Part shown: positions 1 through 64,000 of the stretch, piece by piece
How positions within the stretch are numbered: the first letter of the stretch is position 1
How the letters are laid out: each line of letters begins with the position of its first letter
Assembly: GCF_900403705.1 (NCBI RefSeq)
Contig: NZ_OUNR01000001.1
Location: 558,001 to 622,000 of the forward strand
From: Nitrospira lenta
GTDB taxonomy: Bacteria; Nitrospirota; Nitrospiria; Nitrospirales; Nitrospiraceae
DNA: 64,000 nucleotides
Reading direction: 5' to 3'
The notes under the pieces: model-generated
Told to the model about the DNA's origin: nothing
The model's input: only the letters and a program-made list of their open reading frames with translations
The model's database searches: none
Position numbers and translations under genes: made by a program

Positions 1-75
1 AGGGATCGTGAGGTCAACCCCTCGCAACACGGCCTGCGTCCCTAACGTTTTTTTGACACCGACAAGCTTGAGCAT
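1..75 (-). CDS. mlaF: MlaF-like ABC transporter ATP-binding protein, N-terminal fragment
   Basis: Only the first 25 codons lie in the window; the gene runs off the left edge. The peptide begins MLKLVGVKKT and continues LRGVDLTIP, the usual first beta strands of an ABC ATPase just before the Walker A loop. The ATG at 75 follows the stop of the permease gene by two bases. Together they match the mlaE-mlaF pair of the Mla phospholipid transport system of the cell envelope. The identity is inferred mainly from the neighbour, because no nucleotide-binding motif is visible. Confidence 0.7.
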   Translation of the reverse strand, partial: MLKLVGVKKTLGTQAVLRGVDLTIP

Positions 76-77
76 GC

Positions 78-845
78 TTACAACAAGATCGACGTCAGGA
101 AATAATCCCACACCAGGATCAACACCGAAGACAACACCACCGCCTCAGTCGTCGCCGAACCCAATCCCTCGGCACTCATCCGGGTATAGAAGCCCTTGTA
201 GCAGCAGACCCAGCTGATGATCAATCCGAAGCTGATCGACTTGAGGATACCGCCGTAAATATCTTTCCATTCGACAGCGGACTCAATCGATGTCCAGTAG
301 GATCCGGCATTGACGCCGAGCAAATCCACACCGACCAAATAGCCGCCGTAAATCCCGACGACGTCGAACAGCGCCACCAGCAACGGCACGCCGATCAAGC
401 CCCCGATTATTTTTGGCGCAATCAGATATTGAAGCGGATTGATCGCCATAGTATCGAGCGCGTCGATCTGTTCCGTGATGCGCATAATGCCGATTTCAGC
501 GGTCATGGCGGAACCGGCCCGAGCCGTTACCATCAGCGCCGCTAACACAGGTCCGAGCTCACGAATCATACTCAACGCCACGGCGGACCCGAGCAATCCC
601 TCAGAACCGAACTTCCGCAACGTGTAATAGCCCTGAAGGGCGAGCACCATGCCGGTGAATCCGGCCGTCAACACGACAACGAATGTGGATTTATAGCCGA
701 TGAAGTGCAGCTGTTTGACGAACTGGAAGAACCGAAACGGCGGTCGCAGCAACCACCCGAACGATGACACGAGAAAAATGAGCATCCGCCCCATTTCCCG
801 GACATTTCGCAAGACCGGCCGCCCTATTGCTGCAAGCACTGTCAT
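78..845 (-). CDS. mlaE: MlaE-family ABC transporter permease
   Basis: A 255-residue integral membrane protein of the MlaE/YrbE family, the inner-membrane permease that moves phospholipids or other lipids together with an MlaF ATPase and an MlaD-type MCE protein. The family hallmarks are visible: GFTGMVLALQGYYTL near residue 60, RELGPVLAALMVTARAGSAM near residue 95, and the EQIDALDTMAINPLQYL segment. The length is normal. The start codon lies in an ATGA overlap with a short chimeric reading frame (842-955) created by a tandem duplication. Because it sits downstream of shc and hpnG in the same direction, hopanoid or lipid trafficking is a reasonable inference for this copy, but the substrate is not shown. 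Confidence 0.92.
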   Translation of the reverse strand: MTVLAAIGRPVLRNVREMGRMLIFLVSSFGWLLRPPFRFFQFVKQLHFIGYKSTFVVVLTAGFTGMVLALQGYYTLRKFGSEGLLGSAVALSMIRELGPVLAALMVTARAGSAMTAEIGIMRITEQIDALDTMAINPLQYLIAPKIIGGLIGVPLLVALFDVVGIYGGYLVGVDLLGVNAGSYWTSIESAVEWKDIYGGILKSISFGLIISWVCCYKGFYTRMSAEGLGSATTEAVVLSSVLILVWDYFLTSILL

Positions 846-1026
846 GATCTCATCGTCCTGTGTACATCGAGCCTGGCTCTGAACCGAGCATCGGCCACGA
901 TCCGCGCTCGGACAGATCGCAAGATCGGCCGCCCTATTGCTGCGAGCACTGTCATGATCTCATCGTCCTGTGGGAATCCGGCCCGACTCCGAATCGAGCA
1001 TTGATCACGGTCCGCAGGCTGTTCGT
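807..1026. repeat. Imperfect 110-bp tandem duplication at the hpnG/mlaE junction
   Basis: Copy 1 is 807-916 and copy 2 is 917-1026, with exactly 110 bp between matching bases. The first 56 bp of each copy differ at only two positions (815/925 and 834/944). The remainder is more diverged but still alignable without gaps. Each copy holds the ATGA stop/start overlap (842-845 and 952-955), so the ancestral hpnG-stop/mlaE-start junction was duplicated. Confidence 0.9.
842..955 (-). other. 37-codon chimeric reading frame made by the duplication
   Basis: This frame starts at the ATG of the downstream duplicate (955) and stops at the TGA of the other copy (842-844). It begins like MlaE (MTVLAAIGRP) and ends like the C-terminus of the HpnG-like protein (HRTMRS). 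It overlaps the stop of hpnG and the start of mlaE by four bases each, so translational coupling along the operon could be kept. It is probably a by-product rather than a functional gene. Confidence 0.6.
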
Positions 1027-1806
1027 GAGCGTCGCCGCCGCAACGGCGCTTTGCCGCCGCAGCCGGTTAAGCCCTAACAAGCTCGACGGATGCACAAGTA
1101 GGGACCCTAGGCCTTTCACCCACCCAGTGGGCCTGAGAAACAGATTGAAGTCAAGAGGCAGTTCTTCCAGAACTAAGTCCGACACTGACCGCACGATAAG
1201 GAACGGCACCTGAGCCGCCTTCGCCTCACTCGCCAGCGCCGCGCTCTCCATATCCAACCCCGTCGCGTGCGTGCGTTCCGCCAGCGCCACTTTCTCCGCG
1301 GCGCGGTAGATGATGCGGTCCGCGGAGATAAACGCGCCGGCGGTGGCGCGGACCTCGTTTCCGCTGAACAATGCGCACCACCGCTGCCGCTCGTCTCCCG
1401 CCATCTCAAGATAGTCGAGCGACCCTCCGTCACGAATCGGCGCCACGGTAGTTCCAATCAAAATATCGCCGATGGCGGACGGCACCAGCGCGCAGGCGAA
1501 TCCACTTGAAATAACCAAGGCAAAGGCCTGTTGAGACAGAACGTCCCGCGCAGCGGCATGCGCCCGCTGCGGGCCCACCCCGGTCTGAATCACCCAGCAT
1601 TCATTCCCGCCTACCGACGCGCAATACCGCGGTCGCCCCTGTAGCTTGTCCGTATGGCCTCCGGGAACGGCGGCCCGCACCGCGGCAAACTCCCAGACGG
1701 TCGCGACAAAAATCACCAAGCTGATGGGGACCGGAGAAGCGACAGGAGGAGCAGACGGCACCGTCGTCGGAACGTGCGCGTCCGTCAATGATCGAACCGA
1801 TAGCAA
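952..1806 (-). CDS. hpnG: Hopanoid-associated nucleosidase/phosphorylase (HpnG-like)
   Basis: A 284-residue protein of the nucleoside phosphorylase/MTA-SAH nucleosidase superfamily. The family core is visible: a TGVGPQRA loop near residue 75, a glycine-rich segment (ISSGFACAL), the GLDMESAALA motif near residue 187 that carries the ribose-binding and catalytic acidic residues, and VRSVSD. HpnG is known to convert adenosylhopane to ribosylhopane by removing adenine. The gene overlaps the 3' end of shc by 22 bp, which supports that assignment over a general MTA/SAH nucleosidase. The N-terminal stretch of about 25 proline/valine-rich residues is unusual, so the true start may be internal. The last codons lie in the 110-bp duplication. 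Confidence 0.8.
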   Translation of the reverse strand: MLSVRSLTDAHVPTTVPSAPPVASPVPISLVIFVATVWEFAAVRAAVPGGHTDKLQGRPRYCASVGGNECWVIQTGVGPQRAHAAARDVLSQQAFALVISSGFACALVPSAIGDILIGTTVAPIRDGGSLDYLEMAGDERQRWCALFSGNEVRATAGAFISADRIIYRAAEKVALAERTHATGLDMESAALASEAKAAQVPFLIVRSVSDLVLEELPLDFNLFLRPTGWVKGLGSLLVHPSSLLGLNRLRRQSAVAAATLTNSLRTVINARFGVGPDSHRTMRS

Positions 1807-3959
1807 CCGGAAGACTCAACCTGTTCCTGAAGCTCTTCTGACCGCATGCGGCCCCGCGACCGGAGATTGCGATACATCGCGAGCGCCCACAGAGGAAAAT
1901 ACTGGCAGTACCAGTGGTAGCGAAGATAGAACACCCGCGGAAAGCCCGTGCCGGTGTGCATGACTTCTTCCCAAGAGCCGTCCTTGAGCTGATGCCTCAA
2001 GAGAAACTGCACGCCACGGGCGATGCTCAACGATTCCGTCACACCGGCGGACATCAGCGCCATCAAGGCCCACGCCGTTTGCGACGGCGTGCTCTGGCCT
2101 TTGCCGCTATGCGCTTCTTCCGCATAGGAGTGGCACGCCTCACCCCATCCACCATCGGGATTTTGCTTGGACTCCAGCCAGGACACAGCCCGGCGAATGT
2201 AGGGAGACGAGACGTCTTCCCCGATCGCGCGAAGGCCCGCCAGCACTGACCAGGTGCCGTAAATGTAATTCACGCCCCAGCGGCCATACCAACTGCCGTC
2301 CGCCTCTTGTTCCTTCTTGATAAACGCCAGCGCCGACTGCGCCGCCGGATGGGAGCGGTCATAGCCTAACGCGCCCAGCATTTCCAAACAGCGCCCGGTA
2401 AGATCCGCCGTGCTCGGATCGAGCAATGCCTTATGGTCCGCGAACGGAATGTAGTTAAAGACGACTCGATTGTTATCTTTGTCGTAGGCCCCCCAGCCGC
2501 CGTCGGAACTCTGCATGGCCAGCACCCATTGCATCCCGCGGCGAATGGATTCCCGCAGGTCGGCCGGCTCCGGCATCTTCAGCTTCGCGAGCGCCATCAA
2601 CACGACGGCCGAGTCGTCTACATCGGGATACAGCTCATTTTCAAATTGGAAATACCACCCGCCCGGCTCAGCCTGCGGAGAAGAGATCGTCCAATCGCCG
2701 ACCGCTTTTGTCTGACGAGACATGAGGTAGGCGCCCGCCTTCACCAGCGCCGGATGGTCCTGCGGCATGCCCGCTTCGCTCAATGCATTCATGAGCAGCG
2801 CCGTATCCCAAATCGGGGAATGGCAGGGCTGCAGGTGCAAAGTCGCCACCCTCTGGCCGTCCAGCGTCGCGGTGTCGTACACTTCCAACTCTTCAATCTC
2901 TCGAAGCGCCTTCTGCACCAGCGGGTCATCCATCTCGTACCCTAGGCACCGGAGCGCGAGTACGGAGTTGGCCATGGCCGGATAAATCGCACCCAAGCCG
3001 CCGCTCCCTTTGAGGTGATCCAGCATCCACGTCGCGGCCTTGTGCATGGCCTTCTCACGCAGCCACAGCAGCGGCATCCGATCATAGAGCTTCAACACCG
3101 CATCCAGCATGACGAAGAAATTGTGCGGCGTGAACCAGGCTTGATCTTTGTTGAACGGCGGATATTTCCAATACGGCACCTGGCCGCGCGGAACGAGATA
3201 CAATTCTTCGATCCCCTGTTCGCGCGGAATGCGGCACACCGGTTGATGCGCAAAGACAATCAGCAACGGGATGAGCACGGCGCGAGACCAATAGGAGATC
3301 GCGTAGATGCTGAAATAGAACCGCTTCGGCAGCAGCATGATCTCGACCGGCATGTGGGGCACGCCTTCCCAGTCATACTGGTCAAACAGCGCCAGCGCGA
3401 TTTTCGTGAAGACATTCGCCTGAACAACTCCGCCCATAACCATGATGCGCTCATGCGCACGCAGCAAGCAGGGATCGGTTGCCGGAACCCCGCTGAGCTT
3501 CAACGCGAAGTAGGCCTTCACGGAGGCACTGATTTCCGCGGGCCCGCCGTAATGAATCGGCCATCCGCCATCGGGCAACTGCATGGTCCGTAAATATTTG
3601 ACGGCGCGTTCTTCCTTGACCGGATCGACACAATCGAGAAACCGCCGCAACATCAGATATTCCGACGTCAATGTCGTATCGGCTTCAAGTTCGGCCACCC
3701 AGAACCCCTCGGCGGGATCCTGCTTGGATAAAAACCAGCTTTGACTGCGCCGAATCGCATCGTCGATCGCATCAGGCTGACTCACGGTATGGGCCGACGG
3801 CCGGCGGGACAAATCGGGCGCCGCCAATGGCGTAATTTTATCCGAGACAAGCCGGAGCGGAGGCGCTTGCGCGTATCCGATCGCCGGATTGTATTTTCCG
3901 GGAATCGTCGCGAGCAGACTGCTGGAGATTCGGTCAAACAGTGTGCGAAAGAGTTTCAT
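1785..3959 (-). CDS. shc: Squalene-hopene cyclase
   Basis: A 724-residue triterpene cyclase that turns squalene into hopene/hopanol, the skeleton of hopanoid membrane lipids. It has the family's catalytic acid motif in the form DVDDSA (around residue 446; DxDDTA is usual) and many QW-type repeats (for example QSSDGGWGAYD, QNPDGGWGE, QLKDGSW). The length is slightly above average. The ATG at 3959 gives the natural N-terminus and is preceded by about 100 bp of leader and a good promoter. hpnG follows with an overlap. Squalene-forming genes are not in the window, so the substrate must be made elsewhere. Confidence 0.96.
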   Translation of the reverse strand: MKLFRTLFDRISSSLLATIPGKYNPAIGYAQAPPLRLVSDKITPLAAPDLSRRPSAHTVSQPDAIDDAIRRSQSWFLSKQDPAEGFWVAELEADTTLTSEYLMLRRFLDCVDPVKEERAVKYLRTMQLPDGGWPIHYGGPAEISASVKAYFALKLSGVPATDPCLLRAHERIMVMGGVVQANVFTKIALALFDQYDWEGVPHMPVEIMLLPKRFYFSIYAISYWSRAVLIPLLIVFAHQPVCRIPREQGIEELYLVPRGQVPYWKYPPFNKDQAWFTPHNFFVMLDAVLKLYDRMPLLWLREKAMHKAATWMLDHLKGSGGLGAIYPAMANSVLALRCLGYEMDDPLVQKALREIEELEVYDTATLDGQRVATLHLQPCHSPIWDTALLMNALSEAGMPQDHPALVKAGAYLMSRQTKAVGDWTISSPQAEPGGWYFQFENELYPDVDDSAVVLMALAKLKMPEPADLRESIRRGMQWVLAMQSSDGGWGAYDKDNNRVVFNYIPFADHKALLDPSTADLTGRCLEMLGALGYDRSHPAAQSALAFIKKEQEADGSWYGRWGVNYIYGTWSVLAGLRAIGEDVSSPYIRRAVSWLESKQNPDGGWGEACHSYAEEAHSGKGQSTPSQTAWALMALMSAGVTESLSIARGVQFLLRHQLKDGSWEEVMHTGTGFPRVFYLRYHWYCQYFPLWALAMYRNLRSRGRMRSEELQEQVESSGCYRFDH

Positions 3960-4066
3960 GAAATCCTAATGACCATAGGGCAGATGGTGGGGGGAAGACG
4001 TGCGGTCTACCACTCGGCTCTGGAGACGCCGGCCCACTGCCGAGCGCAAGCCGCCCATCGGTGGGG

Positions 4067-4095
4067 GATATAACAGACACCCCTACGTGAGTCAA
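4067..4095 (-). promoter_or_regulatory. Sigma-70-like promoter for shc
   Basis: On the minus strand TTGACT (4095-4090), a 17-bp spacer and TATATC (4072-4067) lie about 100 bp upstream of the shc start and downstream of the smc stop. This would make shc-hpnG-mlaEF a separate transcription unit. Confidence 0.6.
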
Positions 4096-4144
4096 GCAAC
4101 GCGAGTGAGAAGTCTTCTGCGATATCCGAGCCTTGCAGCTTGCC

Positions 4145-7100
4145 TCAGGCCGGCTGGAGATCACCCAACCGCACCGACACCAACTTGGACACGCCCGGCT
4201 GTTCCATCGTCACGCCGAACAGCGAATCGGCAATCGCCATGGTGCGTTTATTGTGCGTGATGACGAGGAACTGCGCGTTCTTCGACATCTCCCGCAGCAC
4301 ACTGGTGAACCGCCCGATATTTTCTTCATCGAGCGGGGCGTCGATTTCGTCGAGCAGACAAAACGGCGTCGGCCGGATCAGGAAACTGGCGAAGAGCAGC
4401 GCCATGGCCGTCAAAGTTTTCTCACCGCCGGACAGCATGGTGATGCTCTTCAAGCGCTTTCCCGGAGGCTGGGCGACGATATCCACGCCCGGCTCTTGAT
4501 TCCCCCCGCCTTCTCCGTTTTCTCCGACCGGCTCATCGACCAGCAACAGCTCCGCGCGCCCGCCGGGAAAAAACTGGCCGAACACTTCGGTGAACTTCTG
4601 CTGAAGCTCGGCGAACGTGGTGACGAACATGTCCTTCGTCGTCTTGTTGATCCGCTGAATGATTTCCTTGAGGGAATTGATCGACGCGGCAAGATCCTGC
4701 TCTTGAGTCGTCAGGAAAGTGTACCGCTGATCCAGCTCCTGATGCTCGCTGATCGCCGCGAGATTGATCGGCCCCATGCGGTCGAGCCGTTCACGCAACT
4801 TGTGCAGTTGCTCCTTCAGTTCCGCGTGCGCTGTCTGCGCCAGCGGATTGACAATAACCTCGACGGCCTCTTCGACACCGGCATCGGCGGCACGCTCAAG
4901 ACCCGGCGCCGGACCATCCGCGAGCACAACCGGATCCAACTGATAGGTTCCCGATAAGGTGCTCTCGACCGCGCTCAATTGCGTGCGCAGCTCAGCCCGC
5001 CGGACTTCGACCGCCATACGCGCGTCCCGCACCGCCGACATGTCGCGACGCACTGTATCCAGGCCGGCCTCTAACGACTGTCCAACCGCCATCTCCTGAG
5101 CCTGCTGTTCCTGCGCGGCGATCAACCGCGCTTTGACCGTCGCCGCAGCCCCGCCAAATTCTTGGCACAGCGCTTCTTGACGGCTGCGTTCTTCCTGGCT
5201 CTGTTGAATGTCGCGGTCTAAGCCTTCCAGGTGACTCTGCAGCGCCTGCCGGCGCTGTTCGCTTTCGACTTGCTGTTGCCTGATGCGGAGACGATTCGCC
5301 TGCTCATGCCCTTGCTTGGCGCGCAAACTTTCGGACAGCAAACGCGCTTCCGTTACCCGTTCTTGAAAGACCCGGCCTTCTTGATCGATGGCCGTCAGCC
5401 GCTCCCGCACGCGCCCCAAACTGGCCTCCTGTCCGGCCTTCTCACTGATCCACTGCGCCAGCTGCGCTTGCGTCGAACGCGCCTCCTGCTCAAACCGCTG
5501 CCGATCCACGATGCCTTTTTGTATCTCGGCGGCAATACCCGCAAGACGCACGTCGAGATCCGCCACAAATTGTCGGAGATTTTCTTCGTCTTTCCGCAAG
5601 GACAAATCCTGCATTTCCGTATCGCGCAACGACTCGGCCAACTGCCGGATCTGCAAGCTCAAACTCTGACCGAGACCCTGCAACTCAAGGCGTCGCTGTT
5701 TATCGGACTCGACCGCGGTGGTGAGTTCGCTCCGCTTGGCCTCCAGGCTGACCACCTCGCGCCGGCGTTCCAGCAATCCTTGCCCCGCATGGGCATGGCC
5801 GCCGCTGATGACGCCGGACGCATCCATCACTTCACCCGCCAAGGTGACCAAGATCGGGCCCTCGGCCCCGGCCCAGAGCTGCCGCTCCCACAACCGCACC
5901 GCATGATCCAACGACTCCACAATCACCACGCGATCGAACAGACAGTCTTTCGCCGCCGTGCGGGCCTCGTCCGCTTGGATCAACTCGACCGCCCGGCCCA
6001 CCACACCGGCCTGATCGGCCAGCACCTGCCACCAGGCATGTGCACCCGATCCGGCGCGTTCCCAACGCGGCTGCTGCGGAATAAACGTCCCGCGCCCCAG
6101 TTCTTTTTCACGAAGAAAACTAATCGCGCGCTGCGCCACGGCCGGCTCATCGACAAACCACCCATGCACACGTTCCCCCAATACCGCTTCGACCGCCCGG
6201 TCCATGCCGGGAGGGATCACCAGCCATTCGGCAATTGCATCGCGAACGCCTTCGCAGGATTTGAGCGCCGTGCCTTCATCCTGCCCTTCCCGCCCATATC
6301 CCATTTCTTCGCGCACCACGCCTTGCAGCGCCTGCAACCGTGAATCGACGGCCGCCAATTCTTCCGATCGCTGAAGGATGACGCGATCGAGCTCCTGCTG
6401 CTCAGCCGTCACATTAGCGGCCTCAGTTTGGACAGTCTCTTGTTGCGCGCGAATCGTGGCGACCATGCGTCCCGCCTCGCCGTACTCCTGCCGCAGCGCT
6501 TCGTGGCGCGTCAACGCCGTCGAGCGATGCCCTTCCAGCTCCTCTTGTTCCGCAACCAGCCTGGTCCCCCGCTCGGACACTTCGCCCATTCTGGCAATCA
6601 ACTGCGAGACAGACTGCTCGGTGTTCGCCACCAGAACCGCCAACTGCATAATGTCGAGACGCCCGCGCTCCTCCTCCGCAACCGCAGAGGCTCGCTGATG
6701 CAGGAGGCGCTCCATATCTTCATCGAGCGATGCGAAGGTCTGCTCGCGAGACAGCAACTCCTCTTCCAGCGAAACCAGCGACGCTTCGATGGTTTCCAGC
6801 GAGTGCGCCAATTCTTCCTGGGCAGTCGCCATCCCTTCCAACTCATGGGATTCCTGCTGTTGCTGCTGCTCGAATAACTGGCTGCGGTTCCGTTCGACCT
6901 CAGACGCCGTCAGCGCCTGTGCCTGCTGATGTTCGATCCGCCCTAATTCCTCACGGATCTGCCCGGTCGACTCGCCGATTTCAATCGCCCGCAAGCGGGA
7001 CTGCTCCAGATCAGTCGCGAACCGCGCCTGCCCGGCGGCTTTTTCGGATTCTTGCTGATCGAGATTCAGCACCTCCGCTTCAACGTCCTTCAAACCCGCC

Positions 7101-7846
7101 CGTAGCGCCACGAATTCTCTGGTCAACAGCTCGATCTCGACGGCCCGCGCTTCCTGCTGCAACGTCTGATAGGTCCGCGCCTGCCGCGCCTGCCGCTCCA
7201 GTGAGTTCAGCTGTTTTTTCACTTCCGCAATGATGTCACGCACACGCAAAATATTTTGCTGGGTGGCGTCGAGCTTGCGGAGGGCTTCGGCTTTTTGTTT
7301 TTTATACCGGATAATCCCGGCCGTCTCTTCGATCAACTCACGCCGGTCTTGAGGAGAGGCGTTGAGGATCTGATCGATCTGCCCCTGCGCGATGACCGTA
7401 TGGCCCTTACTACCGGCCCGCGTATCCATGAGCAACGTCCGGATATCTTTGAGCCGACACGCCGTCTTGTTGATGAGATATTCGCTATCGCCGTTCCGGT
7501 AGAGCCGCCGCGTGATCATGAGTTCCTGGAACTCGGTCAATTCGCTCGGCAACCCCGACCCACCCTCTTGCGGCAAGGCCGTGTGATCGAGCCCACCGAT
7601 GATGAGCGAGACCTCCGCCATACCGAGCGGCTTGCGCAATTCCGTCCCGTTAAAAATGACGTCTTCCATTTTCTCACTGCGCAAGGTCTTCGTGCTTTGC
7701 TCGCCCAACACCCAGAGAATGGCGTCCACCACGTTACTCTTGCCGCTGCCGTTGGGACCGACAATAGCCGTCACTCCTTGCGGGAACTCAATCCGCGATT
7801 CGGCAAATGACTTGAACCCCAGCATATCGAGCGATTTCAAATACAT
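4145..7846 (-). CDS. smc: Chromosome segregation ATPase SMC
   Basis: A 1233-residue condensin-type SMC protein for chromosome compaction and segregation. The Walker A motif GPNGSGKSN is near residue 32. Two long coiled coils flank a hinge (around residues 500-670) with glycine-rich dimer contacts ([11 protein letters not shown]). The C-terminal head has the [10 protein letters not shown] signature and the [13 protein letters not shown] Walker B. I chose the ATG at 7846, which gives [14 protein letters not shown]; it follows AAAGGTGA at good spacing, whereas the open frame extends 21 codons further upstream without a family match. ScpA/ScpB genes are not nearby. Confidence 0.97.
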
Positions 7847-7944
7847 CGATTCACCTTTAGTTGAGGAGCCGGATTGGCGAGCGGAGAAATAGCTTGGCCC
7901 TTGTAACATAGGGCCAAAAGGAAATCAAAATAAAATACCCCAGG

Positions 7945-7972
7945 TAGTAGGGGGCCGTTACGCCCCCTACTA
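7945..7972 (-). terminator. Hairpin downstream of ispH
   Basis: A perfect 11-bp stem (7945-7955 with 7962-7972) encloses a 6-nt loop. On the minus strand it is followed after a few bases by a T-rich tract (TATTTTATTTT). It lies 28 bp after the ispH stop and before smc, and fits a Rho-independent terminator with a displaced U tract. Confidence 0.6.
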
Positions 7973-8000
7973 GATGTATGGATTTCTCAGGATGAAATGA

Positions 8001-8963
8001 TTATCGTGCAGCGCTCGCAGCGGGCTTACTGGCCGATTCGATCTGAACGAGTTCTTTGGGCAGGAGAAACTCAACATCCTCTTCAATCACGGTCAACTCT
8101 TCCACCTCTGAAGGACCGGAGCTCTTGAGGAACGCGACGACTTCCGTCACCAGGACCTCCGGAGCCGATGCACCGGCAGCGATCCCGACCGCCTTGGCTG
8201 ATTTCAACCAATCAGGGTGAATGTCACTGGCGGAGTCGATCAAATAGGATGGAATCCCGCACTGCTCCCCCAACTCACGCAAGCGGTTGGAGTTCGAACT
8301 ATTCGGCGATCCAATGACCAGAATCACATCCACCAGGCGAGACAATTCCTTCACCGCATTCTGCCGGTTTTGCGTCGCATAGCAAATGTCTTCCTGGTGC
8401 GGGCCCTTGATATTCGGGAACCGCTTATTGAGCGCACCCACGATATCCCGACATTCATCCACACTGAGCGTTGTTTGCGTCACATAGGACAAATTTCGTG
8501 TGTTATCAACGTGGAGCTTCTCGACATCTTCGACGGAAGACACCAGGTGGAACTTATCGGGAATCTGCCCCAGCGTCCCGATCACCTCAGGATGCCCCGC
8601 ATGGCCGATGAGAATCAGCTCATACCCCTGGGTGTATTCCCGGTTCACTTCATTGTGGACCTTGATGACCAGCGGACAGGTGGCATCGATGACGTGCAGC
8701 CGGCGCTGATTCGCCTCGGCCCAAACTGACTTCGCCACGCCGTGCGCGCTGAAAATCACCACCGACCCTTCGGGGACTTCGCTGAGCTCTTCCACGAACA
8801 CCGCGCCCTTTTGCCGTAGCGAATTGACAACATGGCGGCTATGGACGATTTCATGGCGGACATAAATAGGAGCGCCGTACTTCTTGAGCGACAGATCCAC
8901 GATATCGATCGCTCGATCGACCCCGGCGCAAAATCCCCGCGGATTGGCAAGGTATATCTTCAT
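8001..8963 (-). CDS. ispH: 4-Hydroxy-3-methylbut-2-enyl diphosphate reductase (IspH/LytB)
   Basis: A 320-residue iron-sulfur enzyme for the last step of the non-mevalonate (MEP) pathway, yielding IPP and DMAPP. The three cluster cysteines are in PRGFCAGV (C12), DATCPLV (about 96) and [11 protein letters not shown] (about 194). The acid-base glutamate region and the histidine in HAGHPEVIG are present, as is SSNSNRL for substrate binding. A C-terminal tail of about 30 residues beyond the core is acidic and alanine-rich. The start is supported by GAAGGAG 11 bp upstream. It supplies isoprenoid units for the squalene used by shc and for quinones. Confidence 0.97.
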
Positions 8964-9283
8964 GGCGATTCATACTCCTTCACTGATAGTTGACGAGACC
9001 AGACCGACCCCGGCCGGCTCACCGCACGCGTTTCACCTTACGTCAGATCGTCCAATGTCGTCAACAGAAGAGCCCCATCGGAAGAGCCCCTTCCAATAAC
9101 GTTGTCACCGTCACGGTCACTGCTGTCGCGCCGGTGCGGGTGGCGAAGGAAATCTGGAAGGTGGCGGTGATGGAGAGGTTGGCGTCGTGAGGACGTTACG
9201 AACCAGGCCTTTCATCACCGAGTTGGACTCATTCGTGCTTTACTTGGGCCGCACCATCCTCGTCTGTCTTTTTGAATGCAACG
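8964..9283. other. 320-bp gap upstream of ispH
   Basis: It holds the ispH leader, a weak candidate ispH promoter on the minus strand (TTGACG at 9064-9059, 18-bp spacer, ACCTTA complement at 9040-9035), and a 90-bp repeat copy (9211-9300) that marks the start of the accessory island. No convincing gene was seen in either strand. Confidence 0.5.
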
Positions 9284-9300
9284 CTAAGAACCAACCCCAC
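9211..9300. repeat. 90-bp island repeat, copy A
   Basis: It aligns without gaps to 10969-11058 at roughly 80% identity (19 mismatches counted by eye). It overlaps the 3' end of the gene at 9284-9787. Its right end carries a degenerate form of the TCAAGAAC motif also found at the ends of the REP-like elements at 10418 and 10845. Confidence 0.75.
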
Positions 9301-9787
9301 CTCTCTCATGCTCTCGTATAGAGCTGGCCGGCTTCCCGGACTTAGCCTTGATTTTCTGCGCTTCCAAGCGAAGACGATCATACTCTTGCTCTAAATACTT
9401 ATCTTTTGCCTTCCGAGCATGAGCCTTCAATTTTCCCAACCAATTGATCCCTTCTCGATATCGCCTCAAATTTTCAATATAAAGACTTGAGAGTGAGTGC
9501 GCGATCTCTGCCTGATTAAGGAGGTCATTCCGTTGCATACTAAGGCGATAGGCACGACACAATAGGGTTTCTTTTCGTTTATTCCCAACAATGTAACAAG
9601 CACGTGTCGCGAGGATGCTTGGAAGTTCACCGTACTTTACCTCTAGCCGATTCAGATACCGCAAAAGCTTCTGACTATACGCTTTATTCGCTTTCTTCTT
9701 GGATGTTACGCTTGCCGTGACAAGCAGAAGGGCTAAGGTATGGACCTTGCCCCAATCACGATCGCTGATTCCGTCTGGCGTTGCCAT
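9284..9787 (-). CDS. Helical-repeat protein of the accessory island, possible immunity protein
   Basis: A 167-residue soluble, mostly alpha-helical protein with TPR-like regularity (AYRLSMQRNDLLNQAEIAHSLSSLYIENL). The segment YGELPSILATRACYI and the overall pattern resemble small proteins I remember beside Rhs/polymorphic toxins, but I cannot name the family from sequence alone. Lysine-rich and lower in GC than the housekeeping genes around it. The last codons fall inside repeat copy A, so the C-terminus may have been altered by recombination. Immunity or toxin-neutralising function is inference from context. Confidence 0.6.
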   Translation of the reverse strand: MATPDGISDRDWGKVHTLALLLVTASVTSKKKANKAYSQKLLRYLNRLEVKYGELPSILATRACYIVGNKRKETLLCRAYRLSMQRNDLLNQAEIAHSLSSLYIENLRRYREGINWLGKLKAHARKAKDKYLEQEYDRLRLEAQKIKAKSGKPASSIREHERGGVGS

Positions 9788-9878
9788 CCAATCACTGCTC
9801 CGAGCGGATAAAATGGGGCGGGAATCTTTCTTCAGTAGAAATGGAATCCGGGCTCTCTCTATTCCCCCCTGCGTAGCT

Positions 9879-10364
9879 TCATCTCCTAGTCCTATCCTTC
9901 AAGGGACAGAAGGAATTCAACTCGGATGTGTAGTTCCTTGTTCGCCAACCTCGACGGGTCTGAAGCGAAACTAGTTCTGCAAGTACCAGTCGCGACCGCT
10001 TACTTGGCCCAACAATCTTAAAAAGTGTGAGCAGTGTGACTCTTTCGTCTACCACTCTCCAACGGCGAGCAACGTATCTGTACCAAACTATTTCCTCCCA
10101 CCTAGCCACATGGGCCCCAAGGGGAAAGCTAAAAGTCACCCCATTGGCAGTAACGAATGTTTCATGGGCAAACCTGTATAGGAGAAGTAAGCCGAGAATA
10201 ATTCCTATTGTGGGCATCAAGCAGCCAAGAATAATGAAATCCGCAGCAATTGATTGTTGCTGGACGAACAATGCCCAGATAAATAAACTTAGGATAACTG
10301 TCCCTAACAGAAAGAACATCCATCCCAGAAACTGGACGAGGCCTTTCCTGATCGCCTTTTCCAT
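9879..10364 (-). CDS. Small membrane protein with two predicted TM helices, unknown function
   Basis: A 161-residue protein with two hydrophobic helices (about residues 13-34 and 42-63), followed by a soluble beta-rich part (TFVTANGVTFSFPLG, RWEEIVWYRY) that resembles the PH-like domain found after paired TM helices. GAGGA five bases before the ATG supports the start. No family name can be given safely. It lies in the Rhs-linked island and could be a membrane immunity protein, but nothing proves it. Confidence 0.55.
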   Translation of the reverse strand: MEKAIRKGLVQFLGWMFFLLGTVILSLFIWALFVQQQSIAADFIILGCLMPTIGIILGLLLLYRFAHETFVTANGVTFSFPLGAHVARWEEIVWYRYVARRWRVVDERVTLLTLFKIVGPSKRSRLVLAELVSLQTRRGWRTRNYTSELNSFCPLKDRTRR

Positions 10365-10417
10365 TTACATCCTCAGGATAGAGAGCTCTAGCATCGAAAT
10401 GGATCTGTGGAATTCGT

Positions 10418-10482
10418 GGTCAGTTCTTGAGTTTACCCCTTCTCCCTATTGAGTGGCGGGCAGACGCGGTCAAGAGCTGGCC
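10418..10482. repeat. REP-like element with inverted ends, copy C
   Basis: A 65-bp element bounded by GGTCAGTTCTTGA (10418-10430) and TCAAGAGCTGGCC (10470-10482), inverted with 11 of 13 matches. The interior (CCTATTGAGTGGCGGGC) is shared with copy D. The ends resemble REP sequences mobilised by RAYT (Y1) transposases; no transposase is in the window. Confidence 0.7.
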
Positions 10483-10517
10483 CCCATCTTTCTTCTCACC
10501 TCTCCCCTTAATTGCTC

Positions 10518-10817
10518 TTAGTACCAAGTGCACCCCTTTCCTGGTGCTCGTGCATCAAATTCTTCTGGGTCCTCCCATACCTCATCAATCGAAAGCTTCC
10601 AAGGATCATTTGGCTCATTACAGATCAAACTATCGATCTCGTCTCGTACCAGCCTCACAGCTTCCTTTCGAGCCTCCGTCTCATCAGAGGCCTCAACAAA
10701 TCTTGTAGTGAAGAATCCTCTGCGCTCAAGTTTTTGAGCTCGCACTTTACCGAGGGGACGCTTTTGAAGCTTGATCAGACATCCTTCCCCTTCGAGCATA
10801 ACAGCATACTTTGGCAT
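10518..10817 (-). CDS. 99-residue protein of the accessory island, unknown function
   Basis: The ATG at 10817 gives MPKYAVMLEGEG; the frame is open 29 codons further upstream, but that part lies in REP-like element D and is not likely coding. Features: FFTTRFVEASDETEARKEAVRLVRDEI and a C-terminal NEPNDPWKLSIDEVWE segment ending near APGKGCTWY. The pattern resembles a small family of free-standing proteins that I recall only as hypothetical. A role as an orphan immunity or accessory gene is inference from its place between repeats downstream of an Rhs remnant. Confidence 0.6.
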   Translation of the reverse strand: MPKYAVMLEGEGCLIKLQKRPLGKVRAQKLERRGFFTTRFVEASDETEARKEAVRLVRDEIDSLICNEPNDPWKLSIDEVWEDPEEFDARAPGKGCTWY

Positions 10818-10844
10818 TTCAGTCCTCCGCGAAATGGAATCCAA

Positions 10845-10913
10845 GGTCAGTTCTTGAGTTTGCCCCCTCTTCCTATTGCGTGGCGGGCGGACGGGCGAGG
10901 TCAAGAACTAGCC
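10845..10913. repeat. REP-like element with inverted ends, copy D
   Basis: A 69-bp element bounded by GGTCAGTTCTTGA (10845-10857) and TCAAGAACTAGCC (10901-10913), inverted with 12 of 13 matches. It is clearly homologous to copy C (10418-10482) and oriented the same way. Confidence 0.7.
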
Positions 10914-10968
10914 CCTGCCTTCAGCCAATCAGCACTTTTGAGAACGCCAGCTGCTTCATCGACAGTCT

Positions 10969-11058
10969 TTCGTCACCGAGTTGGGCTCATTCGTGGCTCA
11001 CTTGGATCGCACCATCTTCGTTTGTCTTGCTGAATGTACAGTCAAGAACCGCCCCCAT
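10969..11058. repeat. 90-bp island repeat, copy B
   Basis: This is the partner of copy A (9211-9300), gap-free and about 80% identical. It lies directly downstream of the HEAT-like gene (stop at 11078) and ends in TCAAGAACCGCCCCC, a one-armed version of the REP-like terminus. Confidence 0.75.
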
Positions 11059-11077
11059 CTCTTTCTCACCATCTCTC

Positions 11078-11734
11078 CTAGAGAGTACGTAGCTTGAGTT
11101 GCTCTAGAGCAAAAGCCTTGATAGCCTGATCTTCAGAGTTAGCCGCCAGGACAAGAATTGAAGGATTTTTGTCAGCAATCCGCGCCGCTGCGGCAACGGC
11201 AAAAATCCGGCCCACGGCTGATCCTCCATTAAGAGTTTTTGCTATTTCATCCGCTGCGCTTTGAGATTCTTCAATACGGAGCAGCCAAGCTGTTCGTTCG
11301 CCCAACTCCTTGTCGTTCTGAGCGAGAAGGCTTTCAATTAATTGTTCTTGGGTCATCCTTGATATACTTCCAAGAGCTTTCCATCTCACTGCTTCATCAT
11401 CATCTCTCAGTAGACCTACTACTGAAGAAAGTGCTTGAGCATGTCCAGCTCCTGCACATACCAGCACAGCGTCTATGCTGAAAAATCTAACGTACCGTAA
11501 CGGATGTCGAAGCAAGGGCGAGAGGGAATCCAGGATAGGCAAAGCATCCAACCCAAGTTCAGAGGCGAGCCATGCTCCAGCTTTTAGGGCATGATCGCTC
11601 TTACTGCTCAGCACTCGTCTAAGATTGGCTACGGGGTAGCCAGCATGGAACGCGGCTAACAGATCATAAGGGGGGGCATCTCCCTTACCTGACAAAACTT
11701 TGTCAATCAATTCATCACCTAAATGATTCATCAT
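11078..11734 (-). CDS. HEAT-repeat-like putative immunity protein
   Basis: A 218-residue alpha-helical protein with HEAT-like repeats (LLRHPLRYVRFFSIDAVL, GLLRDDDEAVRWKALGSI, GRIFAVAAAARIADK). It overlaps the stop of the Rhs-type toxin-tip frame by four bases (ATGA at 11734-11731). That arrangement is typical of toxin-immunity pairs at the 3' end of Rhs genes, so I infer it neutralises the toxin domain encoded just upstream. HEAT-like folds are known among polymorphic-toxin immunity proteins. The exact family is not identified. Confidence 0.65.
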   Translation of the reverse strand: MMNHLGDELIDKVLSGKGDAPPYDLLAAFHAGYPVANLRRVLSSKSDHALKAGAWLASELGLDALPILDSLSPLLRHPLRYVRFFSIDAVLVCAGAGHAQALSSVVGLLRDDDEAVRWKALGSISRMTQEQLIESLLAQNDKELGERTAWLLRIEESQSAADEIAKTLNGGSAVGRIFAVAAAARIADKNPSILVLAANSEDQAIKAFALEQLKLRTL

Positions 11735-12486
11735 GACCCTCCGAGTGCTTTATTTATCTGCCTCAAGAAGCGTTCCTCTTCACGAATGCGATTGCGATGC
11801 GGACCATCTTCACCTAAATGAGTCTGCTCGAGCTTCCTAGTTTCAATACTTTTCTTTAGGTCATTTTGAAGATCTTTAAGATCGTCACGCGTTGCTTTCG
11901 GCGGCACATGGTTTGGGGTTTGCCCATGCACCTTCCCGGATGTATCCAGTTTTGGCAGTTTCGCATTACGGGCTTTATTCGCGAGATTTCTAGCTGCGTT
12001 GAAAGCATTCTTCCCCGCATTGAAACCACCCGTCAAGCAACCCTTGGCCGCTTGTATTCAATCAATATTGATTCCGCCCCCGTCCACTTTTCGTTGAGCT
12101 AGGCCGATGAGCAGATCTTGGCCCACACTCTGCGCCGCGCCACGGAGGCAGGCGATCCCGGCAGCGGCAATGATGGACGCAATTTCTCCGGTCGGATCCG
12201 TAAGGTTCGTCGGATTGTTGAAGACCTACCCATACAAGTTCATGTCACCCGTACCAAACTCCAGCGGATCTTCACTCAAGAACCGGCTACGTGTGGGGCT
12301 GTAGTACCGCGCTCGATAGTAGTAGAGGTCGGTGTCGTCGTTTTCCCGTCCGGTGAATTGGAACAGATTCCCACTTGTCGCGCCAAACGGTCCATACGTG
12401 TAGCGCGTCGTGACCGAGCCGAGATTGTCGGTGCGGCGAGACCTCTTGAGTGACGCGATCGAGCAAACCCAGCTCTCCCGACCGCT
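11731..12486 (-). pseudogene. 3' remnant of an Rhs-repeat gene with C-terminal toxin-like tip
   Basis: Translating the minus strand from 12486 gives Rhs core hallmarks in one frame: GSVTTRYTYGPFG, NLFQFTGRENDDTDLYYYRARYY, SRFLSEDPLEF, then NLYG and FNNPTNLTDPTGE. This is the conserved end of the Rhs beta-cage after which toxin domains begin. Two in-frame stops break it: TAG at 12228-12226 (between NLYG and VFNN) and TGA at 12060-12058. The rest of the gene upstream is missing; a TGA lies in frame near 12487. After the second stop an open frame starting at ATG 12036 encodes a 101-residue tip (HGQTPNHVPPKATRDDL, then EDGPHRNRIREEE) that could be a nuclease-like toxin, but no family is recognised. 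It overlaps the HEAT-like gene by ATGA. Confidence 0.8.
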
Positions 12487-12531
12487 TCACAAGCAGTCGC
12501 GAATCCGGCGGGATGCCTGACTCTCTTCAGC

Positions 12532-12560
12532 TTGACAGCGCCTCCCCTGCCCCGTAGGCT
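12532..12560 (+). promoter_or_regulatory. Sigma-70-like promoter for phoBR
   Basis: TTGACA (12532-12537), a 17-bp spacer and TAGGCT (12555-12560). The predicted start of transcription is only about 6 bases before the ATG at 12573, so the phoB mRNA may be nearly leaderless. Confidence 0.65.
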
Positions 12561-12572
12561 GAGGCCGCGATT

Positions 12573-13283
12573 ATGAGCAGCTCATCCGCCAAGAAAATCC
12601 TCATCGTCGAAGATGAGAAAGACATTCTTCAGCTCGTCAAACTCTATCTGGAGAAAGAAGGCTACCGGACCGTCACGGCCTCGACGGGGTCGGAAGGGCT
12701 GGCTCAGGTGCGCAGTGAAAAGCCCGACCTGCTCGTGCTCGACCTGATGCTCCCTGAAATCGACGGGCTCGAGGTCTGCAAACGCCTTCGCTCGGCCCCC
12801 GACACCGCCATGCTCCCGATCATTATGCTCACGGCCAAGGCTGAAGAGTCGGACACCATCATCGGCTTGGAGTTAGGCGCCGACGACTATGTGACCAAGC
12901 CGTTCAGCCCGAAAACACTGGTCGCGCGAATCAAAGCGCTGTTCCGCCGGCTTGAACGCAAACCGGAAGACGGCCCGACCCGTTTTCTCTACGGCACCCT
13001 CGCCCTGGATCTTACCCGCCACGAAGTCACGGTGAAGGGGAAAGAAGTTCCGCTTACGGCGAAAGAATTCGGTCTCTTAGAACATCTGCTCCGCCATCCC
13101 GGACGCGTGCTGACGCGCGACGTGCTGCTCAATGCCGTCTGGGGGTACGAGTATTACGGAACGACCCGGACCGTCGACGTCCACATCCGGCGGCTCAAAC
13201 AAAAGCTTCCGCTGCTGGATGACGCCATTCTTTCCGTGAAGTCGCTCGGTTATAAGCTCAAAGAAGCGGATGGATCGGGATGA
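12573..13283 (+). CDS. phoB: PhoB/OmpR-family response regulator
   Basis: A 236-residue two-domain response regulator. The receiver domain (residues 8-122) has the acidic pair EDE, phospho-acceptor Asp in LVLDLMLPEIDG (about residue 56), Thr in MLTAKAEES and Lys in YVTKPF. The winged-helix DNA-binding domain (about 140-235) includes TAKEFGLLEHLLRHPGRVLTRDVLL and RTVDVHIRRLKQKL. The kinase gene overlaps its stop by four bases. With a phosphate transporter on the opposite strand, a PhoB role in phosphate control is likely; the family alone would allow other signals. Confidence 0.88.
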   Translation: MSSSSAKKILIVEDEKDILQLVKLYLEKEGYRTVTASTGSEGLAQVRSEKPDLLVLDLMLPEIDGLEVCKRLRSAPDTAMLPIIMLTAKAEESDTIIGLELGADDYVTKPFSPKTLVARIKALFRRLERKPEDGPTRFLYGTLALDLTRHEVTVKGKEVPLTAKEFGLLEHLLRHPGRVLTRDVLLNAVWGYEYYGTTRTVDVHIRRLKQKLPLLDDAILSVKSLGYKLKEADGSG

Positions 13284-15115
13284 GGCTCTCGATCCGCTGG
13301 AAGGTGACTCTCGGCAGTCTCCTCGCCGTCACCTGCGGGCTCGCCGTCGCCGGGCTGCTGGCGATGCAATCGCTCGAGCAACAAGAAATCGCGCAACTGA
13401 ACGACGTGCTGGAGGCCAGGACCAACCTGGTGGAATACAGCCTCCGGCCGGCGTTCGCCGCGCCGCCCTCCCCGGAACAACACACCGCTCTCAGAGACAT
13501 CGTCCGCCAGTTGGGCACCAGAGCGCTGGCTCGGGTGACCATCGTCACGACCGACGGCACCGTCATCGCAGACAGCGCCGTGGACGATGCCGGGCTTTCC
13601 GCCGTGGAGAATCATCTCACACGACCGGAAATCCAGCAGGCGCTGGCAACGGGGGAAGGCCGGGACATTCGTGCCAGCCACACCACCGGCAGCCGCACCA
13701 TGTATCGTGCGATCCGAACGGAGCTGCGCTACGCTGACGCTCCGCTGGTTCTCCGCCTCGGCCTTCCGATGACGCTGCTGGAGCGGGAGACTGCCCAACT
13801 TCAGCGCCACCTGGCCATTGCCCTCGGAGTCGCCTTTCTGATGGCCCTCCTGCTCAGCCTCTGGATGGCCCGCAGCATTACGAAGCCGCTCTCCGACATC
13901 GCCGGCGTGGCGCGTCGGCTTTCGGCCGGCGATGCGACGATTCGCATCCAGACCCACTCCCAAGACGAAGTCGGGCTATTGGGCGAAACGTTGAATCACA
14001 TGACCGATCAGCTCCGCACCAAGATCGACGAACTCTCGGAAGACCGCGCTCAGCTGCTCGCCATGTTGACCTCTATGGTCGAAGGCGTCATGGTCTTGGA
14101 CTGCCGCGGGCGCATTCTCCAGATCAATCCGGCGCTCGAACGAATGTTCGACGTCCGCCGTGCCGATATTCGCGGGCACATCAGTACGGAGGTGCTGGCC
14201 CATCCGGAATTAAACAGCCTCATCACGACGATCCTTGCCAATCGGGCCGGTCAGGAAGCTGAAATTACCCTCACGCCGGGCGGGCGCTGCCTCCATATCG
14301 AAGCCTCGGTGGCGGGCTGCGAACGCGAAAGCGAAGCCTGCGCCGTGCTGGTCTTTCACGACATTACCGAACTGCGCCGTCTAGAGAAAATCCGCAAAGA
14401 TTTCGTCGCCAATGTCTCGCATGAACTGCGCACGCCACTGACGTCGATTAAAGGCTATGTCGAGGCGCTCTTGGATGGAGGGAAAGACGATCCGGACACG
14501 GCCGTCAGTTTTCTCACGATCATTCTGAAACAGAGCGACCGGCTCAACCTGATCCTGGAGGATCTGCTGGAGCTATCCAAAATCGAGTCGGGGCGAGTCT
14601 CATTCAAAGAAGATCCGCTGGATCTCCGCAGCTTGATCGAACGGACGCTTTCGATGATCAAACCCCTGGCCGATAAAAAGGGGCACCAGCTCGTCTCCCG
14701 CATCGACGACCGGCTCCCACCGATTGCCGGGGATGAAGGCCGGCTCGCGCAAGTCCTGACCAACCTCCTCGACAACGCCGTGAAGTACACGCCGGAGAAA
14801 GGCACGATTACCGTCACGGCCAGACACGTGCCCGACCAGACGATTGAACTCACCGTGAGCGATACAGGCCTTGGGATACCCGAGCAGGATCGCCCGCGGG
14901 TCTTCGAACGCTTCTATCGGGTCGACAAAGCCCGCTCACGCGAAATGGGAGGAACCGGGCTCGGTCTCGCCATCGTGAAACATATTGTGGAAGGGCATGG
15001 AGGACAGGTCTGGGTCGACACTCATACACTGCAGGGAAGCCGCTTCGTGGTCCGTCTGCCGCTCACTCGCCAGACGCGACTCTCCGCTCACACGAAAGAC
15101 GACAAAATCGCATAG
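13280..15115 (+). CDS. phoR: PhoR-like sensor histidine kinase
   Basis: A 611-residue membrane kinase paired with the upstream regulator. TM1 is at about residues 10-30, an extracytoplasmic domain follows to about 170, TM2 at about 178-198, then HAMP (RSITKPLSDIAGVARRL), a PAS domain (MLTSMVEGVMVLD onwards), HisKA with the phospho-accepting His in NVSHELRTPL (about 381), and HATPase_c with DNAVKYTPEKG, DTGLGIPEQD and GGTGLGLAIVK. The large periplasmic sensor region is longer than in E. coli PhoR and could bind a ligand directly. The 3' end overlaps the convergent pit gene by 28 bp. Confidence 0.88.
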   Translation: MRLSIRWKVTLGSLLAVTCGLAVAGLLAMQSLEQQEIAQLNDVLEARTNLVEYSLRPAFAAPPSPEQHTALRDIVRQLGTRALARVTIVTTDGTVIADSAVDDAGLSAVENHLTRPEIQQALATGEGRDIRASHTTGSRTMYRAIRTELRYADAPLVLRLGLPMTLLERETAQLQRHLAIALGVAFLMALLLSLWMARSITKPLSDIAGVARRLSAGDATIRIQTHSQDEVGLLGETLNHMTDQLRTKIDELSEDRAQLLAMLTSMVEGVMVLDCRGRILQINPALERMFDVRRADIRGHISTEVLAHPELNSLITTILANRAGQEAEITLTPGGRCLHIEASVAGCERESEACAVLVFHDITELRRLEKIRKDFVANVSHELRTPLTSIKGYVEALLDGGKDDPDTAVSFLTIILKQSDRLNLILEDLLELSKIESGRVSFKEDPLDLRSLIERTLSMIKPLADKKGHQLVSRIDDRLPPIAGDEGRLAQVLTNLLDNAVKYTPEKGTITVTARHVPDQTIELTVSDTGLGIPEQDRPRVFERFYRVDKARSREMGGTGLGLAIVKHIVEGHGGQVWVDTHTLQGSRFVVRLPLTRQTRLSAHTKDDKIA

Positions 15116-16080
15116 ACAAGCGCGCCAAGAATTCCGGCCCCCGGCATGGTAAAGATCCAGGCGGAGAGGATCTTGGTCGTGACGCCCCAGCGCACCGCCG
15201 AGAGGCGCTTGGTCGCGCCAACCCCGAGAATCGACGACGTAATCGTATGGGTCGTGCTCACCGGCAGACCGAAGTGCGCCGCAAACAACAGCACGCTCGC
15301 CGCGCCGGTTTCTGCGGCGAAACCATGCACGGGCTCCAGCTTCACAATGTGCATCCCGAGCGTGCGCATGATCCGCCGGCCTCCGATCATCGTGCCCGCG
15401 CCCATCGCCAGCGCGCAGGACACCACGACCCATGTCGGCACATCGGACGACGTCTGCTGGCCGGATGCCACCAGCGCCAGCGTGATAATCCCCATCGCCT
15501 TTTGCGCGTCGTTGGCGCCATGGCTGAACGCCATAAAACTCGCCGACAGCAACTGCAACCGGCTGAAGACTTTCTGCGCCACGCCCCGCGGCACCTTGAA
15601 GAACGACCAGCTGACCGCCACCATAATCAACAGTCCCATCAAGAACCCGAACAGCGGAGAGAAAATCATCGCCTCGAGCACCGCCCGCAGCCCTTTGAAC
15701 TGCACCACGGACCAGCCTCCGTGCGCCGCGGCCGATCCGACCAGCGCGCCGATCAACGCATGCGACGAACTCGTCGGCAAGCCCAGGATCAGGGTGACGA
15801 GATTCCACAGAATCGCGCCGGCCAGCGCCGCCGCCACCACCACGCTGGTGATGGCCTCGGGAAAGACGATTCCACCGCCGATCATCTTCGCCACGGCCGT
15901 GGAGAAAAACGCGCCGGCCACATTCAGCACGCCAGCCCACATCACGGCCGCCAAGGGGCTCATCACCCGGGTCGACACCACCGTCGCCACCGCGTTCGCG
16001 CAATCGTGCCACCCGTTCGAAAAATCGAACAGCAGCGCCAGCACAACGGTCACTAAGAGCATTCCGGTTAAATCAGGCAT
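15088..16080 (-). CDS. pit: PiT-family inorganic phosphate permease
   Basis: A 330-residue PHO4/PiT transporter with about ten TM helices; it moves phosphate (often as a metal complex) with H+ or Na+. Both duplicated signature halves are seen: NGWHDCANAVATVVSTR near the N-terminus (GANDxxN variant) and SHGANDAQKAMGIITLAL near residue 180. The C-terminus contains PVSTTHTITSSILG. It follows the PhoU-like gene by 32 bp in the same direction and converges with phoR. Confidence 0.93.
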   Translation of the reverse strand: MPDLTGMLLVTVVLALLFDFSNGWHDCANAVATVVSTRVMSPLAAVMWAGVLNVAGAFFSTAVAKMIGGGIVFPEAITSVVVAAALAGAILWNLVTLILGLPTSSSHALIGALVGSAAAHGGWSVVQFKGLRAVLEAMIFSPLFGFLMGLLIMVAVSWSFFKVPRGVAQKVFSRLQLLSASFMAFSHGANDAQKAMGIITLALVASGQQTSSDVPTWVVVSCALAMGAGTMIGGRRIMRTLGMHIVKLEPVHGFAAETGAASVLLFAAHFGLPVSTTHTITSSILGVGATKRLSAVRWGVTTKILSAWIFTMPGAGILGALVYAILSSFV

Positions 16081-16112
16081 GATCCTTCAGGGAACGATTG
16101 GAAACGCGCGCG

Positions 16113-16730
16113 TCAGTTATGTTTCAAGACGATCCGCTCAAGAATATTGGCCACGTCCTCGCACCGATCGGTCCCCGCCTCGAACGTCTCGTAAATTTCT
16201 TTCCACTTAATGACGGCGATCGGATCGGTCTCTTTTTCAAACAGGCCGGAAATCGCGTCGCGCGACACGCGATCGGCTTCATTCTCCAGGCTGTTCACTT
16301 TCACACTGCATTCGTTGATCTGCGCATGCGACATCCCCACACGATCGACCGCTTGGCCGACCGCCACCGACGCCTGATAGAGAATGTCGGCCAGGCGAAT
16401 CGCCGCCTCAGTCGGCTTGGTAATTTTATAGATGACGAACCGGTCGGCCACGGCTTCCACGGCATCGAGAATATCGTCCAGGGCGCTCGCCAGGTCGTGA
16501 ATGTCTTCACGATCGATGGGCGTAATGAAGGTCTGATTGAGCTTGGTTGCGATGTCGTGCGTGATGCCATCGCCGATATGCTCGACATCTTTAATGTGCT
16601 TGGCCTGCGCCGCAAGATCGCCGAATTGGTCCATCATGTTCTTCAGCAGGCGGCTGCCCTCGATCATATTGTGAGCAGCCTTTTTGAACATGTCGAAAAA
16701 GGCGTCTTCTTTTGGCATGAGACTAAACAT
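16113..16730 (-). CDS. PhoU-like DUF47 protein, partner of the Pit permease
   Basis: A 205-residue all-helical protein of the DUF47/TIGR00153 PhoU-like group, commonly encoded with Pit transporters and thought to regulate them. Typical features: FFDMFKKAAHNMIEGSRLL, AKHIKDVEHIGDGITHDIATKLNQTFITPIDREDIH (the acidic metal-binding E-xx-D type segment) and NSLENEADRVSRD. I prefer ATG 16730 (MFSLMPKED) because AGGAG lies 10 bp upstream; the frame is open 23 codons further. Confidence 0.9.
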   Translation of the reverse strand: MFSLMPKEDAFFDMFKKAAHNMIEGSRLLKNMMDQFGDLAAQAKHIKDVEHIGDGITHDIATKLNQTFITPIDREDIHDLASALDDILDAVEAVADRFVIYKITKPTEAAIRLADILYQASVAVGQAVDRVGMSHAQINECSVKVNSLENEADRVSRDAISGLFEKETDPIAVIKWKEIYETFEAGTDRCEDVANILERIVLKHN

Positions 16731-16823
16731 CGCAGTCCGCGCTCCTGAATGGTGAATGGCTGTCCGCTGCTCTGTCCGCGAGCGACGCGACACCCGCATG
16801 ACCGACCGGCGCCGTTTTCCCGG

Positions 16824-17816
16824 CTACCACCGCAGTAATCCTGTCGCCCAGGTCAAACCTCCCCCGAAGCTTCCCAGCAGCACTATATCATCCGCGCGAA
16901 TTTCCCCGGACCGGACCGCCGCATCGAGCGCAATCGGCACGGAAGCCGACGAGGTATTCCCGTAGCGATCGATCACTGACGTCAGACAGTCGGCCGGAAT
17001 GCCTAGCCGGTCCGCCACATTCGAGAGAATCCGGCCGTTGGCCTGATGGAGCACGACCTGACTGAGCTCCTCGATCCGCACGCCGAATTCTTTCAACGTG
17101 CCCTGCACCGCCTGCTCGACCCGCCTCACGGCAATGCGAAAGAGCGACGCGCCCCGCATCCGCAACGCATGATCGTGCCGCGCCACGGTCTCCGCCGACG
17201 CCGGGACCCGCGATCCCCCGGCGGGCACGCGGATCAGATCATGTTTCGCCCCATCGGAATAGAGCCGAATCCCGAGCACTCCGCGCGGGGTCGTACGCAG
17301 ATCTTCCTCACCCCGCACCACGACGGCCCCGGCCCCATCGCCGAAGAGGACCGCCGTCGCCGCATCGGTGGGATCCAAAAATCTCGACTTCACTTCAGCC
17401 GCCACGACCAGGCAGGTGGTCGCCTGCCCGCTCAGGATCATGGCATTGGCCATCGACAACCCGTAGAGGAACCCCGAACAAGACGCCGACACATCGAATG
17501 CGGCCACTCCGCGACAACCTAAGCCTCGCTGCACAAAGCAGGCGGTCGAGGGGAACGCCATATCCGGCGAGGTGGTCGACAGGATAATCGCATCTATCTC
17601 ACCCGCTGAGCACCCGGCGGCCTGAAGCGCGTGCCGGCTCGCCTCCATCGCCAAATCAGAAGACGCTTGGCCCTCAGCCGCCCACCGCCGCTCGCGGATG
17701 CCGGTCAGTCGCTCGATCGTGGCCGAGGATAGTCCAAGCGGCTCCCCGGCTTCATGATTCGTAACGATTCGCTCGGGAAGATAACTCCCGGTTCCGATGA
17801 CACGCATTCGTTTCAT
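16824..17816 (-). CDS. fabH: 3-Oxoacyl-ACP synthase III-like enzyme (FabH family)
   Basis: A 330-residue thiolase-fold condensing enzyme. The catalytic triad is visible: Cys113 in DVSASCSGFLYG, His in VVLHQANGRI (about 245) and Asn in RYGNTSSASVPIA (about 278). It catalyses the first condensation of type II fatty-acid synthesis or a related reaction. No fab gene cluster surrounds it, so a special role, such as an alternative starter unit, is possible. The start is at ATG 17816; an alternative ATG lies three codons in. Confidence 0.88.
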   Translation of the reverse strand: MKRMRVIGTGSYLPERIVTNHEAGEPLGLSSATIERLTGIRERRWAAEGQASSDLAMEASRHALQAAGCSAGEIDAIILSTTSPDMAFPSTACFVQRGLGCRGVAAFDVSASCSGFLYGLSMANAMILSGQATTCLVVAAEVKSRFLDPTDAATAVLFGDGAGAVVVRGEEDLRTTPRGVLGIRLYSDGAKHDLIRVPAGGSRVPASAETVARHDHALRMRGASLFRIAVRRVEQAVQGTLKEFGVRIEELSQVVLHQANGRILSNVADRLGIPADCLTSVIDRYGNTSSASVPIALDAAVRSGEIRADDIVLLGSFGGGLTWATGLLRW

Positions 17817-17877
17817 GGCAATCGATACATCTCAGCCAGGCGACCTGTCCGTATTAGCTCCATTTGATGCGCGGCGG

Positions 17878-17906
17878 ATTATAGGGGGCAGCGGAGAGCC
17901 GGTCAA
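17878..17906 (-). promoter_or_regulatory. Strong sigma-70-like promoter for fabH
   Basis: On the minus strand TTGACC (17906-17901), a 17-bp spacer and a perfect TATAAT (17883-17878), about 60 bp upstream of the fabH start. This is one of the best promoter matches in the window. Confidence 0.75.
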
Positions 17907-17962
17907 CCAATCAGGCTTGTCATTGCTTTTAGGCCTGGTTCTTGTTATCAATTTAACTATCT

Positions 17963-18895
17963 ATGAAGGGAATCGACCAGTTGCCACGCCTACTGAAGCA
18001 CCTTCTGCATCATCGGGCTCCTGTCCTGACAAGCAGTCTGCTGCTCATCGTTCTGTTCGCCGTCGGGTGCTCAAGCACACCCAAGGATACAACTGTGGCA
18101 GGGAACAAGGCTGTCGGGGGCACCGATGAGCAGATTTTCCTCGGCGACACTATCGAGAAGAACTACGACCCGAATGTCATTATGAAGCGGGGCGAGGCCT
18201 TTTTCGAAAAAGAAGAATACGCCGAAGCCCTCGTTGAATATAACCACTTCCTCGATCTTCATAAGAACCACGTGCTCGCGCCCTATGCGGCCTTCCGAAT
18301 CGGCGAGGCCCACTTTAAAATGGCCAAATCGATCGATCGGGATCCCGAACCGATGACCAAAGCCATCGCGGCGCTCGAACGCATGCGCAAGGACTTTCCT
18401 GGCAGCCGCTATGATGCTCAAGCCCAACAAAAGATCCAGGAATGCCACGAGTGGCTCGCGCAGATGCACCTCTTCGTCGGACAGTTCTACTATCGCCGCG
18501 AGTCCTACCTGGCGGCCGCGCATCGGTTCGAACAGATCATCAAGATCTATCCGGATAAACCCGTGGCCCCTGACGCGCTCTATTTCCTGGCCATGAGTTA
18601 TCATCAATTGGGCGCGGACGATTGGGCCACTGACAACTTGACCTTGTTGGCAGAGAAATATCCGACCAGCAAAGTGGCCGCCGACGGAAGGGCATTGTTG
18701 GCCACACTCGGCGCCAAGAAATCAGACACGCTGATCGCCAAAGACTCAAGCGCCACGCCTTTTTCGGATACGCGTTCCTATACCCCTTCCAGCAACAGCC
18801 CCGATCTTTCCACCATCCCCAATGCAGCCTCCTCATTCAGCGCGAATGCGCTGGGCCAATCCTTCACCGCCTGCCGCCTCGGCGCCTGGTGCTGA
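17963..18895 (+). CDS. bamD: BamD-like outer membrane assembly lipoprotein
   Basis: A 310-residue lipoprotein with a lipobox (LFAVGC, Cys36) and TPR repeats: GEAFFEKEEYAEALVEYNHFLDLHKNH, APYAAFRIGEAHFKMAKSIDRD, GQFYYRRESYLAAAHRFEQIIKIYPD, APDALYFLAMSYHQLGADDWA. This spacing is that of BamD/ComL, the partner of BamA in beta-barrel insertion, anchored in the periplasmic leaflet of the outer membrane. The C-terminal 65 residues are serine/proline-rich and not conserved. No bamA nearby. The leader before the lipobox is long (35 residues). Confidence 0.85.
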   Translation: MKGIDQLPRLLKHLLHHRAPVLTSSLLLIVLFAVGCSSTPKDTTVAGNKAVGGTDEQIFLGDTIEKNYDPNVIMKRGEAFFEKEEYAEALVEYNHFLDLHKNHVLAPYAAFRIGEAHFKMAKSIDRDPEPMTKAIAALERMRKDFPGSRYDAQAQQKIQECHEWLAQMHLFVGQFYYRRESYLAAAHRFEQIIKIYPDKPVAPDALYFLAMSYHQLGADDWATDNLTLLAEKYPTSKVAADGRALLATLGAKKSDTLIAKDSSATPFSDTRSYTPSSNSPDLSTIPNAASSFSANALGQSFTACRLGAWC

Positions 18896-18981
18896 TCTAC
18901 AGCGACCCGACAAACATCTTCATGTTTAGTAATCGCTAGCGGTTCTTGGCGGATCGAACGACGAGAACAGCGAAGGCAATT

Positions 18982-19110
18982 GCGGGATGTTTAAAGCAAT
19001 CTGTCGGCTAGGCCGCAGGTGAGGACAGGACCGAGGCGTACCCTCTGGGGTACGTTAATGGACTGAATGAGCCGAGAGCGACGCTGGAAGTCGTTTTCAC
19101 CGTGCCGCTA
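18982..19110. repeat. 129-bp interspersed repeat, copy 1
   Basis: It is related to 21095-21223 and of the same length, with shared blocks TAGGCCGCAG/GAGGCCGCAG, CCGAGGCGTAC, GGTACGT and CCGAGA. It contains the perfect small palindrome GTACCCTCTGGGGTAC. Its last three bases (CTA, 19108-19110) are the complement of the ccdA TAG stop. I remember sequences of this style as abundant intergenic repeats in Nitrospira; this was not checked. Confidence 0.7.
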
Positions 19111-19854
19111 TTGATTGAGGTACCAGCCGATGCCGTACCGCTCAAGAAAGCTGGTGATCATCGTGAGTGAATTGGCGTAGATCATGACGCCCACGACAAT
19201 GAGCAGCACGCCGCTCACCGTTGAGACACCCCAGAGATAGGCCCGCACCTCTTTAAAATACGCCAGGAACCGATCAACTCCCAGCGCCGTGAGAAACAGC
19301 GGCAAACCCAATCCCAGCGAATAGCAGGCCAATAAGACCACCCCGTTCCACAGCGAATCGGTCGTGCTGGCGTACAGGAGAATCGTGCCCAACACCGGGC
19401 CAACGCAGGGGGTCCATCCGGCGGCAAACGCGACGCCGATGAAGAACGACCCTAAATACCCGGCCGGACGATTGCGGAACTGATACCGGTGTTCCACCTT
19501 CAAGAAGTTGAGATTCAGAATGCCAAGCAGGTAGAGGCCGAACACGATGATCATCACGCCGCCGATGCGGCGGATGTGATCCTGGTAGGTGATCAGGATT
19601 TGTCCGAGAAAGCTGGCAGAGGCGCCGAACGCGATGAACACCGTCGAAAATCCGCCGATGAACAAGAGCGCATTGAGAATGATGGCCGATTTGAACTTGT
19701 TCCGTTCGCTGGCATCCGTCAGTTGTTCGATCGAGAGCCCGGTGATGTAGGAAATATACGACGGCACCAGCGGCAACACGCACGGCGACACGAAGGACAA
19801 CAGGCCGGCTGTAAATGCGGCGAGCAGCGAAATCTGTGGAATGGATTGCATCAT
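19108..19854 (-). CDS. ccdA: CcdA-type cytochrome c biogenesis/thiol-reducing membrane protein
   Basis: A 248-residue protein with six TM helices of the DsbD beta-domain/CcdA family. It passes electrons from cytoplasmic thioredoxin to periplasmic thiol proteins. The two redox cysteines are in FVSPCVLPLVPSY (Cys25) and GWTPCVGPVLG (Cys150). It precedes no other gene on its strand, ends at a repeat, and follows the two TlpA-type genes by a few bases, so it should recharge them. The stop codon is supplied by the 129-bp repeat. Confidence 0.92.
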   Translation of the reverse strand: MMQSIPQISLLAAFTAGLLSFVSPCVLPLVPSYISYITGLSIEQLTDASERNKFKSAIILNALLFIGGFSTVFIAFGASASFLGQILITYQDHIRRIGGVMIIVFGLYLLGILNLNFLKVEHRYQFRNRPAGYLGSFFIGVAFAAGWTPCVGPVLGTILLYASTTDSLWNGVVLLACYSLGLGLPLFLTALGVDRFLAYFKEVRAYLWGVSTVSGVLLIVVGVMIYANSLTMITSFLERYGIGWYLNQ

Positions 19855-19856
19855 CG

Positions 19857-20426
19857 TCAGGATTTCATGAGGGCCTGAATCAATGCGCGCGCATCAGGAC
19901 CTCCCCAATCACGGGCGCCCGGCACCTTCTGCCGGACAATGCCGTTTCGATCAACCATGAATGTCATGGGCAGGCTTCGGGCCCCATACATCAGCCCGAT
20001 ACGGTACTCGGCATCGTGCAGGATCGGAAAGGTGAACCCCATCTCCTGTTGAAAAGGCCGGGTCACCGCCGCGCCCTGCGGATCGGTGGAAACCGCCAAA
20101 ATCTCAAAGTCTTTTCGCGAGTAACTCCGGTACAGCTGCTCCATCGCCGGCATCTCGATGCGGCAGGGGCCGCACCAGGTCGCCCAGAAATTCACCAGCA
20201 CCACTTTCCCCCGCAGCTGGGCAAGCGACACGACGTTTCCATTCAGATCGCGCAACTGAAAATTCGGCGCTTCATCGCCTACCTTGACGACCCCGCGATC
20301 AGCCATCGGCAGGGCCAGCGGCAAAGAACGCGGGCCGGCCTCACCACGAGTCCAAGCCAAGACTCCGGCAGCCGCACTTAGCAGACCAAGACCACTCAGC
20401 AACACCGCGACCACTAACTGCTTCAT
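19857..20426 (-). CDS. TlpA/ResA-type thioredoxin (CGPC)
   Basis: A 189-residue membrane-anchored thioredoxin-fold protein: an N-terminal signal anchor (residues 4-25), then a TlpA-like domain with NFWATWCGPCRIEMP (Cys85/Cys88) and a cis-Pro loop (ARSLPMTFMVD). Such proteins reduce apocytochrome c haem-binding cysteines in the periplasm. It overlaps the next upstream gene by four bases and is followed two bases later by ccdA. Confidence 0.9.
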   Translation of the reverse strand: MKQLVVAVLLSGLGLLSAAAGVLAWTRGEAGPRSLPLALPMADRGVVKVGDEAPNFQLRDLNGNVVSLAQLRGKVVLVNFWATWCGPCRIEMPAMEQLYRSYSRKDFEILAVSTDPQGAAVTRPFQQEMGFTFPILHDAEYRIGLMYGARSLPMTFMVDRNGIVRQKVPGARDWGGPDARALIQALMKS

Positions 20427-21067
20427 AATGCCCCTTCAGAACTTCCTGGCTTCATCGTACCACGGTCCTGAGGGAATGCGGGTTGGGGGGTGACATTCAG
20501 TAAGGTTGCGAGCGTCTTGAGATTGTCGATCCTCGTCCAGTCCTTCGGGCCGATGATGATCTCTCGTACAATGCCCTGCTGATCGATGATGAAGGTCTCA
20601 GGCACTCCCAGCCGTTTATAGGGCTTGTCCGTGATGCCCCACGAATCGATGAGGACCGGGAAGGTCAGATTCAGGCTTTTGACGAACGGAGGAATATCTT
20701 TCGTGGTCGTCACTCGATCGATGCTCACGGCAAGTACGACCAATCCGTCTTTCTCAAAGGTCTTATTGAGGACCTCCATCGAAGGCATTTCATCCCGACA
20801 GGGAGCGCACCAGGTCGCCCAAAAATTCAAAAACACCACTTTCCCGCGAAAGTCGGAGAGCCGGTGGGGCTTGTCGTTCAGATCGGTCAGAGAGAAATCC
20901 GGCGCAGACTTGCCGACCACCAGCGGCTCGTACTTCGAACTCTGCAACCAGACAATCGCAAACGTCACCACGAGCACGATTGCGCCGGCAGCCAGGATAA
21001 ACAGCCGCGAGCCGCCCTTCGGCCGCTCTTGATTGGTGGGTTGAGAAGACGTGACCTGATCAGCCAA
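20423..21067 (-). CDS. resA: TlpA/ResA-type thioredoxin (CAPC)
   Basis: A 214-residue protein with an N-terminal cytoplasmic stretch of about 20 residues, one TM helix (22-41) and a periplasmic thioredoxin domain carrying NFWATWCAPCRDEMP (Cys87/Cys90) and GVPETFIID. It is a paralogue of the next gene with a different active-site dipeptide (AP against GP), so the two probably differ in redox potential or partner. Lies within the ccs/res cluster. Confidence 0.88.
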   Translation of the reverse strand: MADQVTSSQPTNQERPKGGSRLFILAAGAIVLVVTFAIVWLQSSKYEPLVVGKSAPDFSLTDLNDKPHRLSDFRGKVVFLNFWATWCAPCRDEMPSMEVLNKTFEKDGLVVLAVSIDRVTTTKDIPPFVKSLNLTFPVLIDSWGITDKPYKRLGVPETFIIDQQGIVREIIIGPKDWTRIDNLKTLATLLNVTPQPAFPQDRGTMKPGSSEGAL

Positions 21068-21094
21068 GACGAATCCTCCATCGAGTAAAGTCTT

Positions 21095-21223
21095 GCAGGA
21101 TGATCAAAATGGCCTGTCAACGAGGCCGCAGGGAGTACGGGCCCCGAGGCGTACTGAGAGGTACGTCGAGGGGAACGGACGACCGAGAACGAAGTTGGCA
21201 GCCATTTTCAGCATCCTGCGCTA
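21095..21223. repeat. 129-bp interspersed repeat with terminal inverted repeats, copy 2
   Basis: The ends GCAGGATG (21095-21102) and CATCCTGC (21212-21219) are perfect inverted repeats, and the match extends to 19 bp with two mismatches. It lies between resA and ccsB, and the CTA just past it (21221-21223) is the complement of the ccsB TAG stop. Organisation is MITE-like: short, non-coding, inverted ends. Confidence 0.75.
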
Positions 21224-22138
21224 GGCGTACGCGTGTAAGCCGGACAACAAGAAATTCACGCCCCAAAAACAGAAAATGACCATCAAGAATCCGAACACCG
21301 CATAGACCGCCGCCTTGTGCCCTTCCCAGCCGCGAGTCATTCGGGCATGAATGTAGGCACCGTAAATCAGCCAGACGATCAGCGACCAGGTTTCTTTGGG
21401 GTCCCAGCTCCAATAGCCGCCCCACGCATAATTCGCCCACATCGCTCCGAGAATAATCCCGAAGGCCAGCATGGGAAACCCGACGGTGATGGCTTTGTAC
21501 CCTAACTCATCGATGGTTTCGAGATCGGGAAATGCGGCATAGAAACCGGTTGTTTTCCCAAGACGCTCCGCCCGCTCTTTGAACAGATACATCACGCCCA
21601 GGCCCCCCGCCGTCGCAAATGCGGCATAGCTAGTTAGGGTCACGGACACATGAATGTAAATCCAATAGCTGTTGAGCGCCGGGACCAGCGGCTCCGCCGT
21701 CTGATACCGATAGGGCAGGAGCGAGGCCGCGCCCATGGCAATGAAGCCAATGCCAACGACGAAGGCCCCGATTGCCTTGATCTTGTAGCGCATCTCCAGG
21801 AGCACGTAACCGAGAATAATCGCCCAAGAGACATACGCCATCGCCTCGAATTGATTCGACCAGGGCGCGAAGGTCCCGGAATGTTCCATCCGCTCGAATG
21901 CCCGGGTGAAGAGTGCGCCGGTGTTTAACATCCACCCGAAAATCGTCACGAGCGTTGCGACTTGCCCGAGCTGCGTCGCCCACACGCCGTCGCGCTCATC
22001 GAAATTGTCGGGGGCATGGCCCGCCGGAGCGAGCGCCATCGACGGGCGCCGTGCGAACAAATACCCGATGTACAGCACCAAGGCGGCCAGATACAGCCAG
22101 AAGGTCATATCGAACAGGAACAAGGATTTCATCATCAC
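21221..22138 (-). CDS. ccsB: CcsB/CcsA-type haem-handling cytochrome c assembly protein
   Basis: A 305-residue, eight-TM protein of the CcmC/CcmF/CcsA superfamily. The haem-binding WWD-type motif reads WGGYWSWDPKETW (about residue 240), and conserved histidines occur in HVSVTLTSYAAF and HARMTRGWEG. With ResB it forms the System II cytochrome c synthetase that exports haem and attaches it to CxxCH motifs. The stop codon lies at the edge of repeat copy 2. Confidence 0.93.
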   Translation of the reverse strand: MMMKSLFLFDMTFWLYLAALVLYIGYLFARRPSMALAPAGHAPDNFDERDGVWATQLGQVATLVTIFGWMLNTGALFTRAFERMEHSGTFAPWSNQFEAMAYVSWAIILGYVLLEMRYKIKAIGAFVVGIGFIAMGAASLLPYRYQTAEPLVPALNSYWIYIHVSVTLTSYAAFATAGGLGVMYLFKERAERLGKTTGFYAAFPDLETIDELGYKAITVGFPMLAFGIILGAMWANYAWGGYWSWDPKETWSLIVWLIYGAYIHARMTRGWEGHKAAVYAVFGFLMVIFCFWGVNFLLSGLHAYA

Positions 22139-22212
22139 ATCCTCCGTCTATCGGCTGCGCAGCGTCCTACGCTACGGCATCTTACCCAAGGACGAGGCCG
22201 GTCGCTACCGGC

Positions 22213-23646
22213 TCAGGCCTGAAAGGTCCGGATCTTTTCTGTCAACTTACGAAACTCTTTTTGAAAATCGATCTGGCTTTTATGAGTCGTCCCGCCGAGA
22301 TGAACCGTCACCCCCGTCTGGCTCGGCACAATCTTAGCCCAGAGACGGCGATGGAAGATGAACGACGAAAGCGTGATGCCGACGACGATCATCGTACAGC
22401 CAGTCCACACGATATTGATCCCGGGATTTTTGGCAATCTGAAGCCCGGTGAACTTTCGCGGCTTGTATCCAACCAGCTCGAATTGATACTTGGAATCCTT
22501 GATATTAAAGAGATCGGGGAATTGCTGAAAGATCCACGGGGTGGCTTGAACCGAATCCCGTTCACTAATCACCAGCTTCACGGCAGGATTGGCATGCTCA
22601 ATGGTTTTCGAATAGACCTTCTTCTCTGTGGAGTTGAAGGCAAAATCCGCGACAAAGTCCGTGATCGATAATTTCACATTGAGATCCGGCAGCGACTGTT
22701 CCTTCTGCCATTCGAGATCGACCGTCTTCACCACCTTGTCGGTCTCTTTATCCTTAATGTTGACCCGCGCGACTTCGACCTGGTCCCACGCGTCGCCATA
22801 GCTGGATTGATAAAACCAGATTCCCTTATAGACCAGCGGATCATTCACCGAGATCGTCTTGGTGACGACCGACTGTCCGCCGTCCACTACCGTCAAGGTG
22901 CTATTGTACGACTTGACCGACCCGTTCTCGTGATAGTCGATCCAGAATTTATCGACCTTCAAGTCGAAGTTGCCGCGAGGGATATGATACGTCTGGCCTT
23001 CGAGACAGACACCGAACTCCTGAAACCCATAATAAGTCCCAAGCAACCCGCCGAAGATAATGACCGTCGCACTCAAATGGGCCATGTGGGCGCCGACACG
23101 TCCCATCACCCCTTTAGTGGCGTAAACGGTGACTTCTCCCGGCTCATTCTTCGCCAGTACGCGGTATCCCTTTGTCACGAAGTAATGCACTAATTGCTGG
23201 GCCACCGCCTCTTTCGTGTTATCGAGGGGAATTTCAGCCTGCTGCTTGAGGTTCTTGATGAACGCCATCGTGACGCCCACCTTGTCCTGCTTCATGGAGC
23301 GCCAGACGGAGGGAAACCGCTTGTAGAAGCAGGTCAGCGAATTGACACAGAGCAGGCCGAGAAGACTGGTAAACCACCAGGTGTGATAGACATCGGTAAA
23401 CCCCAGGCGAAGGAACCACCGGTAGGCGCTCTCCCCGTACTCCTGAACATAGACCTCGGCCCGTTCACCCTGCTGGATGACCGTCCCAATCGTCGCGGTA
23501 ATCGCGATAAATAAAAACAGGAAGATCGCGAGTTTGACGGATGCAAAGAACTCGACGAGTTCACGCGAGAACTCATCCCAGCCGAGACCGGGAGTCGACG
23601 GACGGATTGAAGGCTCTTTGGGGAGGACGTCAGGTTGGCTATTCAT
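22213..23646 (-). CDS. resB: ResB/Ccs1-type cytochrome c biogenesis protein
   Basis: A 477-residue protein with three N-terminal TM helices (FASVKLAIFLFLFIAITATIGTVIQQG; WWFTSLLGLLCVNSLTCFYKRFPS; VGAHMAHLSATVIIFGGLLGTYYG), a large periplasmic domain and one C-terminal TM helix (NIVWTGCTMIVVGITLSSFIFHRRLWAK). This is the ResB layout. It is the first gene of the resB-ccsB-resA-tlpA-ccdA run. Nitrospira-type organisms need many c-type cytochromes for nitrite oxidation, consistent with a full System II. Confidence 0.93.
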   Translation of the reverse strand: MNSQPDVLPKEPSIRPSTPGLGWDEFSRELVEFFASVKLAIFLFLFIAITATIGTVIQQGERAEVYVQEYGESAYRWFLRLGFTDVYHTWWFTSLLGLLCVNSLTCFYKRFPSVWRSMKQDKVGVTMAFIKNLKQQAEIPLDNTKEAVAQQLVHYFVTKGYRVLAKNEPGEVTVYATKGVMGRVGAHMAHLSATVIIFGGLLGTYYGFQEFGVCLEGQTYHIPRGNFDLKVDKFWIDYHENGSVKSYNSTLTVVDGGQSVVTKTISVNDPLVYKGIWFYQSSYGDAWDQVEVARVNIKDKETDKVVKTVDLEWQKEQSLPDLNVKLSITDFVADFAFNSTEKKVYSKTIEHANPAVKLVISERDSVQATPWIFQQFPDLFNIKDSKYQFELVGYKPRKFTGLQIAKNPGINIVWTGCTMIVVGITLSSFIFHRRLWAKIVPSQTGVTVHLGGTTHKSQIDFQKEFRKLTEKIRTFQA

Positions 23647-24018
23647 GCGGCTCTATATTCGTCTTCGGCCAGGACAAGACTGATTCGTACGGAGAATGTT
23701 GGACGATCTCCCAACCAATCTACTGCCGATGTCCTCGGCATCTCCGCCTGATCTACGTCGCGGCCGAAGTATTGGATTGCCAGAAGCACTTCTAAGTGCG
23801 CGAAAATTTTGTCATCTTACAAGTGGATTTTGCCGAGTGTCAAGCAACGTGAACCCTCCCAGAGATGGCAGACCCGGACTCTCGAATAAATAGACAAAAG
23901 CACCTTAGTCCGCTAAGATTCGGCCAATTCTACAGAAACGAACCCGTCGCGGGCACAGCGCTCACCTGGCCAGACACCACACAGACGGTTTTCGAAAACC
24001 AGAAACTAGAGGGGGTTC
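23647..24018. other. 372-bp divergent intergenic region between resB and metK
   Basis: It carries the resB promoter on the minus strand (separate entry) and the metK ribosome binding site (AGAGGGGG just before ATG 24019). I looked for SAM or SAH riboswitch signatures ahead of metK and saw none. No gene is apparent. Confidence 0.5.
23814..23843 (-). promoter_or_regulatory. Sigma-70-like promoter for the resB operon
   Basis: On the minus strand TTGACA (23843-23838), an 18-bp spacer and TAAGAT (23819-23814). The leader to the resB start would be about 160 nt. Confidence 0.65.
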
Positions 24019-25167
<1,149 letters not shown>

Positions 25168-25171
25168 GTGA

Positions 25172-26539
<1,368 letters not shown>

Positions 26540-26604
26540 AACGCATGGTGCGGGGCGAGCACTCTCAGTGCTCGCTCACCGCGCACCTGTTAGAGGAAAA
26601 GAAG

Positions 26605-26636
26605 AAAGGCCGCCTCATCTGAGGCGGCCTTTTTGT
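26605..26636 (+). terminator. Rho-independent terminator after ahcY
   Basis: A 12-bp perfect stem (26605-26616 with 26621-26632) has a 4-nt loop and runs into a T tract. Confidence 0.9.
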
Positions 26637-26819
26637 TTATTCAATTTGCACCAACTCACCGCCCAGGCAAGTCCCACGGATTAATAGCCAATAGAATGTC
26701 GAAGACACAGAACAGACGGCGCCAGCGTTGAGACTTCTCCCTCCTTGAAACGCTCACTATTCAAACCCAGTGTGATACAGTGAACGCAGGCGCTGAGGTC
26801 TTATAGATCGGAGTCTCTT

Positions 26820-28023
26820 ATGAGACCGACGAACGTCACTCCTCTCGACCTCTCTGATTACGGCATTTCCCCTGACCAGGGATTTCTCCCGTCAAATCCA
26901 CTTGAACAGCTGCCGGACTCGCCGATGCTCGACCATCTTGGGCAGGAACTGCCGAAGTTGCTAAGCGCTCGTATGATCAGGCGATTCATCGACAGGCAAC
27001 GACAGCTACTCCCCTCCATTTCAGTAGCATGGCGCGATCAGGACTATCGGGCCGCGATGCGAATTCTGTCGTTCGCCGGTCATGCCTATGTGTGGGAAGT
27101 CCCCGAGCGGCCGGCTGCGACACTGCCTCCACAACTCGCACAACCCTGGCACGATGTCGCGCTGAAACTGGGTCGGCCCCCCGGTGCTTTCCTATGCCTC
27201 CTATGCGCTCGATAACTGGCGCAGGCTCGATCCCGCCAAGCCTATTCAGCTCGACAACATCGTGCTCCTCCAGAACTTCCTCGGCGGCCTGGATGAAGAG
27301 TGGTTTGTGGTCATCCACGTTCAAATCGAGCGGCAGACAGGGCCAGGCTTAGCCGGGCTTATTCAGGCCATGAACGGAGCGGCCGGTGACAAACCAGGCG
27401 AAGTACTCGCCGGGCTTCAATCGCTCGCTGCAGCACAAACCGCGATGCGAGATACGTTGCTGCGCATGAAGGAGCGGTGCGATCCCTACATATATTACAA
27501 TCGCGTGCGTCCCTACATTCATGCCTGGAAGAACAGCCCCGCACTCCCCAGTGGCCTGGTCTATGAAGGGGTGACGGCCTATGCCGGGCAGCCGCAACAG
27601 TTCCGCGGGGAAACCGGCGCGCAGAGTTCCATCGTGCCCTGTCTCGATGCCGGGTTGGGCATCGTCCATGCACCCGATCCTCTCACGGTCTATCTACAGG
27701 AGATGCGTGAGTACATGCCTCCCCAACACCAGGCTTTTCTTTACGCCATCCAGCAGACGACTGATGGGAATGACAGGCCACTGCTCTCCGCATATATCCG
27801 CGATCAGAGTTCACGCCATCCGGAACTCTGGGAAGCCTATTGCACCTGCGTCGACCTGCTGGCGCAGTTTCGCGACATCCATGTCGGCTACGCCGATAGC
27901 TACATCCATCGCCAACATCAAATCCACGCCAGCAACCCCAGTGCAGTCGGGACGGGCGGCACGCCCTTCATGGCCTATCTTCAGAAGCACTTGGACGAGA
28001 CCCGGCGCGCGATCGTTGACTAG
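26820..28023 (+). pseudogene. Indoleamine 2,3-dioxygenase-like gene with a frameshift
   Basis: Two overlapping frames together give one IDO-family haem dioxygenase of about 400 residues. The N-terminal part (26820 to about 27180) ends ALKLGRPP; the C-terminal part resumes with VLSYASYALDNWRR, the join expected in this family. The shift falls in a run of six C at 27177-27182, where five would restore the frame. Downstream hallmarks: AQSSIVPCLDAGLGIVH, PPQHQAFLYAI, the proximal haem-ligand histidine in FRDIHVGYADSYI, and the GTGGTPFMAYLQKHLDET loop. IDO opens the indole ring of tryptophan to N-formylkynurenine. A sequencing error in the homopolymer is possible; if real, the product is truncated at 131 residues. 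Confidence 0.82.
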
Positions 28024-28195
28024 ACCAACCATCCGACATTACGTTTTGCATAACCTACGTTGCGATGCGATCACCGTGCCTCTGATCAGCAGAACCAGAA
28101 ATGCCATATTGGGATGTAGGTGCTGTCGCTACTGACAGACATCATCACAATTGGTTCGGCCGGCCTCTGACAATGTCTGGTGCGGATATGGGAAA

Positions 28196-28215
28196 GGGGC
28201 GACAACCGTCGCCCC
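28196..28215. terminator. Possible bidirectional hairpin between convergent genes
   Basis: The arms GGGGCGAC (28196-28203) and GTCGCCCC (28208-28215) lie between the IDO-like gene (plus) and the haem protein (minus). Only a short T run follows on the minus side, so terminator strength is uncertain. Confidence 0.45.
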
Positions 28216-28243
28216 CCAGAAACCGCGATTTGGGAAGGTCTCT

Positions 28244-28987
28244 TTATTTGGCAGGAAGCTTGACGCTGACAGCACCTCCCAAGTCACCTTCCTTAGCACC
28301 TTCTCTCTTATACCCAGACACGTCGGTCTCACCCTTTGGCTCGCCATGGCAACCCATGCAGCCTTTGCCATAGTACAGAGGCAGCATAATCCGTACATCT
28401 CCCCCGACCGCCTCATTCAGGATCTTGTCTCCCTGACGGGGATAGGCTGGATCGCCAAGCTTTTTCATCATGGCTGACTCAAACTCATCGGCCTTATTTT
28501 TTTGGTTTCTGAGCAATCCGTCTGTCGTCGTCTGCTTGAGATAGATGCCGGTCTTCGCGCTGAATCCTGCCGCCGTCTGGGTGCCGAAATGTGCCGGCGT
28601 AAAACCTTTGTACCCGACCCCTGACTTATTGATGGTCGCCTGATTGTCGGCCACGGTCTGCTTTGCGGCGGCGACCAATTCCGGCAGAAGCTTTTGCGCT
28701 CGCTCTGGAACAGTACCCCCTTTGAGATTACCTAAATCCACTCCTGTTCGACCCTTGAACTTTTCCGTGAGCTGTTGGGCAAAGACATCGGGCGTCAATC
28801 CCTTGTCCCCTTTGCCCGCATCATTGATCAACGGCTGGTTGGCCGCAATGGCCCCACGCCCGGCATCCAGCAAGATCGCCAGAAGGCGACCGGTTTCGAC
28901 GGCGTCATCCGCCGCAACAACCGACAGTGGACCGACCATTGAAATGAGAAACACTCCGAGTGCCGGAAGTAATCTTCGTCGGATCAT
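28244..28987 (-). CDS. Periplasmic Tll0287-like (DUF3365) c-type haem protein
   Basis: A 247-residue exported protein: a signal peptide (about 1-25, ending VVAA), an alpha-helical sensor-like domain with a repeated layout (AAKQTVADNQATINKSGVGYKGFTPAHFG), and a single haem-attachment site CMGCHGEPKGE near residue 210. This order matches the Tll0287-like/DUF3365 haem-binding domain, usually found as a redox or gas-sensing module. It is free-standing here, without a kinase domain, and would be matured by the System II genes at 19-23.6 kb. Confidence 0.85.
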   Translation of the reverse strand: MIRRRLLPALGVFLISMVGPLSVVAADDAVETGRLLAILLDAGRGAIAANQPLINDAGKGDKGLTPDVFAQQLTEKFKGRTGVDLGNLKGGTVPERAQKLLPELVAAAKQTVADNQATINKSGVGYKGFTPAHFGTQTAAGFSAKTGIYLKQTTTDGLLRNQKNKADEFESAMMKKLGDPAYPRQGDKILNEAVGGDVRIMLPLYYGKGCMGCHGEPKGETDVSGYKREGAKEGDLGGAVSVKLPAK

Positions 28988-29334
28988 AGACCCTCCTCGA
29001 TTAACAGGTTGGACTGACTGACTTCTCGAAAATAAGATGAGTGCGGGGAAGATGATGGAGGAAATGAAAGGATACGAATTATTGTATGCCGACCAAGCAG
29101 ATCACGCTAGAGCTATTCGGTCGCGGGAGTAAAGAAATGGCTCTACCATTTTATGCCTCAACTGCATTCCCTTTAACAGGCGAAGTGCCTCAGCAATCAG
29201 ATCCTGCGTCGAAGCCTATGTCGTAGGAAACCCCATCAACAAGGGAGGAACGCCACCTAATCATCCGCTGACCATTGACTGAATTGGGTACCCAGCGTAT
29301 CGTTTAATTACAACACCTTCTGGAAATCCCTTCT
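28988..29334. other. 347-bp divergent intergenic region
   Basis: It separates the haem protein (minus) from the ferritin/VIT1 gene (plus). A candidate plus promoter TTGACT (29275-29280), 17-bp spacer, TATCGT (29298-29303) leads to ATG 29335. Nothing else recognisable is present. Confidence 0.4.
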
Positions 29335-30297
29335 ATGCAGGCTGCTTCAGCCTATGATCCTCACCTGGCACGGGATCTGATCCTCGACGAGTTATTCGAT
29401 CTGTCGCTCTACAAAGCGCTTCGAGGCATCACTCAATCGGACATCCACGACACGTTGGATGAATTGATCAAGATTGAAACCGCCCACCTTGCCTTCTGGC
29501 AGCGTTTTTTCAATCTCAACCTGGAGCAACTGGACCTCGGCCGACGGATCAAATTATCCATCATGACGATGGTCTGTAGGATTTTCGGATCGATGGCGGT
29601 ACACCTGGTCCTCGAAGCGATCGAAGTTCACGGAGTGCGGAAGTACCTCGCTGTTTGGCAGGCACATCAGGGCAAACCGCTTGGGGAAGCCTTGCACGGG
29701 ATTCTCATGGACGAGTTCAAGCATGAAGATGTGCTGGTCACGGCCCTGACGCAGAGACAAATCAATCCGGAAAAAATCCGCAATATTTTTCTTGGCCTGA
29801 ATGACGGCCTGGTGGAAATTCTCGGGGCCGTCAGTGGATTCTTCGGAGCCTTCGGCAGCGCGACCATGGTGCTGATCGCCGCCTCGACAACCGCGGTCGC
29901 CGGAGCCTTGTCGATGGGCGCCGGGGCGTTCCTGGCGCTGAACTCGGAGCAGGAAGTGAAATCGACCGACGTCGCGAAGAAGGTTTTTTTAGGTGAAGCC
30001 TCTGACGTCACCCCGATGGAAGAGCCACCGCTGTCATCGGCGCTGGTCGTCGGCTCAGCCTACCTGCTGGGCGCCATCGTCCCAGTCTTCCCTGTACTGC
30101 TGGGCGCCACGGATCCGCGGTTTTCCATTCTGACGGCCGGCCTTATGGTCATACTGGTCTCGACGGTCCTCTCGTTCTTATCCGGCATGGACATCAAACG
30201 ACGCATTCTACTCAACCTGGTGATCATCACCGTGGCGGTCAGTATCAGCTATGGCATCGGCATCGTGGCGAAGAACTACTGGGGGGTTGCGCTGTAA
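29335..30297 (+). CDS. Ferritin-like/VIT1 fusion (MbfA-type) membrane protein
   Basis: A 320-residue protein with an N-terminal ferritin-like di-iron domain: Glu in DELFDLSLYKAL, ETAHLAFW, LEAIEVHGVRKY and DEFKHED supply the expected ExxH ligands. The C-terminal VIT1/CCC1 transporter domain (about 155-320) has GLNDGLVEILGAVSGFFGAFG, TTAVAGALSMGAGAFLALNSEQE and three further TM helices. Fusions of this type (MbfA, rubrerythrin-VIT1) are known as membrane iron or manganese exporters that protect from iron and peroxide stress. The metal and direction are inferred. It converges with the radical SAM gene; the stop codons are three bases apart. Confidence 0.88.
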   Translation: MQAASAYDPHLARDLILDELFDLSLYKALRGITQSDIHDTLDELIKIETAHLAFWQRFFNLNLEQLDLGRRIKLSIMTMVCRIFGSMAVHLVLEAIEVHGVRKYLAVWQAHQGKPLGEALHGILMDEFKHEDVLVTALTQRQINPEKIRNIFLGLNDGLVEILGAVSGFFGAFGSATMVLIAASTTAVAGALSMGAGAFLALNSEQEVKSTDVAKKVFLGEASDVTPMEEPPLSSALVVGSAYLLGAIVPVFPVLLGATDPRFSILTAGLMVILVSTVLSFLSGMDIKRRILLNLVIITVAVSISYGIGIVAKNYWGVAL

Positions 30298-30300
30298 GGC

Positions 30301-31935
30301 TTATCGGGCGGAAAACATGGGAAGTTCTCGTGACCCTTCCGCCTCTCGCTGAATACGATCCCGTTCGGCGCGGGAAGCTTCCAAGACGTCGTGCAGCATT
30401 TCGTCCGTCATTTGCGTCATCTGCGCCGCCGCATCTTTCATGTCGGCATGTTCCACCGCGCGCGAGAGCACTTCGGATTTCGTCGCGCCCTTCTTCTGCC
30501 CCATGAACGGCTTAGTAATCAGGAACACCACGTCGCGCAACGGCATAAACCGCAAGAATCGGCGGAGCAAGCGCATGGTCTGGATCGGGTAACAGAACAG
30601 CTTGTACATGAACAACTTTTGCAGCCCCTTCTGCCGCACGCGATTGATCGTCTCGCCGGGCAGGCAGGTTGGATCGATTTCAGAGCATTTGAAGTACTTG
30701 TACCAATCGGTCGATTCTTGCACCAACCCGCGCTTCACATATTCCTGCCACAGCGGGGTCCCGCGGTAGACACAGAGCCGGTTGAACCCGAACGTATCCA
30801 ACGGCAGCTTGGCCGCAAAATCGAATGTGGCCTTCATATCTTCGACGGTCTCGTCAGGATTGCCGACCGTAAAGAACCCGTGCACGATCTCGATGCCAGC
30901 CTTCTTGGCATTTTTAACCGCGGTCGTCACCTCCGCCAGCGTCTGCTCTTTCTTCAGGCGATCGAGAATTTTCTGGCTGCCGCTCTCGATCCCGAACATA
31001 ACCGTACGGCAGTGAGCTTTAGCCATCGCGGGGAACAGATGCTGAGCCACTGAATCGACTCGGCCTTCGATCCCCCACTGAATCGTCAGCTTTTCATCCA
31101 TGACGCCGTTGCAGATAGCTTCAATGCGTTTCGGCTGGAGCAGGAAATGATCGTCCACGAAATAGATCGACCCATACCCATGCTCTTCAAGATATTTGAG
31201 TTCGGCAACGACGTGCGCAGGCGTTCGTGCTCGCCATTTGCCCTCGTTGAAAATCGGGATGTCGCAAAAGACGCAGGGCCAGGGACAGCCACGCGAGGTC
31301 TGCATCGTGGTAAATCGCTCCATCGAGAGGACCGCCGGCACATCCAACGGCATCGACTCGATGAAGTCGAGCTTCAGACTCTCTCGATCAGGAAAAGGCC
31401 ACTGATCCAAATGCCGTTCCATCGGACGGTTTGGATTGTGTACAACCTTGCCGTCCTTCATCCAGGTCAGGCTGGCCACGGCTTCCGGACTGTCGAAGTT
31501 TGCAAGCAAATCAAGCAACAACTGCTCACCGTCGCCACGACAGATATAATCGACTTCGGGGCACTGCATTTTGACCAGCGGCGCATTGAGACTGGCAAAG
31601 ACGCCGCCGAAAGCGAGCTTTACTTTGAGATTCGTCGCGCGAATCTGGCGCGCAAGAATTTTGGCGTAGGGATAACTGGTGGTACTCAGGAAGCTCAAGC
31701 CGACGAGATCCGGCTGCTCACGATTGATCTGATCGATGATGACATCGTTCGGCGTGTCGGGATTAGCCTGATCGAACATCACGCACTCATGGCCGGCCTG
31801 CTTGACAACAGACGAAAGCGACATGATGCCGATGGGCGGGAAACCCATGACACGAATATTGCCGTTTTTCGCGCGGGTTTTTGCCGGGAGCGCGTAGAAC
31901 TGAGGGTCACGGACGTGGATGAGAAAAACTCGCAG
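30301..31935 (-). CDS. B12-binding-type radical SAM protein, substrate unknown
   Basis: A 544-residue protein if started at CTG 31935. It has an N-terminal cobalamin-binding-type Rossmann domain (residues about 1-150), a radical SAM core with the cluster motif GCPWPCVFCD (CxxxCxxC), then GIESGSQKILDRL and TVGNPDETVEDM, and a basic helical tail. The open frame with a normal ATG begins only at 31848, inside the conserved domain (MGFPPIGIMSLSSV). The sequence upstream stays in frame (FLIHVRDPQFYALP) and matches the family start, with AAGGAG five bases before CTG. Members methylate or rearrange lipids, cofactors or natural products; no specific function can be assigned. Confidence 0.85.
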   Translation of the reverse strand: MRVFLIHVRDPQFYALPAKTRAKNGNIRVMGFPPIGIMSLSSVVKQAGHECVMFDQANPDTPNDVIIDQINREQPDLVGLSFLSTTSYPYAKILARQIRATNLKVKLAFGGVFASLNAPLVKMQCPEVDYICRGDGEQLLLDLLANFDSPEAVASLTWMKDGKVVHNPNRPMERHLDQWPFPDRESLKLDFIESMPLDVPAVLSMERFTTMQTSRGCPWPCVFCDIPIFNEGKWRARTPAHVVAELKYLEEHGYGSIYFVDDHFLLQPKRIEAICNGVMDEKLTIQWGIEGRVDSVAQHLFPAMAKAHCRTVMFGIESGSQKILDRLKKEQTLAEVTTAVKNAKKAGIEIVHGFFTVGNPDETVEDMKATFDFAAKLPLDTFGFNRLCVYRGTPLWQEYVKRGLVQESTDWYKYFKCSEIDPTCLPGETINRVRQKGLQKLFMYKLFCYPIQTMRLLRRFLRFMPLRDVVFLITKPFMGQKKGATKSEVLSRAVEHADMKDAAAQMTQMTDEMLHDVLEASRAERDRIQREAEGSRELPMFSAR

Positions 31936-32136
31936 ACAAACTCCTTCGTTCGGACTCGACGACCACTGAGTGCTCGAATACTAGAGGATGCGGTGGAAAG
32001 AGCAGAGGGTGCAATGAGGGAACGCAATCCTTAGGGTAAGACTAGCACGATACTCGATTTGGTGGAAGTGAATAGTTCAGGCACTGCCCTGATTTGCGAT
32101 GACAGTCGAACACTGCATACCAGGGGCCGGATAGAG

Positions 32137-32171
32137 ATCGGGGGTGCCGAGCGACGCTCGGCACCCCCGAT
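32137..32171. terminator. Long perfect hairpin downstream of sucD
   Basis: A 16-bp perfect inverted repeat (32137-32152 with 32156-32171) with a 3-nt loop begins 27 bp after the sucD stop on the minus strand. It has no T tract on either side. It may act as a transcript-end stabiliser or a factor-assisted terminator for the rTCA operon. Confidence 0.55.
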
Positions 32172-32197
32172 CACCAACCACATCACGGAAAGAATTG

Positions 32198-33070
32198 TCA
32201 GCGGCCCAATGCCTGCTTGATGGCGTTGCCGATCTCGGCCGGATTTTTTACAACCTTCACACCGGCTGATTCAAGCGTCTTCATTTTTTCAGCAGCCGTG
32301 CCCTTCCCGCCGGACACAATAGCGCCGGCGTGGCCCATACGGCGGCCTGGCGGTGCCGTGATACCGGCGATAAAACTCACGACCGGCTTCTTCACATTCT
32401 TCTTGATGAACTCAGCGGCTTTCTCTTCGGCATCGCCGCCGATCTCACCGATCATCACAATCCCCTGGGTCTCGGGATCTTTCTCGAACAGCGCCAACAC
32501 ATCGACAAAGCCGGTTCCATTCACCGGATCGCCGCCGATCCCGACACAGGTGGTTTCACCAAGGCCCAGAGTCGAAAGCTGATGCACCGCTTCATAGGTG
32601 AGGGTCCCGCTGCGAGACACAACCCCGACGATGCCTTTTTTGTGAATGAAGCCCGGCATAATGCCGATCTTCGCTTCGTCCACCGTGATGACACCGGGAC
32701 AATTGGGGCCGATCAATCGCACATCGCGGCCATAGAGCGCCCGCTTCACCTTCACCATGTCGTTCACTGGAATGCCTTCGGTGATGCAGATGATCAGCTT
32801 CACGCCGGCATCGGCGGCTTCCAGGATGGCATCGGCGCAGAAAGGCGGCGGCACGAAAATCAACGACGTGTCGCAGCCCTCTTTCTTGACCGCATCCCGC
32901 ACTGTATTGAAAACGGGGATGCCTTCGACTTCCTGCCCGGCTTTCCCAGGGGTCACACCGGCCACGACCTTTGTGCCATACGCCTTGCATTGCGTCGCAT
33001 GGAACGAGCCTTCTTTGCCCGTGATCCCTTGCACCACTACCCGCGTGTTCTTATTCACCAAAATTGACAT
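32198..33070 (-). CDS. sucD: Succinyl-CoA synthetase, alpha subunit
   Basis: A 290-residue subunit that binds CoA and carries the phospho-histidine. Visible: [21 protein letters not shown] (CoA-binding), [18 protein letters not shown], and [10 protein letters not shown] with the active-site His near 247. In the reductive TCA cycle it makes succinyl-CoA from succinate. It is the last gene of the operon, separated from sucC by a lipoprotein gene, unlike the usual sucCD adjacency. Confidence 0.96.
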
Positions 33071-33098
33071 AGTCTCGTCCCTTCACAGGCTCCCGTTT

Positions 33099-33671
33099 CT
33101 AAAAAAGGCCCTTTCGGTGCGCATCCTCAATGGTGACTCGATGCATGTCGTATTGCGCAGCACTCAGCTTTGCCGCGGGACTGTCAACAAACGGCATCGC
33201 AAACATCAAAAAGAACTGAATCCAGAACCCCATTCCTTCGCGCTTTTCAATGGCTCCGGTCTCTATCATCTGGCGGTCTTTGTAACTCGTTCGCAGCGCG
33301 AGGTCTTGGGCGACATATCCTGGGATCAGGGTAAACGTAATCGCAGATACGGCCGCAGACCAGGAAAGACCATCATCGACCGCCTCACGCACGGCAATGT
33401 CTGCATGAAGGTCTGCAGGGGCGCCGTTGGTGATCACGGACGAAAACAAACCAGAATCAAGATAGGCTTTGATAGCCTGCTCACGAGAATCGCCAAGTCC
33501 TTCCTTGCCCTGAGGACCGATCCCTGCGACATGGAGCGCAATGGACTTCTTGGCCGGCTGAATCGACTGCGCCGGCTGCTGCCCCGCCGCCGATGGCGCT
33601 CCATCCCGGACCATAATACACCCGGAAGTGCTCATCGCCAGAAGAACCACTGTCAGGATTGCCCAAGGCAT
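33099..33671 (-). CDS. Predicted lipoprotein inserted between sucC and sucD, unknown function
   Basis: A 190-residue protein with a signal sequence and lipobox (AMSTSGC, Cys18), so probably anchored in the outer or inner membrane. A proline/glutamine-rich linker (about 24-40) leads to a soluble domain with GLGDSREQAIKAYLDSGLFSSV and DLHADIAVREAV, and then a hydrophobic segment (MGFWIQFFLMFAMPFVDSP) near residue 150. The pattern resembles small secreted proteins with a conserved AYLDSGLF-type strand but I cannot name the family. Same strand and tight spacing (28 bp to sucD), so co-transcribed with central carbon genes. Confidence 0.75.
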   Translation of the reverse strand: MPWAILTVVLLAMSTSGCIMVRDGAPSAAGQQPAQSIQPAKKSIALHVAGIGPQGKEGLGDSREQAIKAYLDSGLFSSVITNGAPADLHADIAVREAVDDGLSWSAAVSAITFTLIPGYVAQDLALRTSYKDRQMIETGAIEKREGMGFWIQFFLMFAMPFVDSPAAKLSAAQYDMHRVTIEDAHRKGLF

Positions 33672-33746
33672 TGTCTACACACAACCTTCCACACACGCGC
33701 CGGCCCATGAGCCGACGCTTTTTACAGGAGCAAATCTTCGCCTTGC

Positions 33747-34925
33747 TTACGCCGCTTTTCCGGTCAGCTTCACGATCTTCTGCGCCGCTTCCCACAAATC
33801 ATTGGCCACTTCCAGCTTCAGACCAGACTCCGCCAATAGCTTGCGGCCTTCTTCGGCATTCGTCCCTTGGAGACGCACCACTAACGGCACTGTAATCTTG
33901 ACTTCCTTGGCCGCTTCGATGACGCCGTTGGCAATACGCTCACAGCGCACGATTCCGCCGAAAATGTTGATAAAGATGCCTTTGACGTTCGGATCCTTGA
34001 GGAGAATTCTGAACCCAGCGGCTACCGTCTCTTTGGTCGCGCCGCCGCCGACATCCAGAAAATTCGCCGGCTCGCTGCCCGCCAGCTTGATCACATCCAT
34101 CGTCGCCATGGCGAGACCCGCACCGTTCACCATGCAGCCGATGTTGCCGTCCAGCTTGACGTAATTCAGATTGTTCGCGCCGGCTTCGATTTCCAGCGGC
34201 TCTTCTTCGTTGAGATCGCGCATTTGTTGCACATCGGCATGCTTGAACAACGCGTTGTCATCGAAGGACACTTTGCCGTCGAGCGCGACAATCGTCTTTT
34301 CTTTGGTGATGATAAGCGGGTTGATCTCCACCATCGCCGCATGCTTCTCCATGAACATGCGATAGAGATTCCCCATCATCTGGATGAAGGGATTCATCAC
34401 GGCCGGCTCGATCGCATTGAGACCGAGGGCGAACGCCACGTTGCGGCCGTTGTAGGCCTGGAAGCCCACGGCGGGATCGATCAATTCCTTGATGATTTTT
34501 TCGGGTGTTTTTTCCGCGACCTCTTCGATTTCCATCCCGCCTTCGGTGCTGGCGATGAATACGGGCCATCCGGAATCGCGGTCCACCAGAATGCTCAGAT
34601 ACAATTCTTTGCTGATGTTCGCGCCTTCTTCGAGCAGGAGCCGATGGACCTGACGGCCCTTGGGACCAGTCTGGTGCGTGACCAGCGTCTTGCCGATCAA
34701 TTCCTTGGCCAGACCTGCTACAGCCGCCTTATCCTTGGTGATCTTGACGCCGCCCGCCTTGCCGCGCCCACCCGCATGGATCTGCGCCTTCACGACGAAC
34801 ACCGGCGTGTTCAGCTCCGTGGCCCAAGCCGTCGCCGCTTCCGGAGACGTGACTTCTTTCCCGCGCGGGACCGGCACTCCGAACTGCGCAAACAACTGCT
34901 TCGCCTGAAACTCATGCACATTCAT
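33747..34925 (-). CDS. sucC: Succinyl-CoA synthetase, beta subunit
   Basis: A 392-residue ATP-grasp subunit that binds the nucleotide and succinate. Landmarks: MNVHEFQAKQLFAQFGVPVPRG at the N-terminus, VKAQIHAGGRGKAGGVK, MVEINPLIIT, GNIGCMVNGAGLAMATMD and NIFGGIVRCE. Normal length. It follows frdA by 12 bp. Confidence 0.96.
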   Translation of the reverse strand: MNVHEFQAKQLFAQFGVPVPRGKEVTSPEAATAWATELNTPVFVVKAQIHAGGRGKAGGVKITKDKAAVAGLAKELIGKTLVTHQTGPKGRQVHRLLLEEGANISKELYLSILVDRDSGWPVFIASTEGGMEIEEVAEKTPEKIIKELIDPAVGFQAYNGRNVAFALGLNAIEPAVMNPFIQMMGNLYRMFMEKHAAMVEINPLIITKEKTIVALDGKVSFDDNALFKHADVQQMRDLNEEEPLEIEAGANNLNYVKLDGNIGCMVNGAGLAMATMDVIKLAGSEPANFLDVGGGATKETVAAGFRILLKDPNVKGIFINIFGGIVRCERIANGVIEAAKEVKITVPLVVRLQGTNAEEGRKLLAESGLKLEVANDLWEAAQKIVKLTGKAA

Positions 34926-34937
34926 GCTGTACCCCTC

Positions 34938-36521
34938 TTAGCTCTCTTTTCTGGTGTAGGCCGGGAGGACCATGGGCGAGATGACATTGCTCAGGTTGCC
35001 GTGTTTCTTCGCATCGGCCCGGAACCGCTGCAGATGCTGCACGGTCAGCTTGCCCTGCTTCATGGAGCCGGCGCGCCCGGCGGCCGTCAAGCCTGAGCGC
35101 TTGCCGAACACCATTAGGTCGAGCAGCGAATTCCCCATCAATCGATTGCGTCCGTGCAGGCCCCCGGAAACTTCGCCCGCCACGAACAAATTTTTCACGT
35201 TGGTTTCCGAATTCGTATCGATCTTCACGCCGCCGTTCTGATAATGCAGCGTCGGATAGATCAACACCGGATCTTTGCTGATATCGATGCCAAACCGATC
35301 GAACTGCATCAGCATGGCAGGGAAGTGTTTCTCGACCGTACCGGGTCCGTGCTCCGCATCGAGCAAGGGCGTATCCAGCCACACGCCCACGCGCCCGGAC
35401 ATCGTACGGATACCGCGGCCTTCTTCACACTCGCGGATGATGGAAGACGACACGACATCGCGGGTATCGAGTTCGTTCACAAATCGTTCGCCCTTGGCAT
35501 TGACGAGATGGCCGCCTTCTGAGCGAATGCCTTCGGTGACCAACTGTCCGACCAACTGTTCGGGGAAGACCGCCCCTGAGGGGTGATATTGGAATGTGTC
35601 GATATGCGCCAGCTTCGCGCCCATGCGGTAGGAGAGGCAGAGCCCGTCTCCGGTGGCGCCATAGTGATTGCTAGTCGGGAAACCTTGAATATGCAGCCGG
35701 CCGATGCCGCCGGTCGCGAGAATCACTGACTTCGCCGCGACGACGACAAACCGGTGATTGTCCAGATCCTTGAAAATAGCGCCGCTGCACTGGCCGTTCT
35801 CATCGCTGAGCAACTCCACCGCCGCGCAGAATTCGAGCAGCTGAATCTTCTGATTCAGCACTTCATCCTTGAGCACCCGCATGATTTCAAGGCCGGTGTA
35901 ATCGGAGCAGGTCAGGAGCCGCGGCTTGGAACTGCCGCCCCCCTTCTTCACGTGCAGATTGCCATCCGCCTGCCGGTCAAATAACACGCCGAGCGCGATG
36001 AGCCACTTAGCGATCGCAGGACCGTCATCTACCATGACCTTCAACAGGTCATGGTCGTTGTGCATGTGGCCGCCCTTAAGCGTATCGAGGAAATGGGTGA
36101 CGGGAGAATCCTCAGGCGCCACGGAGATCTGCATCCCGCCCTGTGCCATGACGCTGTTGGAATCGCCCAATCTGAGTTTGGTGGCCAGCATAACTTTAGC
36201 GCCGGCTCCATGCGCATGCAGCGCCGCGGCGCAACCGGCTCCGCCGCCACCGATCACGAGCACGTCGGTGGTGTAGTCCGGAGTCAGATCCACATCATCC
36301 TGAATCAGGCTGTCCCCTTCGAGCAGCGTGGCTAACTCGACGACCGTCTTTTCATCGATGTTGGGACCGAACCGAATCGGGCGATAGGCACTGGCCCGAT
36401 AGTCAGGATGATATTTATGAATCAGCTGGTCGCGGTCGGCAGGAGAAAACTTGGGAATGGTTTGCTTCCGGCGAGCATCCCGAGTTTTGTGCACAATCTG
36501 TTGGAGCGCGTGAATATCCAT
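34938..36521 (-). CDS. frdA: Fumarate reductase/succinate dehydrogenase flavoprotein subunit
   Basis: A 527-residue FAD protein. The Rossmann loop VLVIGGGGAGCAAALHAHGAG is near residue 80, SNSVMAQGGM follows, the substrate-site motif is HPSGAVFPEQLV, the catalytic-region arginine is in EGIRSEGG, and FAD contact GEVSGGLHGRNRLMGNSLL. The start is taken at ATG 36521 (MDIHALQQI), downstream of frdB's stop, although the frame is open further. In the rTCA cycle it reduces fumarate to succinate. No membrane-anchor subunit genes lie in this operon. Confidence 0.92.
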   Translation of the reverse strand: MDIHALQQIVHKTRDARRKQTIPKFSPADRDQLIHKYHPDYRASAYRPIRFGPNIDEKTVVELATLLEGDSLIQDDVDLTPDYTTDVLVIGGGGAGCAAALHAHGAGAKVMLATKLRLGDSNSVMAQGGMQISVAPEDSPVTHFLDTLKGGHMHNDHDLLKVMVDDGPAIAKWLIALGVLFDRQADGNLHVKKGGGSSKPRLLTCSDYTGLEIMRVLKDEVLNQKIQLLEFCAAVELLSDENGQCSGAIFKDLDNHRFVVVAAKSVILATGGIGRLHIQGFPTSNHYGATGDGLCLSYRMGAKLAHIDTFQYHPSGAVFPEQLVGQLVTEGIRSEGGHLVNAKGERFVNELDTRDVVSSSIIRECEEGRGIRTMSGRVGVWLDTPLLDAEHGPGTVEKHFPAMLMQFDRFGIDISKDPVLIYPTLHYQNGGVKIDTNSETNVKNLFVAGEVSGGLHGRNRLMGNSLLDLMVFGKRSGLTAAGRAGSMKQGKLTVQHLQRFRADAKKHGNLSNVISPMVLPAYTRKES

Positions 36522-36544
36522 CTCGGGTAGCCTCGGCAATAAAA

Positions 36545-37255
36545 CTATTTTACGGTCGCACAGTGGTCGGCAAGTTCCTTTTCGCTCATGGCGAGGATCT
36601 TCTTCCACTCCTCATTAAAACGCCCGTCCTGAATTTCCTTGATCCGCACATCCAGCCCCAACGGCTTTTCGGCAAAGTGCGCGCCCTGCGCGCGGCTCAC
36701 ATAGAGCGCCACCAGATTGGGCGCAATGTCGGCAATACAAACCGGCGTGCACATGCCGCACATGACACAGTCCATAAACATCTCGGACACGCTCTTGAAA
36801 TCACCGAAGACCGCTTTCCAGACACCTTCCCGCACATCGATCTTCTGCGGACAGGCTTCAGTGCAGGCATTACAGTTCCGGCAGAGTGGCGCTTCCGGAT
36901 AGAGATTGAAGAGGTCCTGCTTGGGATCCTTGAGCGTGTGGATATCGTACGTTGCCTTGCGCGCGGGAAACGGCGGCATGATGGTGAACGACATGCCGTC
37001 CTGCACGGCCATTTGACAGGCCAGGCACGTCCGCACCTTGGGATCGTCTTTAGTCCGATAGTAGGTCGCACAGGCACCACAGAACCCGCCAAGGCAACCG
37101 GCGCCCCGCACCACTTCCTGTCCCGTGTACCAGAGAGCCTTGATGACGGTGATCCCTTCCGGCACGTCGTACTTCTTGCCGGAGATCTCAATCGAGACCA
37201 TTCGTGGCTTCATCACCTCAGGTTGATCGATTACGTTGGTGTCTTCTTGTGCCAT
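36545..37255 (-). CDS. frdB: Fumarate reductase/succinate dehydrogenase iron-sulfur subunit
   Basis: A 236-residue protein with an N-terminal 2Fe-2S domain (GAGCLGGFCGACATYY and TCLAC) and a C-terminal domain with two Cys clusters, CRNCNACTEACP and CVMCGMCTPVC, fitting 4Fe-4S/3Fe-4S centres that carry electrons to the flavin subunit. The ATG at 37255 is preferred (TTGAGGAAC directly before). The frame is open 13 codons upstream. The electron donor or anchor is unknown because frdC/D are absent here. Confidence 0.9.
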   Translation of the reverse strand: MAQEDTNVIDQPEVMKPRMVSIEISGKKYDVPEGITVIKALWYTGQEVVRGAGCLGGFCGACATYYRTKDDPKVRTCLACQMAVQDGMSFTIMPPFPARKATYDIHTLKDPKQDLFNLYPEAPLCRNCNACTEACPQKIDVREGVWKAVFGDFKSVSEMFMDCVMCGMCTPVCIADIAPNLVALYVSRAQGAHFAEKPLGLDVRIKEIQDGRFNEEWKKILAMSEKELADHCATVK

Positions 37256-37376
37256 GTTCCTCAAACCGGTGAGGGGGTGAAGCAGGAGGGGCAAGGCGAG
37301 AGAGACCCTCGTACCTTACCCCTCGTTGCGTGCTCACACAGTATACGTTCCGCTCACTACAAAAAAGAACCGTCTT

Positions 37377-39632
<2,256 letters not shown>

Positions 39633-41879
39633 TTAGTTCAGCGCGTTCAACGCCGAACCAGCCTTGAACCACGCAATCTGTTGCTCCGTGATGCTGTGGT
39701 TCGCCTGGATGGTGAGCGCCGTGCCATCCGCCTTGTGTATCGTCACCTGCACCGGCTTGCCGGGAGCCAGGCTGTTCAGCCCCGTCACACTGATGCGGTC
39801 CTGCTGCTCGATCTTCTCGTAATCCTTCGGGTCAGCGAAGGTCAACGCCAAGATCCCCTGTTTCTTCAAATTCGTTTCATGGATGCGCGCGAAGCCTTTG
39901 ACCAGCACCACTTTGACGTTCAGAAACCGCGGTGACATCGCGGCGTGCTCGCGGCTGCTGCCTTCGCCGTAATTCTCATCGCCGACCACGATCGAGCCGA
40001 TTTCCTTGGCTTTGTAAGCCCGGGCAATCTGCGCCATGGTCAGGTTGGATTCGCCGGTCAGGACATTGGTCCCCTTGCCAGGCTCAGACGAAAACGCGTT
40101 ATTGGCACCTAAGAACATATTGTCGCTGATCTTGTCGAGGTGGCCGCGGAACTTCAGCCAGGGACCGGCCGGTGAAATATGGTCGGTGGTGGTCTTCCCC
40201 TTGGTCTTAATCAAGAGCGGCAACTTCTCGAAATCCTTCCCGTCCCAACGAGGGAACGGCTGCAAGAGCTGCAAGCGCTCGCTGGTGGGCGGAATATCGA
40301 CGGTGAGTCCATCGCCATTCTCAGCCGGGGCCACAAAGCCTTCTTCACCCTTCGCAAAGCCCTTGGCAGGAAGCTCTTCTCCCTGTGGTGGTTCCAGCTT
40401 GAATTCTTTTCCGTCCGCACCCTTGAGAGTGCCATTGACCGGATCGAACCCCAAGTCACCGGACAACGCGTACGCCGTCACCACTTCAGGGCTGGCAAGG
40501 AACGACAAGGTTTCGTTGATGCCGTCGTTGCGGCCGGGGAAATTCCGATTGAAGGAACTGACGATCGAATCCGCCTTGCCCTTCACTCCATCAGCCCGCT
40601 TCCACTGCCCGATGCAGGGACCGCAGGAGTTCGACAACACGGTTCCGCCCAGTTGCTCGAAAGTATCCAGGAATCCATCGCGCTTCATCGTGTGATAAAT
40701 CCGCTCGGAACCCGGCGACACGAGGAACGACGCCTTCGCCTTCAGACCGGCCTTCATCCCCTGCTTGGCGATATGCGCCGACCGGCTGATGTCTTCATAG
40801 GAGGAGTTCGTACAGCTGCCGATAAGAGCCGCCTTCACTTCGATGGGATAGCCCTTTTCCTTCGCTTCGGCAGCCATTTTGGAGATGGGCCTGGCGAGAT
40901 CTGGCGTATGCGGACCAACCACATGCGGCTCCAGCTTCGACAAGTCCACTTCGACGATCTGATCGTAGTACTTCTCCGGCGCTTGCGCGACTTCCGGATC
41001 CGAGACGAGTAATTCCTTGTTCGCCATGGCGAGATTGGCAAGGTCCGCGCGATCGGTGATGTTCAGGTAGGCCACCATTTTTTGATCGAAGGGGAATACC
41101 GATGTGGTAGCACCGAGTTCCGCACCCATGTTGCAAATCGTGCCTTTGCCGGTCGCGCTGATGGTTTCGGCACCGGGGCCGAAGTATTCGACGATCTTGT
41201 TGGTGCCGCCCTTGACCGTGAGCAGACCGCAGAGATACAGAATGACGTCTTTGGGCGAGGCCCAGCCGCTCAACTTGCCGGTCAGGCGAATACCAATCAA
41301 CTTCGGATGGAGCACTTCCCAGGGCAGTCCGGCCATGACTTCGCCGGCATCCGCACCGCCGACACCAATGGCCAATCCGCCCAATCCACCGCCGTTCGGC
41401 GTGTGGGAGTCGGTCCCGATGATCAAACTTCCGGGGAATGCATAGTTCTCCAGCACGACCTGGTGAATGATGCCGGCGCCTGGCTTCCAAAATCCAATCC
41501 CATACTTCTTCGCAGCGGACGCGAGAAAGTTATAGACTTCCTTGTTCTCGTCCATCGCGCGCAGCAGGTCCTTCTCGGAACCCATTTCGGCACGGATCAA
41601 GTGATCACAATGAATGGTGCTCGGAACGGCCGCCTGCGCCTTATTCGCCTGCATGAATTGCAACATGGCCATCTGCGCCGTCGCATCCTGCATCGCCACA
41701 CGATCCGGGCGCAACGCCAGCATCGCCTTGCCGCGATCCCAGGTCTGCGTATCAAAGTTATCCGCGTGGGAGACCAAAATCTTGTCAGCCAGCGTCAGGC
41801 CGCGACCGAATTTCTTTCTGGCTTTGGCAAACACGGCCGGCATCTTGGCATACAGATTTTTTGCTAAATCCATCGACAT
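39633..41879 (-). CDS. acn: Aconitate hydratase
   Basis: A 748-residue 4Fe-4S enzyme that interconverts citrate and isocitrate. Cluster cysteines occur in IGSCTNSSYEDI and NSCGPCIGQW; other signatures are STIHCDHLI, GTDSHTPNGGGLGGLAIGVGGADA and GEGSSREHAA in the C-terminal swivel domain. Length and layout match the mitochondrial-type aconitase rather than AcnB. In the operon it links ATP-citrate lyase with IDH. Confidence 0.96.
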   Translation of the reverse strand: MSMDLAKNLYAKMPAVFAKARKKFGRGLTLADKILVSHADNFDTQTWDRGKAMLALRPDRVAMQDATAQMAMLQFMQANKAQAAVPSTIHCDHLIRAEMGSEKDLLRAMDENKEVYNFLASAAKKYGIGFWKPGAGIIHQVVLENYAFPGSLIIGTDSHTPNGGGLGGLAIGVGGADAGEVMAGLPWEVLHPKLIGIRLTGKLSGWASPKDVILYLCGLLTVKGGTNKIVEYFGPGAETISATGKGTICNMGAELGATTSVFPFDQKMVAYLNITDRADLANLAMANKELLVSDPEVAQAPEKYYDQIVEVDLSKLEPHVVGPHTPDLARPISKMAAEAKEKGYPIEVKAALIGSCTNSSYEDISRSAHIAKQGMKAGLKAKASFLVSPGSERIYHTMKRDGFLDTFEQLGGTVLSNSCGPCIGQWKRADGVKGKADSIVSSFNRNFPGRNDGINETLSFLASPEVVTAYALSGDLGFDPVNGTLKGADGKEFKLEPPQGEELPAKGFAKGEEGFVAPAENGDGLTVDIPPTSERLQLLQPFPRWDGKDFEKLPLLIKTKGKTTTDHISPAGPWLKFRGHLDKISDNMFLGANNAFSSEPGKGTNVLTGESNLTMAQIARAYKAKEIGSIVVGDENYGEGSSREHAAMSPRFLNVKVVLVKGFARIHETNLKKQGILALTFADPKDYEKIEQQDRISVTGLNSLAPGKPVQVTIHKADGTALTIQANHSITEQQIAWFKAGSALNALN

Positions 41880-41987
41880 GGCGTCTCTCCGTTCCTATTA
41901 ATGGCGTCGTTCGTGTCCCGTAAAGCGTCTCTCGCAGACCTGATCGCGATTCACGAACCACGCTTTGCGTTTCACACAGCTTCAGCA

Positions 41988-42062
41988 GCGGCACTTCCCG
42001 CGACTATTCCAGCCGCGGAACCTCCCGCAATTATTTCAACGGCGGCACTTCGCGCCGTTTGG
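41988..42062. repeat. Three tandem 27-bp units at the 3' end of aclA
   Basis: Units begin at 41988, 42015 and 42042 (the last partial). On the minus strand the unit inside aclA encodes REVPPLK and the TAA stop; the next encodes REVPRLE and a TAG stop; the third encodes REVPLLK without a stop at the same place. The C-terminal tail plus stop codon of AclA has thus been copied twice downstream of the gene. Confidence 0.85.
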
Positions 42063-43851
42063 GGGCCGCGTAGTTCACCAGATAATCGAACAACCTGATC
42101 AGGCGGCTGTCCTGACGCTTCTGATCCACCCAGTGACCGATCAATCCGATCGTCCGCGAGAGGATGAAGAAGCCGTTCAAACTATCGACCGGGAATCCGA
42201 TATCGACCAACACGGCCGCCATCGTTCCGTCCACGTTCAGAATCAAGTTATCTTTCTTTGCCGCCGTGACCTGCTCGACCTGCAACGCAAAATCGAGACA
42301 GGGGGTCTTGATGGGCAAGCTCTTCACATACCCTACCAACTCCTTCACCCGCTTGTCTGGATTGCGCAAGCTCTTCACACGATGGCCGATACCAGGCACC
42401 GGACCATGGTTCTTCTTCATATAGGTCAGGAATTCATCGACGGTCATCTTATTATCGACCGCGTATTTAAAGAACCGTCCGGCATCGGTGACGGCACCGC
42501 CGAAACGCGGGCCGATCATGATGAGCCCGGCGGCTACCGACTGAGACATGCCGATCCCGGCACAGGCCGCGATGATCGTCCCCAACGCTCCGCTCACGCA
42601 AGGGCCATGATCAGCGGAAAGCATCATAATGCGCTTGATGATTTCGGCTTCCTGCTTGGAGATCAATCGCTTGTCCCACAAGAGTCCGACGACATGGGGA
42701 ATTTCGTAGCCCTTGTTGATGAGCTCGGAAGCGGGATACCCGTCGTAGCAGGGCTCATCGCCGCGATCATCGCTGATCGTGGTACGAATCAGCGGGGTGA
42801 CCATGACTTCATTGGCCTTCATGGCCGCTTCAATACTCTTGGGCAATTTCGGCAATGTCGCAGGCTCGACCGGTTCTTTCACCTGGCCGGACTTCAACAG
42901 CTCCTGATAAACATCCTTGATCGCCGGGCCGAGCGCCCCGAAGGTCGCCGGCACAATCGCGCCGGACTTCTTGAGGGCATCGGACTTGGAACGGGCCGAC
43001 CCTTCGCCCTTCAATCCTTCCTTCGCGCCCGCGTGACCGAACTTCATTCCCTTTGGCAAACTTTCTTGACAGAAGCCGGAGACGACGGCCATCAACTTCA
43101 CGCGGCGTTTTTTCGCGCCGTACCACTCGGCCGCACGCTCTTCGAGATCGCCGCCCATTTCGCCGACAATGACGACGGCTTTCGTCTGCGGATCATTCTC
43201 AAACATTTCGAGATAGCTCACATAGTCCGTTCCCGGATAGGCATCGCCGCCGATGCCGATGGCCGTCGTGATGCCGTCGGCGAACTGTGAGCAGATCCAG
43301 ATAATTTCGTTGGAGAGACCGCCTGACTTGGTGATGACTCCGAAGGAACCTTCGCGATAGAGCTTGGACAGGACAAGGTTGTCGAATGCGCCGCCGATCA
43401 CACCGAGACGACAGGAGCCGGCTGATACGATACCAATCGACGAGGGGCCGTTAAAGACCTTGCCGAGCTTTCTGGCATGGGCTCCAAGAATCTTGGCATC
43501 CTTCTCAGGCACGCCTTCCGTGATCATCGACACAACCTTGATGTGCGTATCGTCGAGAGCTTCCATCCCGCCCTTCATGGCACGGTCGGCACCGATGTAG
43601 ACAAGGCTGGTGTTGATCTGAGGATGGTTCTTGGTAGCTTCGGCAACTGTTTTATAGATAGGGACCGCAACCAGGCCGCTGCCGTAGGGAATCTCATGCG
43701 TCTTGCCGGCATCCGGCGGATAGACAAAGGCCAGGACGTTCAGCGAACGCTTGATCAGGTAGCAGAACTCGGCCATTCGGCGCGCGGCGTTGACGCCAGC
43801 CACGCCGCCCTGAATGACTACATAGGTATCGTTGTTTGCCAGGATACTCAT
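42031..43851 (-). CDS. aclA: ATP-citrate lyase, large (catalytic) subunit AclA
   Basis: A 606-residue subunit matching the Chlorobium AclA type (about 608 residues): an N-terminal succinyl-CoA-synthetase-alpha-like half with the active-site His in KFGHAGAKEG (about residue 275), GPSSIGIVSAGSCRLG and CoA-site residues, and a C-terminal citrate-synthase-like half (about 345-600) with DHGPCVSGALGTIIAAC and GHRVKSLRNPDKRV. It cleaves citrate with ATP and CoA, the key reaction of the reductive TCA cycle. The last nine codons are the first unit of a tandem repeat. Confidence 0.95.
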   Translation of the reverse strand: MSILANNDTYVVIQGGVAGVNAARRMAEFCYLIKRSLNVLAFVYPPDAGKTHEIPYGSGLVAVPIYKTVAEATKNHPQINTSLVYIGADRAMKGGMEALDDTHIKVVSMITEGVPEKDAKILGAHARKLGKVFNGPSSIGIVSAGSCRLGVIGGAFDNLVLSKLYREGSFGVITKSGGLSNEIIWICSQFADGITTAIGIGGDAYPGTDYVSYLEMFENDPQTKAVVIVGEMGGDLEERAAEWYGAKKRRVKLMAVVSGFCQESLPKGMKFGHAGAKEGLKGEGSARSKSDALKKSGAIVPATFGALGPAIKDVYQELLKSGQVKEPVEPATLPKLPKSIEAAMKANEVMVTPLIRTTISDDRGDEPCYDGYPASELINKGYEIPHVVGLLWDKRLISKQEAEIIKRIMMLSADHGPCVSGALGTIIAACAGIGMSQSVAAGLIMIGPRFGGAVTDAGRFFKYAVDNKMTVDEFLTYMKKNHGPVPGIGHRVKSLRNPDKRVKELVGYVKSLPIKTPCLDFALQVEQVTAAKKDNLILNVDGTMAAVLVDIGFPVDSLNGFFILSRTIGLIGHWVDQKRQDSRLIRLFDYLVNYAAPKRREVPPLK

Positions 43852-43881
43852 CGGGATCTCCCCTTCTTAATAAACCATGAT

Positions 43882-43957
43882 GAGTGACGGGTGACACGTG
43901 ACGTGGAGGGTTGATGCCCCAGAAGTCCTGTCACGCGCAACGCGTCACTCGATACGC
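43882..43957. repeat. Heptanucleotide repeats in the aclB-aclA spacer
   Basis: Three direct 7-mers with core GTGAC (43882-43902: GAGTGAC, GGGTGAC, ACGTGAC) face four 7-mers in inverted orientation (43930-43957: GTCACGC, GCAACGC, GTCACTC, GATACGC). The block ends one base from the aclB stop codon. A similar array is at 53926-53946. Confidence 0.75.
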
Positions 43958-43958
43958 A

Positions 43959-45158
43959 TCATTTCGCTTGGAGCGCCTTATCGACAATATCGGTGAGCGG
44001 CGTGTTGCGATCGAACACGCTGATGTCGAATCCTTCGTCCTTGAGCGCGCGCATCGCGTCGAGGCCTTCTTTCTCTCGCGGACCTCCGCGACGCACCCAG
44101 ATCTTCACGCCCTTGAGCTTGCCTTCCGACTTAGCCTTGCGGAATCCGTTGATGATGCCGCCGAACGTTTTCACCACGTCGGTGAAATTGGCGATGGCGC
44201 CGCCGACAATGATGTTCTTGATTCCGGGCAGCGAGCAGACTTTTTCCGTCAATACTTCAACCGCCCAATCGGGCGGATCGCCTGAGTATTCGGCATAGTT
44301 CGCGAGTTTGCCGCCCCGCGCCACAACGGCATCAGAATAATAGACGCTGGCGCCGCCGCCGGCGGGAAGCATTGCCGTATCGCCACCGGGGATTTCAATG
44401 AACTTGACGGACCCCTTGATTTTGCTGTCGACCGCCATGACCTCCTCTTCCTGCTTGGAGTAGGCCCGGCCGAATTCTGCCGCAAACGCAAAATTCCAAT
44501 CAGGGTGACGGAACTTGGCGTCGCCGTCGAGCAAGGTCACGGCATCCAACGCCACTAACTCGCCATCGCTCGCGCGAGTCACAACGGGATTGACTTCGAG
44601 ATACTGCGCATCTTCACTATCGAAGCAGACAAACATTTTCCCGGCAAACTCGGCCATTTTCTTGATCAGCGGACCGGTAAATCCCGCTTCTTTCGAGAGC
44701 TTTTCGAGCGCCTCGGCAGAAGGGGCCTGTCCGATTTCGAGATCGAGTCGCTTGACCCGCTCCCAATTCGACTCGACTTCAATTCCTCCGCAATTGGCTA
44801 CGAGAATCTCGCTGCCTTCGCGCGTCGACTTCACTGCGCAATAATATTCTTCTTTGTGAGGAATCATTTCTGACACGATGACCTGCGTCACCGTGATGCT
44901 TCCGACTTGGCGGCCGATCATTTCCTTGGTCGCGGCTTCCGCTGCCTTGAAATCCAAATCAACCTTGACCAAACCGAGCTTGAATCGTGACCCAAGGGCC
45001 TCGTGGGCCTTGGCGACAAGCTTCGACTTCTTCAGCCATTCATTCGCTTGCCCCAGCTTTGTCAGCTCATCAACGGATGTGACGACGACGTAATTGGGGA
45101 CATTGATCCCCCACTTCTTCATCAGCCCCATTCCGGGACCTTCAAGCACCTTGGCCAT
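43959..45158 (-). CDS. aclB: ATP-citrate lyase, small subunit AclB
   Basis: A 399-residue subunit of the two-subunit ATP-citrate lyase, homologous to succinyl-CoA synthetase beta (ATP-grasp). Visible: the N-terminal MAKVLEGPGMGLMKKWGINVPNYVVV, LEVNPVVTRASDGELVALDAVTLLDGDA with metal-binding acidic residues, and GGIEVESNWERVK. The length is that of Chlorobium AclB (about 398). First gene of the rTCA operon, with AAGGAG 8 bases before the ATG. Confidence 0.95.
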   Translation of the reverse strand: MAKVLEGPGMGLMKKWGINVPNYVVVTSVDELTKLGQANEWLKKSKLVAKAHEALGSRFKLGLVKVDLDFKAAEAATKEMIGRQVGSITVTQVIVSEMIPHKEEYYCAVKSTREGSEILVANCGGIEVESNWERVKRLDLEIGQAPSAEALEKLSKEAGFTGPLIKKMAEFAGKMFVCFDSEDAQYLEVNPVVTRASDGELVALDAVTLLDGDAKFRHPDWNFAFAAEFGRAYSKQEEEVMAVDSKIKGSVKFIEIPGGDTAMLPAGGGASVYYSDAVVARGGKLANYAEYSGDPPDWAVEVLTEKVCSLPGIKNIIVGGAIANFTDVVKTFGGIINGFRKAKSEGKLKGVKIWVRRGGPREKEGLDAMRALKDEGFDISVFDRNTPLTDIVDKALQAK

Positions 45159-45204
45159 GGCGACACTCCTTCAGCGTAGTGGAAACCAGCGATAAGGGAG
45201 CCGG

Positions 45205-45233
45205 ATTGTAGCGAAATCACGAGGATGACTCAA
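45205..45233 (-). promoter_or_regulatory. Sigma-70-like promoter of the rTCA operon
   Basis: On the minus strand TTGAGT (45233-45228), a 17-bp spacer and TACAAT (45210-45205), with a leader of about 40 nt to aclB. Confidence 0.7.
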
Positions 45234-45284
45234 TACACCAGAGGTACTAACTCGCTAAGGCTCAAAAGGCCTAGTCCGCTAGCG

Positions 45285-45296
45285 TGACCCGGGTCA
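45285..45296. promoter_or_regulatory. 12-bp palindrome upstream of the rTCA promoter, candidate operator
   Basis: TGACCCGGGTCA is a perfect palindrome 52 bp upstream of the -35 box of the aclB promoter. The position suits an activator site; no regulator is identified. Confidence 0.4.
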
Positions 45297-45390
45297 GCAC
45301 CCGTCATCTAACGTATTGAATTATTAGAACAGACACTCAAAACATCGCGGCGATACCGCGCTTCATGCCCTCATAATTTTAGGGATAGTC

Positions 45391-46230
45391 TCAACGGCGC
45401 GTCCGAATCTTCTGACAGGTGGTGCAAATAAATGAACTTCGCTCACTTTGGACGCGCTTGATCACGGCCCCACATGCTCGAGGACAAGGAATTCCCTCCT
45501 TGCCATACACCAGATGGTGCTGCTTGTAGATTCCTTCGGAACCATCCGGAGCAAAGAAGTCTTTAACACTGGATCCCCCGCACACAATGGCCTGCCGCAA
45601 GATGGATTGCATCTCAGAGTGGAGGCGCCCGGCGGCAGAAGGGGCGAGCTGACTGGCTATCACATCCGGATGCAAACCGGCTCGAAACAACGCTTCATTT
45701 GCATAGATATTTCCGATACCCGCAATGACTTGCTGGTGCATGAGCAGCGCCTTCAAACGACGGCGGCACTGGCCGAGGAGCCGAGTAAACTCTTCGCAGG
45801 TGACGTGAAGCGGATCGCACCCAAACCGCCTGGCACGATAGCGATCAAGCCCCGCACGATCCAGTAATGAGAGACGGCCGAACCGGCGCGGGTTCCAATA
45901 GCGCAATGAACCGGTCGACGAGGAGTCAAATTGCATCGTGTAGTGCACATGCTGGGGAAACTTGATCGACACGGCCGGGAACAATAACAGTCCGGTCATC
46001 CCGAGCTCAGCCACGAGATAGCGCCTGTCCCCCGCTTTCTCAAATTCAATCGCGACACTCTTTCCGTATCGATCGACCGCCGTCACGACACTCCCGGGAT
46101 ACCACCAATCCGTATCGCCGCCTTCGCGAACGATGTCGGACCTCCCGACGAGTACCCCGGTAACCTGCGTGCCAATCAAGCGCGCGCGAATCTGACGAGC
46201 CGCGACTTCGGCTTCAGGTAATTCAGGCAT
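45391..46230 (-). CDS. mutM: Formamidopyrimidine-DNA glycosylase
   Basis: A 279-residue base-excision repair enzyme that removes 8-oxoguanine and formamidopyrimidines. The mature N-terminus PELPEAE carries the catalytic proline and the essential Glu. GIGNIYANEALFRAGLHP (H2TH) is near residue 175, and the C-terminal zinc finger has Cys pairs CPRAC and CTTC. I chose ATG 46230 because the proline must follow the initiator Met; the frame is open 25 codons further up. Confidence 0.95.
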   Translation of the reverse strand: MPELPEAEVAARQIRARLIGTQVTGVLVGRSDIVREGGDTDWWYPGSVVTAVDRYGKSVAIEFEKAGDRRYLVAELGMTGLLLFPAVSIKFPQHVHYTMQFDSSSTGSLRYWNPRRFGRLSLLDRAGLDRYRARRFGCDPLHVTCEEFTRLLGQCRRRLKALLMHQQVIAGIGNIYANEALFRAGLHPDVIASQLAPSAAGRLHSEMQSILRQAIVCGGSSVKDFFAPDGSEGIYKQHHLVYGKEGIPCPRACGAVIKRVQSERSSFICTTCQKIRTRR

Positions 46231-46331
46231 AGAACCCTGTACGCGATGAAAAGAAATGATGCACCGGCGGGAACCATTACGCCATGCGAACGGGGGGAAA
46301 CGCAATATTGGAGAACTCTCAAGAAGATACG

Positions 46332-46784
46332 CTAGGCGACTCGCGGGGTATGCGTCGAGCGGGCTTTTCGGCTCATCCGATGGGCGCGCAGCTTGAGCAC
46401 TTTCTCAATGGTCTCGTGCAATTTAGGGAGCGGCATGGCTCCCGGCCGTCGAGACTTTACAAATGCCACGGCCTCTTCATAAGACATTCCCTGACTACAA
46501 CAGAAGTAGGCAATCAGAACGGACGCGGACCGCCCCATCCCGGCACGGCAACAGACCAGCGTTCTGGTTCCTGGAGCACGCGCTTCCAGCCAAGTCACCG
46601 CGCGATCAAGACGCGCAGGATCAACGGCAGAAAATTCCTTGAATGGAATATGCTCATAGTCCAGCCACGGAACCGGCTGAACCGTAAACTCTTCGGCCAC
46701 CAACAACAGTCCTGCTATAGCCGGCATCGGATCCCTGGCATCATCGATATTGCCTAGGATCAACACATCTGTAATCAAATGCAT
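46332..46784 (-). CDS. Dual-specificity protein phosphatase family protein
   Basis: A 150-residue small phosphatase with the Cx5R loop VCCRAGMGRSAS (Cys79, Arg85). The His that normally precedes the catalytic Cys is replaced by Cys78, which is unusual and may change thiol reactivity. Surrounding motifs (ADxxxGNIDDARD-like start, EEAVAFVKSRRPGA) are normal for DSP folds. The substrate is unknown; no partner kinase is adjacent. Confidence 0.85.
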   Translation of the reverse strand: MHLITDVLILGNIDDARDPMPAIAGLLLVAEEFTVQPVPWLDYEHIPFKEFSAVDPARLDRAVTWLEARAPGTRTLVCCRAGMGRSASVLIAYFCCSQGMSYEEAVAFVKSRRPGAMPLPKLHETIEKVLKLRAHRMSRKARSTHTPRVA

Positions 46785-46923
46785 GATGCTCTTAGTATCG
46801 TATTAGCGGGAACGGGTCAAGCAAATCACGAGGGATTGGCTCGGCCGTTGCCGCACCGTTGCAGTCTGCTGAAACCTCTCGCTATACTCATCCATCCATT
46901 TAGATGACGAAAAGGGGAACTGC

Positions 46924-47283
46924 ATGCCATCGCTCTCACCGGAAGAAGTTGAACAAAGGCTGACTTCGGTCCACTGCGCCATTTGCAAGGGAGATCGGTT
47001 TGGGATCGACCGCCGCTTCATGCAGCCGGACGGTGAGTGGCGGGGTGTCTGCATGAAATGCCGATACAGCTTTCCCGTCTACACTGACATGGAGTTTTAC
47101 CAGCGTACCCAGCCGGATATTCCCTATCGCCTCAAAGAAATCGCCTGCCGAGTCTGCCAGCACCGCGGAGTTACCTTGGACTTTCGTATTACCATGTCGG
47201 TTCGAGAAGCGATCTATTTTGTGACCTGCCTCGGCTGCCACACCAAATTCCCCGAGCAATCGTCGCTGGAGGCCTTTGAATAA
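46924..47283 (+). CDS. Small protein with four CxxC motifs, unknown function
   Basis: A 119-residue protein with CAIC, CMKC, CRVC and CLGC pairs arranged as two probable zinc ribbons or one bipartite metal site. AAAGGGGA precedes the ATG. The family is not recognised; nucleic-acid binding or a metal-chaperone role are possible. It is followed 37 bp later by a very small acidic protein in the same direction. Confidence 0.75.
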   Translation: MPSLSPEEVEQRLTSVHCAICKGDRFGIDRRFMQPDGEWRGVCMKCRYSFPVYTDMEFYQRTQPDIPYRLKEIACRVCQHRGVTLDFRITMSVREAIYFVTCLGCHTKFPEQSSLEAFE

Positions 47284-47320
47284 CTCCCCTTTCGTCAACT
47301 CACGGGTGTATACTGAAACT

Positions 47321-47494
47321 ATGGATGAGAAAAACAAACAACCAGACTCAGAATCGGCGCCGAAGGCCCGCAAGGAAATCCCCCTCATTTCCGTGCCTAA
47401 CGATCGCGACATGATCGCCGCCGAAATGGCGGAGATGTTCGACGAGGATCGCGTCAGCCATCAGCACGGCAGCTCCGAACCGGAAGCGGATTAA
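47321..47494 (+). CDS. 57-residue acidic hypothetical protein
   Basis: The reading frame MDEKNKQPDSESAPK starts at 47321. Composition is highly charged, with a central IPLISVPNDRDMIAAEMAEMFDED segment that looks helical. It is probably co-transcribed with the CxxC protein. No homologue is recognised; existence as a gene is supported mainly by position between two genes and good start context. Confidence 0.5.
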   Translation: MDEKNKQPDSESAPKARKEIPLISVPNDRDMIAAEMAEMFDEDRVSHQHGSSEPEAD

Positions 47495-47501
47495 TATCCC
47501 C

Positions 47502-48722
47502 TCAGGCTGATCGAATTATCCGCACCCTCCCATCGCCATCGATTCGTCCCACCGCCGACACTTTTCCTTCCCGCTCTTTTCGCATGACTCGCTCAATCTG
47601 CACGAGAGCACCGCGATGCCAGTCATCAAATGATGCGTTTGAGTCAGACCTTAATCGATCCTGACGTCCGATTTCCGACCGTCCCAACTCGTTGCAAAGC
47701 CACGCCCGCTTCTCGCCTTTCAACTCGCGCAATTCACTGACTACGCGATAGACATCAGGTCTATGCTCGACGATGGTCCGCCCATCCTTCCTGAGTAGCA
47801 GATACGAAAACTTCAGCGCGTCTTTAATGAAACCCACCGCCTCGTCAATCTTTTGGATCCCTGGCGGCGGTTCCCAGCCCCGCTCTTCATGGCACCAATC
47901 GAACGGATTGACCAATGCGGGGCAACTGTTTTCATGGAGGCACGGGCTATAGATCGTGCAATGCTTCTCCTCAATTAATCGATTTCGCAACTGATGCAGC
48001 GCTCTTGAGGTATCGCGCAACGCCGGCTCCACAATCATAAGCGTGCCGGTCGGAGCCAACCTCGCCAGAAGTTGTGTGACAAGTTTGCCCCTCGACTCGA
48101 CGGGATCGGCGGTTCGAGAAAAGAGTTCGTTCAGGCAATTCGCCGCGATGATCAAATCATAAGGTGCTTGCTGGTCAACCTGGCTTAGCCACGCCCCATT
48201 CGGCGAGCGCTCCACATTCCCCTCATGAGCCATCAGCTGTCCACCTGTGACTCCAGATTCTCGGCTGTAGGCATCCCAAAGCTGCCTGGCTTGCTTGAGA
48301 GCCCCGGCTGAGATGTCGATTGCCACAACGCTGAGATCTTTGATTCGGTCTGGCCAATGCTGATGGAGCCAATCGCGTACGGCCAACGCCCCGACGCCTG
48401 GTCCCGATCCCACATCAAGAATGCGGATCGAGCGACCAGAAGCTTGATCAGGCCAGCCTGGCGGCATCTCGTCGAGCAGCGCTTGAACTTTGGACAGATT
48501 TACCGGCAGAAAGTATTTGAGATAGGCGACTGCATGTGCCGGATGATCGAGATAGTCGGATTTCAGTGAGGCACGATCTTTCGTAAAGAGCCTGGAGAGA
48601 TCGGCCACGGCCTGTGCAATGTGATCATGGTTGAGCAGAGCTGAATTGGCAGCGACCTGCTCAATCGACCTGAGCATGATCGGCGAGAGGGTGGCGACTG
48701 ACTGACGTTGGTTGAAGGCCAT
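47502..48722 (-). CDS. Rsm22-like SAM-dependent methyltransferase
   Basis: A 406-residue protein with a class I methyltransferase core (ILDVGSGPGVGALAV, then VVAIDISAGALKQA, IIAANCLNEL and TLMIVEPAL) followed by a Cys segment (YSPCLHENSCPAL, FDWCHEERGW) typical of the Rsm22/mitochondrial small-subunit-associated group, which is thought to carry an iron-sulfur or zinc site. It probably acts on rRNA or the small ribosomal subunit. I chose ATG 48722 (MAFNQRQSV); the frame extends 20 codons further and overlaps the promoter zone of the divergent gene. Confidence 0.82.
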   Translation of the reverse strand: MAFNQRQSVATLSPIMLRSIEQVAANSALLNHDHIAQAVADLSRLFTKDRASLKSDYLDHPAHAVAYLKYFLPVNLSKVQALLDEMPPGWPDQASGRSIRILDVGSGPGVGALAVRDWLHQHWPDRIKDLSVVAIDISAGALKQARQLWDAYSRESGVTGGQLMAHEGNVERSPNGAWLSQVDQQAPYDLIIAANCLNELFSRTADPVESRGKLVTQLLARLAPTGTLMIVEPALRDTSRALHQLRNRLIEEKHCTIYSPCLHENSCPALVNPFDWCHEERGWEPPPGIQKIDEAVGFIKDALKFSYLLLRKDGRTIVEHRPDVYRVVSELRELKGEKRAWLCNELGRSEIGRQDRLRSDSNASFDDWHRGALVQIERVMRKEREGKVSAVGRIDGDGRVRIIRSA

Positions 48723-48761
48723 ATCGACGTAGTGTATGCTCACTTCACGAGGAGAACAATC

Positions 48762-49010
48762 ATGAGCAATCCACTTTTGCAAGCCTACCTAGAGGTCGAA
48801 ATGGCCATGGAGCGTTTCACGCTCGTTCTGCATGACCATGTCGATCATCTTCGCGCAACGGAGCCGACCGGCTCCGATAAACTGCACCGAATGGCAAACG
48901 GCACGAAAGCCATGCGTGACAGCGCGTCGATTTATTTATCCTATGCCAAATACGTCGCTCACGGCATGCCCGCCAGTGAGGAACTGATCGAGGACGATTT
49001 ACAGGGATAA
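48762..49010 (+). CDS. 82-residue hypothetical protein
   Basis: ATG 48762 follows AGGAG at good spacing (MSNPLLQAYLEVEMAMERF). The protein is helical with HDHVDHLRATEP in the middle. No recognised family. It is transcribed away from the Rsm22-like gene and ends before a bidirectional terminator. Confidence 0.6.
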   Translation: MSNPLLQAYLEVEMAMERFTLVLHDHVDHLRATEPTGSDKLHRMANGTKAMRDSASIYLSYAKYVAHGMPASEELIEDDLQG

Positions 49011-49050
49011 CAACCGACACATTGATTGAGCCTGCCCTCTACAGAAATCG

Positions 49051-49084
49051 AAAGGCCCGCCGGGGATCACCCGGCGGGCCTTTT
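49051..49084. terminator. Bidirectional Rho-independent terminator
   Basis: A 14-bp perfect GC-rich stem (49051-49064 with 49070-49083) has a 5-nt loop and T runs on the plus side (TTTT). It separates the 82-residue gene (plus) from porA (minus). Confidence 0.85.
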
Positions 49085-49106
49085 CATTGCACTATACCAG
49101 CGTCAA

Positions 49107-50429
49107 TTAAATGCTGCGCATGAAATGGGACACGTCGTCTTGATTGACGGCCCCGCCCATGACAGAAGACATCGCAACGTTGGTGGATTTCTTGCCAGTG
49201 AGACCGGATTCCACTTCGTCCACGATCAATTCAACCGGCATAGACTGACCGCCATAGACCCTCGGTCCACCGATGATCTTGGCATTGGAATAGCCATAAA
49301 TCGCCGTCGCCACTTCCTTGGCCAGCCAACCGACATAGTTAAATTCAGGCACAACGATCAACTTGGCATTCTTGCAGAGTTCCCGCAGTTCCTTCGTGGG
49401 AAATGGCCGCAACGAGCGCACCTTGATCAGACCAATCTTAATGCCCTTCTCCGCGCAAATACGAACCGCTTCCCGAGACTGAGCCGCCGCGCTTCCCGAA
49501 GCAATGATGACAGCCTCGGCACCGTCCACATTCTCAGCTGTGAGCAACCCGCCCATATACTGATTGATATACTTCCGCGACCGTTCCACCGCAGCCCATA
49601 CTTCTTGCTGCCAAACGGCGTGAATGTTGTACGCCATGAAGTTTGATTTCTGAACCGGGGCGTCGCGCGAAAGACGCGCGGGAGGATTCTCCGCATCGAG
49701 GACAGGCACCGCTCCACGCCAGGCTTCCCGAGGGGGGAGCTTCATGCTGCGATCCTGCATACGCACATAGCCACGCGCGTGCGTGACAAAGAATCCGTCG
49801 CAGCAGACACCAACCGGCAGGGTCACATCGTTCTTCTCGCTGATGATAAACCCGGCCATTGTAAAATCGAACATATCCTGCTGATTTTCAGCATGGAACA
49901 CGATCATGCCGCAGTTCAAGAGATACGACACTTCGATGTTATCGGGTTGAATCGCGAGCGGAGCATTGACCACCCGGCAGGTAAACATCGCCACGGCCGG
50001 CAACCGATGGCCGGGCCATGACGCAATGCCTTCAAGGCCTCTCAACGTTCCAGGTCCTGCAGTCGCCGTATAGCAACGGACGCCTGCGCGGGATCCTCCG
50101 GCGATGGCGGCCATGACGCCGACTTCTTCCTCGCCACGGTAATACTCTTTCACATAACCTTCACCGTAGAGCACACCCACGAGCTGCATGGTTTCGCTCT
50201 GGGGCGTAATCGGATAGGCAATGGCCAAATCGACGTTCGAGCGTCGGATCGCTTCCTTGGCCGCTTCGCTTCCCGTAATAAACTCTTTCGTCCTGGGAGC
50301 TTCGTGAAACAGATACTCAGGAGTGACGACCTTTTGCCGCTTGGCTTCAGCGTGCGGGTCTTTCTTTGCTGGCGCGACCGTGGCCGCAGGAGCACCCGGG
50401 GGATTCGTTTTGACTTCAGCTTCGCTCAT
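49107..50429 (-). CDS. porA: 2-Oxoacid:ferredoxin oxidoreductase, alpha subunit
   Basis: A 440-residue alpha subunit (PorA/ForA/KorA type) of a thiamine-diphosphate ferredoxin oxidoreductase. Landmarks: AYPITPQSETMQLV, EEEVGVMAAIAGGSRAGVRCYTATAGPG, and the C-terminal half with PFPTKELRELCKNAKLIVVPEFN. An N-terminal Ala/Pro/Lys-rich extension of about 40 residues precedes the core. It is the last gene of a five-gene cluster. I cannot tell from sequence whether pyruvate or 2-oxoglutarate is the substrate. Confidence 0.92.
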   Translation of the reverse strand: MSEAEVKTNPPGAPAATVAPAKKDPHAEAKRQKVVTPEYLFHEAPRTKEFITGSEAAKEAIRRSNVDLAIAYPITPQSETMQLVGVLYGEGYVKEYYRGEEEVGVMAAIAGGSRAGVRCYTATAGPGTLRGLEGIASWPGHRLPAVAMFTCRVVNAPLAIQPDNIEVSYLLNCGMIVFHAENQQDMFDFTMAGFIISEKNDVTLPVGVCCDGFFVTHARGYVRMQDRSMKLPPREAWRGAVPVLDAENPPARLSRDAPVQKSNFMAYNIHAVWQQEVWAAVERSRKYINQYMGGLLTAENVDGAEAVIIASGSAAAQSREAVRICAEKGIKIGLIKVRSLRPFPTKELRELCKNAKLIVVPEFNYVGWLAKEVATAIYGYSNAKIIGGPRVYGGQSMPVELIVDEVESGLTGKKSTNVAMSSVMGGAVNQDDVSHFMRSI

Positions 50430-50468
50430 TGTTGCACCTCTTGGCTATATCGCCCGTGATCCCGATCC

Positions 50469-51233
50469 TTACCCTTCGCGCTTCATCTGTTCAGCCGAAT
50501 GGCCGAACGTACCCGCGCTGCCGACTCCGTCGACGGATGGCATGAAGGTCAATGGATTGGTGTGGGTCTTTCCACCGTGGACTTTGGACTGCGTTCCGGT
50601 AAACCGAACATTCTCGCCGTTCTCCGGCAACTTGATCCCCATTTCTTCACGAATCTTCTTGAAGATCTGCGCGGTTTTTTTCAGCTTCAGCACATCCGAG
50701 TCGCGGATCGTCAACATGGCATCTTCGTGGCCCTGCTCAGCGCAGATCGCCATCGTGCAACAATTCGTCCCCGCACGGATCATCTTCAACGTCAGATTCG
50801 CATAGTGACAATGTACGCCGATGAAAATACAGGCCTCAATCTTATTGCCCCAAATCGTCAGATTCGGGTGGTTGGGATTGATCACCTCTTCCGGGTCGAT
50901 CTTCGGATACTTGGGCCGATAGTCCGGCATCGGGATAATCATCACGTTCGGAATCTGGGCGGCAATTTCCAGCGTGGCCTTGGCCTTTTCAATGGCATGT
51001 TCATTCCAGGCCCACAACACCATCGGCCCCGGGAAGAGCGTCGCATTGGGACTGGTTAACATCTTCCTGGCCATCTCTTCGATGACCTTATCTTCATTGG
51101 GTTCCAACAGTCCGTAAAACAAGCCTTCGCCTGGATCGGGCAGCGAAACACCAAGTTGCGCAGCGGATGGAGGATGAAATCCAGCCGGTCCCGGAACGAT
51201 GATTCTCTCTCTCTTATCTTGCGTTGTTGCCAC
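50469..51233 (-). CDS. Accessory subunit of the ferredoxin oxidoreductase (PorE/ForE-like)
   Basis: A 254-residue protein with no cofactor motif I can recognise apart from scattered Cys and His (HCHYANLTL, AGTNCCTMAICAEQGHED). It resembles the extra fifth subunit that accompanies Hydrogenobacter-type five-subunit POR/OGOR enzymes. Its fold segment (ATLFPGPMVLWAWNEHAIEKA) recalls CODH/ACS epsilon-like or transketolase-like domains. Tight spacing to porD and porA shows it belongs to the complex; its role is not established. Confidence 0.7.
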   Translation of the reverse strand: MATTQDKRERIIVPGPAGFHPPSAAQLGVSLPDPGEGLFYGLLEPNEDKVIEEMARKMLTSPNATLFPGPMVLWAWNEHAIEKAKATLEIAAQIPNVMIIPMPDYRPKYPKIDPEEVINPNHPNLTIWGNKIEACIFIGVHCHYANLTLKMIRAGTNCCTMAICAEQGHEDAMLTIRDSDVLKLKKTAQIFKKIREEMGIKLPENGENVRFTGTQSKVHGGKTHTNPLTFMPSVDGVGSAGTFGHSAEQMKREG

Positions 51234-51259
51234 GCCCGTTCCCCTTTCTTGCCGAATGA

Positions 51260-51580
51260 TCAGACGTTAGGGCTTACCAAAACAGCCGTCGTACTCTTGT
51301 CGCCATACGTAATATTGTCGGTGATGGCGGCGAGCGGTAATTGATCGATCATGATCATCTTAATGGCGTTGTTCTTGGCCATGTTGTCGCAGACCCAGAC
51401 ACACTGCGCGCAACCCTTACAGCGATCCACGGCCACATATGCGGAGCCGTACTTAAAGCCCTTATCCTTTCCCATCTCTTCGCTATACTGGATGGTATTG
51501 GCTTCCGGGCAATACTGCGTGCAGAGCTTGCAGCTCTTCGCGGCGCAAATTTCAACATTGATATCAGCTACGAGATACAT
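51260..51580 (-). CDS. porD: 2-Oxoacid:ferredoxin oxidoreductase, delta (2x4Fe-4S ferredoxin-like) subunit
   Basis: A 106-residue protein with two 4Fe-4S motifs: CAAKSCKLCTQYCP (extended spacing) and CKGCAQCVWVCD. The start is ATG 51580 (MYLVADINVE) with AAGGAG upstream; the frame extends 28 codons further without support. It carries electrons between external ferredoxin and the catalytic subunits. Confidence 0.9.
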   Translation of the reverse strand: MYLVADINVEICAAKSCKLCTQYCPEANTIQYSEEMGKDKGFKYGSAYVAVDRCKGCAQCVWVCDNMAKNNAIKMIMIDQLPLAAITDNITYGDKSTTAVLVSPNV

Positions 51581-51603
51581 GGAAAACTCCTTCTGTATCG
51601 CTA

Positions 51604-52323
51604 TTACGCACTGGCAGCTGCGGCAACTGGCGTCTCGATACGCTTCACGTCGGGAGCAGCCCATCCGTGCTCAACGGCATAGTTCCAGCCGGCCCGCATG
51701 ACGGCCACGTTTTTATCGATCAGCTCCTGCTTCTTTTTGAACTTTCTTTCTACTACGCTATCCAAGGCCGCCGTTCCACCGGAGACGACGAATCCTTTTC
51801 CGAGGAACCGATCCTTCACGGCCTGCTCCAACCCCGCCATATTCGTCAACCCGGTGATCGCTCCGATACAACCCATCAAGGCCATGTTCGTGGCAAGGTC
51901 CATCCCGGCCACTTCCAACGACAGCTTCGTAGCCGGGAAGTAGTAGAGCTTCGCGCGGCGCTCTTCCAACTCGCGGGCCTGGTCCTTGTGCAGGTTCATC
52001 GGGCCATCGTTGTTGATCAGCGCAATCCCATCTTCCTTCAGGCCAAAATAAAACGGCATCGTATAAGACTTGCCGTGCGTAATGACCTGCGGGTGGAAAA
52101 TGATGATGATGTGCGGAAACGTAATTTCGCCGATCTCGTAGATGGGCTCATCCGAAACCCGCACATAGCTCTCTACCGGCGCCATGCGCTTTTCCGATCC
52201 GTAGAACGGAACGATTGTGCTTTCCCCGCCGGCATTGATGACCGCAGTGCTGAGGATGTGCGACCCCGTCACGACACCCTGTCCACCGACGCCCGCCATC
52301 CGAATGTTGAAACGCTTTGCCAT
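51604..52323 (-). CDS. porG: 2-Oxoacid:ferredoxin oxidoreductase, gamma subunit
   Basis: A 239-residue gamma subunit with the family N-terminus IRMAGVGGQGVVTGSHIL, PFYGSEKRMAPVESYVRVSDEPIY, and a CoA-binding-type domain core. Follows porB by 25 bp. Confidence 0.92.
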   Translation of the reverse strand: MAKRFNIRMAGVGGQGVVTGSHILSTAVINAGGESTIVPFYGSEKRMAPVESYVRVSDEPIYEIGEITFPHIIIIFHPQVITHGKSYTMPFYFGLKEDGIALINNDGPMNLHKDQARELEERRAKLYYFPATKLSLEVAGMDLATNMALMGCIGAITGLTNMAGLEQAVKDRFLGKGFVVSGGTAALDSVVERKFKKKQELIDKNVAVMRAGWNYAVEHGWAAPDVKRIETPVAAAASA

Positions 52324-52348
52324 GGGCAGTCCTCCTTACCGGTCAGGC

Positions 52349-53251
52349 TTATGCTTTGTTGGGAATGGCAGCAGCGGGAGCGGCCGGCTTCGGAAGAAAT
52401 TCCTTGTAGCCATAGCGCTCAGCCAAGTACTGCTTCGCTTCTTCGCTGACATACTCTGTGAACTGATACCGATCGTTCTCAACGGTCTTGGCGTCTTCCA
52501 TGACCTTGTCGGTCGGAATCGCATATTCAATGTTGCAGGAGGTATAGGCTTGGATGTACGCGGAGCCGACTTCGCGAGCAATCAGGACGGCTTTCTTGAT
52601 GACACTCTCGACACGGCGGGGATTGTTCGGAACGACGGTAGCGACATAGGCACATCCAGCCACCTTCGCCATCTGCAACATATCCATCTTCTCAAATTTC
52701 TTGCCCAAGGGGGCCATCTTCAACACCGCGCCACGGCTCGTCATACCGCTTTCCTGGCCACCGGTATTTCCGTAGACTTCGTTATCCAACATGATCGTGG
52801 TGAATCGTTCCTTACGGAACCAGGAGTGCAACACTTGCTGGAATCCGATATCAGCCGTGCCGCCGTCGCCGGCCATCACGACCACATCCTTCGGCTTATC
52901 GCCGAACCGGAGGCGGAGACCGCGGGACAACCCGCTGGCCACTCCATTCTGGTCGCCATAGTTGCCGTAGACGAAAGGAATCGCCGCCTGCGAGATCGCC
53001 AAGCGACCACATCCGGCAGTACCCACCATAATCGTGTCTTCAGGATTCGGAACGGCAATCATCGCCAGGCGGATGAACAGCGTCATCGCACAACCGGCGC
53101 ACATCGGATGCTCTTCCAAAATTTCCTTGAAGCTTCCCATCTGGGAGACAGAGACCTTCTTGCCGAACGGACCATGTTCGACCATATCCCGATATTCTTT
53201 CGGCATGAACTTCTCGAAGCCGTTTGTAAACTTCACATAATCGAGACTCAT
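52349..53251 (-). CDS. porB: 2-Oxoacid:ferredoxin oxidoreductase, beta (TPP-binding) subunit
   Basis: A 300-residue thiamine-diphosphate subunit. The TPP motif is AGDGGTADIGFQQVLH with NEVYGNTGGQ completing the Mg site. The conserved cysteines for a 4Fe-4S centre are in CAGCAMT and GTAGCGRL. In the reductive TCA cycle this enzyme class fixes CO2 onto acetyl-CoA or succinyl-CoA with reduced ferredoxin. First gene of the operon. Confidence 0.94.
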   Translation of the reverse strand: MSLDYVKFTNGFEKFMPKEYRDMVEHGPFGKKVSVSQMGSFKEILEEHPMCAGCAMTLFIRLAMIAVPNPEDTIMVGTAGCGRLAISQAAIPFVYGNYGDQNGVASGLSRGLRLRFGDKPKDVVVMAGDGGTADIGFQQVLHSWFRKERFTTIMLDNEVYGNTGGQESGMTSRGAVLKMAPLGKKFEKMDMLQMAKVAGCAYVATVVPNNPRRVESVIKKAVLIAREVGSAYIQAYTSCNIEYAIPTDKVMEDAKTVENDRYQFTEYVSEEAKQYLAERYGYKEFLPKPAAPAAAIPNKA

Positions 53252-53666
53252 CAGGCACCTCCCTTATGTCACTGCAACGGCAAACCGTTGCCTATGGTTC
53301 AACACTCTCACGATAAACGAAGAGACCTTGTAGGACGATGAGGATGGACTACGCACAACCGAGTCTGATCTATCAATTGCGCCATGGCATCCTAGCAAAG
53401 CTGAAAAAAGACTGTCAATTATATATTCGGATCCGCCCCTCGACTGCCAGCACTGTGAAATACTAGAACGTCCTGATATTCAACGCAACTTCTCAGAAGG
53501 CCCACGACATTCGAAAGAAGGCCTAGGCCCAAGCCGGTGAGGTAGGCCATTCGCCCCAAAAAGAAACCTCCTGGAAGCGTCGATCCAGAAGAAGTGATCA
53601 ACGCCCTGTTCGAAACTACGCCTGATCATTGCCGATCACCACCAATCCGGTTAGACTGGGAACACT
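53252..53666. other. 415-bp divergent intergenic region upstream of porB
   Basis: It holds the por promoter (next entry), a leader of about 130 nt and a small hairpin just upstream of the porB ribosome binding site (GCAACGG 53274-53280 with CCGTTGC 53285-53291). The half nearer 53666 has no recognisable element or convincing gene. Confidence 0.5.
53389..53418 (-). promoter_or_regulatory. Sigma-70-like promoter of the porBGD-E-A operon
   Basis: On the minus strand TTGACA (53418-53413), an 18-bp spacer and TAGGAT (53394-53389). Confidence 0.65.
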
Positions 53667-53915
53667 ATGCTCAATCGAGTCTTGATTCCCGGCGAAGACG
53701 ATGCCGGAACCCATGTCGGCGGTGTGCATAAACGCCCCCCGATCCCGGATAACACGTTGAAGGCCGAATGTCCGAAATTCATGGCCCATGGCCCCTGCGG
53801 AGGCGTGCGCAAAGGAGGACTCTGCGAAGTCTATCCGGACATGAAATGTCCCTGGGTATCGATGTTTATTGAACTCGAAAAAATCGGGCAGACCGATTGG
53901 ATGAAACAACTCTAG
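53667..53915 (+). CDS. Stand-alone MTHFR C-terminal-domain protein
   Basis: An 82-residue protein with the pattern of the methylenetetrahydrofolate reductase C-terminal (MTHFR_C) domain: CPKFMAHGPCGGVRKGGLCEVYPDMKCPWV, four Cys likely forming a metal or cluster site. The domain normally accompanies MetF-type enzymes of acetogens and related organisms. Here it is free-standing with no metF next to it, so its partner is unknown. Confidence 0.78.
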   Translation: MLNRVLIPGEDDAGTHVGGVHKRPPIPDNTLKAECPKFMAHGPCGGVRKGGLCEVYPDMKCPWVSMFIELEKIGQTDWMKQL

Positions 53916-53925
53916 AAGACATGAG

Positions 53926-53946
53926 GCGTGACTCGTGAAACGTGAA
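53926..53946. repeat. Heptanucleotide repeats spanning the queF start
   Basis: GCGTGAC, TCGTGAA and ACGTGAA are consecutive 7-mers (53926-53946). They share the GTGA core with the array in the aclB-aclA spacer. The queF GTG start (53935) is within the second unit. Confidence 0.6.
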
Positions 53947-54351
53947 TCAGCGCGACGCACATCGAAAACGACAAAATTGGGGTACAACGAACGGCATGCG
54001 AAAAGCGGTATCACCGCGCCATTACCTAGCATCGAAACATTCCCGAACCAGTATAAGGGCTACGAAATCACGATTGAGATTCCCGAATACACCGCGATCT
54101 GCCCCAAAACCAACCTACCGGATTTCGGCACCGTGACCATTCACTACATGCCCAACAAAGCCTGCCTCGAACTCAAATCCCTCAAGATGTATATCCACGC
54201 CTACCGAGATCTCGGTATTTTCTATGAGAACGCCGTCAATCGGATCCTCCACGATGTCGTGGCATCCTGCCGGCCCGTCTGGGCCACCGTCACCGGCGGA
54301 TTTACCGCGCGCGGAGGCCTGTCGAGCAAAATCGAAGCGAAATACCCATAA
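53935..54351 (+). CDS. queF: NADPH-dependent 7-cyano-7-deazaguanine (preQ0) reductase
   Basis: A 138-residue QueF (type I, short form) that reduces preQ0 to preQ1 in queuosine synthesis. The catalytic Cys and Asp are in TAICPKTNLPDFGT, and the QueF signature is YMPNKACLELKSLKMY followed by YRDLGIFYENAVNRILHD. The open frame begins with GTG at 53935 inside a heptamer repeat; the first 15-20 residues are basic and not conserved, so the start is uncertain. Confidence 0.93.
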   Translation: MKRESARRTSKTTKLGYNERHAKSGITAPLPSIETFPNQYKGYEITIEIPEYTAICPKTNLPDFGTVTIHYMPNKACLELKSLKMYIHAYRDLGIFYENAVNRILHDVVASCRPVWATVTGGFTARGGLSSKIEAKYP

Positions 54352-54487
54352 AACATCAAAACCTCTCTGCCTCTGCTCCTCCCTAGCGACGCCCTCTTCC
54401 TTCTTGTCATCAACACACTCGTATCAAACATCTCGAAACCGGTCTCAGATGGGCCGGTGAGCTAAAACCCCGCGAAGTCTTGCAGAT

Positions 54488-54514
54488 TAAGCCCCTTCGG
54501 CCACCTGCCGATAA
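54488..54514 (+). promoter_or_regulatory. Sigma-28 (FliA)-type promoter upstream of the signalling operon
   Basis: TAAG (54488-54491), a 15-bp spacer and GCCGATAA (54507-54514) match the flagellar sigma-28 consensus TAAA-N15-GCCGATAA almost perfectly. A weaker overlapping match (TAAA 54463-54466, N15, GCAGATTA 54482-54489) lies just upstream. The start codon at 54568 is about 45 nt downstream. Confidence 0.7.
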
Positions 54515-54567
54515 GAAGGAGAGGGATCGGTCGCCGCTCCCATCTTTTGTTTTTATCGGGGAACCGC

Positions 54568-57500
54568 ATGACGCCATCGCTGAAACCGTCGACGGGAATA
54601 CAAACGCCTTCATCCTTCACCATCCGGCTTGGAATGCTCATGGGTGCTGCAATTCTCGCGACCGGCGGATTTACCCTCGCCGTCTACGACACCATTGAGA
54701 CCGTGCAAATTCGCGGACCGCTCTATACGCAAATCGTCGAAAGCAAAGATCTGGCGGCGAATGCACTCCCCCCCACACTGTATATCGTCGATTCCTATCT
54801 CGTGACACTGGAGCTGCTGAGCGCCTCCCCTTCAATGCGCACCGTGCTCGTGGAGCAATTCCGTCAACTCGAGCAAGCCTTCCTGACCAAGCAATCCGAA
54901 TGGCACACCCGCCTGCCCCCAGGACCGTTACGAGACACCCTCGCCGAATCGTCTGGACGGTGGGCACGAGAATTCTACGAACACTGGCATCGCAATTTCC
55001 TCCCCGCCCTTGAACGCGGGGATACCCGCGCCATGACAGATCTCGTGTTCGGTCCTCTCGGCTATCAGTTTGCACAGCACCGCCTGGCAATCACGAACCT
55101 CGTCCAGCTCGCCGACAGCCAACGCCGCCAAGCCGAAGAAGACGCCCATACCGTCCTGACCGCTAGAACGTATCTTCTCGGAAGCCTGGGCCTTGGCCTC
55201 ATCGGCGTAATTTTCCTCGTTGGCTGGTTGATCAACCGCCGGGTGAGCGCGCCTCTCCTGCTTAGCCTTCAGGATAGCGAAGAGCAGACCCGTTCCATTG
55301 TGGCCAACGCGCTAGATGCCATCATCGTCATGGACGATCAAGGACGGATTATCGACTGGAATCCACAGGCCGAACAGATCCTAGGGTGGACCAAAAGTGA
55401 AGTGCTTGGGCGAATACTCTCGGATACGATCATTCCCCCGCAATATCGCGAGGCTCACCGTGAAGGCTTACAACAGTACCTGGCCACGGGCAAAGGCCCG
55501 GCGCTAGGGAAACGGCTGGAATTAGTCGCCCTGCGCGCGGATGGGACCGAGTTTCCAATTGAACTGGCGATTACCCCACTCAAACTGACATCGCGGACAA
55601 CCTTTAGCGGATTCATCAGAGATATTTCCGAGAGAACGCAATGGGAAGAAAAGCTGCGCATCGTGGTGGAATCTGCGCCAAGCGGAATGGTGCTCGTCGA
55701 TCACTCGGGCATCATCCGCATGGTGAACGCTGAACTGGAACGAACCTTCGGCTATCCCCGCACCGAACTTTTGGGCCAGCCCATTGAAGTCCTGGTTCCA
55801 GAAGCGATCCGCCGCCAACATGTCAAAGATCGCACCGCATTTATGGCTCAGCCCCGCTCACGGGCAATGGGGACGGGACGTGAACTGAAGGGACGGCGAA
55901 AAGACGGCTCAGAGTTTCCCCTTGAAGTGGGACTGACCTCGGTGCAGACCGCAACCGGACTCATCATCATCGCAACGATCATGGATGTGACGGAGCGAAA
56001 GCAGATAGAAACCGCCCTCCGCCAGGCGAAGGAAACCGCCGAAGCCGCAAGTCTTGCCAAATCTCAGTTTCTTGCCAACATGAGCCACGAGATCAGGACC
56101 CCGATGAACGGCGTCCTTGGCATGGCGGAATTGCTGCTGAACTCGTCATTGACCGAAAGGCAGCGGCATCTTGCCGACAGTGTGCACCGCTCCGGGACCG
56201 CCTTACTCGGCATCATCAATGACATTTTGGACTTCTCGAAGATCGAGGCCGGCAAGCTGGTGCTGGAACAGATCGAGTTCGGGCTCCGGGATACGATCGC
56301 GGAAGCCGTCGAGCTTTTCGCCGAACCGGCCGGCGAAAAAGGGGTGGAGTTGACCTGCTACATTCCCGACAACATTCCAGACAATGTCATCGGCGACCCC
56401 GTCCGGCTGCGGCAAGTCCTCCTTAACCTCGTGGGGAACGCCGTGAAGTTCACTCCCCATGGCGAGGTGGCAGTCCGCGTCGCGCTCCTGAGGCAGGCAA
56501 ATGAGACGCTCCTGCTAAAAGTTGAGATTGCCGACACCGGATTTGGCATCCCCCCTCAGGTCCAATCACGGCTCTTCACCGCATTCTCCCAAGCCGACGG
56601 CTCCACGACCAGACGTTTTGGAGGCACCGGCCTGGGCCTGGCGATTGTCAAACAACTGGTCCTACTCATGGGCGGCGAGGTCGGCCTGACGAGCTCCTCG
56701 AAACAGGGATCGACGTTCTGGTTTACCACGCACCTGGGCTGGACCGCCCAGTACCCCCCCGTCGAGATACCCGACCGCGTGTTAGACCACATGAAAATCT
56801 TGGTGGTCGACGACAATGAGACCAACCGCTACATCCTGGAGTCCCACCTCACAGCCTGGGGGGCCGAGACCGTTACGGCCGAATCCGGCACCGTCGCGCT
56901 GGCCCACCTGCGCAAGCAGGCCGGCAACCAGACACCATTCGATTTAGCGATTCTCGATATTCACATGCCCGACATGGATGGCTTCACGCTCGCCCAAGCC
57001 ATCAAGGCGGATCCTACCATCCGCTCGGTGGATCTGCTCGCACTAAGTTCCATCGACAGCCAGGCCTACGGCAGGGACGGCGCAGTGCCGGAGTTTTCTG
57101 CCTGGCTCAGAAAACCTGTTCGGCAATCACTCCTGAAGGACTGCCTGCGCCGCCGACAGCAGGGACAGTCCGCGCTCCCAGCTGTTCAGACGCTGGCACC
57201 CCGGCCGACACCGGCGCAGGCCGGCTCGCCCCCACTCCGTGGCCACGTACTTCTCGTCGAAGACAATCCTGTCAATCGTGAAGTCTCCACCGGCATGCTC
57301 GAACTCCTGGGCTATCAGGTCACCGTCGCCGAAGACGGCCAGCAGGCCATCGCCGCGTCCACCACACAGTCCTTCCATCTCATTCTCATGGATTGCCAGA
57401 TGCCGATCATGGATGGATTCACGGCCACGGCAAAGATTCGCGCGCGAGAAGCACAGACGCCTCTCGCGCGAACCCCGATCATCGCGCTGACTGCCAATGC

Positions 57501-58053
57501 CATGGACGGTGATCGGGATCGCTGCCTGGAAGCGGGCATGGACGACTACCTCAGTAAACCATTTTCTCAACAGGCCCTGGGAGATCTGCTGTCTCGCTGG
57601 TGCCTTTCCCGAAACCAGGCGCAGGCATCTCCGGCTGGCATACCGATGGCAACACCAACAGCCAGCGAGCAACACCCATCGCCGACGACACACGTTGACC
57701 GCACCGCATGGGCCACGATCACCGCGCTCCAGCGACCGGATCAGCCGAATCTGCTGCACAAGACGATCGGTCTCTATCTCATGAGTTCCCAGGCCCAAAT
57801 CGACGGGCTCCGTCAGGCGCTTCAGGACGGGAGTCCTCAAGCCATGATCACTCAGGCCCACACGCTCAAATCATCGAGCGCCATGCTTGGAGCAACAAAC
57901 CTGGCCAACCTCGCAAGTCAACTGGAACAGGCGTGCCGAACCAATCACGTAGAGCACACCGATCGGCTGGTTGCGCGCATCGACGAAGAATATCAGCAGG
58001 TCTGTGCCATTTTTCGCCGTGAACTGACGGCATCATCTAAGGAGGCTGCATGA
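54568..58053 (+). CDS. Membrane hybrid histidine kinase (PAS-PAS-HisKA-HATPase-REC-REC-HPt)
   Basis: A 1161-residue protein. TM1 is at about 22-40, an extracytoplasmic helical sensor domain at about 41-199, TM2 at about 200-224, PAS domains at about 241-357 and 362-480, HisKA with the phospho-His in [12 protein letters not shown] (about 505), HATPase_c with GNAVKFTPHG and GGTGLGLAIVK, REC1 (ILVVDDNETN, LAILDIHMPDMDG), REC2 ([29 protein letters not shown]) and a C-terminal HPt with HTLKSSSAMLG. The complete phosphorelay could pass to a separate regulator. Start taken at ATG 54568 after GGGGAA. Overlaps the FIST gene by ATGA. Confidence 0.9.
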   Translation: MTPSLKPSTGIQTPSSFTIRLGMLMGAAILATGGFTLAVYDTIETVQIRGPLYTQIVESKDLAANALPPTLYIVDSYLVTLELLSASPSMRTVLVEQFRQLEQAFLTKQSEWHTRLPPGPLRDTLAESSGRWAREFYEHWHRNFLPALERGDTRAMTDLVFGPLGYQFAQHRLAITNLVQLADSQRRQAEEDAHTVLTARTYLLGSLGLGLIGVIFLVGWLINRRVSAPLLLSLQDSEEQTRSIVANALDAIIVMDDQGRIIDWNPQAEQILGWTKSEVLGRILSDTIIPPQYREAHREGLQQYLATGKGPALGKRLELVALRADGTEFPIELAITPLKLTSRTTFSGFIRDISERTQWEEKLRIVVESAPSGMVLVDHSGIIRMVNAELERTFGYPRTELLGQPIEVLVPEAIRRQHVKDRTAFMAQPRSRAMGTGRELKGRRKDGSEFPLEVGLTSVQTATGLIIIATIMDVTERKQIETALRQAKETAEAASLAKSQFLANMSHEIRTPMNGVLGMAELLLNSSLTERQRHLADSVHRSGTALLGIINDILDFSKIEAGKLVLEQIEFGLRDTIAEAVELFAEPAGEKGVELTCYIPDNIPDNVIGDPVRLRQVLLNLVGNAVKFTPHGEVAVRVALLRQANETLLLKVEIADTGFGIPPQVQSRLFTAFSQADGSTTRRFGGTGLGLAIVKQLVLLMGGEVGLTSSSKQGSTFWFTTHLGWTAQYPPVEIPDRVLDHMKILVVDDNETNRYILESHLTAWGAETVTAESGTVALAHLRKQAGNQTPFDLAILDIHMPDMDGFTLAQAIKADPTIRSVDLLALSSIDSQAYGRDGAVPEFSAWLRKPVRQSLLKDCLRRRQQGQSALPAVQTLAPRPTPAQAGSPPLRGHVLLVEDNPVNREVSTGMLELLGYQVTVAEDGQQAIAASTTQSFHLILMDCQMPIMDGFTATAKIRAREAQTPLARTPIIALTANAMDGDRDRCLEAGMDDYLSKPFSQQALGDLLSRWCLSRNQAQASPAGIPMATPTASEQHPSPTTHVDRTAWATITALQRPDQPNLLHKTIGLYLMSSQAQIDGLRQALQDGSPQAMITQAHTLKSSSAMLGATNLANLASQLEQACRTNHVEHTDRLVARIDEEYQQVCAIFRRELTASSKEAA

Positions 58054-59192
58054 AACTCTCGACCTTCACCTATCCGGCATCCCGTCAAACCCCGGTCGAG
58101 ACCTACCCGCTCACGGATCCGGCTCGCACACTTGTCATTCTGTTCGGCCCGTCGCATTTGCTGAATACGCCGGCTCCCATTCAAACAATCCTGGCCGCCT
58201 ACCCCGGCGCCGCAGCCATCGGCTGCTCCAGTTCAGGGGAAATCTTTGGCACGCAGGTTCAGGATGACACTCTGGTCGTCGGACTCTTAGAGTTCGGCTC
58301 CACCACGGTCCGAACCGCGTCTGCCCATGTCACCACTCCCGGCCATTCCTTCGAAGCCGCGCAAGCTCTGGCAACCCGCCTTATCGATCCGGCGCTCCGC
58401 GGCGTCTTGGTGCTCTCCGATGGACTAGGTGTCAACGGCAGCGAACTGATCCGTGGACTGAACACCGTACTCCCGCCACATGTCGTGGTCTCGGGCGGTT
58501 TGGCCGGCGACGGCAGCCGGTTCAAACAAACGTGGGTGGTGAAAGACGGGCTGCCCGTCTCTGGATACATCACCGCGGTAGGATTCTATGGCTCCGCGAT
58601 CCGGCTTACACATGGCTCCAAAGGCGGATGGGACCTCTTCGGACCGGAACGGCTCATCACTCGTTCACGCGGGAATGTCCTCTACGAACTGAACCAAAAA
58701 CCGGCGCTTCAGCTCTATAAAGACTACTTGGGCACACTCGCCAGCGGGCTGCCCGGCACCGCCCTCCACTTTCCGCTGGCGATCCGGCACACCCGAGACG
58801 AGACCAAACGCCTGGTCCGCACCATCCTGGCCATCGACGAAGACGCTCAGTCCCTGACATTCGCGGGCGATATGCCGGAAGGAGCCTATACCCAATTCAT
58901 GCGCGCCAATTTCGACCGCTTGATTCAAGGCGCCTCCGATGCCGCCACCCTGGCGGCGATACCGGGAGGCGACTCCACGCCAACTCTGTCGATTGCCATC
59001 AGCTGTGTCGGACGGCGCCTCGTGCTGGGAGAACGAACCGAAGAGGAAGTGGAAGCGGTCTTCGACATGTTGCCGAAAGGGGCCGCACAGATCGGGTTTT
59101 ACTCGTATGGCGAGATCTCTCCCTACAGCACGGGACACTGCGATCTCCACAATCAAACCATGACCCTGACGACAATTTCAGAGGCCGCCTGA
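58050..59192 (+). CDS. FIST-domain sensory protein
   Basis: A 380-residue cytoplasmic protein with a FIST_N domain (residues about 30-230, with AIGCSSSGEIFG and VVSGGLAGDGSRF) and a FIST_C domain (about 230-370, ending with IGFYSYGEISPY). FIST proteins are thought to bind small ligands such as amino acids and usually sit with chemotaxis or kinase genes. It lies between two hybrid kinases with an ATGA overlap at its start, so I infer that it provides ligand input to one of them. Confidence 0.92.
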   Translation: MKLSTFTYPASRQTPVETYPLTDPARTLVILFGPSHLLNTPAPIQTILAAYPGAAAIGCSSSGEIFGTQVQDDTLVVGLLEFGSTTVRTASAHVTTPGHSFEAAQALATRLIDPALRGVLVLSDGLGVNGSELIRGLNTVLPPHVVVSGGLAGDGSRFKQTWVVKDGLPVSGYITAVGFYGSAIRLTHGSKGGWDLFGPERLITRSRGNVLYELNQKPALQLYKDYLGTLASGLPGTALHFPLAIRHTRDETKRLVRTILAIDEDAQSLTFAGDMPEGAYTQFMRANFDRLIQGASDAATLAAIPGGDSTPTLSIAISCVGRRLVLGERTEEEVEAVFDMLPKGAAQIGFYSYGEISPYSTGHCDLHNQTMTLTTISEAA

Positions 59193-59200
59193 GACCGAGT

Positions 59201-62200
59201 ATGCACCCGCTCCTGCAACGACAACTCAAACGGTTGGGGCTCGACCCGGTGACGGGCCCCACGGACTCGGCAGGCTGGCGCGCCATGCTCGATCGCGTCA
59301 GCCTCAGCTATACCGAAAACGATCAAGGCCGAGCCCTGTTGGAACAATCCCTCGACGTCACCTCTCGGGAGATGCAGGACCTATACGAAGACCTCCGGCG
59401 ATCCGGAGAAACAGAGCTGGCAGGAGAGCGCACGAAACTCGAAGCCGTGCTCCACTCACTCGGCGACGGGCTCTGCGTCGTCGATGCCCAGTGGAAGATC
59501 GTCCTCATGAATCCGCAAGCCGAAGAATTATTCGGCGCACCCCTGGCGAGTCTGGCCGGGCAGCCGGCGTACCGCTTCCTCTCGCCGGGTCCCGAAGAGT
59601 TCAGTCACGACTGTCTCATCACGGATACCTCGATCCCGCCGCTCGAACAAGGCCGTCCCTTCCGCACCGATGGCGGTATTCTCTTGCGGAACGATGGCCA
59701 GATGGTGCCGATCTCGCTCGCAGTCACACCTGTCTCAACCCAAGGCGTGGTGAACGGCGCCGTGCTGGTATTCCGGAATATCACCGCTCAAAAGCAGGCG
59801 GACGAACAGCGGACAGAGAGCGCATCGCTGCTCCGGCGGGTGCAGGCCGGGCTGCTGGAATTAGCCACGAATACAGATCTCTATCGCGGAGAACGCTCCG
59901 ACGCCTTTCATGTCATTACGCGAGTCGCGTCACAGAGCCTCCGCGTGGCCCGCGCCAGCATCTGGTTTTTTACGGAGGGGCACGCCGCCATTCGCTGCGC
60001 CGACCTGTTCGAACAAGCAACCGACACGTATTCGAACGGACTCGAACTGCCCGCGACCAGTTTCCCTCGCTATTTTGAAGCACTCGCGGCGGAAGAGGTC
60101 ATCGTCGCCAACCAGGCCCAAACCGACCCCATCACATCCGAATTCACAACCAACTATCTCATCCCGCTCGGGATCACCTCCATGATGGACATGCCCATTT
60201 GGGCTGAAGGCACGATGGTCGGCGTCATCTGCCATGAACATATCGGACCCGCCAGAGTCTGGACGGCGGAAGAACAGCAATTCGCCACCTCGGTGGCGAA
60301 TACGGTGGCCTTGGTCTTGGAAGCCACGGATCGCCGCAAGGCCGAGCAGGCACTCCGCGACCTCTCCTCATTCCAGAGAGCCATGCTGGACAATGCCGGG
60401 CATGCCATTATTTCCACCACGCCCGAGGGGATTATTCGTCTCTTCAATCCTGCGGCTGAATCGTTACTCGGCTATTGCGCGGACGCACTGATCGGCATAC
60501 AGACGCCCGCCTTGTTTCATGACCCCGAGGAAGTCGCCGCGCGCGCACGGCTCTTCTCGGCAGAACTCAACCGCTCGATCGAACCGGGGTTCGACGTCTT
60601 GGTCGAAAAGAGCCGGCTGGGTCTGCACAATGAGCATGAGTGGACCTATATCCGGAAGGATGGCACTCGCCTGACGGTGTTGCTGAACATCACCGCGATT
60701 CAAAATGCAGACGGACACATCACCTCGTTTTTAGGAATCGCCTCAAACATTACCTCGCTGAAGATCGTTGAACGCGAGCTGATCACGGCCAAGGAAGCGG
60801 CAGAGACCGCGAATATCGCCAAATCGCAATTTCTCGCGAATATGAGCCACGAAATCAGAACCCCCATGAACGGCATCCTCGGGCTGTCGGCGCTCTTGCG
60901 ACAAACGCCCTTGAGCCCCAAGCAGCAACGCTTGACGGACACGATTGTACGATCCGGCAACTCGCTCCTGGACATCCTCAACGACATTCTCGATTTTTCG
61001 AAGATCGAAGCGGGCAAGCTGGAACTGGAACACACCGACTTCCACTTGCGCATGCTGGTCGACGACGTACTCGAATTGTTTGCGCCCTCCGCGCATCGGA
61101 AGCATCTGGAGCTCATTGCCGACAGCGCCGACAGCGTCCCCGTCTTCGTCAAGGGAGACCCCGCTCGACTCCGCCAGATTTTGATCAATCTGATCGGCAA
61201 TGCCATTAAGTTCACGGCTCAGGGTGAAGTGATCGTGAATATCGTCAGTATTGCGGAAGGAAACCACCAATCCGTCCTCTGCTTCTCAGTCAAAGACTCC
61301 GGCGTCGGCATCACCCCCGATGCCTTGCACAACATTTTTCAACCGTTTTCACAAGCCGATGGATCGACGACGCGAAAATACGGCGGCACGGGACTCGGCC
61401 TCACCATTGCCAAACAACTCGTGGCGTTTATGGGAGGAGAAATCTGGGCTGAGAGTCAGGTCGGATCGGGGGCGACCTTCTTCTTTACCGTGCACCTCGC
61501 CCATTCGTACCTGAGTGGCATCGGCACGCCAGATTTACACCAGATCCTGCCAACCCAGCGCGTCCTGGTCGTGGATGACAGCCGCCCCGCCCGCCTCTCA
61601 CTGGACCGCCAACTGCGCAGCTGGGGCATCCCCTCTACGGTGGCTGAGTCAGGCCCCGTCGCTCTGCCCCTGCTGGCAGAAGCGATAGAAGATGGCCGCC
61701 CCTATGATACGGTCGTCATCGATTTGGACATGCCCGGCATGAACGGACTCGACACCGTTCGCGCCATCCACGACACACTTCAGCGCCATCGCCCCCGCGT
61801 GATCCTCATGACACCGGTCGAGCGAGTGGACGTCGCGGAAGACCACACCGGGCTGATCGCGGCCACCCTCACAAAGCCCGTGAGGCCCTCCGACCTTCAC
61901 CGAGCCCTCTCCGGCCAAACCGTCTTGGTCCCCACGTCCCCTCATCCCCATGAGCAGGATGACCGGACACCCGCCACACCTCAGGGCTCGATTCTCCTCG
62001 CGGAAGACAACGCCGTGAACCAAGAGGTCACACTGGGCATGCTAGAGGTGCTGGGATGCACCGCCACAGCCGTTGAGAATGGACGACGTGCGATCAGCCT
62101 GCTGGCGAGCCAGCCCTTTTCCGTCATCCTCATGGATTGCCAAATGCCGGAGATGGATGGATTTGAAGCCACCCGGGTCATCCGTAAACAGGAAGAGAAT

Positions 62201-62791
62201 ACCGGCAGGAGGATTCCAATCGTGGCCCTCACCGCCCATGCCCTGCAAGGCGATCGGGAGCTCTGCCTTGCGGTCGGGATGGACGACTATCTGAGTAAAC
62301 CCTTTACGATCGAACAGCTGAGGACCGTGATTCATCGATGGCTACCGACTTCTCCGCAATCGACTCCAACGGATTCACCGCACCCCCCCCTCGCGTCCTC
62401 ACCGGCTCCGGCCCTTCAACCCACTGAATCTCCAGTAGATCCAAAGAGCTGGGACAGCATCACCAACCTCCAGCGCCCCGGCCAGCCTGATCTGCTGGCC
62501 AAAGTCATCGGCCTCTATCTCAAGGATTCGCAAGCGTTGGTCGATAAGATACTAGCGGCCACGGCAGAGAAAGACTTCGCCCCTCTGCGGGACACCGCCC
62601 ACAGCTTGAAGTCGCGCAGTGCGACGCTCGGAGCCTGGCAGGTCGCGGAGCTGTGCAAACAGTTGGAAACGGGAGCTCGCGAGCAAACCTTAGCCTGGCC
62701 AGAAGCCGAACGGACGGCCAAGCAGCTACAACAGACCTTCACCGCGACCTGCACCATCTTTGAAAATGAACGACAGAGGAGAGCCGCATAA
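59201..62791 (+). CDS. Cytoplasmic hybrid histidine kinase (PAS-GAF-PAS-HisKA-HATPase-REC-REC-HPt)
   Basis: A 1196-residue protein without clear TM helices. After a helical N-terminal part come PAS1 (about 80-200), a GAF domain (about 215-385), PAS2 (about 390-515), HisKA with [12 protein letters not shown] (about 550), HATPase_c ([21 protein letters not shown]), REC1 ([24 protein letters not shown]), REC2 ([29 protein letters not shown]) and HPt ([11 protein letters not shown]). REC1 has Ala-Thr-Leu-Thr-Lys-Pro at the conserved Lys, so it may still be active. Its catalytic half is similar to the first kinase (paralogues). The next gene starts directly after its stop. Confidence 0.9.
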
Positions 62792-64000
62792 ATGAATGCT
62801 ACCCCACTAGCCCTTATTGTTGACGACGACATCACCTTGCGCGTCCTCGCGCGGGAAGCGCTGGAACAAGCCGGGTGCCGCGTTGAAGATGCCGCAACGG
62901 GACAAGAAGCGCTCGACGCCTTTCAACGAGAGACACCCGATATCATCCTTTTGGATGTCGTCATGCCGGGGATGGACGGATTCGCTACCTGCGCGGCCCT
63001 TCGGAAACTGCCATGCGGAGCCTCCGTGCCCATTCTCATCATGACCGGCCTCGACGACGTGAAGTCCATCACCACGGCGTACGACGCCGGCGCAACCGAC
63101 TTTGTGACGAAGCCGTGGAACGCCCTCGTGCTCAGCCACCGGGTCCGCTATATGCTGCGAGCCAGCCAAGCCGTGACGGAACTCCTGGAGCGAGAGATGA
63201 GCCTGGCTGAAGCCCAGCGGATCGCCCGCCTGGGCAACTGGCGCTGGAACTTGGCGACGAACCGGTTTATCGCCTCTACCGAAACGTTCCGCATTCTGGG
63301 CATTCATGCGGACCCCTATTCCACAACGCTGTCGTTTGAGGAATTCGTCAGCCATATTCACGAAGCGGATCGGCCGGCGGTCGAGGCCGGCATCCGCCAA
63401 GCGATTGCCACGGGAGCCCCATTTCGCCAGGACCATCGCGTCCACATGCCCACAGGCGATACCCGAATCGTGCATCACTATGCCGAGGTAGCCTTCGAAC
63501 AAGGCGGCGCAGCCACCAGCGTCGTCGGGACGATTCAAGATATTACCGATCAGAAAAAAGCCGAAGCCCAGATTCATTTTCTGTCAAACTACGACCGCCT
63601 CACCCAACTACCCAATCGCCAACTGTTCCAGGATCGTGTCACCCAAGCCCTGGCCATACAGAAACGTCATGACACCAACGACGCCATTCTCCTCGTCAAT
63701 CTCGACCGATTCCAACGCTTTAACGATACCCTCGGCCCAAAATACGGTGATGCGATTCTCCGCGAAGTGGCCGAACGACTGCTCCATTGCGTCCGCCAGT
63801 CCGACTCAGTGGGCTGGCACGAGGATCAGGAGCCTGTCACCCTCTCCCGGCTGGGCGGGGACGAATTCACCGTGCTCCTGACCCATCTGGCTTCAGCACA
63901 GAGTGCCGCGAAGGTCACGCAGCGGATTCTGGAATCTCTCCGTGAGCCCTATCACATCGACGGACGCCAGGTGGTGGTCACAGCCAGCATCGGCATTGCG
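62792..64000 (+). CDS. REC-PAS-GGDEF response regulator (diguanylate cyclase), 3' part beyond the window
   Basis: It starts at ATG 62792, one base after the stop of the kinase, and stays open to the window end (403 codons), so the product continues. The receiver domain (residues 6-120: LIVDDDITLR, IILLDVVMPGMDG, LIMTGLDD, FVTKPW) is complete. A PAS domain lies at about 140-260 (LGNWRWNLATNRFIASTETF), followed by the GGDEF domain with FLSNYDRLTQLPNRQLF and SRLGGDEFTVLL. The signature is intact, so it should make cyclic di-GMP. The RxxD inhibitory site expected five residues ahead of GGDEF is missing (EPVTLSRLGG). An EAL domain could follow outside the window. Confidence 0.92.
   Translation, partial: MNATPLALIVDDDITLRVLAREALEQAGCRVEDAATGQEALDAFQRETPDIILLDVVMPGMDGFATCAALRKLPCGASVPILIMTGLDDVKSITTAYDAGATDFVTKPWNALVLSHRVRYMLRASQAVTELLEREMSLAEAQRIARLGNWRWNLATNRFIASTETFRILGIHADPYSTTLSFEEFVSHIHEADRPAVEAGIRQAIATGAPFRQDHRVHMPTGDTRIVHHYAEVAFEQGGAATSVVGTIQDITDQKKAEAQIHFLSNYDRLTQLPNRQLFQDRVTQALAIQKRHDTNDAILLVNLDRFQRFNDTLGPKYGDAILREVAERLLHCVRQSDSVGWHEDQEPVTLSRLGGDEFTVLLTHLASAQSAAKVTQRILESLREPYHIDGRQVVVTASIGIA

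Follow-up and report, generated by a model that had tools for sequence, protein, structure and literature searches.

A predicted FliA (sigma-28) promoter ahead of a FIST, hybrid-kinase and GGDEF-EAL operon in Nitrospira lenta

Genes whose products make, break or bind cyclic-di-GMP lie behind sigma-28 promoters in Escherichia coli (the FliA-dependent yhjH and ycgR) and Pseudomonas putida (bifA), and the flagellar cascade thereby sets the level of the messenger (PMC5300878). In a second kind of described system a FIST-domain protein, a kinase and a response regulator work together: in Legionella pneumophila NosP activates the kinase NahK, which phosphorylates a REC-GGDEF-EAL regulator, the NosP-NahK-NarR proteins forming one system (PMC8846402). 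The nosRPK operon of Burkholderia pseudomallei likewise joins a FIST sensor, a kinase and a response regulator whose output domain is of a cyclic-di-GMP type, and its mutants are altered in swimming and biofilm formation (PMC12570481). In the literature that we searched, no paper mentions the FIST domain together with Nitrospira.

The window, by which we mean the whole 64 kb stretch of N. lenta DNA analyzed here, contains a gene set with features of both kinds of system (Table 1). As the initial annotation had proposed, a FIST/hybrid-kinase/GGDEF operon lies downstream of the sigma-28-like site, and its genes are read in the order HK1 (a hybrid histidine kinase), FIST, HK2 (a second hybrid kinase) and a REC-PAS-GGDEF-EAL response regulator; the intergenic gaps are -4, 8 and 0 nt, and it is therefore likely that the four form a single operon. 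The GGDEF, EAL and receiver signatures of the encoded proteins appear intact by eye, and the N-terminal sensor region of HK1 has no match in Pfam. The FIST protein has the FIST_N-FIST_C architecture of NosP, and its gene stands alongside genes for a kinase and a REC-GGDEF-EAL protein, as in operons of the NosP-NahK-NarR type. The resemblance does not extend to the curated cut-offs: against the NosP equivalog model the FIST protein scores 54.2 bits where 450 is needed, and we reject NosP identity for it on this basis, while HK2 scores 191 against the NahK/ErcS model, whose cut-off is 400. A PDB search with the FIST protein found no sequence relative. The N. lenta operon differs further from the Legionella system in having an extra hybrid kinase in front and a putative FliA-type promoter, and from nosRPK in that the latter has a degenerate HD-GYP output rather than GGDEF-EAL, and a single kinase without a recognized sensor domain. 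The contrast with yhjH, ycgR and bifA is that FliA is predicted here to control an entire phosphorelay, in which an auxiliary sensor and two hybrid kinases are encoded in one operon along with a GGDEF-EAL regulator.

Table 1. Features of the window (position 1 is its first nucleotide) and sigma-28-like sites assigned to the predicted FliA regulon
Feature	Position or locus	Strand	Remarks
queF (preQ1 synthase)	53935..54351	+	upstream neighbor and synteny anchor; outside the operon
TAAA-N15-GCAGATTA, second site of the initial annotation	54463..54489	+	chance level, not conserved
Putative -35 element, TTAAG	54487..54491	+	TAAG at 54488-54491; genus consensus TCAAG/TAAAG
Putative -10 element, GCCGATAA	54507..54514	+	sigma-28 octamer, 0 mismatches; 15-nt spacer from TAAG
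HK1, hybrid histidine kinase	54568..58053	+	2 PAS, HisKA, HATPase, 2 receivers, Hpt
FIST_N-FIST_C protein	58050..59192	+	start overlaps HK1 stop
HK2, hybrid histidine kinase	59201..62791	+	PAS, GAF, PAS, HisKA, HATPase, 2 receivers, Hpt
REC-PAS-GGDEF-EAL response regulator	62792..64000	+	runs past the window; L015:9293-11431, 712 aa
Site before fliC	L074		100 nt upstream
Site before flgM	L075		79 nt upstream
Site before MCP (chemoreceptor) gene	L071		
Site before STAS gene adjoining chemoreceptor gene	L086		one mismatch
Site before REC-HD-GYP gene	L076, G000:C16:294434-294460		48 nt upstream, good match

The candidate promoter is the sequence T-TAAG-N15-GCCGATAA at 54487-54514, between queF and HK1, which is present as the initial annotation had it and does come near the FliA consensus. 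Its -10 element matches the E. coli-type FliA octamer perfectly and ends 53 nt before the HK1 ATG, in keeping with the earlier claim that it lies at the right distance from the first gene. With a CCGATAA -10, a -35 of the T(A/C)AAG type and a spacing of about 15 nt it has the parts of a sigma-28 promoter, but the -35 is weak, being among the poorer versions (TTAAGCCC in place of TCAAGTTT), and this counts against a FliA promoter. Using a scoring matrix built from eight sites, all outside the window locus, we find that the site scores 16.8 and is the top site on both strands of the entire window; the training sites score 20.7-27.2, and the window site is thus convincing but weaker than these because of its -35. 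A second, weaker site that had been proposed just upstream does not survive the same treatment: it scores 5.3, which is no better than chance (scores of at least 6 arise at about 7e-4 per base), it has no counterpart in the aligned relatives, and we reject it as a promoter. We note also that the CCGATAA of the -10 element (54508-54514) recurs inverted as TTATCGG at 54553-54559, just 5' of the start codon; this repeat is not kept in one of the relatives (G064) and is probably due to chance. An Rfam scan around the leader found no RNA element.

The same interval bears on one alternative, that the resemblance is accidental and that transcription of the operon comes from a housekeeping promoter that escaped recognition or runs on from queF, which lies 216 bp upstream in the same orientation. 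Read-through is favored by the co-directional orientation of queF and by an interval in which the plus strand has no terminator-like site. Against an accident, when the 216-bp intergenic region was shuffled 5000 times with its dinucleotides preserved, the score of 16.8 was reached only twice, and the opposite strand of the region scores 1.5 at best. Against a housekeeping start, a search of 53900-54700 for sigma-70-like promoters found none, using a consensus that may not fit Nitrospira. Comparison with other genomes also speaks to this alternative. A search with the FIST protein finds close homologues (80–88%) in other Nitrospira, mostly with common neighbors, namely a 2-oxoacid-oxidoreductase-type cluster, queF, FIST, HK2, a gene for either a GGDEF-EAL protein or a kinase, and an apaH-like gene. 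A sigma-28-like site stands at the head of the syntenic operon in 11 of 13 genomes, the window genome counted (scores 13.5–25.4; the exceptions are G047, which is L092, and L099), and when the sites are stacked the boxes are constant and the spacers and flanks vary. In G022 and G064 HK1 has TAAAGCTC-N-TCCGATAAGA upstream; in other relatives the site lies behind queF, for example TCAAGTTACGCTCAATAACCGCCGATAA. In G022 and G064 a further site, TCAAGTTAC...ACCGATAC, lies 3' of queF before genes for a TonB receptor, a YfiR-like protein and a CHASE8 kinase.

We scored the 400 bases behind queF at 30 queF loci. The six loci with the operon score 13.5–20.3, and none of the 23 without it scores above 8.5; in G072 (L204), where only a C-terminal remnant of FIST is left and HK2 follows, a decayed site behind queF scores 11.0. 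The site therefore tracks the operon and belongs to it rather than to queF. A close FIST homologue is present in 35 of 79 genomes of the genus, all 35 of which have fliA, and in none of the nine genomes in which fliA was not detected (hypergeometric 0.003, a value that takes no account of kinship or of incomplete genomes); the counts for conservation and co-occurrence are not independent because the genomes are related. With the constancy confined to the boxes and the site missing behind operon-less queF, accidental resemblance with transcription from elsewhere seems very improbable, and we consider it highly probable that 54487-54514 is a FliA promoter driving the four-gene operon.

The input end of the operon is swapped between species. 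In relatives (L096:681-6276, L098:2410-10004, L202:8202-14094) the genes between queF and FIST encode TonB-dependent receptors, a CHASE8 hybrid kinase and either a YfiR/HmsC-like protein or an ABC substrate-binding one, and the window operon has lost these genes or never had them. The additions recall periplasmic cyclic-di-GMP control of the YfiR/HmsC type, in that a YfiR/HmsC-like protein (DUF4154) accompanies the CHASE8 hybrid kinase; they differ in that a hybrid kinase, not a diguanylate cyclase, serves as the membrane partner, and they are absent from the window version.

A FliA promoter presupposes FliA, and the N. lenta genome (3,756,190 bases in 22 contigs) encodes a single protein above the FliA/WhiG cut-off (251.8 bits against 189.6), which aligns with solved FliA proteins over almost its full length. 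Its gene sits in a run of flagellar genes recognized by eye (fliM to flhB, flhA, flhF, flhG), with flgM, above its own curated cut-off, about 6 kb downstream; the genome thus encodes both FliA and FlgM. We searched this genome for further sites with sequence patterns. The strict E. coli-type pattern TAAN-N14-16-GCCGATAA has three matches, two of them without a convincing gene, and the E. coli consensus misses several flagellin loci; the flagellin genes of two relatives have TCAAGTCCCTCTTGATTCAGCCGATAA upstream, and the genus form is TCAAG-NCCGATAA. The pattern TNAAG-N13-15-NCCGATAA has 11 matches against seven for a reversed control, a comparison that leaves room for accidental resemblance and makes the bare counts weak, so that the evidence is carried by position and neighbors. 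Nine of the 11 are intergenic with an ORF start downstream, and 7.2% of the genome is non-coding (coding total from PMC6251164); the binomial value of 2e-9 overstates the case because non-coding DNA is richer in A+T. Besides the window operon, the genes behind these nine are fliC, flgM, those for a chemoreceptor and a REC-HD-GYP protein, one on the flagellar contig for a small helix-turn-helix protein, two that are uncharacterized and a class II aldolase gene, whose site may be a chance match. The motif is thus found before genuine flagellar and chemotaxis genes (fliC, flgM, MCP and STAS), as would be expected were the initial annotation right in tying the operon to flagellar or chemotaxis expression, a link to which fliA, this regulon context, the conservation of the site in relatives and its absence behind operon-less queF all point.

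The REC-HD-GYP gene is a second candidate cyclic-di-GMP member of the FliA regulon. A sigma-28-like site at G000:C1:344134-344161 (L067) lies before a 61-aa ORF without a Pfam match, and one at C1:303421-303448 (L066) before a gene whose 341-aa product has no clear family.

N. lenta BS10 is recorded as non-motile though flagellar genes are present (PMC6251164), which counts against the FliA-promoter reading and raises the possibility that an ancestral FliA promoter persists here as a relic with a drifted -35. The window site is indeed weaker than in several relatives, and in G072, where most of FIST has been lost, the site has decayed along with it. Yet fliA, flgM and the neighboring flagellar genes that we looked at are unbroken open reading frames, the fliC and flgM sites are intact, and the -10 octamer has no mismatch; we regard a relic as unlikely, though less so than accidental resemblance. 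A further possibility, compatible with the main explanation, is that FliA adds to a housekeeping start, as in P. putida bifA, which has both sigma-70 and sigma-28 starts (PMC5300878). The two FliA-like sites in each of G022 and G064 show that multiple promoters occur at the locus, but the failure to find a sigma-70-like site upstream of HK1 weighs against such an arrangement, with the same reservation about the consensus, and we hold it only tentatively alongside the FliA promoter.

FIST operons of about 60% identity, located elsewhere in other Nitrospira, have a different conserved element, TCAAGTTT-N12-(A/G)CCGA(A/G)AAA, upstream of FIST at 13 loci (L103, L112, L121, L124, L126, L127, L129, L131, L132, L135, L138, L151 and L156; for example L129:9740-9767). 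It is possibly a variant sigma-28 promoter: the -35 is ideal, but the -10 is off consensus and conservation runs on downstream (a GTA follows), making the element suggestive only. Separately, a sigma-28-like TAAAGAACT-N-TTCCGATAA occurs at L129:17542 on the minus strand, about 7 kb past FIST and near response-regulator-like genes, and is kept at the equivalent place in L127, L128, L130, L135, L151 and L156. With at least two unrelated FIST loci having TCAAG-type promoters (the second with a CCGAAAA -10), and the module found only in genomes with fliA, one may speculate that in Nitrospira the flagellar class-III regulon generally includes FIST-kinase-cyclic-di-GMP modules; nitrifiers would then couple swimming to the perception of a signal, for instance NO. 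We think this generalization rather doubtful at present.

What sequence shows directly for the window operon is a conserved site, a genome with fliA and flgM, a regulon around the same motif and the domain make-up of the encoded proteins. Most likely the operon is of flagellar class III and its phosphorelay tunes cyclic-di-GMP. RNA polymerase with FliA would start about 47 nt before HK1, and the transcript would span HK1, the FIST sensor protein, HK2 and the REC-PAS-GGDEF-EAL gene. Once the hook-basal body is finished FlgM would be exported, freeing FliA, and the operon would be expressed with flagellin and the chemoreceptors, making it FliA-dependent in the cell. The FIST protein, on sensing a ligand that may be heme or NO, would modulate one or both kinases, and the phosphorelay would set the balance of GGDEF and EAL activity. 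Swimming cells could in this way adjust cyclic-di-GMP and change over between swimming and attachment. FliA-driven transcription is strongly predicted, whereas we infer FlgM control and transcription of the genes as an operon and, from knowledge of the families, the signaling steps (the ligand, the phosphotransfer and whether the output raises or lowers cyclic-di-GMP); taken alone, the signaling role has roughly even chances of being right, and NO is a possible but rather uncertain ligand.

Nitrospira are widespread nitrite oxidizers of flocs and biofilms, and little is known of how they choose between a swimming and an attached life. A link from FliA to cyclic-di-GMP genes is already known in kind, and the Nitrospira case adds an unusually clear comparative record together with a first predicted FliA regulon for N. 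lenta. A FliA-controlled sensor-kinase-cyclic-di-GMP operon would be a concrete link from the flagellar cascade to the sessile switch, and the pattern described here suggests that in N. lenta and most of its operon-bearing relatives this pathway may be switched on along with the genes for swimming.
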